A DNA stretch of 64,000 nt from Trichostrongylus colubriformis. Taxonomy: Eukaryota > Nematoda > Chromadorea > Rhabditida > Trichostrongylidae. Position numbers and translations under genes: made by a program. The DNA lies in the NCBI GenBank assembly GCA_963978905.1, contig OZ022256.1, positions 14,677,863-14,741,862 of the forward strand. Reading direction: 5' to 3'. Under the pieces are notes generated by a model. The model did no database searches. It was not told where the DNA came from and worked only from the letters and a program-made list of their open reading frames with translations. Shown here piece by piece: positions 1 through 64,000 of the stretch (position 1 is its first letter; every line of letters begins with the position of its first letter).

Positions 1-522
1 CAATAAAAATAAAGAGGAAACGCCATCACCACTGTATGGCAGAGCCCAACACCTCGAGACTCATCGTGTCATCTCGAGCCAGGGTCGCTGATTGTATAAG
101 AAACGTTGCAGACGGCGTTGAGTCTACGGAATTGCACGTCGCCTATGGCAGAGAGGTATTTACGCCGACGGGGGTGGAAGTCATCATTGGTACTGGCACA
201 TAAACGAATCTCAAAGCGGTCGTACGGCCTTCGAATGACCAATTATAGCATGTAATTTCATTAGTGGTCTGCAAACGCGGAGGCTTTCAACGACACGCTC
301 GTTATTGTTTTGTTGCTGTTCGTCGTTCCAATCCAGATGCAGAAGTAGCAGCTGGGAATAGAACAACGAAAGCCCATTTCATTTCGCTTGTCATCCTCAT
401 TAGTTTGCTTGCGGGGACTTGAATGAGTTGCGGAGCCATATACACTGCAAACATCCACTTTGGCTTGCTACTTTCTACTCACGCCTTTTTCGCTAACTCA
501 AAAATCATCTTCTAGGGTAGAA
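1..522. other. Intergenic, nothing recognised
   Basis: No exon with convincing splice sites, no RNA gene and no terminal repeats were seen. Short open frames here lack coding character. Confidence 0.5.
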
Positions 523-799
523 CGGGTGAGGGTCGATCTGTCGAATCTTCGCTTCGCGGCGTCGCACTCGCGGCGCCGTCGGTACGAGTCGTTTGCAATT
601 CCACTCAAGACACAATGAGCCGGCACCGTAAGGGACCCTCAAAAACTGCAAGTTGAAAGCTTCGGGAATTAGCTTATTCTTGAAGGTTACTTACAGTACC
701 AACCCATTGCGCCTTGAGCGGAATTCTAAACGGCTCGTACTGACGGCGCCGCGAGTGCGACGCCGCTAAGCGAAAATTCGATCAATCGACCCTCACCCG
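523..799. mobile_element. Hairpin MITE, 277 bp
   Basis: The two ends are inverted copies of about 70 nt: the left arm (523-592) reads CGGGTGAGGGTCGATCTGTC and the right arm (731-799) is its imperfect complement ending CGACCCTCACCCG. A related element with the same GGGTCGA...TCGAATTTT arms lies at 47673-47838. There is no coding capacity, so it is a non-autonomous element of unknown superfamily. Confidence 0.7.
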
Positions 800-1799
800 A
801 GGAGAACACTAGAAACATGGGCGAGGTGAAATAGGGACTCTCCTTATTTTGTTTGAAGCCACCCATGGAGTTTGATAGACGATATATCCGCAAACTTTCA
901 CAAAAATGGGAATAAAGCATTCACATGGGTAATAATAACAATGTGATACAGATGTTTTTTAAATGAAACAGAGTGTTGAAAATTGGAAAATCAGTGGGTG
1001 GCTCAGTATTTTCCATACACTTTATGGAATTTGTGGGCCACACTAGGCGAGTGGTCTTTAGATCGTGTCCTGATTCAGATCCCAATCTTGCGATCAAGGG
1101 CTTCATGCAACCGAGTCAATGTGGATGGACGGAAACACTAAATTACAGTCAGCCGGCTTTGGCAAGTTATCAAGCTGACCGGTTACGCTTTGATGACTCT
1201 TGTGCACATGGAAATAGAAGAACACATCTTTTCTGTTCTCAGAAAAAAATGGCTGTCCTCGGTGTTATGTCGTAGTGCTCCCAAGGCACACTACGCGATA
1301 ATCAGATTACTCTTCACTGATCTTCTTGAAAAAGTAAACCCTTGGATGATTACTCGGGCGTATCCCTGTTGCGGCTTCACAGTGCATTCTCACTACGCTC
1401 GTGGTAAATATACCATTAAGAAGTTGAGTCACACACGGCAATATGGGTTATGCATGCAATGAGGAAACCTAGAAGCGGTTCATTAAATGAAAGCTGGTGG
1501 TCTAACAATAAGATGATACAAAAATCCTTGTAGAAGTAGCCCCCAAGAGCTTTGGAGAACTGCGTTTAACAGGCTCCGCCTTTCATAACAGAGTCCGCCT
1601 TCTGGGATCGAGTCCGCTGAACTAGGTGTAAAGTAAAGTAGGTGTAAAGTATCAAGAATAATGGTAAAGTGATATTTATCGTATCGAACTGGATTACATA
1701 GTGCTTGACTTAACGGCTTTGGTGGCGAAAACGCTTACCGGTCTGTATTAAGGACCAACCGAATCACTCCTACCACCGCCTATAAGATGAAGAGGGTAT
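800..1799. other. Intergenic, nothing recognised
   Basis: Short open frames at about 973-1462 on the plus strand have no recognisable domain or supporting splice sites. A small direct repeat (AGGTGTAAAGT units) sits near 1625-1650. Confidence 0.4.
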
Positions 1800-1960
1800 A
1801 GGTAGTGTGATGGATTAGCACATATGCCCAGAAAGCATGGTGCGCGGGTTCGACCCGATCCAAAACGAAAGGTATTGCCCATAGATCAGCATCCTTGTAA
1901 CAGCTTTTACATCGTGGGCTGCGACGAAATTCAGCAGCTACTGAAAATCGAAAGCTGCGC
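1800..1960 (+). mobile_element. tRNA-derived SINE
   Basis: The head resembles a tRNA: an A-box-like GTGATGGATTAGCACA and a B-box-like GGTTCGACCC about 35 nt later. A shared non-tRNA body (GCCCATAGATCAGCATCCTTG) follows. The same head and body recur at 39786-39915 and 46611-46930 (plus) and 46068-46135 (minus). The head does not close into a full cloverleaf with a paired acceptor stem, so it is not called a tRNA gene. Confidence 0.7.
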
Positions 1961-2338
1961 TGCTCGTCTTCTACCGAATACGAGATGGAATGTTTAGACG
2001 CACACAAGGATAAATGCAGCTTTACTAGGTAAGATATAAAACATGTTAATGGCATTTCCAGAGCACGGAAACCATTAGATTGTGAAACTTCCGGAATTGA
2101 TGGCACGAATTAGCCTAGCACGTGGGGCTTCAAAGAAGTGATTGAAGGTGTCATTGAGAGGGCTCAACAAAGCGGCCGAAGACGTCGTAAGCTGGGTTGA
2201 GGAACGGCTCAAAGCAGCGGTGGGCTTGAAGGATTAGGTATTGAGGGAAAAAGAATAATGTCGTTTCGTGCATTGCCACTTCAAAGGGATTATTGAGACT
2301 GCAAGAGTGGTCTCTCACCCAAATAAGTGATCTTTCAC

Positions 2339-2486
2339 CTTTTCAAGGTGCAAATAAAGTGAATTGAAAATTTCAAATTCAGCGGCTGTTGTGCCAGCGA
2401 GAAACAGTCCATAGTCTATCGGACGTATATATGAATGTGAAAGTTCAGCTTTGGATTTGAGAGGACACCGTGTCCCGCAGGTATAC
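2339..2486 (-). CDS. Candidate internal exon, unknown gene
   Basis: A minus-strand open segment of 49 codons lies between an acceptor-like AATAATAG and a donor-like AAG|GTGAAA. The encoded peptide contains ...SKAELSHSYIRPIDYGLFL..., and amino-acid use looks coding. I do not recognise it and found no neighbouring exon that joins it in phase. It could be a chance open frame or a stranded exon fragment. Confidence 0.25.
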
Positions 2487-2649
2487 CTATTATTGCAAAA
2501 TGAACATGCACTATTTTTTAACAATTAATTTATTCGAGAGGAAGAGCCATTCGGTAATGCATACAAAATTCGAATGTAGCCAGATAATTAAACTTCTTAC
2601 TGTAACGTTAAGGGCCTTGATTAAGTAGCATTCGGAACACCGTATAATA

Positions 2650-3260
2650 TTGGGTCTGTGCAGAATAAATGGCCAAAACGGAACACTTTTTTCGAAATGC
2701 CATAACTTCGCTCAGACGCAACTTTATTTGTCGAAATAAAAACCATTCGAATCTACACAACCTTGCCAACGATCTGGTAATGAAAATATGCCATCATGAT
2801 CAAATTTTGGATTGCGAAAATTAATGAAGTGAACGGTGGCATTTTCAACATGCTTCGTTTCGGCGAACCCTTTCTGACGCAGGTTTGCATTGAGAACAGG
2901 GAAAAAGTGGTAATCCGTCAGGAATAGGTCTGGGGAATAGGGGGGTAGAGGATGTTTCTTCAGTTTCTGCCGGGTGACTTGCGAACTGTGAGGTTTTGCG
3001 ATGTTTTGCGCACCCAGTAAAAAATGATGCAGTTAGACAACGAGCCTCTCCCTCACCCCGCTTATTCCCCAGACCTATCCCTGACGGATTACCACTTTTT
3101 CCGGGTTCTCGATGCAAACCTGCGGCAGAAAAATTATGCACAGTGAAAATGCCATTCTTGACTTTAGATTCTCGCAATCCAGAATTAGATTCGAATGGTT
3201 TTTATTTCAACAAGTAAACTGACCAGTTATGTTTTGGCCATTTATTCTGCACAGACCTAA
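2650..3260. mobile_element. Head-to-head mariner relic
   Basis: The block begins TTGGGTCTGTGCAGAATAAA and ends with the complement (TTTATTCTGCACAGACCTAA), flanked by TA on both sides as expected for Tc1/mariner. Both arms encode the same piece of a DD34D transposase C-terminus (YSPDLsLTDYHFF-type motif). It is on the minus strand in the left arm (about 2845-2960) and the plus strand in the right arm (about 3050-3150). The element is therefore an inverted pair of transposase 3' ends with the N-terminal and central parts gone. It cannot encode a transposase. Confidence 0.8.
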
Positions 3261-3426
3261 TAGAAGCGGAACATCAGAGTTCAGCTCTTTCTCATTTTCC
3301 GCCTTATCTTTGCAGAGTGTTGGTATGCATGGCCACCTTGGAGAGAAAATCGGCCGCATTTTGAAAAACGGTGAAAGCGAGTTGTTATTAGGTTGCTGAA
3401 TTAGAAGCAGAAGCTTTGGCCTTTGA

Positions 3427-3497
3427 GAAGAATCGAACCAGCACTCCATGCCTTCTGGGCATATGTGCTACTAGCTAATCCATCACACTACCTACCA
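3427..3497 (-). mobile_element. tRNA-derived SINE head
   Basis: Read on the minus strand, it gives GTAGTGTGATGGATTAGC followed by a B-box-like TGGTTCGATTC, matching the SINE at 1800-1960. Only the tRNA-like head is clear. Confidence 0.55.
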
Positions 3498-3520
3498 GGG
3501 TCCCCTTCACCTTGATCAGT

Positions 3521-3590
3521 TCTATCAATCAGCAGCTATCAGAAATTCAAACAACTCGGTCTATCAATCAGCAGCTATCAGAAATTTAAA
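3521..3590 (+). repeat. Two-unit direct repeat
   Basis: Two copies of a 30-nt unit starting TCTATCAATCAGCAGCTATC occur at 3521 and 3560, separated by 9 nt. Confidence 0.8.
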
Positions 3591-4368
3591 AAAAGGTGAA
3601 AGCAAGTTCTGGCTAGTAGTTGGAGATGCTCGTCACAAATAGCAGTCGTGACAGTAGTACGGGCTAGTACTCTGATTGTAGCATTCCTGAGGAAATCTGG
3701 AGCAAACAGATTTGACCTGAAGTCCAGCTGTGATAAAATGTAGGGATGATTTCCCGTTACATACTCCTCCAGTAGTGCACTTTCTCATGGTTAACAGAAA
3801 CAGAAAGTGTCCAACTCCCATCCCAATTATGAAGTCCTGTGAATTTTTTGTCAATGAAGGACAGCATAACGAACTTTCCTAGCGACTCACGCTGCTGTCT
3901 TGTCTGACTCACTGAGCTGTTAGGGCACCCAAACTGCTGACAGTTTCTGGGAGCCATGAGAGTTTGGTAGCCTGTGGAATGGGTGGAGTATGTATTACTG
4001 TTTATTTCCAGAACGGTATCTTCGAATCCGCTTCCGAAGCCCCAAGGATATCAACCTGTCCAGTCGGTGTGCAACTTTTATACTTGTGGATGGACGGACA
4101 ACAAGATTTCCATCATCTGATCCAGAACCGTTGGGACAGTGTAGAACGATAGATGGCATCAATAGTGAGTGAGCTTAAATATGTATAATAATAGAGGCTG
4201 ATTCCCCAGTTAGGCATCTTGCAGACACTTGTTATAAGTTATGGGTCCAAATAAGCACTTACGAAACAATGTAGCAAGGGCACTTGAAAAGTGATAAAGT
4301 TTGAGAGCAATGGAACCACAAGCAGGACTTATGCACCAACCTAACAGTTCCATTCAGAATCGTAGTGG
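3591..4368. other. Intergenic, no supported gene
   Basis: Open frames on the minus strand near 3757-3957 and the plus strand near 3990-4172 have no recognised domain and no phase-compatible neighbours. Confidence 0.4.
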
Positions 4369-4565
4369 TAGATGAATGCGATTTAACGTATACAGTGACC
4401 TAAGGCTGCTTCTTATCCTCCCAAACAAGTCTGGTGCCAATTCACCTACCCCGGAAAGATGGCAAGCTTAGTTTGTGTGGGTGAGCACTGATGCAGAATT
4501 TGATCCTCGCGCCGTGAGAGTGGGAGTGTGCGTATCCGGTTACTATAACACCTTCGTCCTTGTCC
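4369..4565 (+). repeat. Dispersed repeat, copy 1
   Basis: This is a member of a roughly 200-bp family recognisable by GATGAATGCGATTT at the start, a core TTATCCTCCCAAACAAGTCTG, and the tail TGATCCTCGCGCCGTGAGAGT. Other copies are at 12172-12385 and 24823-25030. The tail resembles a B-box (GGATTCGATTCCCGC in copy 2), so it may be another tRNA-derived SINE family. Confidence 0.7.
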
Positions 4566-5612
4566 GTTTTCTCAAAAGAGAAATAAACACTGCGCTTCTT
4601 CTATACACCTCGAATACACTTTCCAACTGTATTCTGGATCTCAGTCTTCGAAATCGTGACCTTCTTTCAACGACAAGCCTTTGCTAAAAATTCATTTTTA
4701 TTGTTTGATTTTAGTTATCTGCAGATTTTGCCGCAGTCAGCGATATGAAACTTCTTTCAAAATATTGAACAGAGCGAAACACTAATTCGTCTCGGAAGGT
4801 TTAACTTGACATGAGTGCATCAGAGTCGCTGAAGAAGCCAAAGACAACTTCTTCCCATCAGGGAGAACTGTAAACAGCTGCGACTATGCATTCAGGCTCT
4901 TTCATCGAATGCCTCAAATAGGCTAAACGATCCTACTGCGGAGTTGGGCAGGTTCATCGCTTTGGATAGAGCGACGAATGGCAGCGTTCAGAGTGCAGTC
5001 ATAGGTGACCATAGGTCATTGACTGGTAGGAACAATACTGCTAGCATTTGTAGTTCATTTTCTATATAACGTAATTAAAGAAACCGGGTGGGGTCGCAAA
5101 AAAGAGGAAGACGAGATTGAGTAATCGTTTCAAAGCGAACATTCGAGGGTAAAAGCGATGATCGGTAGCGATACCCGTATTCAGATGCGCGACGTTGTGG
5201 TCTGTATTCGCATTTCCCGCGCATCTCTTCGAACTACAACGTCACCTTTCCGAGTTGTTTGCCATAGAAAATGCTGCTTTATTGTTTCGTAGGCTGTATT
5301 TCATTCGTTTATGATGATGTGAAATGGGTGAAACAACAAACAGCAGCAATCAAATGAAACAGTGAATGGGAAAATGAGCGAAAATCGTAAAAAAGGTGTT
5401 CATGGTAAAAAGAATCATTGAATCCATTCTCCACGCCAAGGAGGTGTCGTGTATGCAATGTCTGCAACCTAACGAATTGCAAGTGTTACGGTATGTCCTG
5501 CTGTAGGCCAAAATCGCAACCTCTCGGTGTCTTCGAACCGATCCGACCATTACAGGAAGAATCATACAGGCGAAAATCAATGAGCAATGAATTTGACATT
5601 TTGTTCCCTTTT
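4566..5612. other. 3' flank of the MKS1-like gene
   Basis: No further gene is seen. The part from about 5285 onward, together with the last exon of the MKS1-like gene, has a degenerate second copy at 25650-25995. Confidence 0.5.
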
Positions 5613-8600
5613 TCAATGGGCAGCTCGTAGTTGAAGCAATTGTCGCTTAGCTTCTTCGAACTCCATCAAAACCTTCATTATACGCCAGTAAAGGTCGGAC
5701 CTCATCCTAAAAAAGGAAAACTTACAAACGACCCCCAGTTTACTATCCCAAATAGGGGAATCATAATTAATGCATGCATGCAATACAATAAGTGGTTATC
5801 GATTACTCACCCCATACGATCGAACATTGCACCGTATTTCATGTGGTTCAACGTCTCTCTAGTGATGTAATCTCTCCTCTGCAGTACATTAGTAATAGAA
5901 ACATGAAGGGTGCCTGATGACTGAGTAGTCATTCCTGCTCTAGATATTACACCTTCCTGAAAACTGAAGTTTGAGTTTTAAGAAGATTTTCGGTCTCTAG
6001 GATATGTAAGTTGATAGCAAAATTCTCGACTATCCCAACAGGTACCTTTTTAAACCAAAAGTGAAGTGGGCCGAGACAAAAGCATTTCAAAAGGAAGACA
6101 ATTGAATTTAGCTCAAACTCAGATGCGGTTCACTGCTAAAGCACGCATTTTCGCGCATTTAAAACAAATCAGTGGAGGTGGGCTATAGGCCAGGGAAAGT
6201 TCATATTGTGTCTCGTCCGAGGACGAGAAAGAGCTCCAGGGAGTATTATTCACTTTCAACTCTCCCTACTCCGCAATATCCACAAAGCTCCAAAAGGTAA
6301 TCAGGTATTCGTTGGGTCACAATGGGGACTGAAGCGATATCATAAATACATTTGTACTACGCAGTATGCCGTAATCAAATTGCTGTGGGTGAATATTTGA
6401 AATTCAGTAGGAATCAAAAAGGAGTCTGTAAGCCTACAAGATCTATGCAACGTATAATCCAGGAGTCTGGTGTGTTCGTTTTATTTTTTTTTTTTTTTGC
6501 TTGTCCCGTTAAAAAGAAGATGATAAACCACTGACTCAAGGAAATTTGATGTATGGTTAGGTGTGTTGTGTGCAATAATACAACAATACACCTAGAGTTT
6601 ATCAAAAAGCACCTCATAATGGTTACGGTATACCACTCCGCTTTCGCCAATATAATGACCTACAGAAGCGTTTTATAAACACATCAGGAGACTGTACAAC
6701 ATATTCTCGTTTCAAGAATGAAGTACCTCTTTCATATTGAAAAAATTTATATCGATTGCTTGACCAATGAAGAATTCACGTAGTTCGCTGATTGGATCAT
6801 CGGCTTTTATTGGTCTCCAGCATTCAACGCGATAATCTGTACTGAAAAAAACGCGAAGAGGTGACTTTATCATGGACGCTTTTTAACCAATGACGCCTAC
6901 CGTCCTGGGTGCAGAAGAGCAGTGAGACTACCGTATCCAGCCAAATATTGTCGACCCCAAAAATCCTCCGATCGAACACGGAATCGCATATGAAACGAAG
7001 AGATATCGGCTGCGGTGAAGTCGAATTCGATGGCAAATGCGAAGTGAAAGCGGCCATCCTGTGAGTGAAAATCTCAGAGCAAGGTTGATAAAGGCTGAGC
7101 TCAGATTCAAACTTCTAATGAGCGTGCCAAAATGTGCCGAAGAGTAGGAAAAAGAGTAAAAAAAAACCCTCGTGATTGTACTATAATGCCGTCTCAGCTC
7201 ACAAGCTGAGACGACATTATATGTAGTTTGTGGGTGCAAGACCGAACTAGCAAATATTGGGTTGTAAGGAAAGTTTTGGCCGTTTTTTTGCGTTCACAAG
7301 ATAAATTCAAATCTCAGAGCGCGTCAGAATCAGCTTACATATTGTGCTCTTTGAATAGACAAGAAGGCTCTTTCTGAATATATGTTTTATCTGGAATGCC
7401 ATAAGAATTTCGAATTATTAGGGAAGTCTTAAAGTACTGCGATAATGGCACTTTTTGGTTGACTTCACTTTATGAGTCCCAGCGAAGGTGACCACAAATA
7501 TAAGTGCCCCAAGAGGAGGGGGTGAAGCGTTGGATGGAACACTCTGACCTTGGTTTCAGAAGTGCAGAAATGATAACGGGTTGCTCGAATTCTCAATTGA
7601 TCAAATCGCTTTAACTAAAACGGCAAAAAGCTGTGAGCATCCATACTTGCAGGGGATGTCCAAAAGTGTTGGCCCTCAAGGCACAAACTTGGTTAACCAC
7701 CTCAAGTAGCCCTGATTTTGAAAAACCTAATGGGCGCCGCGGAACCTCTCAGAGCAGCTATGCGTAAGCGAATTTTTCGTGAATCATGGAGTAATTGGAC
7801 CAGTTGCAATCAGAAGCCCTTACTCGTGCATCATATTCACCAGATCTAGCGCTAACTAAGCCTAGTTTCCCAAACATCTGGACAGCTCCTTCAGTAGCAG
7901 TATTTTCAGAAAAAGCGACGATTTGGAGTCGACTTTTTTTTTTATTTCGCATCAGCCCTTCATCAATTTGAGATATCTGGGTATGCACAATGTAATAAGA
8001 GTTTCGCGAATCGTATGGTGCTTATTCTGTCAGAAAAGATACAGTCCGAGCCGAGTTATGATCTCTCAAAGTCGAAATTGCAAAAACCGGTAAAAACTTC
8101 CATTACAACTTAATATCAGATTTAGAAGTCAAAAATAAATGAACGTAGGGCTTCAGAAGGAAAATATGGGGCTCACCTCGTCCATTACACAAGCTGATGT
8201 TTGCCCTTCAGTATTGTTCGAAGTACATGTTACTCCTACGGGGAAATATGTCATATATTCAATCCACACATTTTCGTAATCAAATTCTTCGGCGAATTCT
8301 AAAAACAGGCTAAAAAGGAATCTTTCATGATATTTCCATTATTCTAACTTCTCTTGAAAATCACTCTATAGATGCAGTACATTAACAGAAATACCAAAAA
8401 AAACTGAGAAATTTACTTCGCTCTGCAGCAGAAATCGAAAATTTGGAAGAAGAAGAACTTGGTGGAGTTCCGTTGAACACATTCGAGCAGCCGTCGGCAA
8501 TCAGAGCGCACTTCAAATTTCTGCGCCCAATATCGACTTTCTCCTCAGTCTGCGTCTCTGACCACGTGACTGTCGCCTCTATGCTTCAAAGCTCTCGTAG

Positions 8601-11600
8601 CCGCTTCCCTCGGATGCTTCGACCCGTTGGACGTCAACTTGAGACCTTCTTTCAGCTGGATTTTTATTTTTTACAACCTTGCAAGTGGTCTTAGTAAGCA
8701 AGTTCAACATAAATATATGGGTGACAGAAGAATGTGAATTTTCGCTCACGCTCCTTTCAAGGTACTAGATCAAGAAGCGCTGATCAGCTTGTTGAGGAAA
8801 TATTGTTCAAAACGTGGTTCTCGTATTCTTCAATGCAAATGAGTTGTGCCTGATTTCTGTAGCTCATGAGCAAACTTCTGACGAAAAATTCAAATACGGT
8901 CACTAACAATCTATTGACCACCTTTTTGTAGCAGCTTTGGTACAACTGGGTGGGGATAAAACATTGAGATAGAGTTCCTACTTCTCCCATTTTCATATTT
9001 TGTGCCACAAGTACTGTGATAATTTCGTTATATTGAACTTTAGTGAAACACTGAGCATATAATACCGTTATCCGAGGAGCAGATGGTTACGGTAATGGCA
9101 AGGCATGATGCCTCCGAATGGTCTGGTCACATTTAAGATAAGTATTGTTGCAGAGCAAAGACCCACCGATACACATCATCGAGACAAACTTTGTTGAGCC
9201 TTCATCAGGTAGTTCAAACTGCTGTGTTTCTGGTATTGGAGGTACCTTAAAGGCTAAATGGTAAGGATTCAGTAGGTCGATTCGGTTCGATGAAACTGCA
9301 AAAAGAAATAATAAACGTTAACCATACTGAAACTCACCAGTGTCATTCGATTGAACTGATCTACCATTGGCGTGAAGTAATCGTCCCAAACCTGTACTGT
9401 AGCAGTGTATTCTCCCATTTTGCTCTGGATACGGTATCCATCTAATGTCAGTCGCGGTTCAAATATCATACAACGCTCGTTCAGGAGAGTAATTCGACAA
9501 ACGACATATTCGTCTCGTTGATCGTAGATGCTGAAATATTTCTGTACCAATTAACATATCCGAGGAGTAACCACGTCTATGGACTGGCTCTGCTTAGACG
9601 CTGTACTCGCCTCGGATAAATATATTAGGTGGTTTCAAAAGTTCTTGCGGTTTTCAACCTCTAATTTCAAAATTCCAAAAGTGCATATCTCGACTCAAGC
9701 AAAATCCTATCAATCGAGATAAGAACATAAGAATTAGCAAACTCAACCAGGTTTGCTTTTTCTACACTTTTCTATGTGGTCGGAAATTCTGTAGATCTAG
9801 AGGCGATGAATTCGTTGAAGTTCGTTTCAGCATGGCGTTGGTTTCGATGCGATTCTCTCGAATAAAATTGTCCAGACGCCTGATGTTATGGTGATCTGTA
9901 GAACCAGGTCCGATGAGCATGCGGCACAGTTCCGTTGCCCATCTCATTCAACTTCTTCAGGGTTTTTGTGCAACGTGGGATTATGCACTGTCGTGAAGGA
10001 AAACAGTTCCTTCCTGTCAGCCAATACTGAATTTATGATCTCACAATCAGAGATGCATCTCACTGTGTTCCCCCCAGTACTCTGCAGCCGCTTCATTTTC
10101 GTCGGAATCTGTGAAGCTATGGTGAATTGAACCAGCTCTAGACCACCATGCCGTCGCTATGCCGAAGAGGCTGATCGCTACCAGGTTGACCTTTGTCCAG
10201 CCATTGAGCTGATCGTTGTTGATTGTCGTGTAGAGGAAGAGTGGACGAGATATGGTGTGGGGCTGCGAGTTGTTCATTCTGTTCTGGCGAATTCAGAAAA
10301 GTAAAATTCATTTTATAGCCTAAATCTTATCGCATTTGGATAGAGCGAGAAACGGGTTTCAATGTTATAGTGGCATCCTAGAGGAGGACCAAAAAACAAT
10401 CAGAAATTGAAAAACTAAACACTTAGAGCCTTCCGAACTACATAAAATTATTGTAGTCACCTACAACACAATTACTATAAATACGCATATGCATGCGCTA
10501 ATACTTAATATGAGGGGAAAGGGCTGTGATACGCGTTAGCATGTGGTCATAGGGATCGGTTGATGCTCTATACTGCGTTCCCATTCATGCAACAATTACT
10601 CAAGAAAGAAATATTCGAGTGCGTCTCAGAGGGGGAGCGCAGTCAACTTTACAAAGCCTCATATATTCAGCGTCTTGCAAAATTCGAAATCGTACGTGAA
10701 AGCTCACCTTGCTAGACTTCCGAGGTATGCCATGATATACATTACCTTCCTTTCACATCGAATGACGCGATGATTTCGTCTGACTGGCAAATCAATGACA
10801 GCACTTTGAGCCATCCACTTACTAAATTGCGGTAGATGTACATATGTATGCATTCGATGACATATTCAATAAATGTTCCAGTTAATATCCAATCAGTGAA
10901 TTAGTTGTATGTAGTGCTATTGAAGCCCCATTTCATTGGCTTTTTCCACCTTTTTTTCAGCTTTCTAAACTTACACATCGCGTCAAACTGTAACCGGCGT
11001 TCACTCTTTGCGGTGCCGGCGGCAGGGCGTGGCTGCGTTTTCCTGCGTCTCCGTCTGTGCCACCCTGTCTCGTTGCCTGCGTCGCCTCTGCACCTCTTCC
11101 ATGCCACTCTGCCTCACTGCTTGTGAGCGCAGCCACGCCTTGTCGGCTGAAATTATGGACGCGGGACAAGCACTAGCTTGCTCACTATGAAATGTAGAGG
11201 TTCCTATTTACTCATGTAAAAAGAAAAACCAACGCAAAGCCATGGAAACACCAAAAACGAGCCCTGGAGAACATATCCCTCTAACGAGTACAGTAGCCCA
11301 GAAATTGGCTTTTGCTTGATGGTACCGCGCAAAATCCAACCCTATCCCTTGTTCTGCCCTGCTATTGGTGTCTTGTGATGTGCCTTTGAACGAAATTTAT
11401 CCGTTCAAAATATTGCTTCAGGAGGAAGATCATGTGAAGATTGCATTACGTGTAGAGAGAAGTAAGCATTGTAGGAGTGGCGAGCTGGCCGGATTACAGC
11501 TCTCCGAATTCGATTGAGCCAGCGAAAAGGTATTGATTCAGAAACGCTATTACTTGATGTATCCCCGTCCACGAAATATAAGGTCTCCTGTCACCACTAT

Positions 11601-12900
11601 ACTTATAACGTATTTGCTTACTAAGGGTAGTGTACAAAGTTTCAATAACAAACAAAAAAATCGTAGGAGAAGGTGGTTTTTCGGTTCTTCTCTTCTGTAC
11701 TGTATCTGGTAGAGCGATTTCAAGAGGAACCAGCATCACTGAATTTTTGTGTACGATTCCTTCGAAGAACCGCATATTGCGAATTTTTGAACCTGAGCAT
11801 GGGTTAAGCCATGAAGAGCTCCCAGCAATTTGGCTAATAGTCATGCCATCTGGCATAAATTTTGCAATTTGTGACTGTCGTCAGCAATTCAACACAACCA
11901 TAGACGGTTGCTATTGAGTGAGTAACCAGTAACTAACTCGTATCCTGTTTTTGAAACTATTTCATCAGTCGCTGTTGGAACACCAATGGACTTCAAGCGG
12001 TCGGGCAGTGTGTCTCCTTCAACGTAAGTGAACAGTCGTGGTTCGGCTCTTGTTGAACTGGAATGGGCTTTTCATAAAACGAAAATAATGAAGAATATAG
12101 GATAAATTTTCTGGCATTAATCAGTTTTTGTGATGCGCCGCGCATTCTAATCCCATTCACAATCGGGTGGCAAGTGAATGCGATTTGACCTATACAATGA
12201 ATTTCGCGAGTCAGCCGGTGTACAAGTCAGTGCTTTATCCTCCCGACAAATCTGGTACCAATTCACCTACACCGGACGGATGGAGGGCTTGGTTGGTCTA
12301 AGCAAGCTTGATGAGGGATTCGATTCCCGCACCATGATAGTGAGCGTGCGTGCCACCAGGCACCACAGCACCTCCACCCAACGACTTTCCTTTTAACATG
12401 AAAACGAAGATTACTGAAAAATTGCTGCTTTATAGAGATCGTCAAAAAATAAAAGCCAAGCAAAAACAATTTCTCGGAATGTGCTACGCATTTGACTTCA
12501 TTGATCAGCGGAACAGAACACATTGAGGATTCCATCATAACTAGGGTAGATTCTAGCCAGTTATCAAAATCAAAAATCAATGTTGCATGGAAGGAAAAAG
12601 AACGAAAATAATTCCCACTCTTGAGAAGCAATGTTGCCGAGCTCATAGTATGAAGAGACCTTCTGCTGCCACTGAAGGTTGAGCTCATCAACAGCACGAC
12701 TGATGGAAGTTCCGGGCATATTGTCAACCGATCTTCCATCGTAGATGGCATCTAGCCCTTTTTCTATCAACGTGACTCTTAAATGAGCCTTTGAATATTA
12801 ACATAGTGCTTTACAAACTTTGTGGATATTCTAATAGAGCTTACTTGAGACGCATCTGTTTTGCCGATCCGGAGAAATCGAATATGCTGCCTGACTCCAT
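5613..12900 (-). CDS. mks-1: MKS1-like B9-domain protein
   Basis: Thirteen exons read in phase on the minus strand: 12845-12900, 12619-12777, 11958-12057, 11701-11874, 11554-11616, 10708-10817, 9338-9530, 9167-9245, 8177-8298, 6901-7058, 6727-6841, 5811-5956, 5613-5706. They total 1569 nt, 522 residues plus stop. The C-terminal half carries B9-domain hallmarks: EFDYENVWIEYMTYFP (9th exon), an IEFDF strand and DFWGRQYLAGYG (10th), CWRPIK...ELREFFIGQ (11th), and SRAGMTTQSSGTLHV (12th). Length, order and the long region before the domain fit MKS1, a transition-zone protein of cilia (in nematodes, of sensory neurons), better than the shorter B9D1/B9D2. Several junctions are weak: donors GTGGGA, GTTTCA and GTACAG, and acceptors TAAG. 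The N-terminal exons are less certain than the B9 part. The introns hold mariner relics and repeats. Confidence 0.8.
7640..8000 (+). mobile_element. Degenerate mariner fragment in an intron
   Basis: A plus-strand frame around 7805-7850 reads SYSPDLALTKPSF, the mangled equivalent of the PPYSPDLAPSDYH motif around the last catalytic Asp of mariner transposases. A TIR-like AGGGGATGTCCAAAAGTGTT lies at about 7652. The frame breaks soon after, and the right end was not found. It lies inside the MKS1-like gene, between the exons at 8177 and 7058. Confidence 0.5.
8695..8762. mobile_element. End fragment of the 420-bp MITE family
   Basis: It contains TTCAACATAAATATATGGGT followed by GACAGAAGAATGTG, matching the right terminus of the palindromic MITEs at 18081, 24153, 29420 and 52230. 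Only the end is present. Confidence 0.5.
9625..10290 (-). mobile_element. Decayed mariner in an MKS1-like gene intron
   Basis: It starts after TA with TTAGGTGGTTTCAAAAGTTC, a mariner terminal repeat. The minus strand encodes fragments of transposase: GWTKVNLVAISLFG and TAWWSRAGSIHHSF, which correspond to the segment before and around the first catalytic Asp. Frames then shift and stop. The organisation resembles hookworm bandit-type mariners. The second terminal repeat was not found, so the copy is truncated. It sits in the intron between the exons at 10708 and 9530. Confidence 0.7.
12172..12385 (+). repeat. Dispersed repeat, copy 2
   Basis: Same family as 4369-4565 and 24823-25030: GTGAATGCGATTTGACCTAT at the start, TTATCCTCCCGACAAATCTG in the core, and GGATTCGATTCCCGCACC near the end. 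It lies in the second intron of the MKS1-like gene. Confidence 0.75.
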
Positions 12901-12921
12901 TTCAATCTCCTTTCTGTCGAA

Positions 12922-12940
12922 TTTCTAGGATCTGAAGCAA
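12922..12940 (-). promoter_or_regulatory. Possible trans-splice acceptor of mks-1-like gene
   Basis: The minus strand reads TTTTTCTTGCTTCAG|A, with the cut 31 nt before the ATG at 12900. In nematodes such an unpaired acceptor just upstream of a start codon is often used for spliced-leader addition. No leader gene is in the window. Confidence 0.4.
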
Positions 12941-14094
12941 GAAAAAGCCCTGTAGGGTGAAAACTTTTTCACGAAATGAGCGAGGTGAAGCCTGGAGGCT
13001 TTTTTCGATCCCTTATTGGATCACTGCAAGGTGTGAACGTAATGCACATTTTGATACCGAGGCACTTCAAATCTTCAATAGTCCCGTAGAAATGACAGCC
13101 AACAAAGAATGCCAACGAAACAAAATAAAATAAAATAAAAATTCAACAAAAATGGGAAATATAAACGATTGCAAAGAATAATAGTCCTACTATGAGAAGG
13201 ATTGCTTAGTGCTGGCACACGGCCAAGTCGTTTCCATAGCAACGCCATGAAACAGTGAACACGCCCCGAGAAACCCGAGAAACATTGAAATCTGCAGGTG
13301 GATTTTCAGGCCTTATTCATTTCGTAGTATTAGTCAAAACCTTTGAAATGCCCTTATGGTCTCTGTTCGTACAAATTCACTTGAATGCGCATCTGAAGAG
13401 TGCAGTGACTTGCCAACGCAGCCACTTTCAGACCTCCTCTATAACAGGGTGTCAGTTAACTTCAGAGCTCATGTAGAGGCTTGTTATTTAGGTATTGGAG
13501 AGTGAAAAGAGTTCACGTGAAGAATGCAAGCGTGCCTGAGTTCTAAAAAACGATCAAAACAAAATAGCAATCAACCCAAGACAAAAATGAGCATCAAGAA
13601 GTGACAGAATGAAAATACCCCTGATGTGACTAAACATTTAAAAACAGCCCTTTGAGGCCAATGACACCCCTATTACATTTTGCCGAACGAGTTTATTGAC
13701 GTACCATATCCCTTCCCGCAAATTCCATAATAACTCACATTTCGCAACCCTTTCACAAAACGGAAATTCCACACAGCTCCGCACTTTACGTTCCTTGACT
13801 TCTCTAATCCTCTCAACACTTCGTAACATGGAAGTCGATACGTATCTATTATTTTTCCACAATTCTGCATTTTCACGGTTCCACAAATTCCGTAGTTCTC
13901 CCAAGCTATACGTATCTTGTCGCATTCCACAGTTTCCAAAACTATGAACGCTGCCGAAAAGAGCACTGCGCTCTCGAGTATACATCGGGTACTTGAGAGC
14001 GTTTTGTAAGATTGAAAATTTATGCGTGAATACCTGGTGCGAAACGGTTTGGACAATTTGTAGATTCTGTGATTGATTACCTCTCGAGATCATA
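12941..14094. other. Upstream intergenic region
   Basis: This part of the divergent space between the MKS1-like gene and the nucleoside hydrolase gene holds no supported gene. A short AAAAT run is near 13120-13140. The stretch 13680-13950 is rich in degenerate CCGTAGTT/TTCCACAATT-like units that may be an old satellite. Confidence 0.4.
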
Positions 14095-15471
14095 TTGGGT
14101 TAAGGAATAAGTTCCCGCGGTTTTTTTCAAGCCCGTTTTTCGCTCCCTTCATCTTTCAACAAGGCTTATATGTGTTTTCAATGGAGCTTTTTTTGCTCTA
14201 CAAAACATTACTATCTGTTTTTCGATTTCTTCGATTGCCTAATATTCATGAGTTTTGGAAATGAAGTAAGCTGAAGGCAAAAATTGGCACTCTCGACACC
14301 TCATCTTCCTAGTCTACCATCGAGATCGAAAAATGCATGTGTATATGTTTTCGAAAGAGCTTTCTCAGCTCTACAGAATGGTACTACTTTTCATTCAAAT
14401 CGCTCAACTATTTGCGTTTTTGAGACTCACAGATGCAGTACTCGCAAAAGTGTGCACTTTCGTTATCTCCTCTTTCTCGCCTACCATCGAGAATGGAGAG
14501 GATGTGCCTATATGATTCGATAGAGCTCTTTTCGCTCTACAAGATGATTCCACTCCTCTTTTGTATTCTCTCACATTTTAGCATATACGGATAAGTTTCT
14601 AACTTTTTTTCAACTTAAAATTGCGTGATGAAAATAAATCTTTTTGACAGGGTGTTCTATACTATCCGATAGAGCTCTTTTCGCTCTACAACTTACTTTT
14701 CACGGTTTTCGCTCGAATTAAGTTTTGCAATTTTTGAAATAATTTAAAAGTCGACGAAATCAAGCATTTTCGACACGTGGTAACACATGGTGTCGAAAAT
14801 GCTTGATTTCGTCGACTTTTAAATTACTTAAAAATTGCAAAACTTAATTCGAGCGAAAACCGTGAAAAGTGACTTGTAGAGCGAAAAGAGCTCTATCGGA
14901 TAGTATAGAACACCCTGTCAAAAAGATTTATTTTCATCACGCAATTTTAAGTTGAAAAAAAGTTAGAAACTTATCCGTATATGCTAAAATATGAGAGAAT
15001 ACAAAAGATGAGTGGAATCATCTTGTAGAGCGAAAAGAGCTCTATCGAATCATATATGCACATCCTCTCCATTCTCGATAGTAGGCGAGAAAGAGGAGAT
15101 AACGAAAGTGCACACTTTTGCGAGTACTGCATCTGTGAGTCTCAAAAACGCAAATAGTTGAGCGATTTGAATGAAAAGTAGTACCATTCTGTAGAGCTGA
15201 GAAAGCTCTATCGAAAACATATACACATGCATTTTTCGATCTCGATGGTAGACTAGGAAGATGAGGTGTCGAGGGTGCCATTGCCTTCAACTTACTTCAT
15301 TTCCAAAACTCATGAATATTGAGCAAACGAAGAAATCGAGAAACAGATAGTAACGTTTTGTACAGCAAAAAAAGCTCTATTGAAAACACATATAAGCCTT
15401 GTTGAAAGATGAAGGGAACAATGTGAAAAACGGGCTTGAAAAAAACCGCAGGAACTTATTCCTCAACCCAA
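14095..15471. mobile_element. Long palindromic foldback element, copy 1
   Basis: A 1377-bp near-perfect palindrome with arms of about 690 nt and its centre near 14784. It is flanked by TA. Ends are TTGGGTTAAGGAATAAGTTC and the complement. Each arm carries four copies, 150-172 nt apart, of a short unit of the type TCGATAGAGCTCTTTTCGCTCTACAA (starts near 14179, 14351, 14516, 14667), itself a small hairpin. No transposase is encoded; open frames in the two arms are mirror images. A related element is at 41277-42650. Confidence 0.9.
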
Positions 15472-15823
15472 TAGATTTATACTGGTATTGTTCTCAATTT
15501 GAGCTTGTTCAAAAAACCCTAACTGCTGAAAACATGACTTCCTTCAGCCGGATGTCGGCTACATTTCTGTCATTACGTTACTCGCCATTACTACCTTTCC
15601 TAGTAAGTTTACCATTTACTTTTCTATCAAACATATAACACTTGACATGCATCTTTATCTTATCGCTGCGGAGCGGGACAAGGCTTATGATATCATTACC
15701 CATCTTCCGATTCTTTTTTGTTCGACCGACAGTAAGCCGCTTCCTTTCACTTGACCAGCTGAAATTGTTCTCTATTCTGTACTGAAAACTTTACTGTTTA
15801 ATAAAGTAGCATCTCCAACCAAA
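15472..15823. other. 5' flank of nucleoside hydrolase gene
   Basis: There is no gene here. The start codon at 15824 follows a purine/A-rich leader (ATCTCCAACCAAA). No obvious trans-splice acceptor is nearby. Confidence 0.4.
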
Positions 15824-18800
15824 ATGAAGATGATTATAGGTGAGGTAGCTTACTTGATGTGCATGATTTTATTAAATTCGGATATAATTAATTATTACAT
15901 AATCATTATTGCAACTGCCTATTACGAAGCGAAAACCAATATGAGAAGGATATTACTTGTTCTCTTTCCATTTATATACTTATTTGAGCCTCTTTTGGGA
16001 TTCCTGTGCATTCGACTGCAATGGTACTGATGGGCACAGCTCCTTGAATAATCGAATCCACACCGTCGAAGTCCTCACTGCAGTCGTTGAGTGTCCGGAT
16101 CATCTTCCTGTAAAAGATCAACGTGAAATGCCATTTTGTCAGATGAGTAGCACATTGACCTGCCCCTGCACATAAAGCGCTTAACCACTGCATTTGTCCA
16201 TGTTAATCCTGGCAGCGAAAATCGTGGTGGCTAATTTAAAACATACAGAAACACAAACAGGAAACATAATGGGATTATACAGGGTGTCCCAAAATTATGG
16301 GCGCCAATGTATTGCAATATTTTGTTGGCGTCAATAGAGTGGATGGAAAATCAACCCATTCACAACTTTACTCACACCTTATGCAACAAGACACAGCAGT
16401 CATATCATAAGTTTCTCTGCCCCGACAAGGAGACAAGCTCAAAGTCTCTCTATCACTCAACCGCCCTTGACACGCTACTTTTTCCACACATTCCTTCCCA
16501 TAACTTTCTCAAGGCTACCTTATGTGACTCCGTACTAGGATGGCTGACTCGTCAGACCTTTCTTCTAGTTGAGGACCCTGGCAGTAGATCAATGGAATCA
16601 TGTTTTGGGAAATTTGACGGACGTTTCGAAAAGTGATGAATTCGAAAAAATCAAGTCGGCAGCGCTTTTGTATCATGGTTCTACAAACTAAAGCGCTTTG
16701 CTGCTAAACTCATCAAGTATTTTTGCGAAAGACTAGTGAGGACAGTGCTTTATTATGTCCAACAGCCAGTTCCTCATGTTCACATTCCCGCAAGCTTTAC
16801 GCCGAAATTGATGGAAACCAACAGCGTGTCATCATTGGACCCTCAATCACTACTGGGACCCGATTGCTAGAATCCAAACACCCTATCGGCATGGTATACC
16901 CTACCAGATATTGTTGGCCACAGTGGGTTGCCCTTATCCGTTCAGGACGTGGAAATTTTTTCGCTCGAACAAAAGTACGGCGAGGTGCGTGTCACCATAG
17001 AAGCGATTGACCACCAAGTGTATTTGAAAAACTTTTGAATTCTCGAAAATACCATGAGCTTCACCCCTACAAGCACGCACCTTGATAGAAGATTTTGTGC
17101 ACCCACTGAGCAGTAATTAAAAGCAAAAGGATTGATACAATTGTATAGAGGAATCCGAAAAATTACGAGTTCAGGCGCCCATAATTTTGGGACACCCTGT
17201 ATATGGTAGGAATTATTTGCTCATTCGATTCAATCATCCAACTCAAACCATATCAACTGAAACGTGAAAATTTTCTTGTTTTGATCACTTTGAAATTTCA
17301 CAGACACCGATGGAGTTTCTGATGATGTACAAGCGCTATCGTTGGCAATTCAGCACCCTGACGTTGAGGTATGAATTGGTACTCAGTGACGGTGCCAAGG
17401 GTCAATTTGATGCAGAAATTCAAAGTTTTCTGAAAGCGGCTGGAGCGATAATGTGGCAACCTCTTAAAATGGTAGTGCTGCTTAAAAAAGAGGCGAAAAT
17501 AGAACCTAGCACATGATATGTTTAGAAATCTGTGAAGGAATAAATACTATGACTTATTGTATGTAGAATAACTGGAATATATGTAGGTAGAGGTGCTCGG
17601 CAGTGTAACAGAAATAACGAAAAATAACGAAATAAACCTGCGGAACAGGAACTCGAAAGCCACCCTATTCACTATATCCCTTTGGCGCAGGTGGTTAGAT
17701 GCAGCAGAGCGAGGGCTTGTAAGTGAGCAAGCCGCGAACCCCGCGCCACCTAAGTCTCCAAGTCAAAGCGAGTTTTGCCACTCATTATCTTTACCGAATG
17801 GAATGCTTGGTTCTGGAATATATGATTTTTCAAATCTCATTTTCTCATCACCCCACGCAGTGCTTTTCACACAAAGTTCATGGTAATCGTTGTGAGTTAT
17901 TGCCTTTAGTAGAAATTCTGTGGAAGCTGACTCATAAGCGAAGAAAATTGAGAAACCATAAAAAACCCTGGAAAATGTGCATTTCTACCACGTACCATCT
18001 CCATAGATATCAGGCTTTCCTTTTCAGCTACTCCCTTCGTGAGTACTGATACTATCGCTCCTGCACCTTCCAGCTAATTCAAAGGTATGTGCACGGAGAA
18101 ATAAATTTCTTTGTTACCCATATATTTATGTTGTATTTGATATATACGGGTCGCATGCAAAGGTTCACGCAAAAAAGTGAGAATCTGGCTCAGACACAGC
18201 TCCGAGGAGGCGGAGCCTCATAGTAAATGCCCGTCCCATCGTCCGCAGCGATCAAAGACGCGCAGTGGGAACGGAAAGTTACGTGAACAGTCCCGCTCAA
18301 TCTCGCTGCGGCGGACAACGGGGCGGGCATTCACTATGAGGCCCCGCCCGATTGGCCATCACTTTGAGGAGCTGCATCCAAGCCGGATCCTCACTTTTTG
18401 CTTGAAACTTTGCATGCAGCCCTTGTAAAGCAGATGCAAAATAGATATTTGGGTAACAGAGATATTCATTTTTCCGTGCACGATTCCTTTGGGTGTGCGT
18501 CTGTTCTCAGGTGGTAGCTTAATGAATGCTGAACCTTCTGAAAAATTCTGGTGCTTCTCTATCACTAAAAATTTCGTGAACACCTTCAGCTAATCGCCAT
18601 CACGACTGTTCATGGATGTGTGAGTGTGGAACAGGCGACTGCGAATGCGGCTCGAGTACAACGTGCTAATGGTCTTCAGGTAAAATCGAATTTTTTTCTA
18701 GTTTTATAACATTCAATCTATCAGGTGAAAAGTTTCAGAAACGGATCCTCATCTATATGGGAGCTTCAGAAGCACTCATTCGCAAGCCATTTGTGATGAA

Positions 18801-21800
18801 TCCATTCTTTGGGATTGATGGGATCGGCGACCGTCCAGATCTTTTTCCAGAGGTTATAAGGTTTTTAAGTCTCTGTGATGATCTGAAACAAAAAAGTATC
18901 GTTGACCGTATCTATTCATCTATGGAATTTTCTTAAGTGATTACAGTATGAACCCGGGGTATTCCCAAGGATTTATACACATTGCACTACTGAGTGTGTC
19001 CTTAGCGGCATTCAACGGCACCACGGTGTAACATAGTCTGTGGGTTATGGGTTATATGCCGCATGCATGTGGCAGAATGCAGAACAACTCGCGATTCAGC
19101 GGTTTAATTTTGTTGTAAGTATGTTGCAGAGTAGTGCCAAAATTTTTCTTACGCGGCTCGACACAAGAACGTTCACGCTTGTTGGCTTACGCTCAGTATT
19201 CGTTCAGGTATCGTCTGATGACTTCACCACCCACGAGGCTGAATCTGCCGCATTGGCACTGATCCGTTTGACGAGAGAGCATGATGACGTTTCATTGGTG
19301 TGCATAGGACCGCTGACCAATGTTGCGTTGGCATACAAGCTCGACAAAAACTTTGCCAAACGACTGTGTAAACTCGTCGTTTTGGGAGGAAACTATTTCG
19401 GTGAGCTCAGTTTGAGTATTCGTACCGTGGAACGGTCGGAAATTCTGATCATAAGGCGTGTATTGTCCAGCTATCCACTATAACCCTTGAGCTCACAGAA
19501 TGAGAGTATTGTTTGAAGCCACCTTCTGCAGTAATTTGTGAGCGCTTTCGCATCCAGTACTGATCGTGAGAGCAGGGCCCCTTGATTATTCACCAGAGAA
19601 AAAAAAACAACGAAACCCCATAGCAACACCTAAAGCGAGTTCCCCCTACTAGAAAGTTTGTACGAGAACTGCGGTCTAGAGAGGTGTCTTCGCTTGATGG
19701 TATCACTCACAATTCAACGATATCACTAGTATCGTCCTGCTGACGATGTCCTAACCACAGGGATTTCTGGGTTATCTTATCTCATCGAAACCGCCGGCAA
19801 GTCTCCTTTGCTAATTAAACGCCACGTTTGGAAATGCTCCGTCCAATGCCAGGGGTGGGCGGAGTGGGTGGGCGGGGTCGGAGAGGATTCGTGAGGGCTT
19901 GATGCCATGAGGAGGTGCAGTGGCCCCACAAAAAAGGGAAACTTGAACAGTTACCCAAGTATCTATGTACTTCGACGAGTTAGGCAGCTTATCCGATTAT
20001 CGCGGTATGCGCCTTCGATTTGGAGCATTTTAGCAGTCAATGTCTTTGCTGAGGTGAATTTGACGCTGCATTCGATGCGTGGAAGAAGAGTGAGAATCTT
20101 TGGAGACTGTGTCAAAGGCGTTAAGTGGTTCAGGCTTATGTTCAACCTTCTTACTGGTATAATTTTATTTCGCTTATAACCGCATGCCTTTGACACAGGA
20201 ATTCACAACAATTAGTATACGCCAACTAAAATATTAGGTTGTTCGAAAAGTCTTGTCATATTTTTCCAAAAAAAATCAGTAACTCTTGTTCACTTCGAGG
20301 CAGGTCCAGGCGGTTCAGGAATATGATAGAACGTTCCCTAAGCTTTCTAGGAAAATTCATATTGACCCACCAGATCCCGTGGAGAGAGCTACAATGCCCG
20401 TTGTCGATACCCACCCAACTCGCGGTGTCATCTATTATGAGCGGTCTTGCGGCACCAAAACGACGAAAGCTTGCCACTCCATCAGCGCTGCATTGGGCAA
20501 AGATGTGTGAGCTAGGAGACCGTGCACCGCTGGTTCATCAGCTTCAGCAACGGCGAGATTGACATGAAAGACAAACCACGCTTGGGACTGTGCTGGTTCT
20601 GGGACGCGGAAGGAATGCTTTTCCGCGAGGTGCTGGTACAAGGCAAGACAGTCACCGCTACCGTATGCACCCACCAGCTCCAGCAGTTCGTCGTCGCTGT
20701 TCGAGAAAAGCGCCGAAAAAGGTCCGCGGTCACCCTCCTACATGACGACGCCCGCTCCAATTTCCTCCGATTTCGCGAAAAGTGCCCAGGCCAAGCTACA
20801 GGAGCTCGGCTGGGATATCCTGCCCCACCCGCCATACACTCCAGACATTGCCCTTTCTGACCAACACCTTACCCATCCTCTCGAATCCTTCCTGGCTAAG
20901 AGAAAATTCCTTGATTATGACTTGCTTGCGAAGGCGATCGCTGACTTCTTCGACTCTCAGAACCCAGAGTTCTGGGAGGAGGGAATCAACGATTTTCCTA
21001 TAAAGTAGCAGAGGGTTGCCGATAACAATGGTCACTACGTTGTTGCCTAATTGTTATTTTTTGGACGAAAAAAAATAAAAAGTGAGATCGAAAAAAAATA
21101 TGACAAGACTTTTGGAACAACCTAATAGTAATCACACACATTGCACACACAAGCTTAGCTTCTGGTGTTTCCACTTTTCCTATTCGTTCCTTTTCTAAGC
21201 TGTGAACGTTCTTTCAATCTTGGCGTACTCTAGCCGTTAGGTCGCGCTCCGATACGGATGTGACGAGAGATGCAGCAATGCCGCGTTCAGGCACGGACGG
21301 ATGCAGCGCTGAACTCGAATTCACAATATACAAATTCAGGCGTTGGTAACATGAGCGAGTTCTCCTCGGCCGAATTCAATTTTGGTGCTGATCCGGAGGC
21401 GGCAAAGATCGTTTTGGAAGAGATGAACACTCAAATCATCTTGGTGCCATGGGAAAACGCTTATTTGAATGGAGCTCAGGTAAGGGATGAAATTTTTGAG
21501 GGTCTTCAAAGGTAAGGAGAAAATAGGGAAAGGAATACATATGTGTGCATTTGATATCAAAGAGTTGATCAGCGCCCCCCAGGCGCTTTATTGCAATCTC
21601 ACAGCGCTCCCAGCTTTCCATCCGCGGGGCGAGATGCTGCGAGGGCGCGGTTTGCATGGAAAGCACATTTGCAGTTGCTTAAAGGCATCACTAGGGGAAA
21701 GTCGGACGAAAAGTAAAAGAAGTAGTGCATATGAAAGTCGAGATGCCTAGTAACAAGACAGTGGAGCAAAAACGGATGAAAATGGCCAAAAAACCGAGAA

Positions 21801-24800
21801 ATAGGACCCCCTTCCCACCGTTGGTTCTCGACACGGACGACCTGTCCGTCAAGAGGAAAGTAGTTTGATCTAGTTTTCCATAGGCATGTTGCCAAGTTAA
21901 TACAAGGGAATGTTTGGAAATAGGACAGCATCTATTTTTTGGAGTGAGCTCCAAGGTAAAACTGCGAAAGCGCGCAGCAAAACCTTCGATCCTGCCGCAT
22001 CTCCTTGGCCGCTCCCACCCTAGTCAATCGGGAATTGCGTCATCAGGAGGCAGAATCAAGAAATCACAAGAGGCGGGATCAAGAAATCAATGATCCGTTG
22101 CGCCGTTTCTACAGCTCGGAGGGGCGCTTTTTCACCGGGATTTCGCCACAGATAGCCTTCCTAGGCCCAGGACTACCATGGGAGTTACTTCTTGTAGGGA
22201 CTTCTCCATTACCGCACTACCCCTAATGCTGTCTTTAGGAAGACTCTATGCGTATAGCTCCTTTCGTGGACGTACTGCGTACACTACAAACCCCCATGAC
22301 CTCATTAATAAGGCAGTGGTTCTGCGCACAGAAAACATGTCAGTTGTCAAAATTTTGGGATGAAATGAGGACTGTTTCTTAGGGTTTCGTTCATTCCAAA
22401 AAGTTTATTCCCCTTTGTTACCCTGCTTGGTGTTACCGTGTTTCGATTAATCTCAGTCAATGATCAAATTGTGTCACCTACTACTTTTATAATTGTGATA
22501 AATAGCTTCTCAATTCCGAATAAGCTATAAGTTAGTTTAGTTTTTTAGCTATGAGTATGTGGAATGGCAGTGAATTACGAAACCAGCTTATCTCCAGAGG
22601 TGGGGGAGGGGGGCAGGAGCGAACAACTCATTGGAGGACCGAAACAATGGGAACAACCTCAGCCTTTTCAGTAACACCGTGCTTCTGGCTTTTTTGGAGG
22701 AATGACTTCGGTATCAATGAATGCTTGGGAAAGCATTTGACTAGACTGCTGAAACGCTATGTTAGTAAAGACATGTTTCTGCCAGCTGGGCTTCGTCAAT
22801 GCACATCGCAGAATAGGAGTACTTTCTGGAACATCTGTACACCAAATTTCAATTTTTTAAGCATGAGCAGTTGGTTGATTTCGAATCTCATCTCAAGATA
22901 GATACACCATTGGCAGGATTTCTAGCACTAGCAACAAATGTCGGTCAGTTCTGAGAATCACTTATGATAATATGCAACCAGTGTGAATGAGCTTGCTTTC
23001 TTTAATTTATTTTTAAAGCTTTCGAGCAGGATAAAATTTGGAAAGAAGGATCCTTAATACGAGATAGTCGTAAATTCTTGACATGGGCTGTCTAGTAAAG
23101 GTAGTACCTGCTCATCGGTTTGGGACTAGTTTGTTTAAATTACCTGTGACATAATTACTATCACATAACCCATAGCACAACGGGAGACATCAATGAAGGG
23201 GGAAGGGGTGGAAGAACAGCCAAGGAGTTACCAAATCCGAGTTAGTTCCTGAGTTCAGAGTCATAGTCAGATTGAATCGGAATCGTCACTTCGACACATG
23301 CCTCACATATGTAGGTTACAAAAGCCTTAAAAGTTGAAGTACATTCGCAAACTTATACATACTACATGACGGCTCCTTATTGAAAAAAAATGTTCCTTGT
23401 CAACCCGATCGACTTTCATATGATACAGACACACGTTTTCTCTCGAGTGTGTACCCTTATGTCAGGATCTCGCACCGCGACAAGCGGCGTGCGACGCGGT
23501 GTGGGCGAGCTATGCCCGCTGCAAGACTTGGGCCCTAAAGCGATTACATGGTAATGCCAAGGGCGTCATACACGGATGAATTGTAATCGCTTTGGGAACC
23601 ATCAGTACGGAGCCTCTAGTTAGTCCGCATCGCTTCGCTTGCGTAACGCCGCAGTGCGAAATCCTTACATAATGGTGCACACCCTTTTCTCTTTCTCTTT
23701 TATCTGTCATTTGTTCATAGGACATGGTATCATGGCTAAACATGGTCGACAATATGTCTATTGTGATGAGATCGCTGTTGCCGTGGCCATTGACGAGAAA
23801 ACGATCGCAACAAAAACGATGGATTTACGTCTCGGTGTTGAGCTTTCGGGAGAAATGACCCGGTATGTCCAGTGAACATCAATGAACGTCACAACGCCAT
23901 TTGATAGCGTTCGTATGCGATGAAACCAATTTTGTCGACTCCGTTCTTCACCGTCGCTATTTTCATCTTCTATGGCAAGTACAACTAGAAAAACTTCTGG
24001 AAATAATTTTCTCCGATCACTTTCACAGGAGCTATCCATAGCCCTAATCCGGATATGAAATCGCACGTCATTTCGCGCCACAATTTTTTCACCACATCCG
24101 GAAAACTTACATAGGGGCACAACAGTACGGTGATTATGAATATCACACTGAAGCAATCGTGCACGGAAAAGTAGGCTTTTCTGTTTCCCATACATTTATG
24201 TTGTATTTGCCTGATGTAGGCCGCATGCAAAGTTTCACGCGAAAAAAATGTGAATCCGGCTAAGTTACAGCACCACAACGTCTCGGCCGGGTGGGCGGGG
24301 CCTGCAAGCAAGTGCCCACTCCGTCGTCAACCGCCGCGGTCGAAGACGCACTGTAGGAACAGAAAGTTACGTAAATAGTCCCACGCTCCGTTTCCAGTTG
24401 CGGCGGACGACGTGGCTTGGCATTTACTCGAAAACTCCGCTCACCCGGCCGCCATTTTGAGGAGCTGTATCGTAGCCGGATTATCACTTTTTCGCTTGAA
24501 ACCCCGCATGCGCCTCTCATCAAGCAAAACATAGATCATGGATAACAGAAAATTTCATTCCTCCTTGCACTATTTCTTTGAATTTCAGCCCTTCCGTTTT
24601 GAGCCGGGAGAGCTTCAAGAATATTCTTGGTCATTTTTCACCATTCTGGCACTACTTTAAATGCCGTGGTGTTGTACGAAGGCCCACTCCATCATGAACA
24701 ACGTGGATTCGGAGCTGCAACAAATCCTCTCAATCTCCTCCTCATTGAAGGATAGTGATAACCTTTTGGCATGCATCCATTTTGAGATGCTTATTATACT

Positions 24801-25252
24801 TCCGCTCAGAATCATGGTGCCAGATGAATGCGATTTGACTTATACAATGACTTGTGACGCCAGTCGATGCTTTCAGCCAGAGCTTTTATCCTTCCAGCCT
24901 AGGTTGGTACCAGTTCACCTGCAGTGAAGGAGTGGAAAACTTAATTGGTCAAGACAACATTGATGCGGGATCTGATCCTCGCACCATGAGAGTGGCACTG
25001 TGCGCAATCTGCCACTACACTATCTCCGTCCAGGTCCTTTGCAATTAATTTCAAATGTGATTTTTCAGAGGTCAGGTGGTGATCGACTGGTGTGGTGTGT
25101 TATACGGACGTGATGGCACCTTAATTGACGCCACTGTAGCTCATTCCGTGGACCGAACACGACCTACCGTTCATATTATAGCGGACTATAATGTGAAGAC
25201 GTTAGACGAATGGATGCACAATACCGTACTCGGCAAAAAAGAACCGTGGTGA
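15824..25252 (+). CDS. Nucleoside hydrolase (IU-NH family)
   Basis: Nine exons join in phase: 15824-15839, 17304-17368, 18590-18679, 18739-18852, 19208-19400, 21340-21479, 22862-22943, 23721-23862, 25069-25252. They make 1026 nt, 341 residues, the usual family length. The enzyme class hydrolyses the N-glycosidic bond of nucleosides for salvage. Visible motifs are N-terminal DTDGVSDD, whose aspartates bind the active-site calcium; a G-DG-GD segment in exon 4; GPLTNVALA with the calcium-binding Thr; VVLGGN; AEFNFGADPEAA; and VYCDEIAVAVAID near the C-terminus. There the aspartate is kept, but the preceding residue is Cys where classical members have His, a feature of a group of nucleoside hydrolases that includes nematode enzymes. 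The donor of exon 4 (GTTATA) and exon 7 boundaries are the least certain. Large introns carry several transposons. Confidence 0.88.
16278..17201. mobile_element. TIR transposon, 924 bp, in first intron of nucleoside hydrolase gene
   Basis: Perfect 28-nt terminal inverted repeats begin TACAGGGTGTCCCAAAATTA and are flanked by TA on each side, indicating a Tc1/mariner-type insertion. I could not find an intact transposase; the interior has short broken frames only. It is either a non-autonomous element or a decayed copy. Confidence 0.85.
18081..18490. mobile_element. 420-bp palindromic MITE, copy 1
   Basis: Its ends read GTGCACGGAGAAATAAATTT and, inverted, CATTTTTCCGTGCACGATTCC. Inner arms contain CGCATGCAAAG(T)TTCACGC and its complement. 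The GC-rich middle carries GGAGGCGGAGCC-type blocks. Related copies are at 24153-24580, 28994-29360, 29420-29843 and 52230-52585. It lies in the second intron of the nucleoside hydrolase gene. Confidence 0.85.
20234..21125 (+). mobile_element. Mariner deletion derivative with broken transposase
   Basis: Terminal repeats TTAGGTTGTTCGAAAAGTCTTG and its complement are flanked by TA. At 892 bp it is shorter than a full mariner of about 1.3 kb, so part is deleted. The central transposase part (LGLCWFWDAEGML, then LLHDDARSN) runs in one frame to about 20765. The C-terminal part (AKLQELGWDILPHPPYTPDI...) continues in another frame to a stop near 21008, so there is at least one frameshift. It sits in the fifth intron of the nucleoside hydrolase gene. 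Confidence 0.9.
21760..22270 (+). repeat. Dispersed repeat, hookworm-type, copy 1
   Basis: It shares an ordered series of blocks with 44740-45220: AAATAGGACC...CACCGTTG, GACGA(C)CT(G)TCCGTCAA, GACAGCATCTATTTT(T/C)(T/C)GGA, then GTCAATCGGGAATTGCGTCA. No coding potential was recognised. Confidence 0.65.
24153..24580. mobile_element. 420-bp palindromic MITE, copy 2
   Basis: Starts AATCGTGCACGGAAAAGTAG, continues CATTTATGTTGTATTTGCC and CGCATGCAAAGTTTCACGCG, and ends with the inverted arm. It lies in the last intron of the nucleoside hydrolase gene. Confidence 0.85.
24823..25030 (+). repeat. Dispersed repeat, copy 3
   Basis: Same family as 4369-4565 and 12172-12385: GATGAATGCGATTTGACTTA, then a diverged core, then TCTGATCCTCGCACCATGAG. 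It ends about 40 nt before the last exon of the nucleoside hydrolase gene. Confidence 0.75.
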
Positions 25253-25649
25253 CGTCACTCACAATTTTAAGGAGTGTCCCCTTCTTCAAACTTGGTGTGT
25301 ATAGCTATGCGAAATATCACACACGTCCATTTAGTTGGAGCAATTATTATAACTGATGAATCAGTTACAATTATAGCGTTTGTTGAACAACTAGCTAATT
25401 ACAATAATTCTCATCTACGTAAAAATTTCTTCTACGACCATCCTATGCAGGAAGTGAAATATCTAAAATGGGGTCCGAACGCTGCCTCATGGGCACTGAT
25501 CAAAAAGCCACTACTACGTGCATAGACGACGAACAGGAACCCTCCATTAGCTGATAGTCTGCGATCTACTAGAGCTTTAAGGATGTTTTCCTTAGTCCTC
25601 TTTTACTTTTTTTGCGAACCAGCAGGGTCTAAAGAAAGATGTCATTTGT
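25253..25649. other. 3' flank of nucleoside hydrolase gene
   Basis: No canonical AATAAA was seen shortly after the stop codon at 25250-25252, and no other gene is apparent. Confidence 0.4.
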
Positions 25650-25995
25650 TGTCTCATAGAGTGTATTTCATTCATTCATGATGTGAAATAAGTGAAATAA
25701 CAAGCAGCAGCGATCAAGTGATATAGTGAGTGGCAAAATAAGCGAAAAGGTAAGAAAAAGGTGTTCGTGGTAGAAAATCCATCGAATTCACATTCGACGT
25801 CTCAGCAAGATGTCCTGTGTGCAATGTCTGCACCTAACCAACTGCAAGCGTTACGGCAGGTCTTAGCGTAGGCCAACGGTTGATTTGCTAATAAATGGCC
25901 TAGCTCTAACGCTCTATCGCCTGACTTCCTTCCTCTCAAATTCATCAAAACCATTCTACCAGCAAAAGCTTACCCATTGGGATACCTTTTTAATT
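25650..25995 (-). pseudogene. Degenerate copy of the MKS1-like gene 3' end
   Basis: The sequence aligns by eye with 5285-5720. Both contain GTATTTCATTC, GTGAAA...GTGAAA(C/T)AACAA, AAAGGTGTTC, TGCAATGTCTGC and, inside the last MKS1-like exon, TTCATCAAAACC. Roughly 100 nt of the 3' flank and exon are deleted, and the exon frame is broken (TGATGAATTTGA on the minus strand). It is a partial, non-functional duplicate in the same orientation as the parent gene, 20 kb away. Confidence 0.7.
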
Positions 25996-27884
25996 TATCT
26001 TTTATGAGAGCTGAAGTCCCAAATCGTAGGAAAAATGCCTTTATCGTTCCAATACCTTAGAAACACCCACTTCAGATCCAGGTACCGTAAGTGCAGATTG
26101 AAATATGTACGATAGAACGCTAAGTATTTCGAACTGTACTTTTGATAGTAAATATCAGTGCCAACTCTGCTTTGATTCCGTTTTACAAAGGCTAGCATTA
26201 TGGTACACCACCGTATTGCATTCAGAACTTCTAGCCTTGCCCACAGCCTTGTTCCAAAGCAAGCTATTACAATACTTAGTAACGACACACGTCCTAAAAA
26301 CTCTCAGAAAGAGCAAAACAGTCTCAAAACTTCCACATTTATCTCGGTCTCAAATTCCAAATTTCAGCACGAAATATTGCTAATGCGTGTCAAGACTAAA
26401 TAAGGTCGCTTTTATATCTTGCAGCAAGAGTGCCGGTACCGATTAGACAGTGGCAATCGGGTGCCCGACATCGCTACTACTCATCACGCTCGACCGATCC
26501 ATACTACAGCATGATGACCGCGACAATAGCCCGCATTATGAAGATTCAAAATTTACCGAAAATCTTGGCATAGAGCCAAACTAAGGCACGATTCGCGCAA
26601 GCTCTCTCCACGATCACCAAACTGTACTACAGTTCGCTCTAGCGTTATTATTACAGCATCGTAATAGTACCGACGGCGAGCTCTCGATTGCTGTCGTCGA
26701 GACCGGTGCCACAAAGTATGAAAGCTAACGTTTGCATCAATCACAGTTTTTTTTTCAGAATTTTACAAGCATATACTTGATCAAATAGTCAATTTTTAAA
26801 TATATAATTGATCAAATCGTCAATCTTTGAATAGTACATGCTATAAAGTTCATACAAAACCTAACAATGTCAATATACCTGAATGTTTGCTATAACAATG
26901 TGCAAGAAGGAGACGGCCAAAACTTATTATCACTGAAGAAGGAAGATGTGTTCACGGATTTCTTATGTGAACATATTAACAACTGAGCCCATGGAGTATG
27001 ATAATGAGCTCTAATCACCACAGAAGGCGAAACGGTCAACACCACGTAAACATGAAGTATATTCCATCGATCGGCTTCATTTCATTACAGTATTAAATGA
27101 GTCTACGATCGCAACAATGCCAACAATGATCATGCACAAGCAAGTTTGCAAAATAAACCGAGACTTGGAAACTTCATAATTATCTATTTTAAAAATTTCA
27201 AAAAATCCTACCCAATAAATTTCAATAATTTTGTAAATTTTCTATAGCTACTGAATCACTTTCCACGTACATATCTTACCGAAACACACAAATCCTGACA
27301 TATCAAATTCGCAAAAAAAAAAACAAAAAATAATTAAGTAAAAATCCATATGTTGCTGTAAAAAGTGGGACGGCTTACAGCAACCCATTCATGATCTCCA
27401 ACCTCGGGTCGACACTCACGCCGCAAAGTGGCTTGAGTGAGGAATCGCAGAGCTGCAATGCAGTAATCGATTCCACCATCCCAGCCGCATCACAACAGCA
27501 CGCATCTTAATGCACACCACTCAGGGTACACCGTGATTCCCCGACCGGGGATGGGGGTCGTATTTGACGGGCGGGATGGAAGGGGTCATAATTGCAGGGG
27601 TAAGCAATGGTCCCAGACAAGATGATGACGTGCTTGAACGTGCAGACAGCTGACCTGGTTATATAAGAAAGTACAACTGAATTAGAGTGAACAACATAAA
27701 TCCTCGTTGAGAAAGGGGGTCGTACAGGGAAGGCCATCTTCCTCGCCACGTGGGTGTGCCATGACCACTTGTATCATGAATGAGAAATAGACAAGCGATC
27801 CCACTTCTCGGTATACCCACGTAAAAACGCTAGAATTTTCACAAAATAAAAAATAAAATCAGATTTTTCAATAGACAAACAATA
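25996..27884. other. Intergenic between convergent genes
   Basis: This lies between the nucleoside hydrolase gene and the DM-domain gene, whose 3' ends face each other. It holds one weak exon candidate at 26425-26573 and a G-rich stretch near 27540-27600 that resembles 37660-37700. The rest is AT-rich with no feature. Confidence 0.4.
26425..26573 (+). CDS. Candidate terminal exon, unknown
   Basis: A strong acceptor (TTTTATATCTTGCAG) precedes an open segment of 48 codons ending in TAG. The peptide includes VPIRQWQSGARHRYYSS and DPYYSMM. No upstream exon was found and no family is recognised, so it may be chance. Confidence 0.2.
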
Positions 27885-32462
<4,578 letters not shown>

Positions 32463-33129
32463 CTGAAATTGATCGAAAATAGGAATAAGAAACGAGGAGA
32501 TTAGATTACAAATATGATTGAGTTGATGCTTTTTAAAAGGACCAACTCTCCTCGAAACTCAACTGAACTATGAAATCGTTCCTCAATACGAGCGCCTATA
32601 CACCACAATTCACATAAACAGATCAAAAGGTGAGATAAGACTTCGCGAATGTGCAATTCTGCGATCCCGCATGCACATTATAACGGGATCACAAAATTGC
32701 AAAATCGCAGATTCACGAGTTCTGACATCACCCTCATAAGATGCGCCTCTGTACTTAGACAGTCACACAGCCTGCATTGTTTTCAAGAATTGCACAAATA
32801 AAGATCCTATCAAATTGTAACTTGTCATATTCAGCGCTCAATACCTACTCATAATGCCTTCTCCACCGCTAGTAAGTTGTTTTGCAGTATGAATCAGTTT
32901 ATCATAATGGCCTTTGATCGATGGCTTCCGTCGAATGCTCAAAGACCAATAGAAGTTTCAAAGTACAAGGTCATCGAGGCGAGCAAAATTTCGGCGAGTT
33001 GCGATCAGCATGGAGGTACTAATTTTTCCCCTCTAATGCACCCTCTACATATAGCATTTGGGAGAGTCCCCATCTCTTTCTCCAAACAAACAAGGAAGGT
33101 GACACTCTGAATGTGTCTAGTGCGGTCTG

Positions 33130-33666
33130 CTAGCGAAACAGGAAGTCAGTAAACAAGAAAGGCATAATAAGAACGACTTTCGAAGGCCATACTGCTCCAT
33201 CCTTCAGGTCTACAAACACTTCGCCGCACCACGATGAACTATAAACATCGCCGCATGACTTTCCAAGATCCGAGTGAAAAACATGCTGCGAAATGCAATC
33301 ATGTATAAGACGCTTTAGAAACGAAAATACGTCTTGCAGCGTTTGTTCCCGCTGGAGAAGTTCCCATCTAAAAGTGTTTGATAGATGGTCTTCATTATAA
33401 CATATCACAAAGTAATCTTGGATGAAGCTTCCAAATTTCGAAATGTATCCACAAAACATTTCCTGATGATCATTCGTTTTATGAGTGTTCTAACAAAAAA
33501 ATTAAAAAACTATTAATTTAGAAAAAATGTAGCGACGCTCTCAAACTTTTCAGGCATTTCAAAATACATTTTTGTCTGATTCACACCTGAAGAATTTGCT
33601 CACGTCTGAAATAATCAAGTTTCTCCTTGAACGTTTTCAAACTTCCCAAGACTGAGTGAAGAAAAT
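33130..33666 (-). CDS. Unrecognised gene, last two exons
   Basis: Two minus-strand exons join in phase: 33587-33666 (acceptor AACTTAG, donor CAG|GTGTGA) and 33489 down to 33130 (acceptor TTTTTTGTTAG, ending in a stop). The 146-residue tail has strong coding character, with KEKLDYFRREQILQ at the junction, then FIQDYFVICYNEDHL and a hydrophobic WPSKVVLIMPFLFTDFLF end. I do not recognise the family. It lies upstream of, and in the same direction as, the DM-domain gene. It ends about 670 nt before the recovered DM exon, so it could even be a separate gene whose 5' exons are unresolved. Confidence 0.5.
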
Positions 33667-34098
33667 CTAAGTTTCGAAGAAAGCGATGTCAATACCAGCT
33701 CACAGTGAAGCATCTTTCCAATGAATCTGCGAATTATTTTCAAAAAATGTCACCGACAGTGGAGGGAGGAAAATTAGTACACGAAACGTAGGATTGAAGA
33801 AAAGCACTTAAATGTCAAGCATAGCACGTACAAGAAGCGCCATTCATTTTTATCCCACAAAAACAATGAGTCATTAGAATTGTTTGTTTCAGGCCTCCCG
33901 ACATTGCAAGATCCTACGTTTTACCGTTGTTAATGAAAATAATGTAAATAAATGAAAGGTTCTAGAGCACTGAAACGGGTTGCTAACGTTTTTTTTTTGA
34001 TAGGGGAAAGCGTACCACCGTGCTCGGCGCCCAGCGCTGTTTTTGCTTAGTTCTCAGTTAGGAGAAGCCCCCAACCCGCTTAACAGCCTCAGGTTAAA

Positions 34099-34501
34099 CT
34101 ATATACTAAAAGGTACGAACTGATGATTGTAGGATACTGTAAGCTGAGGCGCAAGGATGACAGCCCCCTGCGCAACTACATTAGCACTAATACCGGTTCT
34201 TACTACGAAACAAAAATCACATCGGACCGAAAATGAAATATTGACTGGGTAAAGACTGAAGATGAAAGTTAAGATACTAAACTTCAAAAAAACCAAATGA
34301 ACTTCCAGATCTCATGAATGAACTAACCGTCAGAGCCTCTTGAACCTGTTGAATTGTCTCCTGACGTACTTCTTCTATAGTGTGGTCGACATCGGAAGTA
34401 AGCAACTTGGCCTCGACGACCACTTGCGTACCGGGTGGGACAGTTGCGACCACCTCGCCACTATAAATCGTTACCGTAATCCCACGTTTTTGCTCTCCTT
34501 T
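34099..34501 (-). CDS. Unrecognised gene, last two exons
   Basis: Exon 34328-34501 (acceptor ATTAGCAG, donor GTTAGT) joins in phase with 34099-34167 (acceptor TTGCGCAG, stop TAG at 34099-34101). The tail carries [20 protein letters not shown] and an amphipathic [15 protein letters not shown]. Upstream, the same frame is open from about 34755 and looks coding (NELIFSQSELIRELVEGLLG) but is cut by a single TAG just before the acceptor. No family is recognised. It may be a real gene with a missed intron or a recent pseudogene. Confidence 0.45.
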
Positions 34502-34759
34502 CTGCTAATAGCAGTGATACTTGCGCAGCACTGAAATCTCAGAACACTGATCATTTGCTGGCGTCGCAATGAACTTTGGACTTTGTATGAAACCTAACAA
34601 CCCTTCAACTAATTCTCTGATCAACTCAGATTGTGAGAAGATCAGTTCGTTCCCCGTTTGACGTTTACGAAAAGCAATCAGTGACGTAAAATAAAACGAG
34701 GGTATCAAAGAACACACAACCCATGAGATTATACGCCAACTTTTCTTCGGCAATCATCT

Positions 34760-36960
34760 CATTTCCTTGAAATGGAAACCAAAGGCTGAAGGGGACGTCG
34801 TCCGAGCCCAAAATGGCTATATCTCTGGATCCAGGAACATTTTCCTGTCAGTTATGTGTTCTGCGTTCACGCGTACTGTAGTAATCGTCAACTTTTTTGC
34901 AATAATTTTGTTCAAACAATCGAGAACGAGGTGTTACGGTGCGCCTTCAGAGACCGATTTCGTCATCGTACCGGCAAAATTATGAAAAAAGTGATGGGCG
35001 CTACGCCAAATTCTTTTTCCTCGTTAACAGGAAGGGAGAATTGATGAGTCATTAAAAACGGAATAATGGATTGCTTTCATTTTAATGATCCACATTTACT
35101 ACACGGTAAAATTACAGGCTTACGGTGAAGGTACGTGATCACACTACTTAGTATGTTTTGCTTGTTACGACATAAATACATCCCCCAATACACATAATTC
35201 TCGTTACTGTAGTAAATATTTTGTTGTGTTTGTGCTGAACAGAGTTCGATATAGGTGATGGTTACCGTTGTGTGTCTTGTTGTTGCTTTCGACCGATCTA
35301 GTTTCGCTCACCTGCTGGGCATTAGACGGCGTTTTTTCTTTTTATTTTCACTAGCATATTCTCTTATCTACGGATTCTGAATAATGCTTACCTCATTTCG
35401 TAGTGGTTGAAAATATTGTTCCCGGGTGTAGAGAGCACAGTTAAGCGATCTGAAATTATCGCCACGTAATTTTGCACAACTTCAAAGACGGCGTTACCGT
35501 ATAATAATTGCGGTGTGAATATAGAGGATCATACGATGTGATATACTAGTTTATAAGTAATCGACTACAATTCATGGGATAAAAATTACAATGAACCAAA
35601 ATTCCTAGAAAAGTCGGCATTATAATAGTCAGCATTTGTTAAATAGGAGGATAGTTCGGATCATATCTGGGTATTTAGATACTTATATGAGTTTTCTTGA
35701 AGGCTACAGTGTACCGAGAAACGAGGAAAAGAGGAAAAAGCCCATGATACGACTGTTTACCACGGGACACTCCGGTGACGCAAAGATCGCAGCGCGGTTG
35801 TGATCGTTGAATGACCTTCTTAGCGCGAAACAGGTCCCAACAGAGCATTTTTTAAGCCCCATGGGATTCCATAGCCGTTAGGGAACCAAATGGAAGCCCA
35901 GCACGTACAGCATTGAGCTGTTGGCTGTGCCTGATGGACGAGGAGCGGAGTGGGAGCGAATGTGCGTGTGTTTGTGAAGCGCTGCTGGGGCGCGTCGTCG
36001 GGGACGGCGCGGACCGAGCGCGATAAACCTGCTTGGGTGCTCGCGCACCCAATCCGCACCCCCCTCTGTCGTGCCGTCCGACACCCTCCCACCTTTGCAG
36101 TGTGCACCCATACGCCAGTACACCCCCCACGCTCTCCACGGTCGTCAGTCTCTCCACATACGATTGACGCTACACTCCAGTATCACATTCCATCTCCCCC
36201 CTCTCTAATCACTACGAATTCAATCGATTATCGAGCGGCATGTCCGTTGCAGAAATTTAACTGTGCACGACTATCATATGGATTGATTATCTGATTTCAA
36301 AATGATGATTAATTGTTAAGATCAGCAGTTGGTGATTTAATAGCTTTTGTAAAAGTCACGTATCGGTGATAAGGTGGATCTTTCTAGAGTGTTCGTTTGT
36401 TTACCGTTATCACAATGACAGCTGTTGAACGTGATAGTCTTTAAGTGCTCCTGCCATTAATGGCCGTCCATTAATTTTGACAACTAAAGCTTTTTTTATC
36501 ATGATTCAGAAAAATTGTCGCGGTGGATCGGCAATTTTGCGTTCACGAAATCGATTCTTAAAGAAATCCACCCCATCATTTATTCTGTAGCTAATGCCTT
36601 ATTTTCCACGGGAAGGCTATACAATAGACTTAATAAACCAAACTGACAATTTGGGTGGATTTTGTTGGACTAACAAATTTGAAAGCGTAAAATTTAAGAA
36701 TTCAGTGTTGAATGCATGGCTCATCTTGAAAAATTCAAAGAGTAGAGCTACTGCATAGTTATTCAAACTAGGAAAAACTTATGTAAATACTAGAAAGCGG
36801 ATGCGTGTTGGAAAAAGTGGATGGAAATTGTTGGGTGGGCAACTTGTTGGGTGTTGAACAATAACAATAGCTTTACAGGATCACACATGTACATACAAAA
36901 CATCTACGGTAGGTTACTTTCACATCAGTCATGTAAAGACATGTTACTGTCCAACATTCA
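34760..36960. other. Intergenic, GC-rich patch at 35930-36140
   Basis: No gene was supported. The patch 35930-36140 is strikingly richer in C, G and CpG than its AT-rich surroundings (for example GGGGCGCGTCGTCGGGGACG). It could be a promoter region or an old element. A plus-strand open frame at 34856-35044 looks slightly coding but has no partner. Confidence 0.4.
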
Positions 36961-39785
36961 ACCAAACCCCCCCCCCCCCCCTCCCCCTCCCTCTCCACTT
37001 TTAATATCACCATAGTCTAAAGTTTACAGATGTTAATTGCGATATTGACAGAGATCGGCTAATTTCAAAGATCTGCGATGATCGTATTACAGTGCGCTTC
37101 AGCCCCAAAGAATATCAAAGATCAACCGTTTCCTTATAAATCGATACCAATCGATAGAACCTGATATGGTGTATTCCGCTTGGTGATGGACAGGCACGGC
37201 TCGTAATCGAGAGCGAAACGATGATTCTCGGCCGCCGTTATCTATGGATTCGTCTTCACAAAGGTCGACGCGCGCGTCTTTGGATGCGCATTGTAAGTCA
37301 TACGAGTGTAAAGCACACAAAGACAGCAGCATCAGCGAACTCGAAAAAAATCATCTCTTCCAAGGGCCTGGGGCGCGCTGTCAGCGACATGCACGTGGAT
37401 GTCGATGAGCCATTCTTTGCATGTCACATGAAACCCTCCTTGTCGACGTGAGATCTCATCGAAAAATTGGCGGAAGGGGCGTTCTACTGCGAACTTTACG
37501 AAAATCACGTGTATGAAAATTCCACAGTGTTTTCTGGCAAATGTTTTTCATGGCAATTTCGAGGATTGTATAACAGTTCGCCTAAGAAACCTAAGAAGCA
37601 CACTGGGAAAAATTTGGGATTGCTGAAACCAGGGTGCACCGGTAGCGAGGATTCCTTGACAGAAGGAGGGGGGGGGGGGTCGTATTTGACAGGGCGGAGA
37701 GGGGAGTCGTCCTTCGAAGGTCTGTGATAAGCGCTAGAATCCAAATTTTTAATAAGCAAATGAGAAGGAAGATTATTTTGCAGCGAATTCGGATGAGGAA
37801 ATGTGAAAGGTATATGTTGTTGCTTCAAGTAAGAATACATAGCAATAAAACACATTGCAACTGTTCATTCGGTAACGTTACTGGTATTGAAGAGGTCAAA
37901 AATGGTAGGGGGGGGTCGTTCTTAGTACCCGTAGAGGGGGGTCTTACTAAGCGGCTCTTTTCCTCAATACCTGGGAGTACCCTAGCTGAAACTGCAGGCT
38001 GCTTAGTTGTTCAGCAAGAGTTTCTTTCTGTCGCAAGCGATTTTCTCGTTAGCTGGGGTTGGTATGCGCCATGCATCGGCTAATCATACACACACGCAAT
38101 AACGATTGATTCCTCTGGAGACTGAACAATATTCTATTTGTTTTATAAAGGTTTTTTGCACAGATTTGGAGCTGAATAACGACTATGTCTTCCTGGGCGG
38201 AAGAGAGGACGCTGTCTCGAAGGAAGACGGATGTTTACTTCTGTTCACGCAAATTGCACCACCATGTGATTAACAGGTACTGCGCAGTTGTCTGTACCGA
38301 TATAGCCTGCATCCGGTCTCGTCTTCCCAGCTCTCCACCCTGGGGGTAATCATGTGATGCCAGGTTCAGTTGAAGAGATAGATGATCGAATGCTTTTACG
38401 ATTTTGATTGAAAATCACATGCATAGCTTATTCATAAAGAACTGGGAGTTCGGAGGTTTCGACGATTGCTTTGACTGTGGACATTCCCTTCAATTACAGT
38501 ATATCAGATAGAGTACTTCGAAAGAACACAAAAAATGAAAAATTTCCTTCGTTCTTACTGAAAACTCGAATTTTAAAAAAAACACCTCAACCTTTCCAAT
38601 TTCTCTGAGTAGCTTTTGAACAGTTGTGGACGAGATGTACAGTCCAAAGTTTAATGCTGTTTTTAATGTGCTTCCTACACCGCGTTGCTGATCACGTGAC
38701 AGCTGCTGCTTTGTTCCACAGCTTCCGTGGCTCCGCCTACCTTACCCGTGTGTCCTAGAATGATGGCTTTCAAAGGTTGTATCTCTGCCGGATTTCAATT
38801 TTCACATGGGAAACTTTGCAATTACTTTTCCACTACCTGTGATTGAATACCACACAATTGCACTGAGAAGAAAAGAAAAACTCAAATTTTCATGGACGAT
38901 TCCTTTAACAACAAATGTGACCTATGATTATGTAAATAAGTGTCGGGTCATTTTGGCGTATTCTTGGAGAAAACTTCTTGGAAAGAATACTTGGGAAGAA
39001 CGATTTCAGCATCTAGCGAAGGTGAGCAGGTGCTCTTCGTTACAGCTAACATTACCAAAGAATGGAAAACCGAATTTGCGGCATTTTTGTCAGAAAATCC
39101 GTGCAGAATAACTGAGAAACGCGGATGTCGGAAATCGAAATTGGTAACTGCTGAAGGCAGACATTTGGAAATAATTCAATTGCTGAGTTTTTCCTGCAAG
39201 GAATTCGACGATTTGAAGGCGGAAGTGAAAATATTTTGGCAAAATGTGGATTTCGACCAGTTCACGTTGTAAAGCAGCTGTGAAGGACACTTCTCGGCTC
39301 ATGCTAATAGCTTGTGACTAAGAGTATCAGTTAAATAACATGAACAGAATCTTTCTTGATCACGAGTCTCGTTGTAATTTGGTGAGTTAACTCAATGATA
39401 ATCATCCCACAGGAGCTTACCACGAGGTTGAGTATCAGTCTTTATGATGTCAGCTGCCAACGCTTGTAGCGCAGCGGCTAGAATCCGCCTAGCACTGATA
39501 TGGTCACGAGATGATCATGATCACTGCATATTCTTCATGATGTGGCCATTAATGTGAAATCTTTTGCGGACAAAATGGCATCACTTGAAGGTCGGCGTGA
39601 TCACCAAAAGTCATTGAAAGGCTCCAACATGCAACGAATTTTCATGACTCATTCAAAACGGGAACAGTTGAGGCAAAGAACACCACACTGTAGTTCTTTC
39701 AAAGTGATAAAATTTTTCAAAAAGTACTCATCTGAGCTTTTGATATTTTTGATTTTGATAGCTGCTGATTATCGCTGCAGCCTGC
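36961..39785. other. Intergenic; poly-C tract, MITE remnant, one open frame
   Basis: A run of 16 C is at 36967-36982, and a run of G is near 37665-37678. About 38700-38910 resembles a decayed half of the 420-bp MITE (ACATGGGAAACTTTGCAATT, ATGGACGATTCCTTT). An open plus-strand frame at 38940-39272 (tail ...FDDLKAEVKIFWQNVDFDQF) has some coding character but no recognised domain. Confidence 0.35.
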
Positions 39786-39915
39786 GATAGTGTACTGGGT
39801 TAGCACACATGCCCGGAAAGTGTGAAGTGCGGGTTCAAGTCCCGTCCGTCCCCGAAGCTTTTACACATAGCTCAGCATCCTTGTAGTAACCCTACTGAGC
39901 GCTAGAAACCCGTGA
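39786..39915 (+). mobile_element. tRNA-derived SINE
   Basis: Head GGGTTAGCACACATGCCCGG (A box) and GGTTCAAGTCCCG (B box), then the family body CCGAAGCTTTTACACATAGC and TCAGCATCCTTGTAGTAAC. Confidence 0.7.
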
Positions 39916-41276
39916 TATTTCGCGGCTATTTTAAAGCAAGCCGACGAGTCGATTGAATTCCGCAATAGCGCCCTGAAACCGGCTATTTCGACGACATTTG
40001 AAGATGCAGGCGATTCTTCTGTCTAATTGCCTACGAGCGGGGAAGCTGGGTACGTTGCGATCAAAGTGAGCCATTGACATTCCCATTGATGATGTGACTA
40101 CCAAATAGGAGGGGACTTGCGCGACCGCAATGCACCCAACATTGGCAATTTCGATACCAATGTACCCATTGGAGCGGCGTCAATTAGACTACAGTTCTGC
40201 AGACCAGTTTCCAATGAAATACACGTCATTCATCTGGATGGGGAAGGGAGAGAGGGAGAAGACGTTGTGAACTCTCATTATTTCAGAGATACACCCAAAA
40301 AGGCTGTTTCGAAGGTTATTCTATCTGGTGGGCTCACCTGGTGCCTCAGGAAAGAAACAGATGGCCTAGTTTCTGTGTCCATTCTCACTGTATGTCTGCT
40401 CATTTGGGCAGATCTACTCAGATCCAACTTTTCGGAGTAATAGTTCTGTAAAGGTTCTCTCTTCAACGAAAAGAAGATGTACTTGAGCAATGTCTTCTTC
40501 CGAAGCCTCATGTCTATCTAATATATGTATCAAAGGATGTGAGACTTTTGCAACCAATTTTATGAACCCTTTTTGTGTATATTGGAAAGAAGATTTGCAA
40601 GCCCACATAATTTCATACATATTTGAAAACAAGGTGATTCAGGAGGGATGAATAATCTGTATCAGGGGTCCGTTGATAAGGAATCCGCAGCATCTGTTAC
40701 GCGAAGCCTCTTAGGTCACACGGAAGTTATTTTTTTTTTTGGAAAAATGGACCATGGATCAAATGATATCATTCACGGTATAGGATAACGATGTTCGCAC
40801 GCAGAAGAGCACGCAAAATTGCGGATAATCAGTGTCGCCGCAAATGGAGGCTATTACACTTCCTTATTGCCGCGGGAGTGCACGTATACGAGAATAAGGA
40901 CCCACGTTGAAGAAAGAGTGATGTGACCAGGGAAGGTGACATGTGGAATTTATTCGTTCAATGATTCGGAATTTATCCCTCATCTGAACGAGTCTAGTTC
41001 TCCTTAATGATCCTCGAAGAGAAGGGAGAATTGACAGACCTACTAGGTGGGACGGTGTTACCAAGTGAAGCCTTCGCACCACTTCATATACCCATTCATG
41101 TACAAATTCGAGATCTTGGTCAAGATCGATGGTTTTGGGTATCCGCAGGCCAACTGTGTTGGGGTCTCTTAATCCTGCCCCATAATCATTGTCGGGGGAC
41201 CGCGGTAATTCTGATTACATAGCCCTTTTAAAAACGGAGAAGTGAAGTTTTTCAATATTTGATCGTGTTTATGATA
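39916..41276. other. Intergenic, nothing supported
   Basis: Only short open frames without domains or consistent splice sites. Confidence 0.4.
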
Positions 41277-42650
41277 TTGGTTTGGGGAATAAGTCCCCGC
41301 CGTTTTTTTTATCCCCGTTTTTCACATTGTTTCCATCATCTTTCGACAGGGCTTATATATGTTTTCGATAGAGCTTTTCTTGCTCTATGAAATGCTACTA
41401 TCTGTTTTTCGTTTCTTTCGACTACATAATATTTATGAGGTTTGGAAATGAAGTAAGCTGAAGGCGAAAAATCGCCACTTGCGCACCTCACCTTTCTCGT
41501 CTGCCGTCGAGATCAAAAATGTATGTGTACAAGATTTTGATAGGGCATTTTCAGCTCTACAGGATGGTACTACTGTTTATTCGAATCGCTCAACTTTCTG
41601 CTGTTTTTAAGACTCACAAAGGCAGTACTCGCGAAAGGGTGCACTTTCGTTATTTTCTCTTCCTCGCCTAAAATCGAGATTGGAGAAGATGTGCATATAA
41701 GCATTCGATACAGCTTTTTTTGCTCTACAAGATGACACCACCCTTCTTTTGTATCCTCTCAAATCTTAGCATGTAGGAATAAGTTTTCACCTGTTTTTCA
41801 AATTAATATTGTGTAATGAAAATAATTTTTTTGGCACAAAGCTCTCTACCATTCGATAGTGCCCTTTTCGCTCTGCAAGATTGTGTTTACGGTTTTTGTT
41901 CGAATGAATTTCGCCATTTTTTAGATCATCTAAAAGTCGACGAAATCAAGCACTTTCGACTTCATCTGTCGAAAATGCTCTATTTCGTCGACTTTTAGAT
42001 GATCTAAAAAATGGCGAAATTCATTCGAACAAAAACCGTAAACACAATCTTGCAGAGCGAAAAGGGCACTATCGAATGGTAGAGAGCTTTGTGCCAAAAA
42101 AATTATTTTCATTACACAATATTAATTTGAAAAACAGGTGAAAACTTATTCCTACATGCTAAGATTTGAGAGGATACAAAAGAAGAGTGGTATAATCTTG
42201 TAGAGCAAAGAAAGCTTTATCGAATGCATAAATGCACATCTTCTCCAATCTCGATTTTAGGCGAGGAAGAGAAAATAACGAATGTGCACCCTTTCGCGAG
42301 TACTGCCTTTGTGAGTCTTAAAAACAGCAAAAAGTTGAGCGATTCGAATAAACAGTGGTACCATCCTATAGAGCTGAAAAAGCCCTATCGAAAACATATA
42401 CACATACCTTTTTGATCTCGACGGCAGACGAGAAAGGTGAGATGCGCAAGTGCCAATTTTTTGCCTTCAGCTTACTTCATTTCCAAACCTCATAAATATT
42501 AGGTAGTCGAAGAAATCAAAAAACAGATAGTAGCATTCTGTAGAGCAAGAAAAGCTCTATCGATAACATGTATAAGCTTTGTCGAAAGATTATGGAAACA
42601 ATGTGAAAAACGGGGATAAAAAACCGGCGGGGACTTATTCCCCAACCCAA
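41277..42650. mobile_element. Long palindromic foldback element, copy 2
   Basis: A 1374-bp near-perfect palindrome with TA flanks, ends TTGGTTTGGGGAATAAGTCC and complement, centre near 41963 at a 26-nt CGACGAAAT...ATTTCGTCG stem. It has the same layout as 14095-15471, including four GATAGAGC...GCTCTA units per arm about 150-170 nt apart. The copies share structure but differ in many bases, while the two arms of one copy are almost identical. Confidence 0.9.
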
Positions 42651-44739
42651 TATTTATTTTTTATTAATTATATACCCTTGGATTGTGGTTTAAACAAAAA
42701 GCTCAAAATATGTAAGGTAGAGTTTAGTGCACGACATTTACCACTGATTATCACATTACCACCATTTGATATTATTTATCGAAGTACCAGGAATATATAA
42801 TATTTTTATTTATTTTACCATTATTTATCGACATTTATCGTTTGTACAAATATCTGCTGTAACGATAATCACGTCACGATATTGTGCCAGTCTAAAATAA
42901 CGAAGCAACACCCACCCAACAAAATATCTAACACGTGACCTTAGACGTACAATTACCAAGGTAGGAGCCGCTTTCATCATCGAAATGGCTGTTTCATCAA
43001 ACTATCTGCTCTAATCGCAAGTTTCATTCCTCACGTGTGTGTCACGTTGGAAATTTCTTCGCCTTAGGCTAGGTGTGACTTGGTTGGGTTGAGCGGGCTT
43101 AGCTTTGTTGCGTTCAAGCAGGGACAACACCATGAGGGTGCACCGTCCAGCCGTAACCTGACAGTTATCCAGGGTTGATCGATCTAAGAAAGTAAGCCAC
43201 TAATCTGATTATCGCATGTAGTACTTCTGTATGTTTTTTTGAACCAACCTTATTTAATAAGAATTTCACCCAGAAAAGGCGCTTTCTCTATCCTCCAAGG
43301 AGTCCTTCTAGACCTGACGGCACTACTGTTTCTCAAAGATTCTGCAGGGTTCATATGCTTTTGCTGTTCAGAGCTTTATTATATTGAACGAATATATAAT
43401 ATATGTGATTTATTCATATAAAGTGAGCAATTATACAGAGATGGCAATAGCAAAGTATGATGAGAGGCTCAACGGGCCCATCTGCTGTAAAAGCTGCATC
43501 AATAAGATACAACAATTTTTGGAGCACGAGCTTGAGGCGTGAGATAATTACTGAAAAGCTTCCGATGCATGCATAATCACAGAGGTAACAACTGAGCATT
43601 AAAAGGGTGAAAGCTGCTGTTTATGAGGAACAAGGTGTAATTGAAGCGGAAGTGTAGCCTAGCATTAATCAACGCGGAAGTAGTGCTCTTGTACGACTAA
43701 GCCATGGTCTCTGGTCGATAAAAGGCTAATTCCAAACGATTTCAGCGTATGATTATTATCGCTGAGCGAATGACACATCAGCTCACTTGCACGTGAGAAG
43801 TAAGCACGATGGGAATCAAGGTGACAAAGTGGACAGTTCTACATAGAAGTTGAAAGTAGCTCGCTTGCTATAACGCTCTCAATATATAGCAGGTGCTTCA
43901 AAGTGGGAAGATGTAGCGAAACAATTTAAAATCCTTATAGTAGGTCGTGGGGAATTGTTGCAGCATTTTGTATTTTTTTAACTTCATCTTCTTATTATAC
44001 TAACTATTGAAAAATCATTTTGCTACTCATATTTATTTATATTAATATATATAGATGTTATATATTCGAATATTTGAATTGTCAAAAATTCGTGAAAGTA
44101 AATTTCAAAATCTAGAAAAAAACAATTTAAAGAGTAATTTGAAGCCAACGTATGATAATTATAATTTTCCTGCAACCTGCTGTTCAATGCTGTCACAATT
44201 GCTATCCCGCTAAATATTTTGTCAAATCATAATCTAGTGATTATGCAAATACCTCCAGTCTACTGCAGCCCTTACAAAAATGAGTCGTAGCCTCAGACCT
44301 CTTCGACTTGGCACACTTCTGCTCATGGTCAAGTATTGAGCTTAGAAAATCCAACAAAAAGGCTCTTGGACCCCCATAGGAATTCCTCAACCATTGCTTG
44401 AGCGTGTCTCTACCCTTCTGTAGTCGATCAGTCGATGTTAGAGAGAAAACGATAAAATTCATGAAGCCTTCAGCTTTTATCAGCCCCTTTTGGATTTCGT
44501 TAGAAGTTCTACTTTCAGTGGACTGGCATTCGACCGCGAAGTGACTATATTATGACCTGTGGGGTCAGTAGACGTTCAAGTTAGCATTTCATATTAATAA
44601 CTCACACCAGGTGAATCTGATACCAATCTCAATCCATTGAAAGACAATGACAGGGGAAATTTGAAGAAATCATGAAAAATTCAGTGAATATAAGAGTCAA
44701 GGGGTTAGTGATACGATGTTGAAGAGAAAACGTAGGAGA
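42651..44739. other. Intergenic, nothing supported
   Basis: AT-rich with short open frames only. No repeat family seen elsewhere in the window was recognised. Confidence 0.4.
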
Positions 44740-45220
44740 ATGGCTGAGGGCCCAAAAAATAGGACCACCGTTGACTCTTGAAGCGGACGATCTTTCCGTC
44801 AAAAAGCGGGTAGTGGGGACGAGCCTTTCATTGAAATGTTGCTAGTCGTAAACACGAAGGAATGTACGGAAAAATGTACGGGAAACAGCATCTATTTTCC
44901 GGAATGAGCTTCAAGCTAAAACTGAGGAAGCACATCGCGACACCTTCAACCCTGTTGCATCAACTTAGCCTTTCCCACCGTAGCCGATCAGGAATCACGT
45001 CACCTGGAACTGGGATCTGTCATCCAAGGGTGTCAGTGTTATCCGTTACGCCGTCTCTACCGCTCGGGGTGCGCTTTTTGGAGTTAGCCATAAACAGACT
45101 TGTTAGGCCCGTAGTTTCTATAAGGATGACTTCTTTTAGGAACTTCTCAATAACCATATTGCCCCCCATGCTGCCTCTAAAACCTGTTCACCTAGAAGGG
45201 CATTGACCCGGCATCGCTAT
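44740..45220 (+). repeat. Dispersed repeat, hookworm-type, copy 2
   Basis: Ordered blocks shared with 21760-22270: AAAAATAGGACC...CACCGTTG, GACGATCTTTCCGTCAA, AACAGCATCTATTTTCCGGA, and GCCGATCAGGAATCACGTCA. Confidence 0.65.
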
Positions 45221-45639
45221 GAGCGAAAGTTATGATACGGCACTCATGTTGTGGAGGCCAATAAGTAAGAGAGTAAATACGAGGCATGGAAGATGGGGCC
45301 GCTTCATCTTTTTGAAACCTTTCTTTAAATATTACACTGCGATTTCTCCTCCACTGTTCTTCACTGGTGGGGACGTGTGTCAAGGGAATAGGACAATTTC
45401 CTTATTGATATTAAAATACATATCAAAAGAATTCTAACAAAACGACTGTAGTTGGTTTTTAAGAAAGCACAATTTCTAAAAGCTGTGATGAAGTTCTATG
45501 TATGATCTTAGTGAGATAAAAACACCTAGGATTTAAAAATATATGGACAGCAAATATACAAAATGACAGAAAAACAGATAAATTTACAAGAATAAAAGTC
45601 GGGTAGTTCTCTTAGGCACGTTATTGAATATATCAATGT

Positions 45640-45740
45640 GAATGTCCGACACCGAAGCTTTTGCCCATAACTCAGCATCACTGTAGTAACTTATCGCGAG
45701 CTGCGGCGATAAACAGCAGTTATCAAAAATCAAAAATATC
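45640..45740 (+). mobile_element. SINE body fragment
   Basis: CCGAAGCTTTTGCCCATAAC then TCAGCATCACTGTAGTAAC matches the non-tRNA body of the SINEs at 1800 and 39786. The tRNA-like head is missing. Confidence 0.6.
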
Positions 45741-45837
45741 AATATCAATGTAAATTTTCGCACGTGTCTAATCTCCACCATATAAATAAAAGACTATATC
45801 AGACGTTCAGAAATAAATAACTGAATCATCACCAACT

Positions 45838-46135
45838 TAAGGGCTTGATATTGATCCTATGTCGATTAATAAATTTTGCAGTTCATGTAAAAACAATGAA
45901 AACTTTGTTCACGATTTTCACGGGAATGTATTTCGGACTATTCCTAGAAAAATGCTCAACTCCTGCTGATATTGATTTTTGGAGCTTTCATTTTTGATTG
46001 CCACGATTTCATCACAGCAAGAGAATGTTGTTACACACAATGATGATGAGGTATGGGCAGGAGCATTGGCGGACGGGAATCGAACCCACACTTTATGCTT
46101 CGCGAGCCGTTGTGCTAATCCATTACACCACCAAG
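45838..46135 (-). mobile_element. SINE with tail, left arm of an inverted pair
   Basis: On the minus strand the tRNA-like head (46135-46068) reads TGGTGTAATGGATTAGCACA...GGGTTCGATTCCCGTCCGCC. It is followed by a long tail down to 45838 that is the inverted counterpart of 46740-46930 (GGGCTTGATATTGAT... versus ...ATCAATATCAAGCCC). Confidence 0.65.
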
Positions 46136-46139
46136 AACC

Positions 46140-46600
46140 CTTTCAGCTTAACTAGTTTCTCGGTGATATGTTCACCATGGGTCTTCTTCTTCTTGTTCTC
46201 CTTAGCGCCAGTCCCGCTCCGTTGCGGGGTCCGCTGTTCTTTTCGGTTGCCGCCACTTTCTTCTATCCAAGACATCTTCTGCCGTAAGTTTAACTTCCGC
46301 GAGTTCCGTTTTAATGACATCCCTCCACCTTTCCTGTGGGGCTCCTCGTGGTCGCTTGCTGGGTGTTTCGAACGTTACCGCCTTCTTGACTGGGTGGTCT
46401 GCCGACCTTCTCAGCACGTGCCCTTACCATCTTAGCCGCTGTTCCCTCAACTACAGCTGAACCGGTGCCGTCTGCATTACTACACTGACGTCCTCGTTTC
46501 TCATCCTGTGGAGCCGCGTCCAGCCACATGCCCATTTCAGCATTCTCATTTCTGTGGAAGGTAGCTGCATCGAGGTTCTTTGTTAGGGGCCGGCACTCAC
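46140..46600 (-). mobile_element. Non-LTR retrotransposon 3' ORF remnant
   Basis: Minus-strand frames encode RWYGHVLRR-like and RPRGAPQERWRDVIKTELAE...DRRKWR. This is the basic C-terminal segment found after the reverse transcriptase of many LINE ORF2 proteins. The frame shifts near 46420, so it is a dead copy. SINE units in opposite orientations flank it on both sides. Confidence 0.7.
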
Positions 46601-46610
46601 TGAAGAGGGT

Positions 46611-46930
46611 CTCGGTGGTGTAGTGAATTAGCATAAACGCCTAAAAAGAATGGAGTTGTGGGTTCGAGTCCCGTCCGAAACCAAAGCGTTTGCCTATAGC
46701 TCAGCATCATTGCAACAACATTCGCTTGCTGTGATGAAATCGTGGCAATCAAAAATGAAAAGCTTCGAAAATCAATATCAGTAGGAGGTGAGCATTTTTT
46801 GAGCAGCTTCATCTCTGGGAATAGTCCAAAATACATTTACTTGTGAAAATCGTAAACAAAGTTTTCATTGCCTTCACATACATATACTGCAAAATTTTTT
46901 ATTCGACATGGAATCAATATCAAGCCCTTC
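46611..46930 (+). mobile_element. SINE with tail, right arm of an inverted pair
   Basis: Head GGTGGTGTAGTGAATTAGCA...GGTTCGAGTCCCGTCC, body CCTATAGCTCAGCATCATTG, and a tail ending ATCAATATCAAGCCC that is complementary to 45838-46000. Confidence 0.65.
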
Positions 46931-47672
46931 TAGTAATCACATAAGTTGATTGATAAGTTGAAATTCGACCGAAATGATTGCCCGCTGCGAGTTCAACCGC
47001 TTCAAATCGATTATTTTGACAATTAAACTGTAGATTGCACGATATGGATGAAAATCATTTGTGATTGTTTTTGTCCTTGACATTTTCGCATTTACAACTT
47101 CCTTCACATCACATTTCTCACGTGACAGCAGCGCTATCATCGCGCAACTCATGTTGAAGAAACGCGGAAGTGTTGGTGATGTGTTTACCCAACCAGCTTT
47201 TCTCCTTTGGAAAATAACGGCGATCATTACGTTGTTCACATTCAGCACATGCACCTCATATAAGCAGGAATCGTTTGGTATGCGAGCATATGTAGTTGCT
47301 CGACGAGACAGCGAAAACAACCGTAGCGTAGTCACTTTTTGCGCATCGATGTCAAGGTACAGACCAATAAAACATGAATAATGTAATGGTTAATAAGAGC
47401 ATGGCTTCTTCTGTGCGACCTCTCTATTTGGGGTCTTGATACAAGCCAGCCATTCCCATCCTGTGGGTGGAAGAGATGACGCAGGGGAGCAGGGATGGCA
47501 CGGCAAGGATAAATACTAAATAAAAATCAGTTAAATATCAAATATCAAACATATAATTAATAGATATAAATAAAACCAGAAAACCGTGATAACTCCTTAA
47601 ATGGTTGTTGCTGACCCTCGAACGGGCCTAATAGAACCCTGCTCGAAGTTTTCTCTACAATAGCTGTGCCCA
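46931..47672. other. Intergenic, nothing supported
   Basis: Overlapping open frames on both strands (46937-47381) have no recognisable motif. Confidence 0.35.
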
Positions 47673-47838
47673 GCGGGTGGGGGTCGAATGGTCGAATTTT
47701 TGCTTCGCGGCGCCGTGGCACGACTTGCTGTAGGCGATTGGAATTCCGCTCGGCATGCTGTGGGCTGGTATCGTGAGGGATCTTGGAAAATCTTCTCCGC
47801 GCAAAAATTCGACCAGTCGACCCTCGCCCGTGCCCATT
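47673..47838. mobile_element. Hairpin MITE related to 523-799
   Basis: Left arm GCGGGTGGGGGTCGAATGGT and right arm ending GACCAGTCGACCCTCGCCCG pair with each other. The inner GCTTCGCGGCGCCG block is shared with 523-799. Confidence 0.65.
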
Positions 47839-50800
47839 ATCATTTATTGTTTTGACCACATTTTATGGTTTCGAACGAAAATCATTGTCCACCCTGGCAG
47901 CTGCAGCAACTCCGAGAAAGACGTTTGCGAGAAATGTAATCTACACATGAAGCTTCCTATCACATATGTGGAAATAGAATAAGAGCAGGAGCAGAAGAGC
48001 AGAATAAGAGTATAAGTAACAACTGAAATATGAGCAGAACACTAGAACTTCTGACTTTAGTTTCGACAATTATTTATTTATTTATTTATTTAAAGTTAGT
48101 TTCGACATTTACAGCAAGAATAAAATGAAGAACTGAAAGTGAGCTAGTGAGAGCTTTGAGCGGATAGCAGACAATGTACAAAAAAATTTCATGTACAAAG
48201 AATTGTAGATACGCATGAATAAGTGTAAAATATTTTCTAAACAACGCAAAAAGAGCTTTCTCCTGATCATTTCGATCGCCGTTATCCGTTTTCAGCCATG
48301 TCAATTTGGATTTATATTTTCTTGATGATCAAATCCTGACCAAAGCATTTCATCAATGATTTCTAAATGATTGAAACATTATAGAGCCCGTGGGACTGAT
48401 AATTCCAAAACTAAGAGAGTGTCAGCCATCGTAAACACGACACAGATAATCAATCGGTTCAACGCGTGAGCGGAATTCTGTATACATGACGCATCCCGTG
48501 GGTGAGGACTTCTCAAGCTCGTTTAGACCTTTAACTAGCGATGTGATTACCATCAACAAACATTTTGAAAGGAGTAAAACAGAACCGGGTGTAGTGGCAT
48601 GGCTATTAATGTTATGTGATGGATGTTTGTTTTGTTAGGACTTACTGTATAGGTTAGATATAAGAATGTAATAAGTTTCGGATATAATAGAAGCCACAAA
48701 ACCAAGCTATTATAAAACCTCAACAAATCGATCAATAAGAACAGCAAGCTAGCAGCCGCTCCCGGTGGGGTGGGAGGTGGGTTGCTCGGCCAACGATGAC
48801 AAGTGGAAAACTTCCCCTGATGAATGACGAGGCAATGACGAGGCAGTTTTTTTCTCAAAGCTTGTTGGCATCGATGGGAAATAGAGCTGCGCTGAGCTTT
48901 GCTTGGAAAATAGCCGCAAAATCCTTCAAGAATCCACGTTTAGAAGGAAAGCTCGTGGGAGCCGCTCATTGCGAAAGCGAAATTAAACACATTGTTTAGG
49001 TTCTATGCTTGCACTTTAGCACATTTCCACTTTCTGCTCGAAATAACAACAATCAATAGGTGCTGCGTCATCTAGACAGCAGAGAAATTCCAAGTGTGGA
49101 TCTAAAATTAGCGAATCCAGAGGACTAATAATTGCAAAATTGGTAGAGTCTTAATAATTGTAGACAGCACTTTCACAATCAATCGACTCAACATGCGAGC
49201 AGCATTCTGTATACTCGGCGGATTCTATTGATGGCAAATTCTCAAGCTTGGGTTACGGCATTCGAAAGAGACTGGATTCTCATTGAAGTTATTTAAAAGG
49301 ATCAGTTAGAAATGAGAACTACTGGTATGACTGTAATGGGTCACTGATGATTATTTCCATTTTTCCAGTTTGGAAATTCGTGAAAAGAGTCATTAATGAC
49401 TCTGGACTCATTTCGGCTGGCAAGCATGGAAGCCTGTAGAACATCTCGAGGATAAGCCATGTCAAGGAAAGGTCTCCTGTATACATACTGTTCTGCTTGT
49501 CCATTGAACCCTTTAGATATTTAGATGTTACCCTAGAATTGTTTGATTGATGTGATGTTTCGGTTTCCAGCAAAATTTTATTTGGGCTCAATCATTTTCA
49601 CGGGCGTTTAGCAAAAATTCAAGGATTTACAAATAATGTGTCACTTTTGACTCAGTAGATACAAGCTTTCCCCATTTACTCCCATTTCCACGATCATCAC
49701 CTCAACGCAAAAGTGGCTGATTGGCATTGGGCAACGAATCGTATAATTGCACCTACACGTGTGGAAATCAGGGATAGGGATGGGATTTGATCGATCCCTA
49801 TCGGATACGACATGCTTCCAATCTTTCTTCGGAATGGAATGAAAAGAATATTCCGTAGTACTGCAAAGTGAATGACTAATAATGTTCGATGATCCATAAC
49901 CAATTTCCTAACATTACCTGAAACTTTTACAAAATAGATAAAGTTACGTCTATATAGGGTAAATTTGAATTCAACAAGATTCGATTTCAAGGACGATCCG
50001 TGCACGAAGCGTCACTTGTGGCGTTTATGCAGCCCCTTTGTCTATGTTATCGACAGTGTTACTTCCGTTAGTGTAATACCTCGTCAATGCTGTTTGTGTA
50101 GTGCTCCTCGTGAACTTCTAACTGTCGAACTTGTTATATTTACCCATCGCTCGGAGTACGGTGAATGTGGTGTGTTTACCATTATGATCGCTCGCTCCCA
50201 TAAAAACGTTTTGTGCGTTCAGAAACCGGTTCTTACCGTAACATGGTAGAGCAATGGGTCAGAAATTCCTCATGGAGCCATGCGACAGCTGCCCACACAC
50301 ACACGCACACACGTGATGCTCCCGAGGGGAAAATTTTGGTCTATCGTTGTAGCCACGAAGTGATCAGCTGTTCGTACGAACTTTTAGTAGGTGAACGACA
50401 TTTGCTGGTTGATGAATGATCAGCATGAATGCGCCACCGAAACGTACCCAGCATCTTTGGTCGATCACTTAGGGAGGTGTTCTTCGATGAACGCGATGTG
50501 TTATGGTGGTGGGCGAGAGAGAACGAGAAATGCAGAAAACACAAGGAAACGACATAGTGATTAATATCACTTTGTTAATAACGAAATGACTTGCGATTGG
50601 CGAAGCTGTGACCAATGATTCCACGAATATTTTCTACGATTCTGTGTTTTCATTTTGATCAAATTTCACATTGAAGGGAAAATTTATTACGGTTTGGTTG
50701 AAAAGAATGTTTAATTAAGCGAAGAGCAGAGAGCGGTAGGACGAGTTTCTTTTAAAAAATTGACAACAAACGCATGGCAATCGATTGATTCCAGACCTTG

Positions 50801-52229
50801 GAATGTACATAGATAAATGCTTATGTTCAGCGGCAACCAGCAAGCAGCAGGGGCTGGGCTGTAATGTACTTATTGTTAGCTGCTAAAAAGGAAATACTGT
50901 GGTGTCCAGAGCGGGATCAAGGATTGCACCGGAGAGAATTCTCGAGATACAGCTCCCAACCGATCCCGATCATACGATACCTGCCGTCACTTCATTACAC
51001 TGGTGTGATTGGTACACTGAAATGGCATCTTTTTTACGACTTGTTTATGAGTGATGACCTCAGGAGTTTAAAACCATCAAAAAGGAGTCGTTGATCAGCA
51101 CTAATCGAGAGATTTCCGAAATATGACGTGCTCATATGCATTACAGAATACCACCCTTCCATTGAGGATTCCTCGACCTATGTTCGGTCTTGACACAGAT
51201 CTTCTACTTATGAACCGAACTGCTCGAAATGTTCGTGGAGTTTAGGCCTCATCACAGCTTTTCAATCCGACAAGTCTGCCATCAACCAATTACTTTTAGG
51301 TTTAGATTTAGTAGGTACTGCTTCTCTTTAAACGCTAGATCTGGCAACTCAAGCTCAACGATCTTACTGTGAAAAAGTTAGAATAGCAACTGTAGTCCTG
51401 AACTTTTTTGCAGTGGTTTTTGGGATTTTCGATGGAAAAACGGACTCAAGCAACTACATATTTTCACTTTGAGACCGGGTGCCGGCCCCTTTGGCAGCAA
51501 GCGATTTCGCCAGGGTAATGGAAGGTGAAATGAAAAAATTGAGGAATCAGGTGCAGTAGTATCCCAAGTGAATAACCGGTCCCAGTTTATGCGCGCAAAA
51601 CATTTTTCAGCATTCAGCAACAGCCTTTTAATCCGACGAGTCTGCCGTCATCACTAATTATTTTATCATTTTTCGACCACCAGCAGAACACTGTAAAGAA
51701 TGTGATAATTGGGGAAATGTCACATCATACATACTTGAAGCCCCACGCGTTGTCTGAAAATCTGATTTTTGGTTTGCTTTTTAAGCGTTTCGTCGCAATG
51801 ATATTTGCCGACCATTAATAAGCTACACAGCCTTTTTGGGGCGATCTTGCGATAAAGCGGTTTTTTGGCCATAAAGCTATTTATAGTTCAAAAAACTTCC
51901 TTATCGTTTGATAGCATGCCTCTTTATGGGGTGGAAGAGTGGGCCGATTGCAAACGGTTCCCGTTTTATGGCGTACGTGCCACGACGGGCCGACTGCGTT
52001 CAGCCGATGGATTCGGGTACAGCTGCACCCAAACTGCGGGTGCAATCGACGCCTCGCGCGTCGACAACCGGCCCGAGACGTCACGATTGATCGAGCAAAA
52101 GACGGCGTCGTTGAAAGATGAAATCTTTTATCAGTCAGAGAGAACAACGGGGAAACGCTATAGGGACCATGCAAGGCAATTTTAAGCAATATTATTACAC
52201 TACTACCTAATACCAATTACTATCATTTA
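47839..52229. other. Intergenic; simple repeats and a diverged direct repeat
   Basis: It contains an (ATTT)n run at 48066-48092, a CA-rich run at 50291-50313, and two diverged copies of a 180-nt block (48365-48550 and 49085-49275, sharing ACTAATAATTGCAAAA-like and GCATTCTGTATAC motifs). A GC-rich patch lies at 51940-52080. Open frames at 48796-48999 and 49965-50249 lack domains. Confidence 0.4.
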
Positions 52230-52585
52230 AGCAATCGTCAAGGAAAATGAGTTTCTCTGTTACCCTTATACTTATGTTGTATTCACTTAATAAGGACAGC
52301 ATGCAAAGTTTCAAGCAAAAAAAGTGAGAATACGGCTAAAGTACAGCTTCTCGAAGTGATGGCAGGGGTGTGGAGGGCAGGTCCTCGGAGTAAGTGCCCG
52401 CCCCCACGTCCGTCGCGGTCGGAGATGCATAGTGGGAACAAAAAGTTACGTAGATAGTCCCACCCTCCGTCTCCAACCTCAGCATGACGTCTGGGCCCTC
52501 ACTGGGAGGCCCCGACTCAGCAACCAAATTTAACGTAAATATATGGGTAGCAGAAAAGCACATTTTGCCGTTGACGATTCTTTCA
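52230..52585. mobile_element. 420-bp palindromic MITE, copy 5 (internally deleted)
   Basis: AGCAATCGTCAAGGAAAATG at the left, GCATGCAAAGTTTCAAGC inner arm, and AACGTAAATATATGGGTAGC near the right end. The right inner arm is missing, so the copy is shorter. Confidence 0.8.
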
Positions 52586-54638
52586 GCTAAGTGGTAATAA
52601 TGATAATTTATGTACTACCTTGCTTAGACGTCATAATTTCATACCAAAATGTGCAACAGGACTTCATTTTACAAACTTAATTATGAGAAGAATTTTCGGG
52701 AAACTTTACGAATGGTATAAATTCACAATGGATACACATTCATATATCTAAGCTATCTGAAGGAGAAACGGTGCAGATATACTATATAATAAAATAAGAG
52801 TAAAACTGTCGAAGTGGATCAATCTTCTGGGGTGCGTCACATACAGTCCATTGTATGATAGCTGCATGGCCTTTTAAGTGCATCTTGCCATCAACTGTGA
52901 TACCGTTGCGATAACAATATCAATTCGGGCAAAAAGCGAAAAGCATCGTCTAACTTTTGAATTTGGTGAGATTGAAGACTACAGTTGTGATGAAGCAGCA
53001 GCTTACCCGCCCTGTATAAGTTAAACGAAGGATCGCACCTTAGCACAACTTGTGTTGGATTCATCCACTTCCTATTGTAGTGGATGAAATTCGATGAGTG
53101 GCGCATCTCAGCCGGACTGGTCAACGACGAACCCCTTGCGTTTCCTTTTCGCATTTGGTAACTTCATTAATGAAGCTTGTTTCAAGCACAATATGGAATT
53201 AGAGAAAAGATCGGCCGAGATCACATGTACTCTACTTCACGCACGACACTATGTACCTCTGAGTGAAGAACTCGTTACCTATCAGAGGACTCTCATACCT
53301 CCCAAAATCCTAGCATCATTTCGATCTGGACGAGCATTCAACAGTTGTGGCTCTCAAATTTTGCATCAAACATTGAATCAAAATGTAACCCCAGAAATCT
53401 TCATAATAATCACTCGAAAAATGACCGTTTGAGGAAATGATGGACGTACAGCTCTTGAACAACTTTCACAGCAGACTTTTTTGTAAGTTAAATATACTAT
53501 GCTATTTTGGTTATTTTACAAAACAACGACTAGCCTGTTGTAACTGACAACCTACATCCCTTAAGAAATTTGTAGAGTGGAGCAGTATCGATAAGCGTTA
53601 AGTACCTTGCCCTTTCAGTTTAATCATATACCTCTGGATCGTAAACAGAAGAAATCGTGGAAGATACAGGTGGAAGCAATCGTGGAAAATAAAGAAGAAT
53701 TGATTCAGATATAGCCTGAAGTGGAACTTTGTACGTACTCGGTATCCAACTCGCCAACAATCCTGGCAGTCGGTTTATGTTATGCATAAGAGACTGCGTT
53801 TCTAGAAAATCGCTTTATAAATGTCCCGTTGGAAATAGCAACTGACAAATTGGGTAAAAATAAGTTGAGTGTCAGATTGTCAGGATTTTTTACAAAATTT
53901 TTATTCTTTTCAATTCTTTATTTGACTACCTTATAGGTATTTCAAAAAGCAGACTTTAGTATTTAAAAATAATTTTGTCATTCATGCCTATTCACACACA
54001 GACCTTTACAGCACAAATATACCTGGAACCCAATACCTAAATATAATATGGAGTTGGTGAATTGATTTGGTGGTAGTAACAATATAGTTGTTTACAGTAA
54101 CTGATAATGATGGATATTCGATAAAAGGATTCAGAAAATGTAAAAGAAACGAGTAGGCTAGGCGAAAATGCCTGCCAAGTGGGCCATGAAAGAATCATAA
54201 TGGCAGAACTGATGAAAAAGAGGAAATGAGATATCATCTCTGAATTTAACGTTGTTACCGTTGGTTGTTATGAGGCTGTGAAATTTGATAAAATCCAGCA
54301 TGTAAGAGGAAGGCGCAGAAGGTAGAAAAATAGAAATGGTTCTCACTGTTTGCGTGATCCATGGATTCAAGGGATATCCGAAGCCACGGAATCTTCTACT
54401 ACTATCGGAAGGAGTTAGTTATTATGTTCACATAGCAGCTGCTTTGACAGGTAGAACCAGCTAAGTGATCACTGATTGAGCCGTGTATGATGCGAGCGCT
54501 CGTAAAGCTCTGGATTGAAATCGCATGCCCAGCATTCTCCGAAGGGACCACAAGAGATCGTAATATAATATTACTATAATACTTTCACCCAAAATGTAGG
54601 ATTTCTGAAGTTTCCGAGAACAGGTAAATATTGAGAAT
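52586..54638. other. Intergenic, weak exon candidates only
   Basis: Minus-strand segments near 53007-53110 (RKWMNPTQVVLRCDPSFN, donor GGTAAGC) and 52810-52900 (VDGKMHLKGHAAIIQWTV) look coding but cannot be joined in phase with a realistic intron. A plus-strand open frame at 53094-53432 overlaps the first of them. I do not assign a gene. Confidence 0.35.
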
Positions 54639-55032
54639 TGTAAGGGCCTTGTCTTTGGTGGGCACTGCCCACTAGCTCCCCAGCACAGTACAGCTCACAG
54701 TGAAGAATACACATTTATTAAGTATAGCAAATGAATAGCTATGGCGACAGAACAAGGGTCTAGCTTCTGGGCTCCAGCCTCCATACTGGGCCCGAGGGTG
54801 GCGGACGAGGTAGAAGCTGGTGATGGGGTCCTCCGGCCCAGGCGATGCTGCCGGTCGTCGTCGGCGTCCGCGTCCTTGTCCCTTGGAGCGCCAATGCTCG
54901 GTCGTCTCCGCCTCCTGCAATCAGCAAAGCTCATCGGAGAAATACCAAAACAATGACCCCCGTCACTCACGACGGGATGGTATCGATTACATAAGGTTAC
55001 AGGGCGAGCCAGAGTCTTACAAGGCCCTTACA
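54639..55032 (-). repeat. 3' LTR, 394 bp
   Basis: Bounded by a 14-nt inverted repeat, TGTAAGGGCCTTGT at one end and ACAAGGCCCTTACA at the other, giving canonical TG...CA termini. It lies directly after a polypurine tract in the minus-strand direction. The partner LTR is outside the assembled sequence, so target-site duplication could not be checked. Confidence 0.85.
54714..54719 (-). terminator. LTR polyadenylation signal
   Basis: AATAAA on the minus strand, inside the 3' LTR and about 75 nt before its end. This is the expected position for the transcript's poly(A) signal. Confidence 0.5.
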
Positions 55033-55044
55033 CCTCCCCCTTTT
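55033..55044 (-). other. Polypurine tract
   Basis: AAAAGGGGGAGG on the minus strand immediately precedes the LTR terminus TGTAAGG. It is the plus-strand primer site used in reverse transcription, and it fixes the LTR boundary and element orientation. Confidence 0.85.
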
Positions 55045-55589
55045 ACCCCAAAACGTCCGTCCTCGGACGTGGACGTTACATACCCGTTCTTTCTCGAGGC
55101 GGTCCGGTCGTTGTCGGTTGAGTGGATGAGGGTCTATCTGAAAATAGGTGATTTTAGTAGCGCACTTATCAACGGATTAAGCAATGAACGATAAGGCGTA
55201 GTCCTAGAAGTGGGGTAGACCCGGTTACCTTGAAGTTGTGTGTACTTCGCCAGGCGGCGAGTGGTGATATTGCGGTGTGTGACATCTGGAGGTGTGAGAT
55301 TCGGCTATGGCTGAAGAGTGCTAAAATTTGGTACGAGAACAATATTTGGTGGTGGCAAATAATTATGGGAAAAGAAGAGTGAACCCTGTAAAACCTACCC
55401 TATTGTTGATGAAACTGCGGCCTGAGGCGGTTCTGACGTTGGCGAGAAAGTGGGAAGTCGGAAAATTGGTGAAGACACCGAAGGAAGCAAGTAAGGGTGG
55501 CGTGGCTCTGAATCACAAATAGATAACGGCGTTCAAATGTATGGTACAAGTAACTGAAAACTTACATGTACAGTGAGGTAGCAGGCGTA
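55045..55589 (-). other. Untranslated segment between helicase ORF and PPT
   Basis: About 545 nt without a supported ORF on the element's coding strand. Confidence 0.5.
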
Positions 55590-58241
55590 TTATTCGAACA
55601 GATCTGGGAGGGCGCCGCGGTCGATGATGACGTTCCTGGCCGAGGCCCACTGCAGGAGACGTCCCCAATTGCCCAACTGACGGAGGGCGTCGGCCTTGCC
55701 GAGCACAAACTGTCCATGTCGGCATCGGGTCACGGCGACGTTCATTCGCTTCGGATCGTCGAGGAACTCTCCCGTCGCGGCCTCCAAGTTCGTTTGCGTC
55801 GTAAGAATGATGACCACATCCATCTCCTTCCCTTGGACCGAGTCGACGGTGTAGAGGTAAACCCCGTGACGGCTGGCTGTCGGTGTCAAGTAGCGTTGCT
55901 GGTCTTTATAAAATGTGATGACGACGATGGAAGTCGGCGCGATTCCCTTGGTTAACAGGTGCCGGACTAGGTCCTCGCAGCAGGCCGCCTCGTCGGTATT
56001 CGAGTACGATTGTGTCGGAGAAGTTTGGGAAGTACCCTCTACATTGACGAAGACAAATGGAAGCGCCTGATTGGGCAGGCGTAGGTTGTCGACGACGAGA
56101 GAACGTTCATTCGGTGAAGTTCCACTCACCAGCGCTCCGCCGTAGAACAGGATATTGGGCAGCTCGTTGAGCGCCGGGTGAGCCCGGAAAGTTGTCACAA
56201 GGGGCGCCAATGGGACGTCCTTGCTGAGCAGAAGCTCCATCACCCCCTTGGCTCCTAAGCGTGCCGCCATCGACGTGCGGGGACAGCGAATGTGCGGCTC
56301 CAATTGATGGACGTCTCCTACGTAAATCTGACGTGCTAGAGGTAGTCGGGCGGTTATGGCGACAAACGCCGGTTCAGGTATCTGGGAGGCTTCGTCTCCC
56401 AGCACAATACGGCAACACGGACGGAGCTCGTGGAAGAGACCTCCGGGCCTGGTGGAATTCAAGAGTGCTGACACCGTCATACAGAGAATGGTTGGGAAAC
56501 GCACTTTCAGCATGATGGCTACGGCCTCCTCGGTGGCGTCGGAGTTGTCATACTCCGCAATTCGGTATTCTTCGCGTTCCTCCTCCGTCATGCCAAATGC
56601 GGCGTTGGGGTCCCTGAGTACACGTTCGATGAGGCTGCGTCCTCTGGCGTAGCGTCTCAGGCGGGCAATCTCTCGTTCCGTTAGTGTGTCAGTAGGGTTG
56701 GCCGCCAGGCCTAGCAGAATCGGGTGTAAGTCCACTGGAGTAGTCGGTGCTCCCTCTCTTATCGCTGTGTCTGCTACAAAGCGGAGTACGCTCAATCGCG
56801 AACGAAACTCGTCGAGTCCCAATAGGGTGTCGGTCAATTGCGCAACAGCGACGTTGGTCGTAGCGGTAGCTACGAGTATTCTCTCTGTCGACGACAGCCG
56901 AGCCGCAATGAGGGCGGCGACGACCGTCTTGCCGGTCCCGAACGCTGCCTGGATTGCCAGTATTGGTCGGTCCTCCATGCCCATGCGAAGAGCTCTAGCT
57001 TGGTCATCGCGGAGGCGAAGCACGTTGCCGCGAAGGCGAATCGAAGTGTTAGACCGGGCTCCAGTGTCGCGTGGCTGGAGAGCTGTGTCCGGCCGCAGGG
57101 GGCTGCCATAAACTTGGTTCATAACCAGCGCCACGTCCGCTGTGGGGCGGCGAAGGGCATCGGCAAATTCTTCCGTGGCCAGAAGGTCGAAGACGGGGTC
57201 CGTGCCCGTATCGGCGCGTCCCAGTCGCAAACAGACGGCGAGATCCGCGGAATCGGCGTTGGCGTGACGGCGTCCGTGACGACGGAGGAGACGGCGGAGA
57301 ATTTCGTGATAGCGCGGCTCGGTAGCAAGTTCCACATCCATTTGTCTATTAGTCATCGTAAATTCCGTACGAGCGATCCGGGTACGGATTACTTTAGTGG
57401 AATCGACAATCCAGACATCGACTGGACGCGAACGGGTCCACCCGCCCTCCGACGACATCACGTTAAGGGTGAAACGGAGGCGGAGGGGGATGTCCTTGAC
57501 GTTCGGCACGCGAGCCACAACGGAATGGGTGGCCCTGTCCTCCATCAGTGTCGTTTGAGCGGCTAGGGCGGCGGTGGCCACAGAGAAGAGTCGACCCATG
57601 CGACTGCGCGCAGTTTCCGGGTGTTGAACGTAATTGGAGAAGACTCCGAGGCGGTCCGCGATCCAGTGTTGGTCGTCGGCGTGCATTCGATCCACATGAA
57701 TAGGTAGTATGGCTTCCTCTGGATGAGCCGGCGAGAAACGGCGAACCTCGTTGACGAGGAAGTTTTGAGATGCTCTGGACACCGGTGAGTGGCAAAATCG
57801 CATTGCGCAGGAGACGTTCGGTCGGGTCTCCACTAGTAAGAAATCCTCCCGCTCGACCTCGCCGTGTTGGAGGGCCGCGGATGAGGCTGGAACGGGAGAC
57901 GGAATAGGTAAAAACCGAGGTGGAGAATGCTGAAGAGAAGAAACGAACTCACCCGCGACAGCGTCCATATCCTCTACCTTCGGTTCCGTGGGAGCTGGAT
58001 CTTGACGAGCGGAGGTCGTTTCCGAAGACGATGACCCAAGTGAAACAGTGTCAAAAAGGTGGGCAGGAGCCCCAGAAGAATGAGAGGCTGAAGGCCGTGT
58101 GTCTGCAAGGGTGACGGTAAAATCGTAATCGGGATCGATATCGAAATCGAAAAGTAGCTCACCGGAAGCTTCACGAGAACGTGAATCGGTTTCGCGAGCA
58201 CCGGCTTCGGCTGGTTCTGGTTTAAGCTTTGTTCGTTTCAT
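55590..58241 (-). CDS. UPF1-like superfamily 1 helicase in LTR retrotransposon
   Basis: 883 codons from the ATG at 58241. Residues 1 to about 120 are acidic and Ser/Pro-rich. The middle region is unassigned, and the C-terminal half is a full SF1 helicase core. Motif I (AAFGTGKT) is near residue 433, motif II (LGDEASQ, the DEAx box) near 614, motif III (GDVHQLEPH) near 640, motif V (TVDSVQGKEMD) near 803 and motif VI (VAVTRCRH) near 835. DEAx together with the GDxxQL and VAxTRCR signatures place it in the UPF1/SENP-like (AAA_11/AAA_12) branch. An ATP-dependent nucleic acid unwinding role is expected; its role in the element is unknown. The frame stays open for 72 codons upstream, but the ATG at 58241 follows a strong acceptor. 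It occupies the env position. Confidence 0.9.
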   Translation of the reverse strand: MKRTKLKPEPAEAGARETDSRSREASGELLFDFDIDPDYDFTVTLADTRPSASHSSGAPAHLFDTVSLGSSSSETTSARQDPAPTEPKVEDMDAVAGEFVSSLQHSPPRFLPIPSPVPASSAALQHGEVEREDFLLVETRPNVSCAMRFCHSPVSRASQNFLVNEVRRFSPAHPEEAILPIHVDRMHADDQHWIADRLGVFSNYVQHPETARSRMGRLFSVATAALAAQTTLMEDRATHSVVARVPNVKDIPLRLRFTLNVMSSEGGWTRSRPVDVWIVDSTKVIRTRIARTEFTMTNRQMDVELATEPRYHEILRRLLRRHGRRHANADSADLAVCLRLGRADTGTDPVFDLLATEEFADALRRPTADVALVMNQVYGSPLRPDTALQPRDTGARSNTSIRLRGNVLRLRDDQARALRMGMEDRPILAIQAAFGTGKTVVAALIAARLSSTERILVATATTNVAVAQLTDTLLGLDEFRSRLSVLRFVADTAIREGAPTTPVDLHPILLGLAANPTDTLTEREIARLRRYARGRSLIERVLRDPNAAFGMTEEEREEYRIAEYDNSDATEEAVAIMLKVRFPTILCMTVSALLNSTRPGGLFHELRPCCRIVLGDEASQIPEPAFVAITARLPLARQIYVGDVHQLEPHIRCPRTSMAARLGAKGVMELLLSKDVPLAPLVTTFRAHPALNELPNILFYGGALVSGTSPNERSLVVDNLRLPNQALPFVFVNVEGTSQTSPTQSYSNTDEAACCEDLVRHLLTKGIAPTSIVVITFYKDQQRYLTPTASRHGVYLYTVDSVQGKEMDVVIILTTQTNLEAATGEFLDDPKRMNVAVTRCRHGQFVLGKADALRQLGNWGRLLQWASARNVIIDRGALPDLFE

Positions 58242-58265
58242 ACGCACTATCTGAAAGAAGTGTGT
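58242..58265 (-). promoter_or_regulatory. Splice acceptor before helicase ATG
   Basis: The minus strand reads CACACTTCTTTCAG|ATAGTGCGTATG, a textbook nematode acceptor 9 nt before the helicase start codon. It would allow a spliced or trans-spliced subgenomic mRNA for the helicase. Confidence 0.6.
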
Positions 58266-58443
58266 AGAGGGGGTGGAGCGCAATGGAACTATGATTACCG
58301 ACGACGGTGCGACAATGCGAGGTACAACTGTTGACAGAAGCAGAAACCGTTGTGACCCAGACGGATGGAAAAAAGGAAAGGTGTCAAGCAAGCAAAGTAT
58401 AGGAAAAAAAGAAGTGTCGTAGTCGTGACGCATGTCTCCGATC

Positions 58444-61400
58444 CTAGCACGAGCCAAGGCGCGTCCTGAAACGAGTGTTGTAAGTGTGTGAAATGGGCAC
58501 CCGTGAAGATTTATTGTCTTGAGTGGGTAAGAATGTGTGCGAATACCCTACCATCGCAATCGGTTTTGCTTCCACGGTCGCTAGTGCGTTCGTTTCTTCA
58601 TGTGGTAGCCAAGGGGACGTAAAGACGGGGCCCGACAGGGTGAAACATTTTTTGACCTGATTCATGTGCACTACTCTGGGCTTGGATTGAGGCGAGGTAA
58701 TGCTGACGACGGTGAGGTGAGGATGATCTACCGCAATGACCCGGAATTGACCTAACCACGGATAACAAAGTTTCGCCGATAGTCCAACCTTAGGGGTAAA
58801 GTCGCGTAAGTAGACGCGATCACCCACTGCAATAGAGAGGGTGGGCAGGCCGCATTTGTCGTATTGCTGCTTCATGGCCGCGCTGCGACGTAGGTTGTGC
58901 TCCGCGGCGGTCGTCCAAACCGCATGTAGGGTGCGCACGAGAGACTCCTTGTACACGCTGCTGTCCAAATCCGAGGGCACATGCCTTTGCAGCGCATGCC
59001 GGATAAGGAGGTCGATGTTAAGAACCGGGTCGCGCCCAAACATGAGAAAAAATGGGGATTCGTTGGTGCTGCTGTGGATGGACGTGTTGTATGCGAGCGT
59101 GCAGGCGGGTAAAAATAAGTCCCAATCCGACTGATCAGACTTGATGTAGATTCGCAGCATTTCTTGGAAGGTAGCGAATACCCGCTCGCATGCCCCGTTG
59201 CCCTCATGGTGGTAAGGGGTGGTAAAGTACCGGCCTATGCCGAGAAGACGTCCGAGCTCGGACATGAGGTCACCTTTAAGGTAAGATGCGTTATCCGAGA
59301 CGAGAATGGTCATAGCCCCGAAAACGAAGACGCAATGGTTCACTACCGCATGAGCTACCGTAATGGCCTGGCAGTCTGGTAGTGCCGCGGCGATGACGAA
59401 TTTTGTGAAGTGGTCGATAAGGCAGATGATATATTTGTTACCGCGCGGCGTGCAATGGTAAGGACCGCTAATGTCGAGGTACACCTTGTCGAACACGGCG
59501 CCCGCGTGGACCGGAATCATCAGTTCCCTTGAGAGGGGGTGCGGGCGTTTACGCTGGCACGCCTCGCAGGACCGCACGAAGCTAAAAACGTCTTCGCGCA
59601 TCGAGGGCCAAAAGAACCGTCGGCTTATCTTTGCTAACGTCTTTTTCCAGCTAAAGTGACCGCCTGCGGAGGGACTATCGTGGAGAGCCAAGCAGATAGG
59701 TTCGCGGAGCCGTTGCGGAACGAAAATGGCGGGTGACCGGTGCTGTTTGGGGTCAGCATAGTAGAGGCAACCGTTGGGTTTGATTAGGCAGCGGTCGGCC
59801 CATCGAAGGCCAAGGTTCTTGATGTCCTGAGTCACACCCGGCGGGAATGTACCTGTGTCGAGCAAATGCATGATGGCACTACAAAGAGGGTCGTCCTTCT
59901 GGGCGAGTAATGCGTCGTATGGGCGAACATACAGTGGAGGGGCTAGGCGAGGAGCGGCAGCCGCTGCGGGTGAGCGCCGAGTGGATGAAGCCGGGGGTTG
60001 CTGCACAAGACAGTGAGGAAACTCAATAATGTCGTCACACTCCGATGTGCCGTCTACGAACTGCTGAGCGGGATTGGAATTGCGGCTGAGGTGGTCGGCG
60101 ATTACGTTGGAAGAGCCCTTCTGGTAGTCGATGGAAATATCGTAGCTCTGGAGCTCGACTACCCAACGAGCGAGGTGGTCGTGTGGCTTACGATGACGTA
60201 AGAGAAAGGTCAAGGGTCGATGGTCGCAGAGAATGCGGGTGTGGTTACCGTATATAGTGGGACGGAAAAAGCGAAGCGCGCTAATCATAGCGAAAAGCTC
60301 TATGTGAGTGGGGCTCCACTTTTGTTGTGACGGGGACAGCGTCTTACTAAAATATCCGATAGCCACCGGCGGCTGGGTGGTGTCATGCACCTGAAGAAGG
60401 GCGGCCCCAACTGCCACCTTGCTCCCATCGGTGTGAAGGATGAACTCCTGATCCCGCGGGAAAGCCAGACACGGCCGACTGGTTAAAGCGTCCTTTAACT
60501 GGGCAAAAGCCGCCGCCTGGGATTTATCCCAGCGAAACGGTACCTTATCCTTGCATAGTTCGTATAGCGGGGCGGCGATGGCAGCGAAATCCTTGACAAA
60601 ACGGCGGAAAAAATTAGCCATACCTAGGAAACTCTTGACCGCCCGAACTGAGGTGGGTTCCGGTAGGTCCCGAATGGCCTTGATATTGCGTTCCGCCGGG
60701 GTGTAGGAGGAGGCCGAAATCTCATGGCCGAGAAAAGTGATTTTAGATTGTGCCACGCTAGTTAGCTTTTTCCCGGAGATTTTGATATTGAAAATGCGGA
60801 ACCTGTCCAACACCTTGCGCAGCGATTGCAAGTGGGAGTCAAAGTTGTTATCGAAAACGATAATATCGTCGATGTAGGCCAAACAATTGTCATCGAGTCC
60901 CGACAAAATGCGAGCCATTGCCCTACAAAAGTAAGCACCCGCGTTGCGAAGTCCAAAAGGAAGGTAGACAAATTGATAAATACCGCGGTGAGTGGACCAC
61001 CCGCATTTGGCCTGGCTCTCGGGAGAGAGGAGTAACTGCATATAACCCGACGCAAGGTCAAAGGTGGTATAGAATCGCTTGCCAGAGACCCGTTGAAGCA
61101 TATCGTCGATACGGGGTAACGGGTAGCGGTCCGGGATGGTAATGTCGTTAAGGGGTCGGAAATCGAGGCAAACTCTCAGCGACCCATCTTTCTTTTTGAC
61201 CAATACCGTGTTATGGAGCCAAGGGGTGTCGCTTTCCACAATGCGACCCGCCTTGAGAAGCTTGTCGATGTGGTCGTCAAGTTCCTTCTGGAAACGGGCC
61301 GGTATCCGAGTGGGACGATAACGTGACGGAGGCACCTCAGTGGTGGTTTTGATGGTGATGGGATTGAGGTCATACGACCCTAAGTCGTACGCCGACCAAG

Positions 61401-61689
61401 AGATGCGGTCTTGGTACTCTTGGAAGAGGTCCAGAAGCTGTTGCCTTTGCTCCGGTGTGACTTCTGCCTGAGTAAGGTCGAGAGAAAGCTGTGGGGCTGC
61501 AGGCGGTGATGGAGAGGAGCTCAGAGAAGAGACCGGGGCTGTGCTAAAACCGCTGGTGTAGCTCCATGACTGTGCCGTCTGGTAGGTCGAGGACGGGATA
61601 AGCCGTCGTGACGCGTTGTCCTTTGTAGACAATCTTTGGTGTGTCTGTTGGATTGCTGAGATACAGCCGGGGGTTACTGACATTAACAA
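58444..61689 (-). CDS. pol: Pol polyprotein: RT, RNase H, integrase
   Basis: About 1081 codons. Reverse transcriptase has LPFGLRNAGAYF and the catalytic YIDD near residue 270; RNase H has LHTDGS near 418 and the later CDHRPL; integrase has an HHCC zinc finger (H...GGHFSW...CEACQRK, about 665-715). The catalytic triad is D (YLDISG, about 735), D (SDNASY, about 796) and E (GNGACE, about 831), the last two 35 residues apart (DD35E). No chromodomain was recognised. The frame begins within the protease frame (overlap 61544-61689) and no ATG is required; expression likely needs a +1 shift or equivalent. It ends just before the helicase reading frame. Confidence 0.93.
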   Translation of the reverse strand: MLMSVTPGCISAIQQTHQRLSTKDNASRRLIPSSTYQTAQSWSYTSGFSTAPVSSLSSSPSPPAAPQLSLDLTQAEVTPEQRQQLLDLFQEYQDRISWSAYDLGSYDLNPITIKTTTEVPPSRYRPTRIPARFQKELDDHIDKLLKAGRIVESDTPWLHNTVLVKKKDGSLRVCLDFRPLNDITIPDRYPLPRIDDMLQRVSGKRFYTTFDLASGYMQLLLSPESQAKCGWSTHRGIYQFVYLPFGLRNAGAYFCRAMARILSGLDDNCLAYIDDIIVFDNNFDSHLQSLRKVLDRFRIFNIKISGKKLTSVAQSKITFLGHEISASSYTPAERNIKAIRDLPEPTSVRAVKSFLGMANFFRRFVKDFAAIAAPLYELCKDKVPFRWDKSQAAAFAQLKDALTSRPCLAFPRDQEFILHTDGSKVAVGAALLQVHDTTQPPVAIGYFSKTLSPSQQKWSPTHIELFAMISALRFFRPTIYGNHTRILCDHRPLTFLLRHRKPHDHLARWVVELQSYDISIDYQKGSSNVIADHLSRNSNPAQQFVDGTSECDDIIEFPHCLVQQPPASSTRRSPAAAAAPRLAPPLYVRPYDALLAQKDDPLCSAIMHLLDTGTFPPGVTQDIKNLGLRWADRCLIKPNGCLYYADPKQHRSPAIFVPQRLREPICLALHDSPSAGGHFSWKKTLAKISRRFFWPSMREDVFSFVRSCEACQRKRPHPLSRELMIPVHAGAVFDKVYLDISGPYHCTPRGNKYIICLIDHFTKFVIAAALPDCQAITVAHAVVNHCVFVFGAMTILVSDNASYLKGDLMSELGRLLGIGRYFTTPYHHEGNGACERVFATFQEMLRIYIKSDQSDWDLFLPACTLAYNTSIHSSTNESPFFLMFGRDPVLNIDLLIRHALQRHVPSDLDSSVYKESLVRTLHAVWTTAAEHNLRRSAAMKQQYDKCGLPTLSIAVGDRVYLRDFTPKVGLSAKLCYPWLGQFRVIAVDHPHLTVVSITSPQSKPRVVHMNQVKKCFTLSGPVFTSPWLPHEETNALATVEAKPIAMVGYSHTFLPTQDNKSSRVPISHTYNTRFRTRLGSC

Positions 61690-62448
61690 GCGTAGGGGTG
61701 ACCATGATGTTGTCCGGGCAGATTATGGTCCCTTCTAGTAGGAGCGCGGACCATGAGACGTCCGCGTCACCCACCTGGCCCGGCACGATCACCTCGGAGG
61801 CTGGCGGAATGACCGTAGTCGAAGCGACGCAAACGGGCAGCGGGCGGCCGCGATTGGTCGACAGCTCCGCTGGCGATGACGTAGCGCCGAGAATGGGGAC
61901 GGGCTCGCCGCCGATCAACAATGTCCGCTGTGCGTAATGTAGCGCCCAAAGAGGGAGTCGCTGCAGGAGATCATTTCCGAAAATGACATTATAGGCGTCG
62001 ACTGCGCGGGGAACGCAGTCGATTTCCGTAAAATGGACGATGTGGTCCAGGGAGTGTTTGCCTACCTGAAACGCGACCGAAGCAGAACCCACAAACTTAA
62101 CTGGTATTCCCGACATGCCCACCGCAGCTGTCACTTGGCAGGGGTTGAGATGAAAAATCCCCAATAGGGGAAGCAAGGAACGGGAAGCTATGGTTATTCC
62201 GGCTCCGGTGTCTATCAGCGCCAGCATGTGGACCCCATTGGCCCGAATAGGGATTTGAGCCACGAAGTAGGGCAGTGGGCCGTCCAGCGAGAGGACGTCC
62301 ACCTGTACAACGGAGGCTCGAGGGGGCCAAACCGAGGTCGCATCAATTTCGACCTGTGAGATGTCTAACGATATTGGTGGCCTGGCGCGGGGCAGGGCTG
62401 GAACCGGGATTGGAGGGAGTACGAGAGGCGTACTAGCAGTGAAAGGCT
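61544..62448 (-). CDS. Gag-pro frame, 3' part with aspartic protease
   Basis: The frame is open from the N gap to a stop at 61544. It contains the retropepsin-type signature LALIDTGAGITIAS (DTG near 62205) and, about 70 residues later, a VIFGNDLL hydrophobic-Gly segment typical of the second half of the protease. Upstream is a proline-rich linker (VLPPIPVPALPRARPPI). Gag itself lies in or beyond the gap. The last 146 nt overlap pol, which is in the +1 frame. Confidence 0.85.
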
Positions 62449-62648
62449 NNNNNNNNNNNNNNNNNNNNNNNNNNNNNNNNNNNNNNNNNNNNNNNNNNNN
62501 NNNNNNNNNNNNNNNNNNNNNNNNNNNNNNNNNNNNNNNNNNNNNNNNNNNNNNNNNNNNNNNNNNNNNNNNNNNNNNNNNNNNNNNNNNNNNNNNNNNN
62601 NNNNNNNNNNNNNNNNNNNNNNNNNNNNNNNNNNNNNNNNNNNNNNNN
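62449..62648. other. Assembly gap (200 N)
   Basis: Exactly 200 unknown bases, probably a nominal scaffold gap. The retrotransposon is cut here, and the sequence on the other side belongs to a LINE, so an unknown length may be missing. Confidence 0.98.
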
Positions 62649-62835
62649 CCCATGTGGTTATAACATGTTAACAAAGGAAACAAAAACCTAGACAACATAA
62701 CGAGTTCCGTCGAACTCAAACTGGCAAACAACTTAGATCGGCGAGGAACTATACTAGAAGAACAACATCAAACAACCGAACAAATAAGTAGTGGATACAC
62801 GCAATGGAAAAAGAGGGGAAAAAAACGTAAGTGCT

Positions 62836-63120
62836 CTACGGAACCAGGTAGCGGTCAATGGCATTCTTGAAAGCTATGACACTTTTAGGAAACGGTTTCA
62901 CTCTATTTAGTTTGAAATAATCAGTACCAGCCCTAATTGTGAAGAAATGCTGTCTCAAATTGTGCCTAGCACGCGGAAGTACACGTTTGATGGGCCCGCC
63001 TCTGGTCACAGATGAACGCGAGGTACAAAACTGATCAGGAAGTAGACCACACCTCCCATGGAGAATTTTGTGGAAGAGTATGAGATCTAGTTTCCTCCTC
63101 CTGTGAGAGAGGGAGTGCAA
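62836..63120 (-). mobile_element. CR1-like LINE 3' end
   Basis: A 94-codon minus-strand frame ends in a stop at 62836. It carries RRKLDLILFHKILHGRC, a TRGGPIKRVLPRARHNLRQ segment, FFTIRAG and a final SVIAFKNAIDRYL. This is the conserved C-terminal tail of CR1/L2/Jockey-type LINE reverse transcriptases. It is truncated at its 5' side near 63125. The 62649-62835 stretch would be its 3' untranslated end. Confidence 0.8.
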
Positions 63121-63177
63121 TTCAAAATTTTTATTTCTGTCCCTGCTCGGGGGTATTCCATCATAAAGAAAGTTTCA

Positions 63178-64000
63178 ATGTTGACGCTATTTTGATCATT
63201 AGAACCCCTAGTGTGGAAGAATCATATGTGCTGCACGTATTTCAAAAAAGAAGCTGCTTTTTAGCACTGGTTGAGAAGATCACGTCATTGCGTTAAAGGA
63301 CTTCTAAAAACTCATAATTACCGCTGAAATATATAGTAATCCTGCGGAGAGACCAGTATCTGAAGCCTGCTTTTCATTCAACGTAGAAGGTGAATCATTC
63401 AAACACGCACGGGTGAATCGGATTATTGTGGCGTGTTGCGAAAAATTCATGTATTTCATGTGTATACACGAGTGAGTCGGATCATTGCGGCGAAAAATTC
63501 ATGCATTTCATGTGAACGCCATCATCAGCATGTTTTCTGCATGCGACTGTAACTGTGTACGGAACGTCATGGCGCCCAGCGCGGTCCACGCCAAAGATCC
63601 GCTTTAGTATGCAGAGCTACCAGCCAAACACAAGCATTGTGAAGATTACAAGGTGTTAGCTCAGAATGCAGATTGTAACTAAAGATAGAGACTCAGGTGG
63701 GAAGCGTCAAAAGAAGCGCACACTCCTCAGGCTCTCTTTGTCATCACTTCTGCATTTTCATCGAAAACAGCCGAGTGAATCACATTCATCGATAAAAACA
63801 TTAAGTGACAATCGTTGCCGGTGCCGATCGCCACCACCGACGCAAATTTCGAACAAACGCGTATCGATCACAAAGACTCAAAAACGTTTTGGAAGAATAA
63901 CACGCGTTCACTTACTGTTTTGCACTGGCAATTGTTGTACGGACATCTTGATGCATGACCCTTCAAGACCACCTGCAAACCATGTCCTTCGCATTTTCTA
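63178..64000 (-). repeat. Duplicated DM-intron/exon block, copy B
   Basis: Copy of 31585-32402 that continues to the window edge. Homology starts abruptly at about 63178, next to the LINE fragment. From 63370 on the two copies differ by only a few substitutions and small indels. Confidence 0.9.
63916..64000 (-). CDS. Second copy of the DM-domain exon (partial)
   Basis: 85 nt of exon with an intact donor (ACA|GTAAGTG) encode the same [20 protein letters not shown] and NNCQCKT as 32325-32409, without a single change in the visible part. No second half of the DM domain ([14 protein letters not shown]) follows on this side: the LINE fragment and gap lie there instead. It is either a truncated duplicate or an allele separated by assembly. 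Confidence 0.75.

What the first reader, a model, noticed from the sequence alone, without database searches (positions are those of the whole stretch)
55590..62448. LTR retrotransposon carrying an intact UPF1-like helicase in the env position
A DNA/RNA helicase ORF with all SF1 motifs lies between pol and a clear polypurine tract plus 3' LTR, on the same strand, with no inactivating change. Ty3/gypsy elements are defined by gag and pol, sometimes with env; a UPF1-type helicase as a third gene is not something I know as described. UPF1-family proteins act in RNA decay and small-RNA pathways, so the element may have captured a gene that helps it evade host RNA surveillance, or helps RNA packaging or reverse transcription.
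Basis: partly seen in the sequence, partly recalled or inferred. Interest (0 to 1): 0.92.

Follow-up and report, generated by a model that had tools for sequence, protein, structure and literature searches.

The report
Nematode retroelements carrying a UPF1-like helicase
In this genome, likely that of a parasitic sheep roundworm, retrovirus-like mobile elements carry between their polymerase gene and 3' LTR their own gene for an RNA helicase resembling the cell's RNA-surveillance enzyme UPF1, a gene that likely helps the element's RNA get past the worm's RNA surveillance.

Summary
On the minus strand the window has protease, pol (best solved match Ty3), a helicase ORF with all SF1 motifs, a polypurine tract and a 3' LTR. 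The own-genome search gave 49 helicase matches, a lower bound. In 13 copies whose flanks I fetched, same-lineage pol lies upstream on the same strand in 13, paired LTRs enclose pol and helicase in 12, and 4-bp target duplications match in 8 of 11. Pol and helicase distances between copies correlate (r 0.96-0.98); two close pairs show helicase dN/dS of 0.10 and 0.25. Relatives occur in nine strongylid genera; five database gene models join one to pol or gag of this kind.
Corrections: the window copy has lost 370 codons in frame, with a family-specific N-domain; its gag and 5' LTR are not seen beyond the N gap; and env is not absent from the family: a likely chuvirus-like fusion glycoprotein sits between gag and protease in 10 of 13 copies.
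The mechanism is inferred: a spliced mRNA makes a UPF1-like helicase, without UPF1's zinc domain, that handles the element's unspliced RNA, as CERV does in Cer1. New variant of a known kind.

The parts
54651..55032 (-). 3' LTR, 382 bp, starts TGTAAG; carries AATAAA
   Evidence: 96.9% over 382 bp to the paired LTRs of the C3:46469648 copy
55033..55044 (-). polypurine tract AAAAGGGGGAGG
   Evidence: directly before the LTR; G-rich tracts before the 3' LTR in 12 of 12 copies with an LTR pair, shorter in C3:43666974 and C5:51219703
55045..55589 (-). stretch between helicase stop and PPT, no ORF assigned
55590..58241 (-). UPF1-like SF1B helicase ORF, 883 codons from the ATG after the acceptor-like site (frame open from 58457 in the ORF list)
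57864..57864 (-). junction of a 1110-bp in-frame deletion that removes the family N-domain
   Evidence: blastn against L009 and L002; T. colubriformis protein P0046 has the domain
58242..58256 (-). predicted 3' splice site TTTCAG followed by ATAGTGCGT, then ATG 58241
   Evidence: third best of 357 AG sites in the element by a recalled C. elegans matrix; sites of similar score before an ATG in 8 of 11 other copies
58444..61689 (-). pol ORF: RT (YIDD), RNase H, integrase
61544..62448 (-). aspartic protease ORF (DTGA), cut by the gap; RT frame is +1 to it
   Evidence: same +1 relation in 9 of 10 copies with both motifs, C3:46469648 differs
62449..62648 (.). 200 N assembly gap; gag, glycoprotein and 5' LTR are not seen on its far side

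Best explanation
The window holds the 3' half of a Ty3/gypsy-type LTR retroelement whose third gene, between pol and the polypurine tract and 3' LTR, encodes a UPF1-like SF1B helicase that is predicted to be made from a spliced mRNA and would act on the element's own unspliced genomic RNA so that it gets past the worm's RNA surveillance. Shown: the order gag, glycoprotein-like, protease, RT-RNase H-integrase, helicase between paired LTRs in other copies of the same genome; co-divergence of pol and helicase; purifying selection on the helicase core in two close pairs; no UPF1 zinc (CH) domain by Pfam, and a family-specific N-domain instead. Inferred: (1) the helicase is made by splicing from a donor near or in gag to an acceptor just before its ATG, as CERV is in Cer1; (2) it loads on the full-length RNA, which has a long stretch downstream of the first stop codon and retained splice sites and so should be held in the nucleus or decayed; (3) lacking the zinc domain through which UPF1 binds UPF2 (recalled), it would hold that RNA without triggering decay and let it be exported, translated and packaged. 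I put the anatomy at about 0.97 and this role at about 0.4. The window copy, without its N-domain, may be a partly disabled derivative.
Confidence: 0.5

Rival explanations
1. The helicase suppresses small-RNA silencing of the element, by unwinding or displacing guide-target or double-stranded RNA or by competing with host helicases of that pathway.
For: Strongylid LTR retrotransposons are tied to small RNAs of a worm Argonaute (PMC13195028, title and passages); insect retrotransposon SF1 helicases weakly suppress silencing in plants (PMC6338049, passages); ZNFX1, recalled as a small-RNA helicase, is near in sequence and fold; at deep distances the helicase changes about twice as fast as pol at nonsynonymous sites, as arms-race genes may.
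Against: UPF1 and SEN1 score above ZNFX1; no link to small-RNA factors was tested.
Confidence: 0.25
2. The helicase works inside the particle, unwinding genomic RNA or RNA-DNA hybrids during packaging or reverse transcription.
For: It is in the element with gag and pol; Haemonchus model P0045 would tie it to gag; SF1B relatives act on RNA and RNA-DNA (recalled).
Against: It lies in its own frame after the pol stop, in many copies with an acceptor-like site, so it is not simply a part of gag-pol; other Ty3-type elements manage without one (recalled).
Confidence: 0.2
3. An ordinary host helicase gene lies by chance next to, or was interrupted by, a retroelement.
For: The H. contortus genome paper lists an expanded set of helicase domains among genes (PMC4054779, passage).
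Against: Pol upstream on the same strand in 13 of 13 copies, paired LTRs outside both in 12 of 13, matching duplications in 8 of 11, co-divergence, pol or gag upstream in five gene models of five genera.
Confidence: 0.02
4. The helicase is a neutral passenger captured once and now decaying.
For: The window copy lost its N-domain; some matches carry stops; several copies have short frames before the helicase.
Against: dN/dS 0.10 and 0.25 in two close pairs; catalytic residues kept in nearly all rows with residues there (Walker A lysine 24 of 26); long open frames in most of the 49 matches listed.
Confidence: 0.05

Closest known systems
Cer1 with CERV (C. elegans LTR retrotransposon; PMC10309623, passages)
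   Same: Nematode LTR element with a large ORF between pol and 3' LTR, made from a spliced mRNA that includes gag sequence; one gene model here (P0045) has the same layout
   Different: CERV has no obvious homology outside Caenorhabditis by that paper; here the ORF is a recognisable UPF1-like helicase; Cer1 has no stop between gag and pol
Insect retrotransposons with SF1 helicase domains (TRAS and Jockey LINEs; Ty1/copia fusions; PMC5563155, PMC6338049, passages)
   Same: Retroelements that acquired an SF1 helicase with conserved motifs
   Different: Those are viral-type SF1 helicases of plus-strand RNA virus origin, mostly in LINEs; here a UPF1-like SF1B helicase, a separate ORF in a Ty3-type element with paired LTRs
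Bdelloid rotifer LTR retrotransposons with ORF3 (PMC5408684, passages)
   Same: Non-envelope enzymes after pol
   Different: GDSL esterase or DEDDy exonuclease; no UPF1-like helicase in the passages seen
Anakin, BEL-Pao with chuvirus glycoprotein (PMC7642597, passages)
   Same: LTR element with a chuvirus-type glycoprotein
   Different: BEL-Pao pol; here Ty3-type pol, glycoprotein upstream of protease in the gag frame, plus the helicase
Cellular UPF1 / SMG-2
   Same: SF1B core, best sequence and fold match among solved chains
   Different: No zinc (CH) domain found; an N-domain found only in strongylids instead

Membership tests
Ty3/gypsy LTR retroelement | pol order protease, RT, RNase H, integrase, nearest to Ty3 | tested here: met
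   Ty3 Gag-Pol 1.3e-110, best of 26 listed
Ty3/gypsy LTR retroelement | paired LTRs with short target duplications, PBS and PPT | tested here: met
   12 of 13 copies paired; 4-bp duplications 8 of 11, PBS in 11 of 13; not visible for the window's own 5' end
Ty3/gypsy LTR retroelement | programmed frameshift into pol | tested here: inconclusive
   RT frame +1 to protease in the window and in 9 of 10 copies with both motifs, +2 in C3:46469648; no slip site identified
UPF1-like SF1B helicase | SF1 motifs and UPF1 as nearest solved relative | tested here: met
UPF1 (ortholog) | N-terminal cysteine-histidine zinc domain that binds UPF2 | tested here: not met
   no such Pfam match in the window protein at E up to 10 or in P0005 at E up to 0.01; the window protein's residues 73-480 have 3 cysteines
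Viral-type SF1 helicase (insect retrotransposon kind) | full match to the viral SF1 helicase family | tested here: not met
   Viral_helicase1 7.9e-05 (above its cut-off) but over 54 residues only, against AAA_12 7.7e-38
CERV-like regulator | required for export of unspliced genomic RNA | not testable with these tools
   needs a mutant and RNA imaging
CERV-like regulator | spliced mRNA joining gag to the ORF after pol | tested here: inconclusive
   acceptor-like site in 8 of 11 copies, no clear donor; one Haemonchus gene model with that join
Envelope-bearing retroelement with chuvirus-type glycoprotein | match to the Monjiviricetes fusion family at its curated cut-off | tested here: inconclusive
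   5 of 5 ORFs scanned match at 1e-5 to 3.5e-3, all below the 27-bit cut-off; in 5 aligned ORFs a signal-like segment in 5, a hydrophobic segment before protease in 4, 23 invariant cysteines over the whole ORF

The most novel reading that the evidence does not exclude
A distinct strongylid lineage of retrovirus-like elements with the gene order gag, chuvirus-like fusion glycoprotein, protease, RT-integrase, UPF1-like helicase: the first retroelements known to encode their own UPF1-family helicase, used as a decoy that takes the place of host UPF1 on the genomic RNA and switches off surveillance, with the envelope moved upstream into the gag frame.
Probability: 0.3. Interest if true: 0.93.

Novelty: new variant of a known kind. 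Interest (0 to 1): 0.84.

Why it matters
How unspliced retroelement RNA escapes nuclear retention and decay is an open question; here the answer may be written into the element as a UPF1 relative that can be expressed and tested alone. It may also explain part of a reported expansion of helicase domains in a strongylid parasite as mobile-element genes (inference; PMC4054779 reports the expansion), and the glycoprotein between gag and protease is a gene order that I do not recall from print and that no listing named.

Tried and rejected
Rejected: host gene beside an element; viral-type SF1 helicase; a 394-bp LTR with 13-bp terminal repeats, my own first reading, because the family LTR ends in ...ACT before the PBS and the last 12 bases of the window stretch are flank; a window-only frameshift between protease and RT, because 9 of 10 copies share the +1 relation; the closest copy C3:46469648 does not.

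Limits: the 13 copies were taken in listing order after the window, shorter partial matches left out, from the 49 matches; flanks of the rest were not examined.

Full report
Observation. On the minus strand, in order, the window has a protease ORF cut by the gap, pol, a helicase ORF, an unassigned stretch, a polypurine tract and an LTR. Pol's best solved match is Ty3 (1.3e-110). The helicase has AAA_11 and AAA_12 and motifs I to VI. The frame is far longer than chance allows.

Where it comes from. A T. colubriformis protein (P0046) is 100% identical to the window ORF over 126 residues, starting exactly at the methionine at 58241. I infer that species or one very near it. The own genome has 331 Mb in 52 contigs.

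It is mobile. The helicase search gave 49 matches, 48 of 565 candidates scored, so a lower bound; most of the listed matches have no stop inside. I took 9.9 kb upstream and 3 kb downstream of 10 copies, then 3 kb further out, and three more copies with all three pieces. Of 13: pol upstream on the same strand in 13 (111 to 1011 residues aligned), N-domain in 13, gag in 11, protease and glycoprotein segment in 10, paired LTRs in 12. The copy without a pair, C5:22102728, shows no gag or protease; C5:17060007 is rearranged and short; C3:48308756 keeps little pol and its LTRs are 82% alike. The other 11 pairs are 98.6 to 100% identical. The 11 copies with a PBS have TGGTAGCAGCGA at the 5' LTR end; 4-bp duplications match in 8 of these 11 under a fixed rule, and in a ninth if its LTR start is set as in its near-copy. 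Lengths are about 12.6 to 15.1 kb for ten of them, 7.8 kb for the rearranged one.

Shared history. Distances between copies for pol and for the helicase N-domain correlate at r 0.984 (11 copies; 0 of 5000 permutations as high) and 0.961 for one copy of each of six families (4 of 720). A tree of 47 database relatives and the window puts the six members joined to pol or gag on both sides of its deepest drawn split, no more clustered than shuffled labels; detection depends on gene models, so this shows spread, not a rate. Two close pairs of copies give dN/dS of 0.245 and 0.104 for the helicase core, 0.147 and 0.382 for pol in the same pairs; at deep distances nonsynonymous change is about twice that of pol, synonymous sites being saturated.

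Outside this genome. Three protein searches gave 34, 19 and 19 proteins, overlapping. 47 belong to this family, all from strongylid nematodes: Haemonchus, Ancylostoma, Nippostrongylus, Heligmosomoides, Teladorsagia, Trichostrongylus, Oesophagostomum, Ostertagia, Cylicocyclus. Six others are distant SF1 helicases. Five of the 47 are gene models that join the helicase to this kind of pol or to gag: Nippostrongylus P0004, Trichostrongylus P0023, Heligmosomoides P0029, Oesophagostomum P0044, Haemonchus P0045. In each, pol or gag lies upstream; P0029 has a second integrase piece after the helicase as well. The clearest, P0044, runs from a membrane segment through protease, RT and integrase (69% identity over 990 residues) into the N-domain. 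The gag part of P0045 is weak in Pfam but matches the gag of these copies at about 42 to 60%, and two of three full gag-protease ORFs scanned pass the zinc-knuckle cut-off when near-copies are counted once.

Expression. A strong acceptor-like site lies 9 bases before the ATG at 58241 (third of 357 AG sites by a matrix that I recalled). Of 11 other copies, 8 have a site of similar score 5 to 43 bases before an ATG, one more a weaker one, two none, the closest copy among these. Against this: only in 3 of the 8 does that ATG open the long helicase frame; in 5 the frame ends after 42 to 162 codons, and in the C3:24569225 group, 3 of these 5, a second acceptor follows in two, as if an intron lay in the gene. 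A Haemonchus model joins gag to the helicase. Cer1's CERV is made from a spliced mRNA and is needed for export of genomic RNA (PMC10309623, passages). This suggests, but does not show, a spliced helicase mRNA.

The envelope. In 9 of 13 copies gag, a cysteine-rich segment and protease share one frame of 1222 residues or more. Five ORFs or parts match a viral fusion glycoprotein family (Monjiviricetes) at 1e-5 to 3.5e-3, below its cut-off. Five aligned ORFs, two pairs of them near-copies, have a signal-like hydrophobic segment after the zinc knuckle and 23 invariant cysteines over the whole ORF; a second hydrophobic segment before protease passes the threshold in 4 of 5. I read it as a likely chuvirus-like envelope in an unusual place. 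It would lie in the window's gap, so it is known only from the other copies.

Mechanism. The commitment is in Best explanation, with its rivals; all of it beyond anatomy, history and selection is inference.

Noticed in passing
L011 793-4998 and the same place in nine other copies: Env-like, likely chuvirus-type glycoprotein between gag and protease, in the gag frame in nine of these ten copies
   Followed up: partly
window 54639-54650: Twelve bases right after the 3' LTR are an inverted copy of the LTR start; not explained
   Followed up: partly
L003 and L007 (C7:48075642+ and C7:48078265-): Two partial helicase copies, each 98% identical to the window's, in opposite orientation about 1 kb apart
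   Followed up: no
L021, L023, L025 (C3:24569225, C1:29688652, C1:155471): About 1.7 kb between pol stop and the long helicase frame, with strong acceptor-like sites: possible intron
   Followed up: no
L009 (C3:46469648): The closest copy has its protease and RT in a +2 relation, unlike the window and nine other copies
   Followed up: partly
H. contortus genome paper PMC4054779: An expanded set of helicase domains reported there may be these elements (passages)
   Followed up: no
window 39788-39845: Partial tRNA-like match, 30.3 bits; ARAGORN finds no tRNA
   Followed up: no
window 63438-63514: Two near-identical 25-base direct repeats 52 bases apart right of the gap
   Followed up: no
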